A stretch of 40,198 bases of DNA from Candidatus Excrementavichristensenella intestinipullorum. Its GTDB lineage: Bacteria > Bacillota > Clostridia > Christensenellales > Aristaeellaceae. The stretch is taken from the NCBI GenBank assembly GCA_018711685.1, contig DVHZ01000051.1:1-40198 (forward strand), in the 5' to 3' direction. A program made the position numbers and the translations under genes. Numbering within the stretch: position 1 is the first letter of the stretch; every line of letters begins with the position of its first letter. The notes under the pieces are model-generated. The model saw only the letters and a list, made by a program, of their open reading frames with translations. It did no database searches and had not been told where the DNA came from. Shown here piece by piece: positions 1 to 40,198 of this stretch.

Positions 1-58
1 CCGGGGGGCGGAGCCCCCCGGCTCGGTTGGCCGCGGGGGTGCGCCCCCGCGGCCAACC
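1..58. repeat. Two GC-rich perfect hairpins at the window edge (CCGGGGGGC-GGA-GCCCCCCGG at 1-21; GGTTGGCCGCGGGGG-TGCG-CCCCCGCGGCCAACC at 25-58)
   Basis: Arms read directly and are perfectly self-complementary (9 bp and 15 bp). The first resembles the hairpin at about 39985-40003. Confidence 0.8.
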
Positions 59-146
59 CCCGGCGCCCCAGCGCCCCGGCAGGCCGGCGGCCAGGCCGTT
101 GGGATGCGCCCATCGCCGCCCCAGGCTAATCTTCTTTCCTCGCCGC

Positions 147-309
147 CAAAAATTTCCTGGCGTTTGACTTTTTCCCCGGAATGAAGTGCGCCTCCATTGT
201 GCCCAGCCTCCGCCTATAATGGGGCCGGTGGGTGAATGCCGTGGAGGAGATCAACCCGGGCCTCGTCCCGGCTGAAAACGCCGCGAGGGGATGCCCCAGG
301 AAGCGCCGT
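147..309 (+). pseudogene. Decayed remnant of the promoter and first codons of an XRE-type regulator, related to 10039-10213
   Basis: Near-collinear match to the upstream region and first ~24 codons of the regulator at 10142. GTGGAGGAGATCAACCCGGGCCTCGTCCCGGCTGAAAA parallels ATGAAGGAGATCAACCTGGGCTTCATCCTGGCTGAAAA, then indels break the frame. Confidence 0.7.
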
Positions 310-601
310 CCCTTCTCCGCCCTTTTTCCTGCCGTGTGCGCCTTCGCCCCGGCGGCCTGAACCCGCTTCCGGCAATAGCCCGCCGGGAGCTTGCCGTTGT
401 GCGCCACCGCCCGTCGCGGGGCGATGCGCTTCAGCGGCTTTTCCCTCAGTGGCCGCCGTTGAAATGGAAGGGCCCAGGGGGATTACACATGACATACCCT
501 CCCCCACGTCCTAATTCCGCATTAATACTCATGTTATCATCTTTATAGCATGGTAAGGTTCCCTGTGTTATAATAGATTATCTGGTGCGAGGAGGGATGC
601 A

Positions 602-3286
602 GTGTTGGAAATTAATCAGACGCAAAATCAATTTCGCCCAGACTCACCCCAAAAAGGGGACCTAAAAATCTTTTTTGGATATGCTGCGGGCGTGGGCAAG
701 ACCTATGCCATGCTGGAGGCCGCCCATCAGGCTCAAAAAAGGGGAGCCGACGTCGTTGTCGGCTATATTGAACGGCACACCCGTCCCGATACATTGGCAT
801 TGTTGGAAGGGTTAGAACAGCTGCCCGAAAAAATAGTCGAATATAAAGGAATCACGCTAAAGGAACTGGATTTGGACGCCGCCTTACAGCGCCGTCCAAA
901 CATTCTGCTGGTGGATGAGCTTGCCCACAGCAATGCTGCCGGGTGCCGTCATGCCAAAAGATATCAGGATGTGGAGGAACTGCTTCGGGCCGGCATCAGT
1001 GTATACACCACCGTGAATGTACAGCATTTGGAATCCCTGAATGACCTTGTGGCCTCCATCACCCATATCTCTGTCAGCGAGCGTATCCCGGATTCGGTTT
1101 TTGATTCCGCCGACCAGGTAGAGCTGGTGGATATTGAGCCGGATGACCTGATCCTGCGGCTGCAATCCGGCAAGGTATATCAAAAGCAGCAAGCTTCCCG
1201 GGCATTGGATCATTTTTTTACAAAAGATAATCTGGCGGCCCTTCGTGAAATTGCGCTGCGCCGCACCGCGGACCAACTGAGCAAAAAGGCTCAGAAAGCG
1301 GAAAACGAAACCGCCGCTAAGGCTGGAGAGCACATCCTGACCTGTCTTTCCAGCGCCCCCTCCAACGCGAAGGTGATCCGCACGGCGGCCCGCATGGCCG
1401 AGGCTTTTCACAGCGGTTTCACCGCCTTGTTTGTGGAAACCGCCGATACCAAGGAGTTGAGGGGGGAAAACCTGAAACGCCTGCGGGACAATATGCGCCT
1501 GGCGGAACAGTTAGGGGCGCGGATCGCTACCGTGTACGGGGAGGACCCTGCCGTGCAAATTGCCGAGTACGCCAAGGTCAGCGGCGTCACCAAAATCGTG
1601 CTGGGCCGTACAAACCACCATGCGTCCCCACTTATGAAAAGCAAGACACTGGTCGATAGGCTTACCAGCAGGATGGAGGATGTGGATGTCTATATCATCC
1701 CGGATGTCCAGCCTTTATATAAGAAAAAAAGGGCGCTGTTTCACAAACCGGAGCAGGGATTCAACTGGAAGGATTTTGGGAAATCCATACTGCTCATCAT
1801 TGCCGCCACGGGCACGGGCTTTTTGTTTTATGAACTGGGACTGCGCGAGGCGAACATCATCATCGTCTATCTGCTGGGGGTTTTGCTCACAGCGGTTTGG
1901 ACAAACGGGTACTTCTATGGAATTCTGGTTTCGCTGTTGAGCGTTGTTTCCTTCAATTTCTTCTTCACAATCCCCCGCTTTTCCCTGACGGCGCTCGACC
2001 CAAACTACCCGGTGACTTTCCTGGTGATGTTGTTGGCAAGCTGCCTTTCCTGCTCCCTTGCTACCCGGGTGAAGCGGCAGGCGCGGCAATCCGCCCAACG
2101 GGCCTACTATATGGAACTTTTGATGAGCAGCAACCAGAAAATGCAGCAGGGGCAAAATGAGCAAGAGATCATCCAGATCGCCGCGAGCCAACTCCAATCC
2201 CTCCTGGACCGGCCGATCCTGTATGCGCTATTGGAAAAAGACCGGCAGATCCGTTTCCGTGTGGTTCCCGCCTCTGAAACAGAACAGGTCATGGGCAGAA
2301 TAACGCCCGAAGAACTGGGGGTAGCGGACTGGGTAGCCAAAAATGACAAGCACGCGGGCGCCACGACCAACACGCTCTCCGACGCGCAAAACCTGTACCT
2401 GTCTGTTCGGGGCAATCAGGAGGTTATGGCCGTGGTCGGCATCCCGGCCAAGTTTTATCTGCCTCTGGATGCTTTTGAGAAAAACCTGATGATCGCTATA
2501 CTGGACGAGTGTGGCCTGATTTTGGAGCGCCGTAAGCTGCGCGCCGAAAAGCAGACGGCGGAGTTGGAGACCCAGCGCGAACAGCTGCGGGCCAATCTGC
2601 TGCGCGCTATTTCCCATGATTTGCGCACGCCGCTGACCGGCATCAGCGGCAATGCCGGTATGCTGATGGAGAAGAGTTTTTCCCTGGATGAGAGCAAAAA
2701 ACAGGAAATGTACCGTTCCATCTATGATGACTCCATGTGGCTGGTCAACCTGACGGAGAACCTGCTTTCCATCACCCGGATTGAAAACGGCACCATGCCG
2801 CTGCGGCGGAACGCGGAGTTGATCGACGATATTTTTCACGAGGCGCTTTCCCATGTGGATCGCAGGGCCATGGAGCACGAGATCCATGTGGAGCTCGCGG
2901 ACGATATGCTGATGGCCAATATGGACGCCCGCCTAATCATACAGGTTATTATCAATATCGTGAACAACGCCATCAAATACACGCCTGAAGGCTCACAGAT
3001 CTGTCTGTCGGCAAAGAGGGAAAAGCGCATGGTCCGTATCGAGATTGCCGATAATGGTTCAGGCATATCCGATGCGGTCAAACGGCGCCTGTTCGATATG
3101 TTTTACACGGCGAACGCCGGCGGCGCCGGGGCAGACAGCCGCCGCGGCCTGGGGTTGGGGCTGAGCCTGTGCAAGTCGATTGTAGAAGCGCACGGCGGTT
3201 CTATTACCGTCCGGGACAACCAGCCCCACGGGGCGGTGTTCTCCTTTACATTGCCTTTGGAGGAGGTAAAGATTCAAAATGTATAA
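602..3286 (+). CDS. kdpD: Osmosensitive K+ channel sensor histidine kinase KdpD
   Basis: 894 aa. N-terminal KdpD domain (KIFFGYAAGVGKTYAMLEAA), USP-like region, TM segments, HisKA (RAISHDLRTPLTGI) and HATPase (NAIKYTPEGS, DNGSGI) motifs. Confidence 0.97.
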   Translation: MLEINQTQNQFRPDSPQKGDLKIFFGYAAGVGKTYAMLEAAHQAQKRGADVVVGYIERHTRPDTLALLEGLEQLPEKIVEYKGITLKELDLDAALQRRPNILLVDELAHSNAAGCRHAKRYQDVEELLRAGISVYTTVNVQHLESLNDLVASITHISVSERIPDSVFDSADQVELVDIEPDDLILRLQSGKVYQKQQASRALDHFFTKDNLAALREIALRRTADQLSKKAQKAENETAAKAGEHILTCLSSAPSNAKVIRTAARMAEAFHSGFTALFVETADTKELRGENLKRLRDNMRLAEQLGARIATVYGEDPAVQIAEYAKVSGVTKIVLGRTNHHASPLMKSKTLVDRLTSRMEDVDVYIIPDVQPLYKKKRALFHKPEQGFNWKDFGKSILLIIAATGTGFLFYELGLREANIIIVYLLGVLLTAVWTNGYFYGILVSLLSVVSFNFFFTIPRFSLTALDPNYPVTFLVMLLASCLSCSLATRVKRQARQSAQRAYYMELLMSSNQKMQQGQNEQEIIQIAASQLQSLLDRPILYALLEKDRQIRFRVVPASETEQVMGRITPEELGVADWVAKNDKHAGATTNTLSDAQNLYLSVRGNQEVMAVVGIPAKFYLPLDAFEKNLMIAILDECGLILERRKLRAEKQTAELETQREQLRANLLRAISHDLRTPLTGISGNAGMLMEKSFSLDESKKQEMYRSIYDDSMWLVNLTENLLSITRIENGTMPLRRNAELIDDIFHEALSHVDRRAMEHEIHVELADDMLMANMDARLIIQVIINIVNNAIKYTPEGSQICLSAKREKRMVRIEIADNGSGISDAVKRRLFDMFYTANAGGAGADSRRGLGLGLSLCKSIVEAHGGSITVRDNQPHGAVFSFTLPLEEVKIQNV

Positions 3287-3977
3287 GCCCAAAATTCTCG
3301 TGGTGGAGGATGACCCCGCCATCACCAATTTGATCCGTACCACGTTGGATACCCAGGAATATCAGTATCACACCGTAAGAAACGGCGCGGGCGCTATTAT
3401 GGATGCCGTTTCCTATAATCCCGATGTGATGATTCTGGATTTGGGACTGCCCGACATGGACGGCGTGGAAATCATCCGCAAGGTTCGGGGGTGGAGCAGC
3501 GTGCCCATTATTATCGTGAGCGCGCGCAGCGAAGATCAAGACAAGGTGGAGGCCTTGGACGCCGGGGCGGACGACTACCTGACCAAACCGTTCAGCATCG
3601 ATGAATTTCTGGCCAGGCTTCGCGTGGCTTTGCGCCGCAGCCGGGCTGATGAAACCACCGCGCCTGCTCCGTCGGCCCTGTATCAAAACGGGGAACTACG
3701 TATCGATTACGCGGCGGGTTGTGCCTACATGGAGGGAAAGGAGATTCATCTGACCCCCATTGAATACAAGCTGCTGTGCGTGCTGGCCAAAAATACCGGA
3801 AAGGTTCTGACCCACAACTACATCCTGAAAGAGGTATGGGGAACCGCCCTTGCCTCCGATATCCCTTCTCTGCGCGTTTTTATGGCCACCCTGCGCAAGA
3901 AGATAGAACACGACCCATCCGCCCCCAAGTATATCCAGACCCACATTGGCGTTGGCTATCGGATGATCCGGCAATAG
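3279..3977 (+). CDS. kdpE: KDP operon response regulator KdpE (OmpR/PhoB family)
   Basis: 232 aa with receiver domain (VVEDDPAI, DLGLPDMDG, TKPFS) and winged-helix C-terminus. Overlaps kdpD by 8 nt. Confidence 0.95.
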   Translation: MYKPKILVVEDDPAITNLIRTTLDTQEYQYHTVRNGAGAIMDAVSYNPDVMILDLGLPDMDGVEIIRKVRGWSSVPIIIVSARSEDQDKVEALDAGADDYLTKPFSIDEFLARLRVALRRSRADETTAPAPSALYQNGELRIDYAAGCAYMEGKEIHLTPIEYKLLCVLAKNTGKVLTHNYILKEVWGTALASDIPSLRVFMATLRKKIEHDPSAPKYIQTHIGVGYRMIRQ

Positions 3978-4021
3978 AGCCGGTTTTCCCGGGCCGTCCG
4001 CTTTCGCGGGCGGCTCTTTTG
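3976..4021 (+). terminator. Intrinsic terminator after kdpDE
   Basis: AGAGCCG...GCCGTCCGC-TTTC-GCGGGCGGC followed by TCTTTTGTTG directly after the kdpE stop. Confidence 0.6.
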
Positions 4022-4131
4022 TTGTGCGGGGCCTTTATGGGCTTTTAATTCTTGCCGGGAAACGTTAAGAGCACCTTCACGGCTTATATGATAGGATTCT
4101 ATCCAGAAAAGCTGAGGGGAGGAAACATATT

Positions 4132-4230
4132 ATGCTGGATTGTGTCATGCTCGCAGTGCTTGCGGGTTGTATTGGTTCCATAATCTCGCTGATTGGTTGG
4201 TGCCGGAGGCAAGTGGATAAAAGCGAGTAA
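4132..4230 (+). CDS. 32-aa putative single-TM microprotein upstream of kdpF
   Basis: MLDCVMLAVLAGCIGSIISLIGWCRRQVDKSE*; GGGGAGG Shine-Dalgarno 9 nt upstream of ATG; co-directional with kdpF. Confidence 0.5.
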   Translation: MLDCVMLAVLAGCIGSIISLIGWCRRQVDKSE

Positions 4231-4242
4231 GGAGGGAGAACC

Positions 4243-4320
4243 GTGATCGTTTTAGGAATCCTCGTTGTACTGCTGGGTGTTTATTTGGTCTATGTACTGC
4301 TTCACCCGGAAAAGTTTTAA
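4243..4320 (+). CDS. kdpF: K+-transporting ATPase subunit KdpF
   Basis: 25-aa hydrophobic peptide MIVLGILVVLLGVYLVYVLLHPEKF immediately upstream of kdpA; KdpF-like YLVYxL...EKF C-terminus; SD GGAGGG. Confidence 0.85.
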   Translation: MIVLGILVVLLGVYLVYVLLHPEKF

Positions 4321-4341
4321 GGCCGGCAGGAGGGAAGCCTA

Positions 4342-6117
4342 ATGTTACAAATTGCCTTGACCATTCTCATCTATTTGATTCTGGTCATTCCGGTTGGCGT
4401 TTATGTATACCATGTCGCCGCAGGAAAACATACTTTTGCCGACCCGGTATTGAACCGGGTAGACGGCGCCATGTACAAAATCTGTGGGATCAATCCCCAA
4501 AGCAGCATGAACTGGAAAAAGTACGCTGTTTCCTTGGTGGTGACCAACGGGGTCATGATGCTGCTGGGCTATGCCGTTTTACGGATTCAGAGCGTAGGGC
4601 TGTTCAATCCCAATGGAATTGGCAGCATGGAGGAATCGCTCTCCTTCAATACCGTCATCAGCTTTATAACCAACACCAATTTGCAGCACTATTCCGGCGA
4701 GTCAGGGCTGTCCTACCTATCGCAGATGCTGGTCATCATTTTCATGATGTTCGTATCTGCCGCCAGCGGCTATGCCGCGTGCGTCGCCTTCATTCGCGGT
4801 CTGGCGGGCAAGACGAAGGATAACGTCGGCAACTTTTTTGCGGATTTGATCCGCATCACGACTCGTGTGCTGCTCCCCTTTTCTATCGCCGGCGGCCTTC
4901 TGTTGGTGTGGCAAGGCGTGCCGCAGAATTTTTCCGGAAATGTGGTGGTGGATACCATAGAAGGCGCAAAGCAGGTGATCGCCATGGGACCTGTGGCGGC
5001 GCTGGAGATTATCAAGCATTTCGGAACAAACGGCGGCGGCTTTTTGGGCGCGAACTCGGCAACGCCCATCGAGAACCCGACGATTCTCACCAATTTGTTG
5101 GAGCTGTATGCGATGATGCTTTTGCCAGGGGCCTGCGTGATCGTCTTTGGCAAAATGGTCCGGGACCGCAAGGGCGAGCTGGCGCACGCCTCTGTTCCTG
5201 ATGGCTCCGGCGCCGCGGCCTTTAACATGAAAGCTCCCCGAAGCCTGACGGTCTGGATGTATGGACGCGAAGGGCGCAGCATTTTTGCCGCAATGGGAAT
5301 CCTGTTTCTGATTGGGCTGGGCATTTGCTTCTGGGCGGAAAGTCAGGGCAACCCGGCGTTGGCCCACATAGGGCTTAGCCAATCAATGGGCAGCATGGAG
5401 GGAAAAGAGGTGCGCTTCGGCGTAGCTCAGTCCTCCCTGTTCACGACCGTTACCACTTCGTTCACGACCGGTACGGTCAACAATATGCACGACACGTTGA
5501 CGCCGCTGGGGGGAATGATCCCCATGCTCCACATGATGCTCAATGTGGTATTCGGCGGCAAGGGCGTCGGTCTGATGAACATGATCACCTATGCCATCTT
5601 GGCCGTTTTCATCTGCGGTTTGATGATCGGGCGCACGCCGGAATATCTGGGCAAAAAGATCGAAGGGCGGGAAATGAAACTGGCCGCTCTGTGCATCATC
5701 ATTCATCCGCTGCTGATTCTGGCGTTCTCCGCCCTGGCGGTATGCACCCAGGCCGGTTTGGCCGGTATCACCAACCCCGGCTACCACGGGCTCTCCCAGG
5801 TGCTCTATGAATTTGCCTCTGCCGCGGCCAACAACGGCTCCGGCTTTGAGGGCCTGGCGGACAACACGCTGTTCTGGAATATCACCACCGGCATCGTCAT
5901 GTTCTTTGGACGCTATCTTTCCATGGTATTGCAGCTTGCCATTGCGGGGTCGCTGATGAAAAAGCGGTTTGTCAGCGAATCGGCAGGCACGCTTCATACG
6001 GATACCGTGAGCTTTGCGGTTATTTTGGTATTCGTCGTCTATATCTTCGCGGCGCTGACTTTCTTCCCGGTGCTGGCGCTTGGCCCTGTATCCGAACATT
6101 TGACCCTTTGGGCATAA
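4342..6117 (+). CDS. kdpA: K+-transporting ATPase subunit A (KdpA)
   Basis: 591 aa with KdpA hallmarks (FGTNGGGFLGANSATPIENPT, SFTTGTVNNMHDTLTPLGG, AAANNGSGFEGL). Confidence 0.97.
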   Translation: MLQIALTILIYLILVIPVGVYVYHVAAGKHTFADPVLNRVDGAMYKICGINPQSSMNWKKYAVSLVVTNGVMMLLGYAVLRIQSVGLFNPNGIGSMEESLSFNTVISFITNTNLQHYSGESGLSYLSQMLVIIFMMFVSAASGYAACVAFIRGLAGKTKDNVGNFFADLIRITTRVLLPFSIAGGLLLVWQGVPQNFSGNVVVDTIEGAKQVIAMGPVAALEIIKHFGTNGGGFLGANSATPIENPTILTNLLELYAMMLLPGACVIVFGKMVRDRKGELAHASVPDGSGAAAFNMKAPRSLTVWMYGREGRSIFAAMGILFLIGLGICFWAESQGNPALAHIGLSQSMGSMEGKEVRFGVAQSSLFTTVTTSFTTGTVNNMHDTLTPLGGMIPMLHMMLNVVFGGKGVGLMNMITYAILAVFICGLMIGRTPEYLGKKIEGREMKLAALCIIIHPLLILAFSALAVCTQAGLAGITNPGYHGLSQVLYEFASAAANNGSGFEGLADNTLFWNITTGIVMFFGRYLSMVLQLAIAGSLMKKRFVSESAGTLHTDTVSFAVILVFVVYIFAALTFFPVLALGPVSEHLTLWA

Positions 6118-6129
6118 GGAGGATCCACC

Positions 6130-8193
6130 ATGAGCAAAAGGAATCAGAAGCTGATCACGCCTGAAATTTTCCGTCAGGCAGTCATCGGCTCCTTTACAAA
6201 GCTGAATCCTGTTTACATGATAAAAAACCCCGTCATGTTCGTTGTGGAAACCGGCTTTTTAATCACCCTTGTTCTTTCATTTTTCCCCGGCCTCTTCGGG
6301 GATATCAGTACGGGCCAAAATTTGAGGGTATACAATATCATCGTGTGCGCGGTGCTGTTTGTTACGGTCCTGTTCGCAAACTTTGCGGAATCGGTGGCGG
6401 AGGGACGGGGCAAAGCGCAGGCTGCCAGCCTGAAAAAGACGCAAAAGGATACCAAAGCCCGTCTGTTGTTGGAGGACGGTACGGAAAAAACGGTTCTGTC
6501 CAGCGAATTGAAAAAGGGCGATGTGGTTCTGGTAAAGGCTGGCGAGATCATTCCCGGGGATGGAGAAGTGGTTGAAGGGATCGCTTCGGTAGACGAATCG
6601 GCCATTACGGGCGAGTCCGCCCCAGTAGTGCGGGAATCGGGAGGCGATTTCTGTTCCGTAACCGGCGGCACCACCATCGTGTCTGACTGGCTGAAAATCC
6701 AGATCACCTCCGATGCGGGCAACAGCTTTCTGGACCGCATGATCGCGCTGGTGGAGGGTGCGTCCCGAAAAAAGACGCCCAACGAAATCGCGCTCAGCAC
6801 GCTGCTGGTATCGCTGACCATTATCTTCCTGATCGTCATTGTGACCCTGTATCCGATTGGCTTGTATTCCGGGGTACAGCTCCAGACTTCGACGCTGATT
6901 GCACTGGCCGTCTGCCTGATCCCCACCACCATCGGCGGGCTTCTTTCCGCCATCGGCATCGCGGGCATGGACCGTGTGACCCGGTTTAATGTAATCGCCA
7001 TGTCCGGCAAGGCCGTGGAAGCTTGCGGCGATGTGGACACCATGATTTTGGATAAAACCGGCACCATCACCTATGGCAACCGGCTGGCCGCAGACTTTTT
7101 CCCTGTGGGCGGCGCTGCCCGGGGCGAGCTGATCCGCTGCGCCGCGCTTACCAGCCTGCATGACGATACCCCTGAGGGAAAGTCCACACTGGAACTTGCC
7201 CGCCACCTTGGGGACAAAAGCCGGGAAATCGAGGGGGCTGAATACATTGAATTTACGGCCCAGACCCGAATGAGCGGCGTGGATCTGCCCGGCGGTATAA
7301 AGGTCCGTAAGGGCGCCTCCGAAGCCATCGAGCAATACGTAAAGTCTTTAGGCGGTGCGATTCCCGCCGACCTGCATGAACAGGTGGATAAGATTTCCAG
7401 CCTTGGCGGTACGCCGTTGACGGTTTGCGAAAACAACCGGATTCTGGGCGTAATTTATCTGAAAGACACCGTAAAGCCCGGCATGGTGGAGCGGTTCGAG
7501 CGCCTGCGCGCCATCGGCATCAAGACCATCATGTGTACCGGCGACAATCCGCTGACTGCGGCGACCATCGCCAAAGAGGCGGGCGTTGACGGCTTTATTG
7601 CCGAATGCAAGCCAGAGGACAAGATCGATGTCATCAAAAAGGAGCAGGCCGAGGGCAAGATCGTTGCCATGACCGGCGACGGCACCAACGACGCGCCTGC
7701 GCTGGCACAGGCGAATGTGGGCCTTGCCATGAACAGCGGCACCACCGCTGCCAAGGAAGCCGCCAATATGGTGGATCTGGACTCCGACCCCACGAAGATC
7801 TTGGAGGTTGTGGAGATCGGCAAGCAGCTTCTGATCACGCGGGGCAGCCTGACCACCTTCTCCATCGCCAATGATATCGCGAAATATTTCGCCATCATCC
7901 CCGCCATGTTTATGATGGCGATCCCCCAGCTGAGTATTTTGAACATCATGCGCCTGGCGACGCCCTATAGCGCGATTTTGTCGGCGCTGGTCTTCAACGC
8001 CATCATTATTCCCTGCCTGATCCCTCTGGCTATGAAGGGCGTAAAATACCGGCCCATGTCTTCCGGGAAACTGCTGGCAAGGAACATGCTGATCTATGGC
8101 CTCGGCGGCGTGATTACCCCGTTTGTGGGAATTAAGGCCATCGATATGCTGATCGCCCCGTTACTCACAGCCATCGGCATGATTGGATTTTAA
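6130..8193 (+). CDS. kdpB: K+-transporting ATPase subunit B (KdpB, P-type ATPase)
   Basis: 687 aa; [11 protein letters not shown] phosphorylation motif, TGES-type motif (ITGESAPV), [18 protein letters not shown]. Confidence 0.97.
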
Positions 8194-8210
8194 GGAAAGG
8201 TGGATGCGTG

Positions 8211-8864
8211 ATGAAGGAATCCCTCAAAGCTGCATTACATGGTATGCGTCAAATCATCGGCGTCACGGTCATTCTGATGTTGGTCTGCGGGCTCGTGTTC
8301 CCCTGCCTGCTGACGGGGTTGTCTGCCCTGATTTTCCCACGCCAGGCGGGCGGAAATCTGCTCACGATTGACGGGCAAACGGTCGGCGCGGAGTATGTGG
8401 GGCAGGAATTTACCGAAGATTACTATATGTGGAGCCGTCCGTCTGCATATCATTACAACGTTTACCTGGAGGACGCCGATGGAAAGCGGTACTACCATGA
8501 CGGCACAGAGTTCCCCGGCATTGGGTCTGGCTCCAACAACTATGCGGCGACCAACCCGGCGTTGAGCCAGCGCGTGGAGGCGGACATCGAAGCATTTCTG
8601 GCGAAAAATCCCACTGTAAAACGAGAGGATATTCCCACCGACTTGCTGACGGCCTCCGGCTCCGGCCTGGACCCGCACATTTCCCCAGCCTCCGCAGAAA
8701 TACAGATCCCTCGGATCGCCGAAGCGTCCGGGCTTACGGAAGCGGAAATTAGAGATATTGTGACAGCAAATACCCAGGGCAAAATGCTTGGCGTCTTTGG
8801 CGAGGAAACCGTCAATGTGCTCAAGGTCAACATTGAGATCGCCCAGCGAATGGGAATCTTGTGA
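8211..8864 (+). CDS. kdpC: K+-transporting ATPase subunit C (KdpC)
   Basis: Single N-terminal TM, WSRPSAYHYN, SGSGLDPHISPASAEIQIPRIA motif; directly follows kdpB. Confidence 0.95.
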   Translation: MKESLKAALHGMRQIIGVTVILMLVCGLVFPCLLTGLSALIFPRQAGGNLLTIDGQTVGAEYVGQEFTEDYYMWSRPSAYHYNVYLEDADGKRYYHDGTEFPGIGSGSNNYAATNPALSQRVEADIEAFLAKNPTVKREDIPTDLLTASGSGLDPHISPASAEIQIPRIAEASGLTEAEIRDIVTANTQGKMLGVFGEETVNVLKVNIEIAQRMGIL

Positions 8865-9772
8865 CAGGTGTGGGAACAGCTATGAAAGAGATGCACTATT
8901 TCAAGGAATCGCAGAGGGAAGCTATCCCCTCTCCCGATTTTCGGGATAACGTAACGCTAAAACACTTGCTGCAATTCCTGTACGATCTTTGCGCCTGGAC
9001 CCACACCACACTGGGCAGCAGCGCTGGCGTCAAAGAAGACGCGCATAGCTTCTATATCCTCTTTTGCGGTTTTGCCTTTTCCGAACAGGATTTCTGGCAG
9101 ACATTCGGCGGATATCTGATCGCGCTGCGCCAAAAGTGGAGAATCGACATTTGGGGCTCTGAGCTTTCCTCACAGGAATCTGTAGAGTTGTCGTTGGATC
9201 AGCAAAAGGATGCGTTCTTTGCGGTTCAAAAAACGGTTTCGGGCCGCTGTGCAGACAGCATCATCTCTCTTTGCCTGCGGATTCAATGCGCCGGCAAGGA
9301 GGAGGCCGCCCTGATGAATCTCCTATGCCAGTGTATGGACTGGCAGAGCGGCGTCCTTGTGGCAGGGTGGGATCTGCGCGAAACCTTTGAGCGGGAACGC
9401 ATCCCGTGGATACATCAGAACACCTGCTATTGCTACGGAAACATCTCGGAGGAACAAGAACAGCAAACCTATCTGGACGACTTATCCTTCCCGCAGAAGG
9501 TCAATCTTTGGTTGCAGTTTCTGGAAAGCGGGTTTGATTATGCGGAATTTGCATGGCTCTATGCCGGGATTGCCAAAGGGGAGCTGAACGACCGGACAGA
9601 ATGGGAACTAGCCCTGTATACAGCCCTGAACCAACTAGAGTATACTTTGAGAATATCCGAATCAGAATTTGAGCTATTCGACGGGAAAGGTGAGCGGCGT
9701 TACTTCAGCTTTGACAGCGAGCAGAACGCCCAGCGCGTTTTTCTCAAGCTGCTGTTTCCGGTCAATATGTGA
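8861..9772 (+). CDS. Hypothetical protein, last gene of the kdp cluster
   Basis: 303-aa ORF. GTG at 8861 overlaps the kdpC stop (GTGA); alternative ATG at 8882. No recognised family. Confidence 0.75.
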   Translation: MTGVGTAMKEMHYFKESQREAIPSPDFRDNVTLKHLLQFLYDLCAWTHTTLGSSAGVKEDAHSFYILFCGFAFSEQDFWQTFGGYLIALRQKWRIDIWGSELSSQESVELSLDQQKDAFFAVQKTVSGRCADSIISLCLRIQCAGKEEAALMNLLCQCMDWQSGVLVAGWDLRETFERERIPWIHQNTCYCYGNISEEQEQQTYLDDLSFPQKVNLWLQFLESGFDYAEFAWLYAGIAKGELNDRTEWELALYTALNQLEYTLRISESEFELFDGKGERRYFSFDSEQNAQRVFLKLLFPVNM

Positions 9773-9815
9773 TTTGATTGCGCTTTGCCCTTTAATCTTC
9801 CATAAAAATCCACAG

Positions 9816-9868
9816 CACAGGCGGATGAGCCGGGCAGGCTATCCGCCTGTGCCAATCATCTATTTTTT
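9816..9868 (+). terminator. Probable terminator of the kdp cluster
   Basis: CACAGGCGGAT...ATCCGCCTGTG, 11-bp perfect stem, followed about 10 nt later by TATTTTTTAC. Confidence 0.5.
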
Positions 9869-10092
9869 ACGGCCCTCCGCTCCTTGGCAGCCAAGAGGAT
9901 CTTCGCATCTTGCCGGGTATGCCGCATCTGCGCCTGCAGGCAAGCATTGCCTGCCTTGGCTATGGCTGGCCGGGTTGGCATCCCGCCACGCTTTTGGGGC
10001 GCGGACATCTCCGCCCCAGGAAAATTTCCTTTCCGCGCTCCAAAAAGTTTCCTGACCGTTGACTTTTTCTCGGGAAATGCAGTGAGCCTCCA

Positions 10093-10121
10093 TTGTGTCC
10101 GGCCCCGTATCGGCCTATAAT
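10093..10121 (+). promoter_or_regulatory. Sigma-A-type promoter of the XRE regulator
   Basis: TTGTGT - 17 nt - TATAAT upstream of ATG 10142. Confidence 0.65.
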
Positions 10122-10141
10122 AATGGCGTGAGGTGAACGCT

Positions 10142-11260
10142 ATGAAGGAGATCAACCTGGGCTTCATCCTGGCTGAAAACCGCCGCAAGCGGGGCCTGAC
10201 CCAGGAAGCGCTGGCCGCCCATATGGGCGTATCCAAGGGCGCCGTTTCCAAGTGGGAAACCGGTTCTTCCCTGCCGGACATTTCCCTCTTGCCCCAATTG
10301 GCCTCTTATTTCGGCATCAGCGTGGACCAACTGATCGGCTACCAGCCCCAGATGGAGAAAGGGGAAATCCGGAATTTGTACCTGCGCCTCGCCAGGGATT
10401 TTTCCCTGCTGCCCTTCGGCCAGGTGCTGGAGCAATGCCTCCAGATCGCGAAAAAATATTATTCCTGCCACGCCCTTTTGTTTGCGTTGGGGGTGCTGTT
10501 GGTCAACCATTGCGCCCTGGCCGCCCATGCCGGCCAGGGGGAAAGGGTCATGGAAACGGCGCTCAAATGGTTTGACAGGGCAGCCGCCGGTGCGCAGGAG
10601 GCAAGCCTTCGCAAGCAGGCGCTGCAAATGAAGGCCTATTGCCTTGTGCAGCTGGGCCGTCCCTCTCAAGTCCTGGATATTCTCGACTCGGATGAAATCG
10701 ATATTGGGCCTTCGGAACCCCTTTTGGCCCGGGCTTACCAGATGACGGGGAAGCGCCGGGAGGCAAAGAGCATCCTCCAGGGGGGCATCTATAAAGGGGT
10801 TGTCTCCCTGGTCAACCTGTTGTCCGTCTACCTGGATTTCTGCCAGGAGGGCCCGGGTCCGTTCGCCCAAGCCTGCCGGCGAGTGGAGCAGCTCGCGGAT
10901 ATCTTTCAGCTGAAAGCGCTGCATCCCGGCCTCCTGCTCAGCGCCTACCTCGCCATGGCCCAGGGATGGATGCAGCTGGGCGATGCCGGGCAGGCTTTGG
11001 CCCTGCTGCAAAGCTATACGGACCTGGCCGCCGGCGATATTTATCCCTTGCGCCTGCACGGGGACGAATTCTTTGACCTGCTGGACGAATGGCTGGATCA
11101 CACCCTTGCTCCGGGGACCTATCCGCCCCGGGAGGAAGGGGTGATCCGGCGCAGCATGACCCAAGCCCTGGAGGAAAACCCGGTTTTTTCGCCGCTACAG
11201 GACAACCCGCGGTTTCAGAACATGGTGCGGCGGCTGCGGGCAAACGCGGAGGTGTGTTAA
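10142..11260 (+). CDS. XRE-family transcriptional regulator with long TPR-like C-terminal region
   Basis: N-terminal HTH (LAENRRKRGLTQEALAAHMGVSKGAVSKWETGSSLPDISLLPQLASYFGISVDQLIGY); helical repeat-rich C-terminus. Confidence 0.9.
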   Translation: MKEINLGFILAENRRKRGLTQEALAAHMGVSKGAVSKWETGSSLPDISLLPQLASYFGISVDQLIGYQPQMEKGEIRNLYLRLARDFSLLPFGQVLEQCLQIAKKYYSCHALLFALGVLLVNHCALAAHAGQGERVMETALKWFDRAAAGAQEASLRKQALQMKAYCLVQLGRPSQVLDILDSDEIDIGPSEPLLARAYQMTGKRREAKSILQGGIYKGVVSLVNLLSVYLDFCQEGPGPFAQACRRVEQLADIFQLKALHPGLLLSAYLAMAQGWMQLGDAGQALALLQSYTDLAAGDIYPLRLHGDEFFDLLDEWLDHTLAPGTYPPREEGVIRRSMTQALEENPVFSPLQDNPRFQNMVRRLRANAEVC

Positions 11261-12178
11261 ATGAGCACGGTTATCCTGCAAGATCTATCCAAAACCTACC
11301 CTGGCGGAACCCAAGCGCTGAAGCGCCTTTCCCTCTGCCTGCGCCCGGGGGAAGTCTTTGGCTTTCTGGGCCCCAACGGCGCCGGAAAGACCACCACGGT
11401 CAAGCTGCTCACCGGCATTCTTGCCCCCTCCGGCGGCTCCTGCCGCATCCTGGGCGTAGACCCCCATACCCAGCCTGAAAAGGTCCACGCCCTATGCGGC
11501 ATCGTCACGGAGCACGCCCAGATGTACGATCACCTCACCGGCATGGAAAACCTGCTCTTCTACGCCTGCGCCTTTGGGATGGCGCGGGAGAAGGGAAAGG
11601 CCCGGGGAGAACGCCTGCTCCGGGAACTGGCCCTCACCGGCGCCAAAGACCGAAAGCTGGCGGCCTATTCCACCGGCATGCGGCAGCGCCTCTCCCTGGC
11701 CCGGGCGCTGCTGCACCGCCCCCAAGTCCTGTTCCTGGACGAGCCCACGTCCGGCCTGGACCCGGAAAGCGCCCAGAACGTGAACCACATGATTCGCAGC
11801 CTGGCCCGGGAAGAGGGCGTCACCGTCTTTCTCTGCACCCACCAGCTGCGGTACGCCCAGGAAATCTGTACCCGTTTTGGCCTCATGGAGCAGGGCTCCC
11901 TGCTGGCCTGCGGAACCCTGGAAGAACTGCGGGCCCAGACCTTTTCCGCCCAAACCCTGCGGATTTGCGCCTCCTCCCTCCCCGAAAATCTGCCCTTCCA
12001 GCGGCGCGGCCCTCAGGAATACCAGGCAAAAATAGGGGCCCGGGAGGAAATCCCAGCCCTGGTGCGCAAGATCGTGGAGGCGGGGGCGGACGTCTATGGG
12101 GTAAGCCTGGCGGAGCCCACGCTGGAGGATATTTATTTTTCCCTGACCGCCGCCGCCAAGGAGGGTTCAGCGCTATGA
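11261..12178 (+). CDS. ABC transporter ATP-binding protein (ABC-2 exporter type)
   Basis: Walker A GPNGAGKTTT, signature YSTGMRQRLSLARALL, Walker B VLFLDEPTSGLDP. Starts directly after the XRE stop. Confidence 0.95.
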   Translation: MSTVILQDLSKTYPGGTQALKRLSLCLRPGEVFGFLGPNGAGKTTTVKLLTGILAPSGGSCRILGVDPHTQPEKVHALCGIVTEHAQMYDHLTGMENLLFYACAFGMAREKGKARGERLLRELALTGAKDRKLAAYSTGMRQRLSLARALLHRPQVLFLDEPTSGLDPESAQNVNHMIRSLAREEGVTVFLCTHQLRYAQEICTRFGLMEQGSLLACGTLEELRAQTFSAQTLRICASSLPENLPFQRRGPQEYQAKIGAREEIPALVRKIVEAGADVYGVSLAEPTLEDIYFSLTAAAKEGSAL

Positions 12179-12960
12179 AAACCGCCATGTATGCCATCAT
12201 CAAAAAGGATTTTCGCGGCGTCGCGGCCAACCGCAGGTTATTTCCCGCCCTTTTCCTGGTTCCATCTCTCCTGGCCCTGGTCCTGCCCTCGATTTTTGTG
12301 ATCGCCGTCCATTTTACCCCCGACGACCCGGATATCCTGAAGCTGCTGGCGTTGGTGCCCCAGGCGGCTCCCGGCCAAAGCCTGGAACTTACGCTGTGGG
12401 GGCTGCTCTTGAATTCCATCCTTCCGGCGTTTTTCCTGGTCATTCCCGTGATGGCTTCCTCCATCACGGCGGCCAGCGCCTTCGTGGGGGAAAAGGAGCG
12501 CCATACCCTGGAAACCCTGCTCTACTGCCCCCTTACCCTCCGGCAGATCTTTCAGGCCAAGGTGCTGGCGTCGTTCCTGGTGAGCATGGTGGTTTCCCTG
12601 CTCTCTTTTGCCGCCATGTTCCTGGTGGTGGAAGGGGAAGTGTTCTTCCTGGCGGGACAGGCCCTGCGCCCCAGCGTCAACTGGCTGGCCGTCCTGCTGC
12701 TGGTGTCCCCCGCGGTCTCCCTGATCGCCGTGACCCTGATTGTGCGCGGCTCCGCCAAGGCCCAGAGCGTGGAGGAATCCCAGCAGGCCGCCGTCTTTTT
12801 GATCCTTCCCCTGCTGCTGCTGGTCGTCGGGCAGTTCGCCGGCCTATTCCTCATGAGCTTCTGGCTCCTGCTGGGGCTGGGCCTTCTCTGCGGGGCCCTG
12901 GCCTGGATTCTGCTGCGCAAATCCATGGGCCGTTTCACCTACGAAAGGCTGTTGCAATAG
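12175..12960 (+). CDS. ABC-2 type transporter permease
   Basis: ATGA overlap with the ATPase; MKTAMYAIIKKDFRGVAANRRLFPAL..., multiple TM segments, EKERHTLETLLYCPLTLRQIFQAKV motif. Confidence 0.9.
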   Translation: MKTAMYAIIKKDFRGVAANRRLFPALFLVPSLLALVLPSIFVIAVHFTPDDPDILKLLALVPQAAPGQSLELTLWGLLLNSILPAFFLVIPVMASSITAASAFVGEKERHTLETLLYCPLTLRQIFQAKVLASFLVSMVVSLLSFAAMFLVVEGEVFFLAGQALRPSVNWLAVLLLVSPAVSLIAVTLIVRGSAKAQSVEESQQAAVFLILPLLLLVVGQFAGLFLMSFWLLLGLGLLCGALAWILLRKSMGRFTYERLLQ

Positions 12961-13058
12961 GGTGCGCCGGACCTGGCCCGCCCGGTAGAATCATCCGCCC
13001 CGGCGCACTGGAAAGGCAGGCAGCCGCCTCTCCTAAAGCGGGCCCCACGGTGCCCCCA

Positions 13059-13081
13059 TAAAAAAAGCGGGCTCCCCCGCT
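13059..13081 (-). terminator. Intrinsic terminator of the minus-strand isomerase/LysR genes
   Basis: Minus strand: AGCGGG-GGAG-CCCGCT followed by TTTTTT; 13148 is the last codon of the upstream gene. Confidence 0.65.
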
Positions 13082-13147
13082 GTCATAAAGCCCAATCTTT
13101 CCCCCGACGCCGGGGCGCACGGTCCGCCCCCGTCCGGGGGCATAGGT

Positions 13148-14119
13148 TTAGGGGAGGCGGTCCAGGGCCCGGTTCTGGCGGCGCAGAAAGCGCTCCCATT
13201 GCGCCCTGTCCCGGGTGATAAATTCATAGGTAAGGTACCGGGGGGCCAATTGGGCGATCAAGTCTCCCACCCCCGGATGGCAGAACGGGCAGTGCCTGTC
13301 GATGCGCAGGATATGGCGGTAGACCTGTCCGGCGCGGCGCCCATAGTCTCCCCGTAGGCCCACGCCCTTTTCCGTCATGGCCTTCACGTAGTCCCCCGTC
13401 AGGCTTTGGTGCAGGTGGACGCCCTTCACATCCCCCTGCGGCCCCCCATGGCGCTCCAGGCATCTGTACAGGTAATCCAGGGCCTGCTGCTGGTCCTCCA
13501 GGTCCAGGCAGGTGTGCATCAGGTGCCCCAGGTCCAGCATAATGCCCTTGCGGGGCGCGGGGATGGCCCGCAGCAGCGCCCGGGTCAGCTGGGGGCGGGT
13601 CAGGGTAAACCCGGGCCACCACAGGTTTTCCACCAAAAAATCCAGGGACAGGTCCAGCCCCTCCAGGGCCTGGGCGATGACCTCCGCCGCGCCCTGGCAC
13701 ACCGCCTCGTCGCTGTGGGTAAAGCGGTAGGTGACGCATTCCTCCAGGGTGACGTTGGACACGTGGCACACCGCGTACCGGGCCCCTATCCTTTGGGCCA
13801 GGCGCAGGTCCCGGCGCAGCGCCAGGGGCAGGGCCTGGGGACTGCGGCCCCCAAAGACGCCATAGGCGGCTTCCAAGCTGCCGAACTCCGCCGTCACCGC
13901 CGCCTCGTCGCCCCGCCAGAAATCCAGCCAGCTGGGCTGAAAGGTCAGATGCACCCCCATTACCGCCTGGGGCGGCAGCCAGCCCAGGGCGTCTCCCCCC
14001 AGGGGCAAAAGCTCCACCCCGTCCAGCCCGTGTTGCCGGCAAAAGCGGGCGAAGTCCTCCCGCCCCTCAAACCGGTTCAGGTCGCCGGGCAGGTTGGTCA
14101 TGTTGGCGCACAGGATCAT
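13148..14119 (-). CDS. Sugar phosphate isomerase/epimerase-like TIM-barrel protein (AP endonuclease 2 superfamily)
   Basis: 323 aa; DGVELLPLGGDALGW, FLVENLWWPG, GIMLDLGHLMHT, VKGVHLH pattern typical of the fold. Confidence 0.75.
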   Translation of the reverse strand: MILCANMTNLPGDLNRFEGREDFARFCRQHGLDGVELLPLGGDALGWLPPQAVMGVHLTFQPSWLDFWRGDEAAVTAEFGSLEAAYGVFGGRSPQALPLALRRDLRLAQRIGARYAVCHVSNVTLEECVTYRFTHSDEAVCQGAAEVIAQALEGLDLSLDFLVENLWWPGFTLTRPQLTRALLRAIPAPRKGIMLDLGHLMHTCLDLEDQQQALDYLYRCLERHGGPQGDVKGVHLHQSLTGDYVKAMTEKGVGLRGDYGRRAGQVYRHILRIDRHCPFCHPGVGDLIAQLAPRYLTYEFITRDRAQWERFLRRQNRALDRLP

Positions 14120-15012
14120 GGCGCGGTGGAGCGGGAGCCGGTCAGCCGCTTGATCGCGTACTGGATAAAGCGCTCTTCCGCCTGGGAGATGGGAATTTCC
14201 TTGAGCCGCACCATCTTAAAGCACAGCTTCATGGTCAAATCCCGCACCGGCCGGATCACCGTGCCCTGGAACCGGAAGGTATGGGGCGGCACGCAAAAGG
14301 AAATAAAACCGGCATTGCGGATCATCTCCAGGGTCTGGCTCCAGTCTACGGCGTCCAGCAACAGCTGGGGCGCCACATCCGCCGCGCACAGCTGGGCGAA
14401 CAGGTTGCTGGTGGCCTGGGGATCGGCGCTGATGACGATCATCTTTTCCCCCTGGAAATCCTTCACCGACAGCGCCTCCCGCTGGGCCAGGGGATGATCC
14501 TGGGACAAAATGGCGTACAGGGACACCTCCCGCTGCAACAGCACGTCCAGCATGGGGTGCTTGACCTCCCCCACCAGCAGGCCCAGGGGCGTGCGGTAGT
14601 TGAGCAGGGAATCCACGCATTCCTCCAGGGTATAGCTGCGCACGTTCAGGGAGATATCCTGATTGTCGATGATGAATTGGGAGACGAAATCGTGGGGGAA
14701 CAAGCACATGAGCCCCCAGGTCATGCACACCTCCACCCGGTTGGCCCGCTTCTCCTCGGCGCTGAGCACCCGCTGGCAGATGTACTGGTACTGCTGCAAA
14801 AAGCTCTTGGCGTAGCGCTTGAGCTCGTAGCCCGCCGGGGTCATATAGGTGCCCGAATGGGTGCGCACGAACAGGGCCGCCCCTATTTCGGCCTCCAGTT
14901 TTTCGATGGACTTCACCAGGCCGGGGGTGGTGATGTACAGGTTTTTCGCCGCCCGGGTAAAGCTACCCGACTTGCACAGCTCCAGAAAGAACTCCAGCTG
15001 CTTGATGTCCAA
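14116..15012 (-). CDS. LysR-family transcriptional regulator
   Basis: MDIKQLEFFLELCKSGSFTRAAKNLYITTPGLVKSIEKLEAEIGAALFVRTHSGTYMTPAG N-terminal HTH; substrate-binding-like C-terminus; TTG start with upstream GGGGGGAG. Confidence 0.92.
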   Translation of the reverse strand: MDIKQLEFFLELCKSGSFTRAAKNLYITTPGLVKSIEKLEAEIGAALFVRTHSGTYMTPAGYELKRYAKSFLQQYQYICQRVLSAEEKRANRVEVCMTWGLMCLFPHDFVSQFIIDNQDISLNVRSYTLEECVDSLLNYRTPLGLLVGEVKHPMLDVLLQREVSLYAILSQDHPLAQREALSVKDFQGEKMIVISADPQATSNLFAQLCAADVAPQLLLDAVDWSQTLEMIRNAGFISFCVPPHTFRFQGTVIRPVRDLTMKLCFKMVRLKEIPISQAEERFIQYAIKRLTGSRSTAP

Positions 15013-15119
15013 CGGGCTCCCCCCTTTTGCGCCCCGCGCTCCTCATCAGTATAGCGCATCCGGCGCTTTTACGCAAGAAGCGGCGGCGCGCCATGAGGCG
15101 GCCGCCGCTTGCGCTGAAA

Positions 15120-16124
15120 CTAATCCAGCACCTCGAAGATTTCCACAAAGGAACCGTCGGGCCCGCTGACCAAAGCGGAGCGGATCTGGCCGTAGGGCTC
15201 CAGGGTCAACTCCACCGGGCCATACACCACGGGGAAGTCGTTGGCTTCGCACTTTTCGATGACCTCGTCGAAGATTTCGGTCTTAAAGGAGGTGCAGAAG
15301 GTGCCCGCGTTGGCGGGGGTCATGGCGCCCTCCAGGCGCATGGCGCGGCCCTCCTCGGAGAAGTCCAGAATCTCAATGATGGGGGTGTTGCCCGACGCCA
15401 CGTACATGGCGATGCGGGTGATGATGTCGGTGCCCGCAGTGCCCACGATGGGATCTACCAGGCCGGGCTCCATCTCCATGTCAAAGCCCTTGGCGATGCC
15501 CAGCACGTCGGTGTAGAAACGGTCGGCGCTCTCCATGTCGCCCACCACCAGCACCACGTCGGGGAAGTTGCGGAACATGCCCTCAAAGGCGGGGGTGGCT
15601 TCGGTCTTGTTGATCAGGGCCAGGGGCATACCGTTGGGGCCTTGGAGCACCGCCTCGAACACGGTGTCGCCGGACCAGGTGGTGGTGTAGCTATAGGGCT
15701 CGCACAGGAAGGTGTAGCCCATCTCGGTCAGGTCGGCAAAGCACTGCTGGATGTCGGCGCAGCGGAAGGCGATATCGTAGTAGCCCAGATCCCAGCTGTT
15801 ATAGCCTTCCCGGGAGGTCTTTTCCGGGGTGTTTTCAAACTCAATGAGCTGAAGCAGGGTGTCCTGAACGGAGTTTTTCAGCATGGCGTACTTGGCGGCG
15901 CAATCCATGCCGTACAGCGCGGCGCAGGTCTGCTGGTCAAGTTCGCCCTGGGCTACCAGTTCCAGTTCCATGGTGTTGGTGAAAAAGTCCAGGCTCTCCT
16001 CCAGGGAGAACACGCTGGCGCAAACCCGGGAGATGCCTTCGTGGGCATAGGTCTCCTCCTCGGCCATGGCGGGCATGGCCAATACCAGGGCCAGGCACAG
16101 GAACAACAGGGCGATCCTTTTCAT
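15120..16124 (-). CDS. Secreted protein with two VOC/glyoxalase-like regions
   Basis: Signal peptide MKRIALLFLCLALVLAMPAMA; VOC-like stretches ISRVCASVFSLEESLDFFTNTMELELV and VVLVVGDMESADRFYTDVLGIAKGFDME...GPDGSFVEIFEVLD. Confidence 0.8.
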   Translation of the reverse strand: MKRIALLFLCLALVLAMPAMAEEETYAHEGISRVCASVFSLEESLDFFTNTMELELVAQGELDQQTCAALYGMDCAAKYAMLKNSVQDTLLQLIEFENTPEKTSREGYNSWDLGYYDIAFRCADIQQCFADLTEMGYTFLCEPYSYTTTWSGDTVFEAVLQGPNGMPLALINKTEATPAFEGMFRNFPDVVLVVGDMESADRFYTDVLGIAKGFDMEMEPGLVDPIVGTAGTDIITRIAMYVASGNTPIIEILDFSEEGRAMRLEGAMTPANAGTFCTSFKTEIFDEVIEKCEANDFPVVYGPVELTLEPYGQIRSALVSGPDGSFVEIFEVLD

Positions 16125-16203
16125 TTGAGATTACTCCTTTTTATTCGATTTGCGTATGGACACACCTCGCCTGCGCGAGATGGCTGCGCTCAAACAGGGG
16201 GAA

Positions 16204-16231
16204 GCGGCGCGCCGCCTGTACGGCGCGCCGC
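16204..16231. repeat. Perfect 11-bp inverted repeat between the flavoprotein and VOC genes
   Basis: GCGGCGCGCCG-CCTGTA-CGGCGCGCCGC; no T-run on the transcribed (minus) strand. Confidence 0.75.
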
Positions 16232-16247
16232 AGGAAAAAACGGGACA

Positions 16248-18260
16248 TCAGGAGGTCTTGTGGGAGAAGGCGTTCATGATGCCGCTCACAATGGCCTGAC
16301 TGTCGATGGTAGCGCCGGAGATGGCGTCCACGCCCATGGTCTGGTTCTCGATGATGGAGTTGGCGAACTGCTCGAACTGCTCGTCGGTCATGAACATGTT
16401 CTCCCTGCCCTCGCCCACGCGGATAGCCACCAGCTTCTTGTCCTTGATGGTGTAGATGATCTCGTAGGGATCGTGCAGGCCCTGAACGAACTCGGAGTAG
16501 TCGCCGTCAGCCGCCTCGGCCCAGGGCTCGGAAGCGCCCGCGTTCTCGGTGGGATGCAGCTCGGCCCTGCCGCCCAGCATGGTGTCCACCGCAGCGCGGC
16601 CGGAGCAGATGGCCTCGTGGAGGTAGGTGCCGTTCTGGTACAGGTTGCACACCAGGCTGCCCAGCTCGCCGGCGGAGTACAGGCCCTCGATGGGCTGATC
16701 GTCCCAGTTGAGCACCTGGCCCTTGATGTTGCGCTTGGCGCCGCCGGAGCAGGCGGGCATGGCGGGCACTTCCTCGATGGCGTAGAAGGGGCCGGTCTCG
16801 ATCTTGGCCATGGTGGTGATATCCCGGCCGAAATCGGCGTCCTCGCCCGCGTCTACCATGGCGTTGAAGTGGTCCACCTCGGCCCGCAGGGCGGCGGGAT
16901 CGCGGCCCAGCTTCTCGGCCAGCTCCTCAATGGTGTCCGCCTTCACAATCCAGCCCTTCTCGATCTCCACCGAGTTGTCCGCGGACCAGTTGTAGGGATT
17001 GCGGCAGGTCACCGGCCAGCCAATCCAGTTGTTCACCATGGGCTGGGCCTTGCGGCAGTTGTCGTCGAAGATGATGTGTACCGGCTGAGAGCGGTAGATG
17101 GGCACGTCCACGTACTGGCCGTGGCTGTAGTACTTCATGTGCTGGCGCTGATAGGAATCGGCCTCGTTGTAGTAACGGGTGCTGTCCGCCGCTACCTCCA
17201 TCCACGCGCCGTGGACCATGTAGAACTGACGGATGAAGCAGGTTTCAAAGTCGGGCACCTTGATGCCGTGGAAGTAGCCGCAGGACATGGTGTGGTTGTC
17301 CATATGCCACAGCTGGGCGCCCACCGCCATCTGCATCTTGATGCCGTCGCCGGTGACGTAGGGGGAGCCCGCGTTGTAGATGCGGTCGCCGCCGTTGAAG
17401 TCCCGGTACATCTGCAGGTTGCCCTCGTAGCCGCCGGTGGCCAGCAGCACGCCCTTGCGGGCCTTCACATAGATGATGGAGCCGTCGGGCTTCTTCACCG
17501 CTACGCCGTCCACCCGCTTGGTGACGCTGTCCTGAATCAGGCTGACCACCTGATGCTCGTACAAGGGCTTGGCGCCCCGGTACTCCGCCGCCTTGCTGAA
17601 GCCGTTCCAGCAGCCGCCGTTCTCAAAGGGCACGCCGCCGTTCTTGTCCCGGAAGTGGCCGGTGGCGCCCACGAAGTCCGCGCCCTCCAGCAGGGGGAAC
17701 TCCACCAGCAGGGTGCCCCAGCGCAGCGCACCGCCGCCGGAATAGCCCACTTCGTAGCCTACCGGCTCCAAGGCGCCCTGAATCCACTCCAGGTCGGTGG
17801 CGAACTCGTTGGTCAACCAGTTGAAGTCCTCCTCGGGGATCACCTGAGGCGCGTTGAGGTTGCGCATGTAGGTGCGGAAGGTTTCGATGTCTTCTTTTTG
17901 CACGAAGATGACGCACTGGCCGGAGGCGATGGCCTGGCCCCCCGCGTTGGCTTCGTCGGACTTGTCGTAAATCACCACGTCCACATTGGGGTCAATTTCC
18001 ACTGCCTCGATGTAGGCGGCGGTGCCCGCCATGCCGTAGCCGGCGATGACGATGTCGTGTTCCTCGTCCCAGGTCACGTTCTGGCTGGCAAGGCACCAGC
18101 TGCTGGCGTTTTTGTAGCCCTGAGCTGCCGGCGCTTCCGTCTCGGCGGCCTTGGCCTGCTTGGTCAGCACGTCTACGCCGGTGACGCCCAGCAGGCCTAC
18201 CCCTGCCGCGCCGATAGCCGCGCCCCTGAGGAACTCTTTGCGGGTAATGTTCTTGCCCAT
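16248..18260 (-). CDS. Exported FAD-dependent fumarate-reductase-like flavoprotein with C-terminal FMN-binding domain
   Basis: Tat-like leader MGKNITRKEFLRGAAIGAAGVGLLGVTG; FAD-binding EHDIVIAGYGMAGTAAYIEA; C-terminal DAISGATIDS matches the covalent-FMN (ApbE target) motif. ATG 18260 preceded by GGAGG. Confidence 0.88.
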   Translation of the reverse strand: MGKNITRKEFLRGAAIGAAGVGLLGVTGVDVLTKQAKAAETEAPAAQGYKNASSWCLASQNVTWDEEHDIVIAGYGMAGTAAYIEAVEIDPNVDVVIYDKSDEANAGGQAIASGQCVIFVQKEDIETFRTYMRNLNAPQVIPEEDFNWLTNEFATDLEWIQGALEPVGYEVGYSGGGALRWGTLLVEFPLLEGADFVGATGHFRDKNGGVPFENGGCWNGFSKAAEYRGAKPLYEHQVVSLIQDSVTKRVDGVAVKKPDGSIIYVKARKGVLLATGGYEGNLQMYRDFNGGDRIYNAGSPYVTGDGIKMQMAVGAQLWHMDNHTMSCGYFHGIKVPDFETCFIRQFYMVHGAWMEVAADSTRYYNEADSYQRQHMKYYSHGQYVDVPIYRSQPVHIIFDDNCRKAQPMVNNWIGWPVTCRNPYNWSADNSVEIEKGWIVKADTIEELAEKLGRDPAALRAEVDHFNAMVDAGEDADFGRDITTMAKIETGPFYAIEEVPAMPACSGGAKRNIKGQVLNWDDQPIEGLYSAGELGSLVCNLYQNGTYLHEAICSGRAAVDTMLGGRAELHPTENAGASEPWAEAADGDYSEFVQGLHDPYEIIYTIKDKKLVAIRVGEGRENMFMTDEQFEQFANSIIENQTMGVDAISGATIDSQAIVSGIMNAFSHKTS

Positions 18261-18313
18261 TTTCGCCTTTTCCTCCAAGTTTTCTTATTTGTGCCCTCCG
18301 GCACACTATGTTA

Positions 18314-18342
18314 ATGATATAACGATCTTTGCATTCTGTCAA
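18314..18342 (-). promoter_or_regulatory. Sigma-A-type promoter of the flavoprotein operon
   Basis: Minus strand TTGACA - 17 nt - TATCAT, about 55 nt upstream of the flavoprotein start. Confidence 0.75.
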
Positions 18343-18728
18343 CCTACGGCCAGGGGAAGGCAGGAGGGCGCTGTATCGCAAAAGTTAACGCCTTGTCTCC
18401 CTTTTGGCCCCACCTCCGGGCCCTATCCCCGCTTCTTTCCCGGAGATTTTCAAAAGAATCCCCTTTTGGGCCGCCACCGGGGAAATTTGAGGGGCAAATT
18501 CTCCTTTTCCCGTAAACAATATTTATAGAGTTGCCACATATTTGCCTCATTTGGCCTGATGCGGGGAGGCCAGCCCAGGTCTTTCCCGCCACAACGGACC
18601 GGAAAGATTGCGCTCCCACCGCCTCGCAGGCCCTCTGGGCCGGTTGGGAAACACCTGCCCCGCTTTGCAAGCCCTCTTTGCCGGTCCGGCAAGGCCTGCC
18701 AGCGCCGAAATTCTTGCCGGTGGTTGGC

Positions 18729-18765
18729 AAAAAAGTCTGCCGGGCGAAAAACGTCCGGCAGACTT
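18729..18765 (-). terminator. Intrinsic terminator of the tripartite exporter operon
   Basis: Minus strand AAGTCTGCCGG-ACGTTTTTCGC-CCGGCAGACTT followed by a T-run; downstream of the permease stop at 18808. Confidence 0.8.
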
Positions 18766-18807
18766 CGGTCTGTTTTTGTGTTCCGATATATACTTCGGTC
18801 TGTTTTG

Positions 18808-19974
18808 TTACTCGTAATGGAGTGCCTCAATGGGCAGCAGCTTGGCGGCCTTGTTGGCAGGATAGCTGCCGAACACCACGCCCATGAGCACCGAGAAGCC
18901 CAGGGAGAGCAGCGCCACGTTCATGCTCATCACCATGGTGACGTTGATGGAGGGGGCCACGAAGGTACACACCACCCAGGCCAGTACCAACCCCACCAGG
19001 CCGCCGGACACGGAGAGCACGATGGCCTCGATGATGAACTGCATCATGATATCCAGGCGCTGGGCGCCGATGGCCTTTCTGATGCCGATTTCCCGGGTAC
19101 GTTCGGACACCGACACCAGCATGATATTCATGATGCCGATGCCGCCCACCAGCAGGGATATACTGGCGATGCCGGCCAGCATCAGGGACATGGTGTTGCT
19201 CACCTCGGTCATACTCTCCAGCAGTTGGGTCTGGCTGGTGACCGAATAATAGTCCTCAGAGCCGGTGACATCCAGCATGAAGTCCTCCAGGGTTGCCACT
19301 GCCTGGTCGATGTAGTCCTCGGTGGTGGCGTTGGCGTAGAAGGTAGTGATGGTGGTGTTGCGGAAGTTGCGCTGGGCGTTGGTGAAGGGGATGACCACCC
19401 GCTCGTCCTGGCTTTCGCCCTCGTCGGTGCCGGTTTCCTGGAACACGCCCACGATGGAGTACTGCTTGCCGTCGATGCGGATGGTCTCCCCCACCACGTT
19501 GCGCTGGCCAAACAATTCGTCGGCCACGGTGACGCCCACCACGCACACGTAGCTGCGGCTGTCCACATCGGAATCGGTAATAAACCGGCCGGCGGAGAGG
19601 CTCAGGCCCCGGATGTCGGCGTAGCCTGTGGTGACGCCCTGCACCATGGCGCTGTAGGTATTAGTACCTGCTTTCAGGGTCATGTTGCTGCTGATCAGGG
19701 GAGATACGTTGCGCACCCCGCCCACCCCTTGCAGGGCCATGATGTCATCCAGTTCCAGCCGTACCTGGCGCACGGCCCGGTTCTGCACCGTAATCAAGTT
19801 GGTGCCCAGGCTGGTGATCTGCTCTGTAACCGCAGCAGTAGAGCCCTGACCGATGGCGGTGAGCACGGTGACCGACAGCACGCCGATGATGATGCCCAGC
19901 ATGGTGAGGAAGGAACGCATCTTGTTGGAAGATATGGCCTTAAAGGCCATCTTCACTTCCTGCCAGAATTTCAT
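18808..19974 (-). CDS. MacB/YknZ-like ABC transporter permease (FtsX family)
   Basis: MKFWQEVKMAFKAISSNKMRSFLTMLGIIIGVLSV..., SVSERTREIGIRKAIGAQRLDIMMQFIIEAIVLSVSGG. Confidence 0.93.
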   Translation of the reverse strand: MKFWQEVKMAFKAISSNKMRSFLTMLGIIIGVLSVTVLTAIGQGSTAAVTEQITSLGTNLITVQNRAVRQVRLELDDIMALQGVGGVRNVSPLISSNMTLKAGTNTYSAMVQGVTTGYADIRGLSLSAGRFITDSDVDSRSYVCVVGVTVADELFGQRNVVGETIRIDGKQYSIVGVFQETGTDEGESQDERVVIPFTNAQRNFRNTTITTFYANATTEDYIDQAVATLEDFMLDVTGSEDYYSVTSQTQLLESMTEVSNTMSLMLAGIASISLLVGGIGIMNIMLVSVSERTREIGIRKAIGAQRLDIMMQFIIEAIVLSVSGGLVGLVLAWVVCTFVAPSINVTMVMSMNVALLSLGFSVLMGVVFGSYPANKAAKLLPIEALHYE

Positions 19975-20897
19975 GCTTGCCGTGCCTCCCTTCCTGCCGC
20001 TTTATATTCCGGGTCCGCCTGGGCAGCGGCCATACGGGGTTGCGCTTGTTCCGGCTCCGGGCCGGACATCCCAACCGGAGCGTTTTGAGCAGCCGGTTGG
20101 CAAGCCGGTTCTCCTTGGGGGTTTTCTGCAGCCGGCTGGCCGGCGTTCTCCCCCGCAGGGGCCGCCCCGATCCCGGCGGAGCGGGACCGGTAGCGGGTGG
20201 CGCGGGCTTCGTTGGCCTGTTTCAGATATTCCTCGGAAGAGAATATCTTTCCATCATGGATGGCCAAGCGCCGTCCCGCCTCCATGGCGATATCGTTGTC
20301 GTGGGTGATCAGCAGGATGGTGTTGCCCTGCTGGTTGAGCTGGTGCAGCATCTCCATCACTTCCCGGCCGGACTTGCTGTCCAGGTTGCCGGTAGGCTCG
20401 TCGGCCAGGATCAGAGCCGGACTGGTGGATAACGCTCGGGCGATGGCCACCCGCTGCTGCTGGCCGCCGGAAAGCTCGTTGGGCCGGTGCTTCATGCGGT
20501 CCGCCAGGCCCACCCGTTCCAGGGCCTGGGTGACCAGGCGCTTGCGCTGGGTCAGGGGCACGCCCTGATAGATCAGGGGCAGTTCCACGTTTTCGTAGGC
20601 GGTGAGCTTGCCCAGCAGGTTAAACTGCTGAAAGATGAACCCGATTTTCCGGTTGCGGATGATGGCCAGCTGGCGGGGAGAAAGCTGGGAAACGTCCTCC
20701 CCGTCCAGGATGTACTCGCCCTCATCGGGATAGTCCAGGCAGCCCACGATGTTCATCAAGGTGGATTTTCCGCTGCCCGAGGGGCCAATGATGGCCACAA
20801 ATTCCCGCTGTTCCACCTGTAGGTCCACGTGGTCCAGGGCCTCGAGCACCTCGCTGCCCATCTGGTAGCGCTTGACGATGCCCGTCATTTTAATCAT
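19971..20897 (-). CDS. MacB/YknY-like ABC transporter ATP-binding protein with ~80-aa Pro/Ala/Gln-rich C-terminal tail
   Basis: GPSGSGKSTLMNIVGCLD, ELSGGQQQRVAIARALS, LILADEPTGNLDS; low-complexity tail NAGQPAAENPQGEPACQPAAQNAPVGMSGPEPEQAQ. Confidence 0.93.
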   Translation of the reverse strand: MIKMTGIVKRYQMGSEVLEALDHVDLQVEQREFVAIIGPSGSGKSTLMNIVGCLDYPDEGEYILDGEDVSQLSPRQLAIIRNRKIGFIFQQFNLLGKLTAYENVELPLIYQGVPLTQRKRLVTQALERVGLADRMKHRPNELSGGQQQRVAIARALSTSPALILADEPTGNLDSKSGREVMEMLHQLNQQGNTILLITHDNDIAMEAGRRLAIHDGKIFSSEEYLKQANEARATRYRSRSAGIGAAPAGENAGQPAAENPQGEPACQPAAQNAPVGMSGPEPEQAQPRMAAAQADPEYKAAGREARQA

Positions 20898-20909
20898 GGC
20901 GTATCCCCC

Positions 20910-22523
20910 TTACCGGCCGCCGGGCATGCCGCCGGGCATACCGCCGCCCATGCCGCCGCCCATGCCGCCGCCGCGGATATTGGTGGAGCCGGAGGAATCG
21001 GAGGTATCCCGGGTGATCAGCACGCTGTCGCCCTCGCTGACGCCGGAAAGGATTTCCACGTACTCGTCATTGGATACGCCGGTGGTCACGGTGCTGGACA
21101 GGCCGGTGGACAGGGTCACGTACTTCTGGCCGTTGCTGGTGGAGATGGCCTCCACGGGCACCAGCAGCACGTCCTGCCGGTCGGCCACCACGATCTCGAT
21201 GGAGGCGGTCATGCCGTCCTTGAGCCTGGGGTCTTCGTCCAGGGTGACGGTGACTTCATAGGTCGCCACTCCGCCGGACACGGTGCCCACGCCGGAAATC
21301 CTGGCCACGGTGCCGGTAAAGGTTTCGCCCTCGTAGGCGTCGATTTCCACCTTCACGTCCTGACCCACTTCCACGTTGACGATATCCAGCTCGTCCACGG
21401 TGGCTACCACCTGGAACTGGGTGGCCGACTGCATGGTGACCAAAGCGGTGCTCTCGTCCAGCCTGGCCCCTTCGGACACGTTCACCGAGGTGATGACGCC
21501 GTCGATGGGAGCGCGGATGACCAGGTTATCCTGCTTCTCCTTCTCGTTGTCCAGGGCGGTGCGGGCTTCCTCATAGGTGAGCAGAGCGGTCTGCAGGTCC
21601 GCCGAGGGCAAGCGCCCGGTGGTGTAGAACAGTTCGTAGCCCGAGGAGACGCTGTCCCCTTCCTCATAATAGATGGTGTCGATGGTGCCGCCGATGGCGG
21701 TGATGGGTACCGGCATATTGATTTCCAAGGTGCCCGAACCCAGCCTGTCGCCTTGGAGGGTGGTGACCAGCACTTCCTGTCCCACGTCATAGCCGTCGTC
21801 GGGAATGGTCACGGCGATGTCCGCCCCCAGGCCCACGGTCTGTTCCACCGTGCCGGTGACCTCCAGGTCGTCGATCCACACGCTGACGGTGTCGCCAATG
21901 GCGAAGCTATACCCGCTTACCGGCTCGAACTCGATGCGCATCTTGTCGTCCCGGGAGATGATGGCCAGGTACCCGTACTGGTTCATGATGGAGGCCACGT
22001 CGTCCCCCTCCTCGCACAGCACCTGCTTCAGGGTGCCCGCCGAGGGGGCGTATACGTAGTAGTCGCTGCCGGTGTCCCGCACTTCGGACAGGGCCACCTG
22101 GGCGCTGAACAGTTCCTTTTCGTAGGTCTTGATGTTGGTCTCGATATCCGAGGAGGACAGCCGTACCAGCACGTCCCCTTCCTGGACCGTATCCCCGGCG
22201 CTCACCTCAATGGACTCGATCTTGCCTTCGCTGTCGTTGTACACCGAGTAGGTCTGCTGGGGTGAGAGGCTGCCCGAGCCGTACACCGTCACTTCCAGGT
22301 CGCCCCGGGTTACGGTTTCATAGCTGCCCCGGCTGGAGGTCCCGGTTGTGCTGACCGTCGCTGCGCCCATGTCGCCGCTGGAGGCGCTCTGGCCCCGGCC
22401 GTCGTTTCCACCTTGAATGGTAGAAATGATGTTGGGCAAGGCGAACACCGCCAATACCGCGATGATCACCACCACTACGATCCACTTGATCCAGGTTCCG
22501 CCGCCTCGTTTTTTGCCTGCCAT
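20910..22523 (-). CDS. HlyD/MacA-like periplasmic adaptor (RND/ABC efflux adaptor) with Gly/Met-rich tail
   Basis: N-terminal TM; barrel-sandwich hybrid motifs; C-terminus GGGMGGGMGGGMPGGMPGGR. Upstream of ATPase and permease. Confidence 0.9.
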   Translation of the reverse strand: MAGKKRGGGTWIKWIVVVVIIAVLAVFALPNIISTIQGGNDGRGQSASSGDMGAATVSTTGTSSRGSYETVTRGDLEVTVYGSGSLSPQQTYSVYNDSEGKIESIEVSAGDTVQEGDVLVRLSSSDIETNIKTYEKELFSAQVALSEVRDTGSDYYVYAPSAGTLKQVLCEEGDDVASIMNQYGYLAIISRDDKMRIEFEPVSGYSFAIGDTVSVWIDDLEVTGTVEQTVGLGADIAVTIPDDGYDVGQEVLVTTLQGDRLGSGTLEINMPVPITAIGGTIDTIYYEEGDSVSSGYELFYTTGRLPSADLQTALLTYEEARTALDNEKEKQDNLVIRAPIDGVITSVNVSEGARLDESTALVTMQSATQFQVVATVDELDIVNVEVGQDVKVEIDAYEGETFTGTVARISGVGTVSGGVATYEVTVTLDEDPRLKDGMTASIEIVVADRQDVLLVPVEAISTSNGQKYVTLSTGLSSTVTTGVSNDEYVEILSGVSEGDSVLITRDTSDSSGSTNIRGGGMGGGMGGGMPGGMPGGR

Positions 22524-22616
22524 AAATGTTCCTCCCTCAATTTTCTGGAGCCTATGATACGGGAATTCATTGGCAAATCTGTGGCGAGACGGTCCCGGTT
22601 TTGTGAACGCGCTGGT

Positions 22617-23495
22617 CTATTTTGGAGCCCACAGGGCGGCGCCCAGCAGCCCGGCCTCCTCCCCCAAGCTGGCCGGCCGCAGGCGCAGCCATTGGGGATG
22701 GATCAGGTATTTTCGGGCCTTTTCTCCAATGCGCTCCAAGAAATCCGGATTGCGCAGCACGATGGCACCCCCCAATACGAAGATATCCGGGTCCACCACG
22801 CAGGCGATGTTGCCCAGGGCCTTGCCCAGGTTGTCGGCGCACTTGTCCAGGATGTCCTGGGCCTGGGGATGCCCCGCTCGGGCCAGCTGGAACAACTGGG
22901 GGGCATCCATCGGACGGCCCAGCCGCTCCCCGGCGATGCGGGACAGGGCCATACCGCCGCACTGCTCGTTGATGGCCCCGGCGTTGACGCCGTGGTGGCT
23001 GTAGGGGTCCTCGTTGACGATCAGGTTATAGATCTCCGCCGCTGCGCTGTGGGCCCCGTTCACCAGTTCCCCCTTGTAAACGTAGGCCCCGCCGATGCCC
23101 GTGGACACGGTCATGTAAAACATGGATTCCCAGCCCCGGCCCGCTCCCAGCTTGGCCTCCGCCAGTCCGGCCAGGTTGGCGTCGTTGTTCAGCCGGGTGT
23201 CCAGCCCGGTGGCCTCGCGGAAATAGCCCGCCACGTCCAGCCCGTCCCAGCCAAACAGATTGGGCGGATTGATCAGCTTACCCCCGGGAATGTCCAGGGG
23301 TCCGGGGCAGCCCACCCCGATGCCCCCCACCCCTTCCCTGTGGGCGTTGACGAAGGCGGCCAGCTTGTCCAGGTTGGCCCGGGGGCCTATCTCCTTCTCG
23401 TTGGGGGCGCTGAACCGGTCCAGTGCGCGAAAATCCTGGTCGTACAGGGCGGCCCGCAGCTGAGTGCCCCCGATGTCGATGCCAATGGCGGCCAT
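22617..23495 (-). CDS. ROK-family protein (sugar kinase/glucokinase-like)
   Basis: MAAIGIDIGGTQLRAALYD, GIGVGCPGPLD, VSTGIGGAYVYKGELVNG; ROK zinc region partly altered (EQCGGMAL). Confidence 0.88.
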   Translation of the reverse strand: MAAIGIDIGGTQLRAALYDQDFRALDRFSAPNEKEIGPRANLDKLAAFVNAHREGVGGIGVGCPGPLDIPGGKLINPPNLFGWDGLDVAGYFREATGLDTRLNNDANLAGLAEAKLGAGRGWESMFYMTVSTGIGGAYVYKGELVNGAHSAAAEIYNLIVNEDPYSHHGVNAGAINEQCGGMALSRIAGERLGRPMDAPQLFQLARAGHPQAQDILDKCADNLGKALGNIACVVDPDIFVLGGAIVLRNPDFLERIGEKARKYLIHPQWLRLRPASLGEEAGLLGAALWAPK

Positions 23496-23513
23496 GGAGC
23501 TTCCTCCTTCTCC

Positions 23514-23560
23514 GTAAAAAAATGAAAATGGGGCGGGCCGCCGGACGGCCCGGCCCCAAG
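23514..23560 (-). terminator. Intrinsic terminator/attenuator-like hairpin between the activase and ROK genes
   Basis: Minus strand GGGGCCGGGCCG-TCCGG-CGGCCCGCCCC then ATTTTCATTTTTTT, immediately before the ROK SD (GGAGGAAG). Confidence 0.65.
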
Positions 23561-23633
23561 CCGGGTTCCCGGACCTTCCCCAGGCCGGGCCCAGCCCCTA
23601 CCCAGGGACAGGCCCCCAGGCCGGGCGGCTGGT

Positions 23634-24680
23634 CTATTGATCGATGAACACCCGGCGCAGCCCGGCCTGCCGGGCGATGGCGGCGAAGGCCTCCATCTGC
23701 CGGGGAGTGAATTTCTGCCGGTCCGGGTTTAGAAAATAGGGCCGGTTCAGCAGCCGGTACTTGTCCCGGGCCAGGGGATTGTAGTTGAGCAGCTCGTAGG
23801 CGGCATCGGGCCACAGCTCCGCCAGAAAGCGGGCGATGGCGAACAGGTTGGCCCGGGTGGCGGTGGCGGTTGGAATCAGGGGCGTGCGCACGGTGATTCG
23901 CTCCCGATAGGGCCCGGCCAACAGCCAGGACAAGTTTGCCTTGATGAGCCGGTTGTCCCGGCCGGTATAGCGGCGGTGGGCCGCGCCGTCCAGCAGCTTG
24001 AGGTCGGCGTACAGATGGTCGGTATAGGGCATCGCCCCTTCCAGCGTTCCCCGCTCCACCAGCAAGGCGCTCTCCACCGCGGTATTCAGCCCCGCCCCCT
24101 TCAGCGCCTTGAGCAGTGCCAGGGCAAAGGGGCCGTCCAGCAGGGGCTCTCCCCCGGATAGGGTGACCCCGCCCCCCTGGCGGTAAAAGGGGGCGTCCTT
24201 CATGACTTCCTCCAGAATCTGCTCTACCCCCATCTCCTGGCTGTCCCAGCGCAGCGCCCCGGTGGGGCAGGCGTCCATCAGGGCGGGCCAATCCTCCTGC
24301 GCCAAGGGGTCCAGGGCCAGCCCCTCGCCCCGGCGGGCCATGCCTCCCTGTCGGGCCAGGCTCAGGCAAGCGCCGCAGCCCACGCACCGGCTGGGAAAAT
24401 ACATGGGCCGCCTTTGGGGGCTTATGCCCTCCGGATTGTGGCACCAGGCGCACCGCAGGGGGCACCCCTTGAAAAATACCGTGGTGCGGATGCCCACGCC
24501 GTCGTGGGTGGAAAAGCGGCGGATGTCGAACACCAGCCGGCTGGCCCTCCCGTCCAGCTCCCCGCCTTGCTCCACGTCCATTGGCCCCGCCTGCCGCCCA
24601 TCCAGATTCGCCGGGCCCTTCCCCGCCCCTGGGGCGGCGCTCATGGGGGGCAGGATTTCCCGGGTGCTTGCCCTTTCCAT
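23634..24680 (-). CDS. Glycyl-radical enzyme activating enzyme (radical SAM)
   Basis: CPLRCAWCHNPE (CX3CX2C radical SAM motif), RRFSTHDGVGIRTTVFFKG, GGVTLSGGEPLL; directly downstream of the GRE gene. Confidence 0.92.
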   Translation of the reverse strand: MERASTREILPPMSAAPGAGKGPANLDGRQAGPMDVEQGGELDGRASRLVFDIRRFSTHDGVGIRTTVFFKGCPLRCAWCHNPEGISPQRRPMYFPSRCVGCGACLSLARQGGMARRGEGLALDPLAQEDWPALMDACPTGALRWDSQEMGVEQILEEVMKDAPFYRQGGGVTLSGGEPLLDGPFALALLKALKGAGLNTAVESALLVERGTLEGAMPYTDHLYADLKLLDGAAHRRYTGRDNRLIKANLSWLLAGPYRERITVRTPLIPTATATRANLFAIARFLAELWPDAAYELLNYNPLARDKYRLLNRPYFLNPDRQKFTPRQMEAFAAIARQAGLRRVFIDQ

Positions 24681-24685
24681 GGCCG

Positions 24686-27037
24686 CTACACCCCCGCGTA
24701 GCTGGTGCGGCGGATGATCTCGTCCTGGATCTCCCCGGCCAGCTCGGTAAAATAGGCGGTATACCCGGCCACCCGCACGGTAAGGCTCCGGTAGTTTTCC
24801 GGGTGGGCCTTGGCGTCCAGCAGGTCCCGGGGGGACACCACGTTGAACTGGACGTGGGGAATTTCCAGATCCACAAAGGTGCGCAGGAACAGGGCGAACC
24901 GGTCGATGCCCCCCTGGCTTTCAAAGAACTGGGGCAAAAACTTCATATTGAGCAGCCCGCCGTTGCTGGTGAGGCCCTTGTCCAGCCGGGACACCGACTT
25001 AAGCACCGCGGTGGGGCCGCTGACGTCCCGGCCGTACACCGGGGACATGCCCCCGTCGGCCAGGGGCTGCCGGGTCAGCCGTCCGTCGGGGGTGGCGCCT
25101 ACGTTCTGCCCCATGGGCACGTGGGCGGACACGGTGTACATGCCGGTGTGGTAGGGCCCGCCCCGGTAGTTGCGGTAGCGGCCCAGCCTGTCCCGGAAAT
25201 ACTGGGCCCACTTGGCCGCCAGCATGTCCACCCAGGCCACGTCGTTTCCGTACTTGGGCACCTTGTTGAGCAGCCGGGCCCGCAGCGCCTCCTCCCCCTG
25301 GAAGTTCTTTTCCAGGGCCCGGAGAAGCCGGGCTCCGTCCACCCGCTTTTCCTCAAACACCGCCACCTTCAGGGCCGCCAGGCTGTCGGCCAGGTTGGCG
25401 GCCTGGATCATCTGGATGCCGGAGAAGTTGTACCGGGCGCCCCCGGCGGTGACGTCCAGGCCCTTGTCCATGCAGTCCTTCACCACGGCGGAGAGGAAGG
25501 GGGTGGGCAGCAGCTCCATATGGGCCCGCTCCACCTGTTCGCAGGCGGACACCATCCTGTCGATGAAGTAGTCCAGCTGCCGGGCGAAGGCGGATTCCAG
25601 CGCCTCAAAGCTCTGATAGGTGGCCAGGCTGCCGTAGTCAGGGCCCAGCCGGGCCCCGGTGAGCAGGCACTTGCCCCCGGTGAGGGTGAGCTCCAGGGCC
25701 TTGTTCAGGTTGAACATGGCCGCGTCGCTCCAGCCCAGACAGCAGCCCTGGGCTGTGAGCTCCACGCAGCCCACGATGGCGTAGTCCCTGGCCTCCTCCT
25801 GGGATACCCCCAGCTCCATCAGCGCCGGGATCACCGCCTTGTCGTTGAAGAACTGGGGCATGCCGCTGCCCTTGGACACCACCTGGATGGCCTTTTTCAG
25901 CAGCGGGTCCCCCACCCCGGGGTGCAGCCGCACCGACAGGTTGGGCTGGGGCAGGCCCAGGCGCTCCTGGGCCTCCAGGAACAGGAAGGACAGCGGATTG
26001 CATACATCTTCTCCTGCCTCGTCCTGACCCCCCAGGGCGATGTTGAAGCCGATGGGGAAGCCGGCGAAGTACTTGGCGCTGCCCGCGTTGCGCAGGTATA
26101 CGATCTGGTTGAATTTGAGGAACAGGCACTGGATCAATTCCAGGGCCGGCTCCGGGGCAATCCGCCCCGCGTCCAGGTCCGCCGCGTAATAGGGCCATAG
26201 GATGCGGTCCAGCCTGCCCGGCGAAAAGGAGGAGGCGTTGGACTCCATGTGCAGCAGGGTGAACAAAAACCACAGGGATTGCAGCGCCTGGTGAAAGGTG
26301 CGGGCCGGGGCCTGGGAAAGGCTTTCGCATACCTGGGAGACCTGCAGCATGTCCTCCCGCCAGGGTGCGTTTTCCGGCCGGGCGGCCTCTTGCGCCAGCA
26401 GGTCCCGGTAGCGCAGCATGAAATGGCTGGCCCCCTCCATCACCAGGGCCACCGCCCGGTAAAAGGGCTGCCGGTCCGGCGGGGCGGCGGCCAGGCGCTC
26501 CAGGGCTTCCCGGCGCAGCCCGTCGGGCCCCTTCTCCAGCCAGGTCCGGCAGTCGGGGCAGATGTGGCCCTGGGCGTGGTCCTTTTGGTTAATCTTCACC
26601 ACCATCGCCAGTTGGTCCAGCTGCTCCCCGCACCGGGCGCGCAGCACGTCCTCCAGGGATTTGCCCTGCCAGAAGGGCTTGATCTCCCGGCGGAACAGGC
26701 GGATGTCCTCCTCCCGCACCAAGAACCTATCCTGGGGCCGGGTGGGCAGGGTTTCAAACTCCCGGTCCACCCAGGCGCTGCCGCTCTCGGGAAACACCAC
26801 GCCGTAGCGCACCCCGGCGGTGCGGTTGCCCACGATGAGCTCCTCCGGCTCCACCGCGATGGCCAGGCCCTCCATGGCGGCCCGCAGGGCATAGGCCCGC
26901 TGCATCATGGGGCTCTCCCCTGGGTGCTCCTTATAGCTTTGGGTGATGATCAATGCCTGTTCGATGGATACATAGCGAGGCTGGGCCAGCATCTTCTCCT
27001 TGAGCCGGTCCACCCTGGCGGGGACTGCCTGGCGCAC
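24686..27037 (-). CDS. Glycyl radical enzyme (PFL-like superfamily), substrate unassigned
   Basis: 783 aa; thiyl/base motif GCVE (GCVELTAQGCC) and C-terminal glycyl motif VRVAGYTAYFTEL; GTG start with GGGGAGG SD. Confidence 0.93.
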   Translation of the reverse strand: MRQAVPARVDRLKEKMLAQPRYVSIEQALIITQSYKEHPGESPMMQRAYALRAAMEGLAIAVEPEELIVGNRTAGVRYGVVFPESGSAWVDREFETLPTRPQDRFLVREEDIRLFRREIKPFWQGKSLEDVLRARCGEQLDQLAMVVKINQKDHAQGHICPDCRTWLEKGPDGLRREALERLAAAPPDRQPFYRAVALVMEGASHFMLRYRDLLAQEAARPENAPWREDMLQVSQVCESLSQAPARTFHQALQSLWFLFTLLHMESNASSFSPGRLDRILWPYYAADLDAGRIAPEPALELIQCLFLKFNQIVYLRNAGSAKYFAGFPIGFNIALGGQDEAGEDVCNPLSFLFLEAQERLGLPQPNLSVRLHPGVGDPLLKKAIQVVSKGSGMPQFFNDKAVIPALMELGVSQEEARDYAIVGCVELTAQGCCLGWSDAAMFNLNKALELTLTGGKCLLTGARLGPDYGSLATYQSFEALESAFARQLDYFIDRMVSACEQVERAHMELLPTPFLSAVVKDCMDKGLDVTAGGARYNFSGIQMIQAANLADSLAALKVAVFEEKRVDGARLLRALEKNFQGEEALRARLLNKVPKYGNDVAWVDMLAAKWAQYFRDRLGRYRNYRGGPYHTGMYTVSAHVPMGQNVGATPDGRLTRQPLADGGMSPVYGRDVSGPTAVLKSVSRLDKGLTSNGGLLNMKFLPQFFESQGGIDRFALFLRTFVDLEIPHVQFNVVSPRDLLDAKAHPENYRSLTVRVAGYTAYFTELAGEIQDEIIRRTSYAGV

Positions 27038-27308
27038 GGTCTTTTCCTCCCCATCAAAGCGCTTTTTACTTTATCATCATTGTATCCTTTCCCGCCATTC
27101 CTGTCAACCGTTCCCAGGCCGGGTCCCGGCGGCGCATCCCCGGCGGAGCTGACGAAAAAGGGCGGGCCGGACTCCAAAGGGCCTTGGGGATATGGGGAAT
27201 CCCGGGAAAAGGCCGCCGGGGGGACCGGGCGGCGGAAAAAGGCGCGGAGAAGCGTCGGCGGGCGGCGCATTCCGGGAAAAGGCGCACGGTTGTTTTACTT
27301 AGGGGCGG

Positions 27309-27338
27309 TTGACGCCTCCATAGCGGGGGGGATATAAT
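27309..27338 (+). promoter_or_regulatory. Sigma-A-type promoter of secDF
   Basis: TTGACG - 18 nt - TATAAT upstream of ATG 27376. Confidence 0.7.
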
Positions 27339-27375
27339 ATGTCCCATATATTGTGATTCAGCGAGGTTTTCACCC

Positions 27376-29529
27376 ATGAACAAGGCAAAGAGCATTGCAA
27401 TCCTGGCGGGAGTGCTGGTGGTGGCGCTGCTGGGCTCCCTGGTAGCGGTTTACGGCATCCCCGGGCTGGGCGTAAACCCGGTGGCCCAGTCCATCAGCCT
27501 GGGCCTGGACCTGCGGGGGGGCGTATACGCGGTATACGTGGCCCAGGACCCGGAGCAGGAGAACTTTGAGGGCCTGCTCCAGAGCACCATATCGGTGCTG
27601 CGCAACCGGCTCACCGCCCAGGGCTTTACCGAGGCCACGGTGACCCGCCAGGGCACCGACCGCATCCGGGTAGAAATCCCCGACGTGTCCGATCCCCAGG
27701 AAATCCTGAACATCATCGGCACCCCGGCCCACCTCCAGTTCCTGGACGAGGAGGGCAACGTGGTGCTGGAGGGCGACCAGATCAAGACCGCTCACGCCGC
27801 CTATGAGGGCAGCTCTACCGTGCCGGTGGTGGCCTTTGAGCTCACCAGCCAGGGTGCGGCGGACTTCGCCCAGGCCACCGCCGACAACATCGGCCGGGTA
27901 ATCTACATCGAGCTGGACGGCCAGCTGATCAGCGCCCCCGTGGTGGAGGAATCCATCACCGGCGGCCAGGGCTACATCTCCGGCATGACCGACGTGGAGC
28001 AGGCCCAGGAGCTGGCCATGCTGATCCTGTCCGGGGCGCTGCCCCTGGAGATCACCCAGGACGAGGTGAGCGCCATCAGCGCCACCCTGGGGGTGGAGGC
28101 GCTGCAGACCTCCCTGCTGGCGGGGATCATCGGCCTGGGCCTGGTGATGCTGTTCATGGCGGCCTGCTACCGGGTGCCCGGCCTGGTGGCTGACCTGGCG
28201 CTGTGGGTATACGTGCTCATCGTGGTGTACGCCCTGTCGGTGGCCAAGGTGCAGCTCACCCTGCCGGGCATCGCCGGCATCCTGCTGGGCATCGGCATGG
28301 CGGTGGACGCCAACGTGATCATCTTCGAGCGGTTCCGGGAGGAGCTGCACCAGGGCTGCCGGCTGGAGGTGGCGGTGCGCCGGGGCTTCAAAAACGCCAT
28401 CACCGCGGTCATCGATTCCAACGTGACCACCATCATCGCCGCCCTGGTGCTGATGTACTTCGGCACCGGCTCCATCAAGGGCTTCGCCATCACCCTGTTC
28501 ATCGGCGTGGTGGCCTCCATGTTCACCGCGGTGTTCGTGTCCCGGTGGCTGCTCACCTGCGCGGTGTCCCTGTCCGGCGGGCATAACCTGGCCCCCTACA
28601 CCCGGCCCTACCGGGAGCGCCCCGCCGACGGCCGCTTCGCCAAGCATACCCGGCTGTTCGCCGGGCTGTCCGCCATCGTCCTGGCAGCGGCGGTGGTGCT
28701 CACCTGCTGCGGCGCGGGCATGAACCTGGGCATCGAGTTCACCGGCGGCTCCCTGCTGACCTATGAAATCGGCCAGCCCTACCAGATGGCCGACGTGGAA
28801 AGCGCCCTTCAGGAGCTGGGCATCAGCGAATATCAGCTGGCCAAGGCCGGCGACGGCCAAGAGCCCACCCAATTGCAGATACGCCTAAAGCTGCGGGACG
28901 ACAGCGACCAGCTCCACAGGCAGCTGGAGGACAGCCTGAAGGCCATCTATCCCGAATGCAGCTATCAGGACCTGACGTATGTGGGCCCGGTGTCCGGGCA
29001 GGACCTGATCGACAACGCGGTGAAGTCGCTGCTCATCGCCTTCGCCTGTATGCTGGCCTATATCGCCTGGCGGTTTACCCTGCTCTCCGGCCTGGCCGCC
29101 CTGGCGGCCCTGCTCCACGACGTCCTGATCATGTGCGCCTTCATGGCCTTCTTCCGGGGCCTGTTCCAGGTGAACAGCTCCTTTATCGCCGCCCTGCTCA
29201 CCATCGTGGGCTATTCCATCAACAACACCATCGTCATCTTCGACCGCATCCGGGAGCTGAACAAGTTCCCCCTCCACGCCAACCAATCCCGGCTGACCAC
29301 GGTGGACCTGGCGGTGAGCAGCACCCTGAGCCGTACCCTGAACACCACCATCACCACCCTGCTGCCCCTGATCTGCCTGCTGGTCCTGGGCGTCTCCTCC
29401 ATTCAGGAATTCGCCTTCCCCCTGCTGGTGGGGATGTTGGCGGGCACCTATTCCTCCGTGCTGCTCAGCGGCCAGTTCTGGGCTTGGCTCACCGACAAGG
29501 CCGCCAAGCGCAAGGCCGCCAAGGGCTAA
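27376..29529 (+). CDS. secDF: Fused protein translocase subunit SecDF
   Basis: 717 aa; SecD motifs (LGLDLRGGVYAVY, GMAVDANVIIFERFREE) and SecF motifs (NLGIEFTGGSLLTYEI, VGYSINNTIVIFDRIRE). Confidence 0.96.
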   Translation: MNKAKSIAILAGVLVVALLGSLVAVYGIPGLGVNPVAQSISLGLDLRGGVYAVYVAQDPEQENFEGLLQSTISVLRNRLTAQGFTEATVTRQGTDRIRVEIPDVSDPQEILNIIGTPAHLQFLDEEGNVVLEGDQIKTAHAAYEGSSTVPVVAFELTSQGAADFAQATADNIGRVIYIELDGQLISAPVVEESITGGQGYISGMTDVEQAQELAMLILSGALPLEITQDEVSAISATLGVEALQTSLLAGIIGLGLVMLFMAACYRVPGLVADLALWVYVLIVVYALSVAKVQLTLPGIAGILLGIGMAVDANVIIFERFREELHQGCRLEVAVRRGFKNAITAVIDSNVTTIIAALVLMYFGTGSIKGFAITLFIGVVASMFTAVFVSRWLLTCAVSLSGGHNLAPYTRPYRERPADGRFAKHTRLFAGLSAIVLAAAVVLTCCGAGMNLGIEFTGGSLLTYEIGQPYQMADVESALQELGISEYQLAKAGDGQEPTQLQIRLKLRDDSDQLHRQLEDSLKAIYPECSYQDLTYVGPVSGQDLIDNAVKSLLIAFACMLAYIAWRFTLLSGLAALAALLHDVLIMCAFMAFFRGLFQVNSSFIAALLTIVGYSINNTIVIFDRIRELNKFPLHANQSRLTTVDLAVSSTLSRTLNTTITTLLPLICLLVLGVSSIQEFAFPLLVGMLAGTYSSVLLSGQFWAWLTDKAAKRKAAKG

Positions 29530-29540
29530 AGCGCCAACCA

Positions 29541-29571
29541 AGGGGGAACCCGGCCGGGTTCCTCCCTTTTC
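29541..29571 (+). terminator. Terminator-like hairpin after secDF
   Basis: GGAACCCGGCCGGGTTCC perfect palindrome followed by TCCCTTTTC. Confidence 0.5.
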
Positions 29572-29580
29572 GTATCCAGC

Positions 29581-29672
29581 GGCCCCCTGCCGGGAGATTT
29601 TTTCCCCCGGCGGGCCCCTGCCCCGTCCTAACCGGCGGCCCCCTGCCGGGAGATTTTTCCCCCGGCGGCCCC
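29581..29672. repeat. Two direct copies of a ~37-bp hairpin-forming unit
   Basis: ggccccctgccgggagattttttcccccggcggg (29581) and ggccccctgccgggagatttttcccccggcgg (29637); each contains GCCGGG...CCCGGC. Confidence 0.85.
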
Positions 29673-29695
29673 ATTCTTCCCAGGAGGTGCCTTGT

Positions 29696-32062
29696 ATGCT
29701 GCGCTACGCGCCTCGGGGCGGCCAGCCCCAATGGCCCCGTCCCGACGATATGCCCGAAATCCTCTGGCAATTGCTGGGGGCCCGAGGGGTGGAATCGGCC
29801 CAGCAGGCCCAGGCCTTTCTGAACCCCGGGCCGGACCAGCTGCTGGACCCTTTTGGGCTCCAGGGCATGGAGGCGGCGGTTCAGCGGGTGCGCCAGGCCG
29901 CCCAGACCGGGGAAGCGGTATGGGTGTGGGGGGACTACGACGTGGACGGGGTGTGCGCCACCGCCATCCTGCTGAGGGCCCTGGAAGCCCTGGGGCTGAG
30001 CCCCCATCCCTACCTGCCCTCCCGGCACCAGGAGGGCTACGGCCTCAACCAGCAGGGGCTGCGCCAGGCCGCCCAGGAGGGCTGCCGCCTGCTGATCACC
30101 GTGGACTGCGGGATCACCGCAGTGGAGCTGGTCCAGCTGGCCGGGGAGCTGGGCATGGAGGTGGTGGTCACCGACCACCACCGTCCCGGCCCCCAATTGC
30201 CCCACTGCATCCTGGTCAACCCGCTGCTGGGGGACTATCCCAACCCGGGCCTGTGCGGGGCGGGGGTGGCTTTGAAGCTGGCCATGGCCCTGTGCCCTCA
30301 GGAGGCGGGGCAGCTGCTGGACCTGGCCGCCCTGGCCACCGTGGCGGACGTGGTGCCCCTGGCGGGGGAAAACCGGGCCATCGTCAGCCTGGGCCTGGCC
30401 CAAATGAACCGGGACCCCCGGCCGGGCATCCAGGCGCTGGCCCAGCAGGCGGGGCTGACCGGGCCCATCCGCGCCGGCCACCTGGGCTTTCAGCTGGGGC
30501 CCCGGCTCAACGCGGGGGGCCGGGTGTCCAGCGCCCGGCAGGCTTTGGATCTGCTGCGCTGCCCCAGCCTGGAAGAGGCCCTGCCCCTGGCCCAGGCCCT
30601 GGACCAGTGCAACCGGGAGCGGCAAGCCCTGGAGCAGCAGATTCTCCAGGACGCCCAGGCCCAGCTGGAGCAGACCGACCTGTCCCAGGCCTGGGCCATC
30701 GTGCTGGCGGGGGAGGATTGGAACGTGGGGGTGGTGGGCCTGGCGGCCAGCCGCCTGGTGGAGCGCTACCACCTGCCTACGGTGCTGTTGGCCTCCAAGG
30801 GCCAGGAACTCACCGGCTCCTGCCGCTCCATCCCCGGGGTGGACATCTTTCAGGCCCTCAGCGCCTGCGCGCCGCTGCTCACCCGGTTCGGCGGCCACCG
30901 CCAGGCGGCGGGGCTCTCCCTGCTCCCGGCCAACCTGGCCCCCTTCCGCCAGGCCCTCCAGGCCCACATCCGCTCCGCCTGCGATCCCCAGGTCCTGATC
31001 CCCCTGGCGGAGTACGACGGGGAGGTGACCCTGGACCAGGTGGACCGGGAACTGGTGGAGATGCTGGACAGGCTCCAGCCCTTCGGCTTCGGCAACCCCT
31101 CCCCGGTGCTGCGCTGCCGGGGCACGGTGGCCCAGGCCCGGCAGGTGGGGCGGGAGGGCGCCCACCTGTCCTTTACCCTGGCCCAGGCGGAAACCGCCCT
31201 GGGAGGCATCTTCTTCTCCCAAGGGCATCGGGCTCAGGAGCTGGAGGGCGCCCAATGCGACCTGCTCTTCTCCCCCAGCCTGAACAGCTATATGGGCCGG
31301 GTGCGGGTGCAGCTGGAGACCAAGGCGGCCCGCCTGGCCCAGCCGGACCAGCGATTGCGCCTTTCTCCGGACAAATGGGCCCTCCTTCTCCATGATTTTT
31401 TAACACAGGCGCTGTATAATGAAGCATTCCCCGCCGAAAACGGGTGGGACATGGAGGATCTGGCCCAGGCGCTGTCCGCCTCGCCCAGGGGGCAGCTCAT
31501 CCTGTGCGCTGGGGCGGAGCAGGCCGCCGCCCTGTGGCGGCAGTTGGCGGCTCGGGGTCTTGCCCCGGAGGTATGGGTGGGGACCTATCCCCAGGACAGG
31601 CGCTGTTGGAACGCCCTGTGCCTGCTGCCCCAGGGGCAAATTCCCCAGGGATATCGGGGCATATGGTGCCTGGGGGGGCCGGGCTGGCTGCTGGCTCCCG
31701 GCCGGGTGGCCCGGTCCGCCGGCCCCGCCGCGCCCTGGCTGGCGGAACTTCCCAGGGTGGAGGCGCTGCGGCGGCTGTACCAGGCGGCCCGGCGGGCGCT
31801 GGCGGCGCCCCTGAGCGGCCTGAGCGCCCTGGCCTTTTGCCGCAGCCTGGGGCAGGAAGCGGGGCTCTCCCCCGCCGGGTGCCTGGCCGGGCTGCTGGTC
31901 CTCGGGGATATGGACCTGGTGTCCTGGCAGGCGCGCCCCTTTCAGGCGGCCATGCGCCCCCTGCGCAAGGCGGACCCGGGGCAATCGCCCCTGTTTCAAC
32001 GGATAACCCTGTTACGCGGATGGGAGGTGGACGATGGTGAAACAGCCCCAACAGCCCTATGA
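29696..32062 (+). CDS. recJ: Single-stranded-DNA-specific exonuclease RecJ
   Basis: DYDVDGVCATAILLRAL, VTVDCGITA, VTDHHRPG (DHH), GGRVSSARQAL, FGGHRQAAGLSL (DHHA1). AGGAGG SD before ATG 29696. Confidence 0.93.
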   Translation: MLRYAPRGGQPQWPRPDDMPEILWQLLGARGVESAQQAQAFLNPGPDQLLDPFGLQGMEAAVQRVRQAAQTGEAVWVWGDYDVDGVCATAILLRALEALGLSPHPYLPSRHQEGYGLNQQGLRQAAQEGCRLLITVDCGITAVELVQLAGELGMEVVVTDHHRPGPQLPHCILVNPLLGDYPNPGLCGAGVALKLAMALCPQEAGQLLDLAALATVADVVPLAGENRAIVSLGLAQMNRDPRPGIQALAQQAGLTGPIRAGHLGFQLGPRLNAGGRVSSARQALDLLRCPSLEEALPLAQALDQCNRERQALEQQILQDAQAQLEQTDLSQAWAIVLAGEDWNVGVVGLAASRLVERYHLPTVLLASKGQELTGSCRSIPGVDIFQALSACAPLLTRFGGHRQAAGLSLLPANLAPFRQALQAHIRSACDPQVLIPLAEYDGEVTLDQVDRELVEMLDRLQPFGFGNPSPVLRCRGTVAQARQVGREGAHLSFTLAQAETALGGIFFSQGHRAQELEGAQCDLLFSPSLNSYMGRVRVQLETKAARLAQPDQRLRLSPDKWALLLHDFLTQALYNEAFPAENGWDMEDLAQALSASPRGQLILCAGAEQAAALWRQLAARGLAPEVWVGTYPQDRRCWNALCLLPQGQIPQGYRGIWCLGGPGWLLAPGRVARSAGPAAPWLAELPRVEALRRLYQAARRALAAPLSGLSALAFCRSLGQEAGLSPAGCLAGLLVLGDMDLVSWQARPFQAAMRPLRKADPGQSPLFQRITLLRGWEVDDGETAPTAL

Positions 32063-34283
32063 GGACGCCCTGCAGCTGGAGGAGCAAGACCCCCAACTCA
32101 GCGCCCTGCTGGCCAAGCTCAAGAAATTTCACCCCAACGCCGACCAGGCCCTGGTGGAAAAGGCGTACAACTTCGCCAGCCACGCCCACGCAGGCCAAAA
32201 GCGCAAGTCGGGCAAGCCCTACTTCACCCACCCCTACCGGGTGGCGGATATCCTGGCGGATATGATGATGGACGCGCCCACCATCGCCGCCGGGCTGCTT
32301 CACGACTGCGTGGAGGACTGCGAGAGCATCGACCAGGCCACCATTGAAAAGGAATTCGGCCAGGAGGTGGCCCTGCTTGTGGACGGGGTGACCAAGCTGA
32401 GCCGCCTGGACCTGACCAGCCGGGAGGAGCAGCAGGCAGAGAGCCTGCGCAAGATGTTCCTGGCCATGGCCAAGGACATCCGGGTGGTGGTGATCAAGCT
32501 GGCCGACCGGCTGCACAACATGCGCACCCTGAAGTTCCAAAAACCGGAGCGGCAGGTGCCCATCGCCCGGGAAACCCTGGACGTGTACGCGCCTCTTGCC
32601 CACCGGCTGGGCATGTCGGCCATCAAGTGGGAGCTGGAGGACACCGCCCTGCGCTACATCGATCCCCAGGGCTATTACGACCTGGTGGAAAAGGTGGGCA
32701 TGAAGCGGGAGGAACGGGAAAAGAGCATTGAAAACGTGATCAATGTGCTCAAGGAAAAGCTGGGCGAACAGGGCATCCAGGCCGAAATCGACGGCCGGCC
32801 CAAGCATTTCTACTCCATTTACCGCAAGATGCACCAGCAGCACAAGACCTTCGACCAGATCTACGACCTGATCGCCGTGCGCATCATCGTGGACACCATC
32901 CCCGACTGCTACGCCGCTCTGGGCGTGGTCCATACCCTGTGGACCCAGGTGCCCAACCGGTTCAAGGACTACATCTCCATCCCCAAGCCCAACATGTACC
33001 AATCCCTGCACACCACCGTGGTGGGCATGGGGGGCATGTCCTTCGAGGTGCAGATCCGTACCTGGGAGATGCACCGCACCGCCGAGTTCGGCATCGCCGC
33101 CCACTGGCGCTACAAGGAGGGCAAGGCCGCCGACCAGCTGGACAGCAAGCTGTACTGGCTGCGGCAAATTCTGGATTGGCAGAACGAGACACGGGACCCG
33201 GACGAGTTCATGGACGCGCTGAAGGTGGATTTGTTCAGCGACGAGGTGTTCGTGTTCACCCCCAAGGGCGACGTGATCGCCCTGGCCAAGGGAGCCACGC
33301 CCCTGGACTTCGCCTACCGGGTGCATACCCAGGTGGGCCACAAGTGCGTGGGGGCCAAGGTGAACGGGCGCATCGTGCCCCTGAACACCGAGCTGCAATC
33401 GGGGGACTTCGTGGAGGTGATGACCTCCGCCTCCTCTCGGGGCCCCAGCCGGGATTGGCTGAACATCGTCAAGACCAGCGAAGCCCGCAGCAAGATCCGC
33501 TCCTGGTTCAAGCACGAATTCAAGGACGAGAACCTGCAAAAGGGCCGGGATATGCTGGAAAAGGAGGCCAAGCGCCTGGGCTACCAGTGGCCCCAGCTGT
33601 GCAAAAACGACCTGGTGGAGCCGGTGCTCAAGCGCTACTCCCTCTCCTCCCTGGACGATCTGTACGTCACCGTGGGCTTCGGCGGGCTGTCCATGGGCCA
33701 GATTCTCAACCGGCTGGTGGAAAACTACAAGCGCCAGAACAAGGCGGAAACCGCCGCCCTGCCCGAACCGCCCAAGCCGGGCCAGGACCCGGCCAAGCAG
33801 GCCCGGGAGGAGGCCATCCGCAAGCAGGCCCACGCCAGCCACGGCATCATCGTGGAGGGCGACCCGGGGATGCTGGTGCGCTTCGCCAAGTGCTGCACCC
33901 CGGTACCCGGGGACGAGATCATCGGCTATATCACCCGGGGCCGGGGGGTTTCGGTGCACAGGGCCGACTGCGTCAACCGCAAGGACTTCGAGAGCCAGCC
34001 CGAACGGCTGATCCACGTGAGCTGGGAAGACGGCGACCAAACCGCCTATAACGCCGATATCCAGATCGTGGCCTACGACCGGGTGGGGCTGCTGGCGGAT
34101 ATCTCCGCCATGTTCGCCAAGATGGACATGTCCATCATCGCCCTCACCGCCCGCATCGATAAGAACGGCAATACCATCATCAACGTGACCCTGGGTTGCA
34201 AAAATACCCAGCAATTGGAAAAGATCATCAAGCAGCTGCTCAAGCGCTCCGACATCATCGAGGTGTTCCGGGTCTCCGCCTGA
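32034..34283 (+). CDS. rel: Bifunctional (p)ppGpp synthetase/hydrolase (Rel/SpoT family)
   Basis: HD domain (ASHAHAGQKRKSGKPYFTHPYRVA, LLHDCVEDC), synthetase (YSIYRKMHQQHKTFDQIYDLIAVRIIV), TGS (VFTPKGDVIALAKGATPLDFAYRVHT) and ACT. Confidence 0.97.
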   Translation: MVKQPQQPYEDALQLEEQDPQLSALLAKLKKFHPNADQALVEKAYNFASHAHAGQKRKSGKPYFTHPYRVADILADMMMDAPTIAAGLLHDCVEDCESIDQATIEKEFGQEVALLVDGVTKLSRLDLTSREEQQAESLRKMFLAMAKDIRVVVIKLADRLHNMRTLKFQKPERQVPIARETLDVYAPLAHRLGMSAIKWELEDTALRYIDPQGYYDLVEKVGMKREEREKSIENVINVLKEKLGEQGIQAEIDGRPKHFYSIYRKMHQQHKTFDQIYDLIAVRIIVDTIPDCYAALGVVHTLWTQVPNRFKDYISIPKPNMYQSLHTTVVGMGGMSFEVQIRTWEMHRTAEFGIAAHWRYKEGKAADQLDSKLYWLRQILDWQNETRDPDEFMDALKVDLFSDEVFVFTPKGDVIALAKGATPLDFAYRVHTQVGHKCVGAKVNGRIVPLNTELQSGDFVEVMTSASSRGPSRDWLNIVKTSEARSKIRSWFKHEFKDENLQKGRDMLEKEAKRLGYQWPQLCKNDLVEPVLKRYSLSSLDDLYVTVGFGGLSMGQILNRLVENYKRQNKAETAALPEPPKPGQDPAKQAREEAIRKQAHASHGIIVEGDPGMLVRFAKCCTPVPGDEIIGYITRGRGVSVHRADCVNRKDFESQPERLIHVSWEDGDQTAYNADIQIVAYDRVGLLADISAMFAKMDMSIIALTARIDKNGNTIINVTLGCKNTQQLEKIIKQLLKRSDIIEVFRVSA

Positions 34284-34299
34284 CCCCAGGCCCGGCCCC

Positions 34300-34400
34300 G
34301 CCGGAGGATTCCCCAGCCCCCGCCGGACGGTCCCCAGCCTGCGCTGAGGATTCTCCAGCCGCCGGAGGATTCCCCGGCCCCCGCCGGACGGTCCCCGGCC
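34300..34400. repeat. ~20-bp tandem repeat array (about five units), including two 40-bp double units with two mismatches
   Basis: GCCGGAGGATTCCCC[A/G]GCCCCCGCCGGACGGTCCCC[A/G]GCC at 34300-34339 and 34361-34400, with a diverged single unit at 34341-34360. Confidence 0.85.
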
Positions 34401-34446
34401 CTCCCAGGCGGTTCGTTTCCCATCGTTTCGTAAGGAGGTACGCCCT

Positions 34447-34896
34447 ATGCGGTGTGTGGTCCAACGGGTCAAGTGGGCCAAGGTGGAGGTGGAAGGCGCC
34501 CTCACCGGCCAAATCGGCCCCGGCTTTCTGGCCCTGGTGGGCTGTCAGGAGGGGGACGGCCCCCAGGATATGGGCTATATCCTGGATAAGCTGTGTACCC
34601 TGCGCCTGTTCGAGGACGAACAGGGCAAGATGAACCTGTCCATCGGCCAGGTGGGAGGCGCCATATTGCTGGTGAGCCAGTTCACCCTGCTGGGCGACGG
34701 CCGCCACGGCCGCAGGCCCAGCTTCTCCCACGCCGCCCGGCCCGAGCTGGCCCAACCCATGCTGGACCAGCTGGCCCAGGGCATCCGGGACCGGGGCATC
34801 CCCGTGTCCACCGGCAAGTTCCAGGCCCACATGGAAGTGAGCCTGCTCAACGACGGCCCGGTCACTTTGCTGCTGGACAGCCGAAAGGGGTTTTAA
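34447..34896 (+). CDS. dtd: D-aminoacyl-tRNA deacylase
   Basis: MRCVVQRVKWAKVEVEG, ILLVSQFTLLGDGRHGRRPSF, GKFQAHMEVSLLNDGPVTLLLDS. Confidence 0.96.
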   Translation: MRCVVQRVKWAKVEVEGALTGQIGPGFLALVGCQEGDGPQDMGYILDKLCTLRLFEDEQGKMNLSIGQVGGAILLVSQFTLLGDGRHGRRPSFSHAARPELAQPMLDQLAQGIRDRGIPVSTGKFQAHMEVSLLNDGPVTLLLDSRKGF

Positions 34897-34899
34897 GCC

Positions 34900-35532
34900 A
34901 TGACGCGCATCCAAACCATCCTGTGCGGCCTGTACGGGGAGAACGCCTACCTGCTGTACCGGGATTCGGCCCGGCAGGCGGTGCTCATCGACCCCGGCGA
35001 CGATCTGGAGGCCCTGACGCAGGCCATCGCCGCCTCGGGCAAGGCCCTGGGGGCCATCCTGCTCACCCACGGCCACTTCGACCACATGCTGGCCGCCCAG
35101 CCCCTGAAGGCGCGGTTCAACTGCCCGGTGTATATCCACGCCCAGGACGGGCCCTACCTGTCCAACCCAGCGCTGAACTGCTACGACAAGCGGGCCTCCC
35201 GGCTGCCCTTCGTCCCCTTCCAGGCGGACGAACTGCTGCGGCCCGCCCCCGCCGGCTCCCCCCTCACCGTGGCGGGGTACGGCTTCGTGGTGTACCATAC
35301 CCCCGGCCATACCCCGGGCAGCGTGTGCTACCAGCTGGAGGCAGAAAAGGCGCTGTTCACCGGGGATACCCTGTTCGCCCAGGGCTACGGCCGCATGGAC
35401 CTGCCCGGGGGCAGCGAAGGGGATATGGCCGTCTCCCTCCGGCGGCTGCTGGCCATGCCCCGGGACCTGATCCTCTACCCGGGCCACGGCGCCAGCGCCA
35501 GCCTGGGCCAGGCGGGGGATATGCTATGGTGA
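34900..35532 (+). CDS. MBL-fold metallohydrolase (glyoxalase II-like)
   Basis: LLTHGHFDHMLA (HxHxDH), HTPGHTPGSVCY, LFTGDTLF. Confidence 0.93.
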   Translation: MTRIQTILCGLYGENAYLLYRDSARQAVLIDPGDDLEALTQAIAASGKALGAILLTHGHFDHMLAAQPLKARFNCPVYIHAQDGPYLSNPALNCYDKRASRLPFVPFQADELLRPAPAGSPLTVAGYGFVVYHTPGHTPGSVCYQLEAEKALFTGDTLFAQGYGRMDLPGGSEGDMAVSLRRLLAMPRDLILYPGHGASASLGQAGDMLW

Positions 35533-36968
35533 GATTGCGCCTTGAAACCGATACCCCCGGCTTTTTCGGGGACATCTGCGAAGTGGTGCGCCTGTTCTGG
35601 CCCGGCGCGGCCATCGCCCTGGACCAGGGGGAAAGGGTGCTGCGCCATACCCATCAGCGCCAGGGCGATCAGTGGATCGAGCGCTGGCAGCTGGAAGAGC
35701 ACCAGGCGGCATACCAGGCCCCGGTAGTGGAAGGGGGCCTGGCGGAAAAGCGGTGCCTGAAGCGGGCGGTGAAGACCGGCTGCTTCCTGCTGATGCGCCA
35801 AATGACCGGCGTCAACCCGCCCTGGGGCTCCCTCACCGGCATCCGCCCCACCCGGCTGCTCTACGAGGCCCTGGGCCAGGGCATGAGCCTGGAGGAAGGA
35901 ACCGATTGGCTGTGCCGCACCTTTTTCGTTTCGCCGGACAAGGCGCTTTTGCTGCGAGATATCCTGGCTGTCCAGCGGGGCCTGGTGGAGCCGGGGCCCG
36001 GCCGGTTCGACGTGTACGTGGGCATTCCCTTTTGCGTCACCCGGTGCGCCTACTGCTCCTTCGCCTCGGGAGAGCTGGGGGACGGCCAGCTGGTGGAGCC
36101 CTATTTGGAAGCGCTGCTGCGGGAGATGGAGGCGTGCGCCCGCCTCACCGCCTCCCTGGGGCTCAGCCCCCGGGCCTTCTACATGGGCGGAGGCACCCCC
36201 ACCGCCCTGACGGCGGCCCAACTGAGCCGGGTGCTGGAGGCGGCCCGGCATCTGTTCCCCGACTGCGTGGAGTGGACGGTGGAGGCGGGACGGCCGGACA
36301 CCATCCAGCGGGCTAAGCTGCTGGCCCTGAAGGCGGCCGGCGTAGGCCGCATCAGCGTCAATCCCCAGTCCTTCTCCGATGAAACCTTGGCCCGGATCGG
36401 CCGGGCCCACACCGCCGCCGAAACGGTGGGGGCCTTTGAGCTAGCCCGGGAAATGGGCTTTGACAACATCAACATGGACCTGATCGCCGCCCTGCCGGGG
36501 GAGGACCTGTCCGCCTTCGCCTATTCCCTGGACCGGTGCCTGGCCCTGGCTCCGGAGAGCGTCACGGTGCATACCCTGGCCATCAAGCGCTCCAGCCGCC
36601 TCCACGAGGCGGGCTATACCCAGAGCGATTCGGGGGCGGCGGCCCGCATGGTGGACCTGGCCCGAAGCCGCCTTGCCGGGGCCGGATACCAGCCCTACTA
36701 CCTGTACCGGCAAAAGTACATGGCGGACAACCTGGAAAACGTGGGCTATGCCCTGCCCGGCCGGGCCTGCCTGTACAACATCGGCAACATGGAGGAAACC
36801 GCTCCGGTGCTGGCCCTGGGGGCGGGAGCCATCACCAAATGGCTGTTCCCCCGGGAGCGGCGCATCGAGCGGGCCCCCAACGTGAAGAATATCCAGGAAT
36901 ATATCGCCCGCGTGGACGAAATGGTTCAGCGCAAATATCACTTGATCGAAGGAGGAACCCACCCATGA
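35526..36968 (+). CDS. hemZ: Coproporphyrinogen dehydrogenase HemZ-like radical SAM protein
   Basis: VGIPFCVTRCAYCSFAS radical SAM motif, MGGGTPTALTAAQLSRVL, NLENVGYALPGRACLYNIGNMEE HemZ-type C-terminus; overlaps the MBL stop. Confidence 0.88.
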   Translation: MVRLRLETDTPGFFGDICEVVRLFWPGAAIALDQGERVLRHTHQRQGDQWIERWQLEEHQAAYQAPVVEGGLAEKRCLKRAVKTGCFLLMRQMTGVNPPWGSLTGIRPTRLLYEALGQGMSLEEGTDWLCRTFFVSPDKALLLRDILAVQRGLVEPGPGRFDVYVGIPFCVTRCAYCSFASGELGDGQLVEPYLEALLREMEACARLTASLGLSPRAFYMGGGTPTALTAAQLSRVLEAARHLFPDCVEWTVEAGRPDTIQRAKLLALKAAGVGRISVNPQSFSDETLARIGRAHTAAETVGAFELAREMGFDNINMDLIAALPGEDLSAFAYSLDRCLALAPESVTVHTLAIKRSSRLHEAGYTQSDSGAAARMVDLARSRLAGAGYQPYYLYRQKYMADNLENVGYALPGRACLYNIGNMEETAPVLALGAGAITKWLFPRERRIERAPNVKNIQEYIARVDEMVQRKYHLIEGGTHP

Positions 36969-37597
36969 AAAAATGCCTGACCGCGCTGCTGGCCCTGGCC
37001 TGCTGCTTGTGCCTGGCCGCCTGCCAGTCCAAGCAGGAGGAGGCGCCCATCTCCGTGCCCAACCCGGAGGTCACCATCACCCTCACCGACGGCGGCGTCA
37101 TCAAGCTGGAGCTGTACCCCAGCGTAGCGCCCAACACGGTGGCCAACTTCGTCAACCTGATCGAGTCCGGCTTTTACGACGGGCTCACCTTCCACCGGGT
37201 CATCGCCGGGTTCATGATCCAGGGCGGCGACCCCCTGGGCAACGGCACCGGCGGGCCGGACTACACCATCCTGGGCGAGTTCTCTGCCAACGGGGTGGAA
37301 AACAACCTGAGCCATACCCGGGGCGTGCTGTCCATGGCCCGCTCCAGCGACTATAACTCGGCGGGCAGCCAGTTCTTCATCATGCACGGCAACGCCACCT
37401 ACCTGGACGGGGAATACGCCGCCTTCGGCAAGATCATCGGCGAGGATACCCCGGACAACGAGAGCTACGCCACCCTGGACCGCATCGCCAATACCGCCAC
37501 CGACGCCAACGACCGGCCCAACATCGACTACGTCATTGAGTCCATGACCGTGGATACCAAGGGCTATAAGTACACCGTGGTAAAATACGAGGAATAA
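36965..37597 (+). CDS. Lipoprotein cyclophilin-type peptidyl-prolyl isomerase
   Basis: Lipobox leader MKKCLTALLALACCLCLAAC; FHRVIAGFMIQGGDPLGNGTGG, AGSQFFIMHGN. Confidence 0.95.
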   Translation: MKKCLTALLALACCLCLAACQSKQEEAPISVPNPEVTITLTDGGVIKLELYPSVAPNTVANFVNLIESGFYDGLTFHRVIAGFMIQGGDPLGNGTGGPDYTILGEFSANGVENNLSHTRGVLSMARSSDYNSAGSQFFIMHGNATYLDGEYAAFGKIIGEDTPDNESYATLDRIANTATDANDRPNIDYVIESMTVDTKGYKYTVVKYEE

Positions 37598-37647
37598 CCC
37601 CCAAAGGGGACCACCTACAGGCCAAAAAAGCAAGGGAGGAATCCACC

Positions 37648-38169
37648 ATGCAAAACCCCATCGTCACCTTCGAAATGGAAAACGGCGACACCTTCAAGGC
37701 GGAGCTCTACCCGGAAATCGCCCCCAACACCGTGGCCAACTTCGTGGAATTGGCGGGCAAGGGCTTCTATGACGGGCTCATCTTCCACCGGGTCATCTCC
37801 GGGTTCATGATCCAGGGCGGCGACCCCACCGGCAGCGGCATGGGCGGCCCCGGCTACAGCATCGCGGGAGAATTCCAGCAGAACGGCTTTGCCAATCCCC
37901 TGAAGCACCAGCGGGGCGTTTTGTCCATGGCCCGGGCCATGAACCCCAACTCGGCGGGCAGCCAGTTCTTCGTGATGCACGCCGACGCGCCCCACCTGGA
38001 CGGCGGCTACGCCGCCTTCGGCAAGGTCATCCAGGGCATGGACGCGGTGGACCGCATCGCCGCCACCCCCACCGGCCGCCAGGACCGCCCGGTGACCGAG
38101 CAGCGCATGCGCAAGGTCACCGTGGACACCTTCGGCCAAGCCTACCAGGCCAAAAAGCTGCCCCAGTAA
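37648..38169 (+). CDS. Cytosolic cyclophilin-type peptidyl-prolyl isomerase
   Basis: FHRVISGFMIQGGDPTGSGMGGPGYSIAGEF, AGSQFFVMHADAPHLDGGYAAFGKV; no signal peptide. Confidence 0.96.
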   Translation: MQNPIVTFEMENGDTFKAELYPEIAPNTVANFVELAGKGFYDGLIFHRVISGFMIQGGDPTGSGMGGPGYSIAGEFQQNGFANPLKHQRGVLSMARAMNPNSAGSQFFVMHADAPHLDGGYAAFGKVIQGMDAVDRIAATPTGRQDRPVTEQRMRKVTVDTFGQAYQAKKLPQ

Positions 38170-38170
38170 A

Positions 38171-38212
38171 AAAAGCGCCTCCTAAGGCCCGCCCTTGGGA
38201 GGCGCTTTTTCA
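38171..38212 (+). terminator. Intrinsic terminator after the cyclophilin pair
   Basis: AGCGCCTCC...GGAGGCGCTTTTTC 9-bp stem plus T-run. Confidence 0.85.
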
Positions 38213-38240
38213 TAAACACGGGCCGGCCGCAGCACCTTCC

Positions 38241-38647
38241 CTATGGGGCCCGATATTCCCGAATCTCACCCCGATAGTTGGCCGCACGCTCCATCAACGG
38301 GCCCTTTGCGCCCATGGTGAAGGCGATATCGCTGCTCTTGATGCACATCAGCGTATCACCTATGGACAACGCCAGATAGGCCATGGCCTTGTCGGGCAGC
38401 GTCACCACTCCCTCGGGGAAACCGGCGCCCAGGCATAGCCCCGGCCCTTGTACCGGATAAATTCCCCCTCCCCCAGCTCATCGCCCGCCAGCCCGGGGCA
38501 ATCGGTCAAAATGTGCGCCAATTTAGATCCCGCAAGCAGTCCCGGGCTGGTCACGCAAAAGCCGCCGGTGGAGCGGCTTCCGGTCCAGCGCTTCCCCGGG
38601 CAGCAATATCCGGTTTCCGGGGCCGATGATGGAAAGGCCAAATACAT
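38241..38647 (-). pseudogene. Frameshifted conserved-looking protein, possibly AbrB/SpoVT-like C-terminal half
   Basis: First frame MYLAFPSSAPETG...FIRYKGRGYAWAPVSPREW* stops at 38402. The minus-one frame continues as EGVVTLPDKAMAYLALSIGDTLMCIKSSDIAFTMGAKGPLMERAANYRGEIREYRAP*. Confidence 0.6.
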
Positions 38648-38746
38648 ATTTCCCTCCCTTGTTTAACTGGGGCATCCCGTTCCCCTCCTCGCTCTCTCTC
38701 GGCTGCGGTATGGTTATCCCGTTTGGTTTTTCGGACGAACTTATAT

Positions 38747-38775
38747 AGTATACTTGGGAAAGCGGCGTACGTCAA
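38747..38775 (-). promoter_or_regulatory. Sigma-A-type promoter of the frameshifted gene
   Basis: Minus strand TTGACG - 17 nt - TATACT; gene start at 38647 preceded by GGGAGGG. Confidence 0.7.
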
Positions 38776-38865
38776 GCTGGACCTCACGATTTATCTCCCC
38801 CGGCGCCCCTCCCGTTTCCATCCGCGCCTTCCCGCCTCAAAACCATAAAACCGCATATTTCCCCC

Positions 38866-38894
38866 TTGTGTCTCATGGCAATTGATGTTACAAT
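38866..38894 (+). promoter_or_regulatory. Sigma-A-type promoter upstream of the leader/sRNA candidate
   Basis: TTGTGT (38866-38871) - 17 nt - TACAAT (38889-38894). Confidence 0.6.
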
Positions 38895-38900
38895 GGAAGA

Positions 38901-39006
38901 GGCTGCCGTGCCTGTACACGTCCCGGTTCTCCCGGCCTTTCGGAGGCCGGGCCCGGCTCAATGCCCAGACCCCCTTTTCCCAAGGCAAATGCGGGCATTT
39001 TCTTTT
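38901..39006 (+). ncRNA. Candidate small RNA or attenuating leader upstream of the methyltransferase
   Basis: Promoter at 38866-38894; perfect hairpin CCCGGCCT-TTCGG-AGGCCGGG (38931-38951); terminator-like AATGCCC...GGGCATT then TTCTTTT (38960-39006). Confidence 0.45.
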
Positions 39007-39083
39007 CATCATCGGTTAGCCATCCCTAACATTAGTGAGAGGAAAACGCGAACCATTCAAAGCAGCGAGGAGGCGTTTCGGCC

Positions 39084-39701
39084 ATGAACCAACGGAGGGA
39101 TTTGCGCTTCTGGAACCGGACAGCGCATCTGTACGGTCCCTTTATGAAGCGGTGGGAGGGAATGTATCAGGAAATGGCGGCGGAAATCGGAGCCTATCTG
39201 TCGCGGGACGAGGATATTCTGGAGTTGGCCTGCGGAAGCGGGCAGTTGTCCTTCCGGCTCGCCCACAAAGCGCGGCTGTGGGAGGCCACGGATTATTCCC
39301 CAAAAATGATCGCCGAAGCCCGAAAGCGGGTTCGCTCCTGCCGGCTGCATTTTTCCGTACAAGACGCCACAGCCCTACCCTACGCGCCGGAATCCTTTGA
39401 CGGGGTGGTAATTGCCAACGCCCTGCACATCCTGTCCAATCCTGACGGGGCGATGCGGGAAATCCATCGGGTCCTTAAACCCGGAGGATGGCTATTCGCC
39501 CCCACCTTCACATGGCGCGAAGGCAAAGCGTCCCGGGTCCGGCAAGCGCTCTTGACCCTGGCCGGATTCAAGGCATACCGGCAATGGGATAGAGCGGGAT
39601 TAACCAGATATATCCAAACCCAAGGCTTTGCGATAGTGTCTAACTCCATGCTCAGCAGCGGCCTCGCGCCGCTATGCTGCCCCATCGCCCGCAAGCAATA
39701 G
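39084..39701 (+). CDS. Class I SAM-dependent methyltransferase
   Basis: DILELACGSGQLSFRLA (motif I), ATDYSPKMIAEAR, VQDATALPYAPESFDGVVIANALHIL, IHRVLKPGGWLFAPTF; GAGGAGG SD. Confidence 0.92.
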   Translation: MNQRRDLRFWNRTAHLYGPFMKRWEGMYQEMAAEIGAYLSRDEDILELACGSGQLSFRLAHKARLWEATDYSPKMIAEARKRVRSCRLHFSVQDATALPYAPESFDGVVIANALHILSNPDGAMREIHRVLKPGGWLFAPTFTWREGKASRVRQALLTLAGFKAYRQWDRAGLTRYIQTQGFAIVSNSMLSSGLAPLCCPIARKQ

Positions 39702-39890
39702 CGCCCCCCAAGGCCCGTTACACGCGGGTAGCGCTTCCAAGGCCTCCTGAGGAGGGCCCAAAGCGAAGATCCCCGACCCAAGACAGCACCCCAGCGCCGC
39801 GCCAACCATCCTATCCGGCGAGTTTTTGAACCGCATCGCCTCCCCCCACAGCCTGAAACAGCGCAACGCCTTCCGCCGCCGCACCGTTTC

Positions 39891-40198
39891 AGGCCGTTGT
39901 CCCACCACCGCGCCAGCGCGTATGGCGGTTCCAAGGGGGCGTCCCCTTGGCGGGGGTCCAGGGGCGAGGAGTCCCTGGCGGGGGTCCGGGGGCAGCGCCC
40001 CCGGCGCCGAGTCAGCCACCCCATCCTGCGAATCTTTGCGCCCCACCGCATCCTGGGACCGGCCCGAACCACCATAGCGGTTACCGCCACCGCAACACTC
40101 AAGGCCGTTGCTCCACCTACGCGCCAGCGCGGATGGCGGTTCCAAGGGGGGCCATCCCCCCTTGGCGGGGGTCCAGGGGCGAGGAGTCCCTGGCGGGG
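39891..40198. repeat. Direct repeats (~211-215-bp period) carrying an ordered set of GC-rich hairpins, running off the window
   Basis: aggccgttgt...gcgccagcgcg.atggcggttccaagggg...ccttggcgggggtccaggggcgaggagtccctggcgggg occurs at 39891-39983 and 40102-40198. Confidence 0.88.

Follow-up and report, generated by a model that had tools for sequence, protein, structure and literature searches.

We lean towards reading the tandem repeats at the right edge of the window, which is the whole analyzed stretch of 40,198 nucleotides, as the left-hand portion of a composite element that is non-autonomous and non-coding and in which the stems of one hairpin, the second of module C (C2), are kept perfect mainly by recopying at the DNA level. 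The full element is roughly 1,000 bases long (about 0.8 to 1.2 kb), lies between genes, and is present in dozens of copies in the genome. As an interspersed repeat, it is modular and of a separate type that appears to be specific to the species.

Tandem module A copies and the composite element

Two direct repeats, with a start-to-start spacing of 211 bp and 78% identity over 89 nt, were found at the right edge of the window (Table 1). This agreed with the initial annotation, which had reported two copies of about 210 bp with ordered hairpins at 39780-40198. Copy 1 consists of an imperfect stem, a linker, and three hairpins (HP1 to HP3) with CGGGGGT spacers. The contig end cuts copy 2 before HP3, which is therefore visible in copy 1 only, while intact module A copies elsewhere (e.g., locus L061) include HP3 and are followed by module B. 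Contig C126 of the same genome (G000) could be aligned to the window from 39789 onward. The methyltransferase gene ahead of the element ends about 150 bp before the start of the module A profile and is on the same strand as the element. Elsewhere in the window, a glycyl radical enzyme (PFL-like) is encoded at 24686-27037 on the minus strand and is followed on that strand by a putative activating enzyme at 23634-24680, so assigned from its sequence.

Table 1. Positions of the element parts and of the neighboring gene in the window
Feature	Position	Strand	Basis or remark
Truncated module C of another element copy	1..59	+	covariance model, E = 0.00017
Class I SAM methyltransferase gene (Methyltransf_25/11), neighbor outside the element	39084..39701	+	domain profiles
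Left border zone, diverged and linker-like, ahead of the first A unit	39780..39844	+	alignment of G000:C126
Module A copy 1, ~211 bp	39845..40055	+	repeat register, nhmmer profile match 39850-40005, alignment
HP1 of copy 1, CCAAGGGGGCGTCCCCTTGG	39931..39950	+	sequence position, allele counts
HP2 of copy 1, CCAGGGGCGAGGAGTCCCTGG	39958..39978	+	sequence position
HP3 of copy 1, CCGGGGGCAGCGCCCCCGG	39986..40004	+	sequence position
Module A copy 2	40056..40198	+	ends at contig end, inside the spacer after HP2
HP1 of copy 2, CCAAGGGGGGCCATCCCCCCTTGG, 10-bp arms	40142..40165	+	sequence position
HP2 of copy 2	40173..40193	+	sequence position

The hairpin sequences given previously were right except for HP1 in both copies. 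HP1 of copy 1 has five G opposite four C, and HP1 of copy 2, which had been described as a 9-bp stem with a GCCAT loop, is CCAAGGGGGG-CCAT-CCCCCCTTGG, with 10-bp arms and a 4-nt loop. The proposal that the arms of HP1 change in step did not hold. The CCAT form was present in 43 copies, and the other alleles were shorter or had unequal G and C runs (G6/C4, G7/C4, and G5/C6). Covariation in module A was at the level of shuffled alignments (0.028 versus 0.027; 25 aligned copies). The fold energy of the whole 211-nt unit was likewise close to that of shuffles (z = -0.80), and only its local hairpins stood out.

When the genome was searched with a 419-bp query, 48 matches to module A were obtained. 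Because the unit recurs genome-wide, chance was excluded as the origin of the repeat, and its description as a dispersed structured repeat was borne out. Its non-coding nature was also supported: the indels that distinguish the copies, in G-runs and elsewhere, have lengths that are not multiples of three, and coding sequence was rejected on this ground. The genome itself is a fragmented MAG (2.68 Mb, 206 contigs, 89.8% complete) in which many element copies are cut by contig ends; the copies were studied in the sequence stretches around them. Module B, of about 310 bp, gave 55 matches to the B query region, and a covariance model placed module C at 58 sites. Wherever a locus had several types of module, the order was A (one to three copies), B, and C (one or two copies); module C was also found alone. 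The left ends of the element were ragged among 55 copies.

At the left edge of the window, the truncated module C holds a first hairpin (C1), CCGGGGGGCGGAGCCCCCCGG, and a long hairpin, GGTTGGCCGCGGGGG-TGCG-CCCCCGCGGCCAACC. Thus, the contig starts in the right end of one element and stops in the left end of a second one. The assembly breaks inside copies at both window ends, and the element accounts for contig breaks of this genome.

Within module B, the core GGCGGAGCC..GTGGCGGAGCC is conserved. Two-sided changes were seen at 3 pairs (8 cells) of the module B helices, which is modest support for pairing. No other single stretch of the element was as conserved as the core GGGCGGAGCCAC..GTGGCGGAGCCC (L061, about 2812-2852, and its copies); the core has a symmetric GGA/GGA internal loop, and two copies show a compensatory change of one pair from A-U to G-C. 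A conserved spacer of about 110 bp between successive C modules (L061, about 3100-3206, and L133, about 218-324) is a possible fourth module.

Module B was found in 1 of the 120 family genomes searched, namely, that of the window, and was not found in the 119 relatives. A degenerate pattern of its core gave no match in viral contigs or in public genomes of 84,980 species, among which the genome itself and very close ones may be missing. In genome G001 of the same genus, the orthologue of tadA, the right-hand neighbor of one copy, has no element downstream and different adjoining genes; given these differences, no precise empty site was found. From this one-genome distribution and the G001 locus, the element looks like a gain of this species or of its close relatives.

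For placement, genes were called with our own codon-usage scorer, which was trained on the window and recovered 25 of its 25 training genes. The gene to the left was on the strand of the element in 41 of 55 cases (P = 0.0004), often ending less than 60 bp away, and the gene to the right was on the opposite strand in 20 of 26 cases (P = 0.009), where both P values are against a null of 50%, which takes no account of how common convergent regions are in this genome. Most copies thus sit tail-to-tail, between convergent genes. As reported previously, the BOX, RUP, SPRITE, and IS elements of pneumococci are likewise enriched between convergent genes, and this was read as insertion tolerance rather than function (PMC3049150).

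Judged by architecture, the nearest analogue is a modular repeat of the pneumococcal BOX type. The element combines a fixed module order and a variable tandem module with enrichment between convergent genes. BOX of Streptococcus pneumoniae is also a composite with a fixed module order and one module in variable tandem number, and both have folded modules, are enriched between convergent genes, and are limited to one species or group (PMC3049150). However, the tandem module is in the middle of BOX and at the left end of the element, the lengths differ (67 to 637 bp versus 0.8 to 1.2 kb), and the element is very GC-rich. Neither terminal inverted repeats nor target-site duplications were found in the element (duplications were judged by eye, at ragged left ends), and the likeness to BOX is drawn from architecture. 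The intrastrand triplex motif (TM) of Escherichia coli is similar in having a G/C-tract hairpin with an adjacent G-tract and in being intergenic and repeated in its genome (PMC4666352). Both are conserved in sequence and have no known mobility gene. This second likeness is one of sequence features, and the TM consensus reads CCCTCNCCC..GGGNGAGGG..GGGNGAGGG, whereas the order in the element is G-tract, hairpin, and G-tract.

Compensatory changes in the C2 stems

C2 lies outside the span of the initial annotation, about 0.7 to 0.8 kb further along complete element copies, and its stems are usually 14 to 19 bp long. The covariation test that the annotation had proposed, which gave nothing in module A, was positive here. 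Ten of the 18 pairs had changed on both sides, and the covariation score was 0.205, compared with 0.055 for shuffled alignments and at most 0.036 when the partner was slid. When 33 C2 hairpins were compared with the consensus pair at each position, there were 120 double Watson-Crick changes, 2 G-U pairs, 4 one-sided mismatches, and 1 position unpaired on both sides, with the copies of one genome not being independent events.

Selection on an RNA stem ordinarily leaves G-U intermediates. In C2, G-U pairs made up 5 of 561 pairs (7 of 572 if a spurious 11-bp stem at L061 is included), whereas 24 of the 308 pairs in terminator-like stems of this genome were G-U (P = 1.4e-7); this comparison set is small (25 stems), and the stem scorer, our own script, penalizes G-U pairs and mismatches. 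C2 loops also occurred as reverse complements of one another (GTAG/CTAC, AGAT/ATCT, and CAAG/CTTG). Three such inverted pairs were found against 0.33 expected (P = 0.002), with one reverse-only and one complement-only pair, all of these being small numbers. In a looser, enlarged set, a stem of at least 13 bp was found at only 40 of 62 distinct C1-like sites, and 652 of 676 pairs were Watson-Crick, 12 were G-U, and 12 were mismatched. The inner arms of C2 are near-constant (GCCGCC/GGCGGC); ordinary conservation therefore acts on part of the stem.

Template switching yields perfect stems and multi-base compensatory changes (PMC8794818). C2 carries both marks of this process, namely, compensatory changes without wobble steps and inverted loops. 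The near absence of G-U pairs, the multi-base arm changes, and the inverted loops thus match what template switching predicts, and template-switch copying of DNA is favoured, though not proved, as the source of the C2 changes. Copying through a folded intermediate had been suggested for HP1; it found no support there, where covariation was absent, and is favoured for C2 instead. The published hairpins resemble C2 in their perfect stems and multi-base compensatory changes; they were described from reconstructed histories of RNA genes, whereas C2 is represented by tens of copies in one bacterial genome with no evidence of an RNA gene (PMC8794818).

A mechanism consistent with these observations would be as follows. 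The element may have spread as passive DNA, through an activity in trans and/or recombination, and may persist best downstream of genes. The number of A modules would grow or shrink by slippage or unequal exchange. At C2, a strand would fold on itself or switch template during replication, and one arm would then be recopied from the other, sometimes with inversion of the loop, so that the perfection of the stem would be upheld mainly at the DNA level. The low share of G-U pairs could also be due to transcription of both strands between convergent genes, with both RNAs having to fold, or to a protein that depends on a perfect palindrome in the DNA. If whole-arm recopying is true, covariation, the usual proof of functional RNA structure, can arise without RNA function. 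The many C2 copies in one genome, with their inverting loops and Watson-Crick-only stem changes, would then be a direct test set.

Terminator, structured RNA, and REP readings

It is unlikely, although not negligibly so, that the element is a bidirectional terminator or a 3'-end RNA stabilizer, with selection acting on the RNA stems of both strands and thereby likewise eliminating G-U pairs. The convergent placement and the strong, stable hairpins agree with such a role, as does the fact that a perfect palindrome folds from both strands. However, by the rule used, a T-tract was found at none of the 34 perfect stems (at least 13 bp) beside C1, which makes the C2 stems unlike ordinary terminators. 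Several copies sit beyond the apparent terminator of the upstream gene, module B is not kept in relatives, and the hairpin pairs matched in other phyla (below) have no preference for gene orientation among the matches listed. No terminator was predicted at the element in the window. As a terminator for the convergent right-hand gene, C2 was not favoured either, with no T-tract on either side.

A structured RNA family in many copies, either a riboregulator or another non-coding RNA, would account for the conserved core of module B and for the two-sided changes in some of its helices. We consider it improbable. At gathering thresholds, no Rfam family was found in the window, and the full element gave only weak, sub-threshold matches. 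Furthermore, module A lacks covariation, the fold energy of its unit is ordinary, and the element is restricted to 1 of the 120 genomes searched.

The initial annotation had suggested a REP/BIME-like or RNA-like repeat and proposed a search for a RAYT/Y1-type transposase. In the REP/BIME reading, a RAYT, which is a Y1 HUH transposase, would recognize the hairpins as single-stranded DNA and move them. The element is indeed palindromic, dispersed, intergenic, hairpin-based, and mostly 3' of genes, and known REP/BIME sequences are likewise dispersed extragenic palindromes, mostly downstream of genes and often clustered (PMC3733652). One Y1_Tnp is also present. However, this was the only one found in the 89.8%-complete genome, and it is an IS200-type TnpA (contig C81; L060 292-840, minus strand) on a contig where profile searches detected none of modules A, B, and C. 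This TnpA sits inside an apparent insertion sequence of its own. No RAYT flanked by repeats and no other mobilizing enzyme for the element was found in the genome. REPs are defined by a GTAG or CGTC tag, which is left unpaired on one side of a short palindrome (PMC3733652). By inspection of the aligned hairpins and their upstream context, no such tag abuts the stems: module A stems are preceded by GGTT or CGGGGGT, and the CGTC ahead of C1 is set off from the stem by AGGGGGT. The element is also a much larger, modular unit of about 0.8 to 1.2 kb, with C2 stems of 14 to 19 bp. Membership in the REP/BIME group was thus not upheld, and movement by a RAYT is improbable.

That the repeats are an assembly or binning artefact, seen because the MAG breaks there, is hardly credible: many copies do lie at contig ends, but complete copies flanked left and right by unique genes are found inside contigs (for example, C126, of 106 kb, has three and C107 has one), with the same module order in each.

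Hairpin pairs with G-tract spacers in other genomes

The hairpin frame shared by modules A and C (GGGGT, stem, CGGGG, next stem) also occurs in other species. In a public genome collection, at least 113 stretches (loci L205-L317) matched an exact hairpin pattern, and the matches listed included Streptomyces, Amycolatopsis, Magnetococcales, Desulfovibrio, Acetobacteraceae, Ktedonobacter, Butyricicoccus, and others. Pairs or arrays with GGGGT/CGGGG spacers were seen, for example, at L213 5619-5648 and L217 5055-5085. Within the phylum of the window, the exact 22-base hairpin pattern was present in 1 of 399 sampled genomes, the window's own, so this exact form is rare there.

These cross-phylum matches were chosen by the sequence of one hairpin, with the second hairpin unconstrained past its leading G-run. 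Among the matches listed, the innermost arm position paired in 71 of 78 distinct second hairpins, against a shuffle expectation of 34 (maximum of 46 over 2000 shuffles), which is strong covariation of the arms. The 64 intergenic cases among them were spread over all gene orientations (18 ++, 17 --, 15 +-, and 14 -+), with no preference. Apart from two tRNAs in one locus, no Rfam family was found in nine cross-phylum loci, and a full-text search of a literature library for the cross-phylum hairpin sequences gave no bacterial paper.

We tentatively put forward the possibility that C2 and the GGGGT-spaced pairs belong to one undescribed class of intergenic DNA elements, in which the stems are rewritten by hairpin-templated copying while the frame of perfect stem and G-tract persists. 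As proposed, the class would take in Actinobacteria, Proteobacteria, Chloroflexi, Desulfovibrio-type bacteria, and Firmicutes. If true, template switching would have left a natural record of itself in living bacteria. The pairs may be a single family or may be convergent products of one mutational process.

Other hairpin arrays were observed within the family. In genome G025, which belongs to another genus, short GC hairpins form separate dispersed arrays (L032, L038, and L043-L058), in which the spacers are ACCCC and the core is near-constant. Genome G072 contains intergenic runs of perfect hairpins with arms of up to 25 bp (L176, L178, L180, L182, and L184); their stem sequences are unrelated, and the runs adjoin C1-like GGGGGG hairpins.
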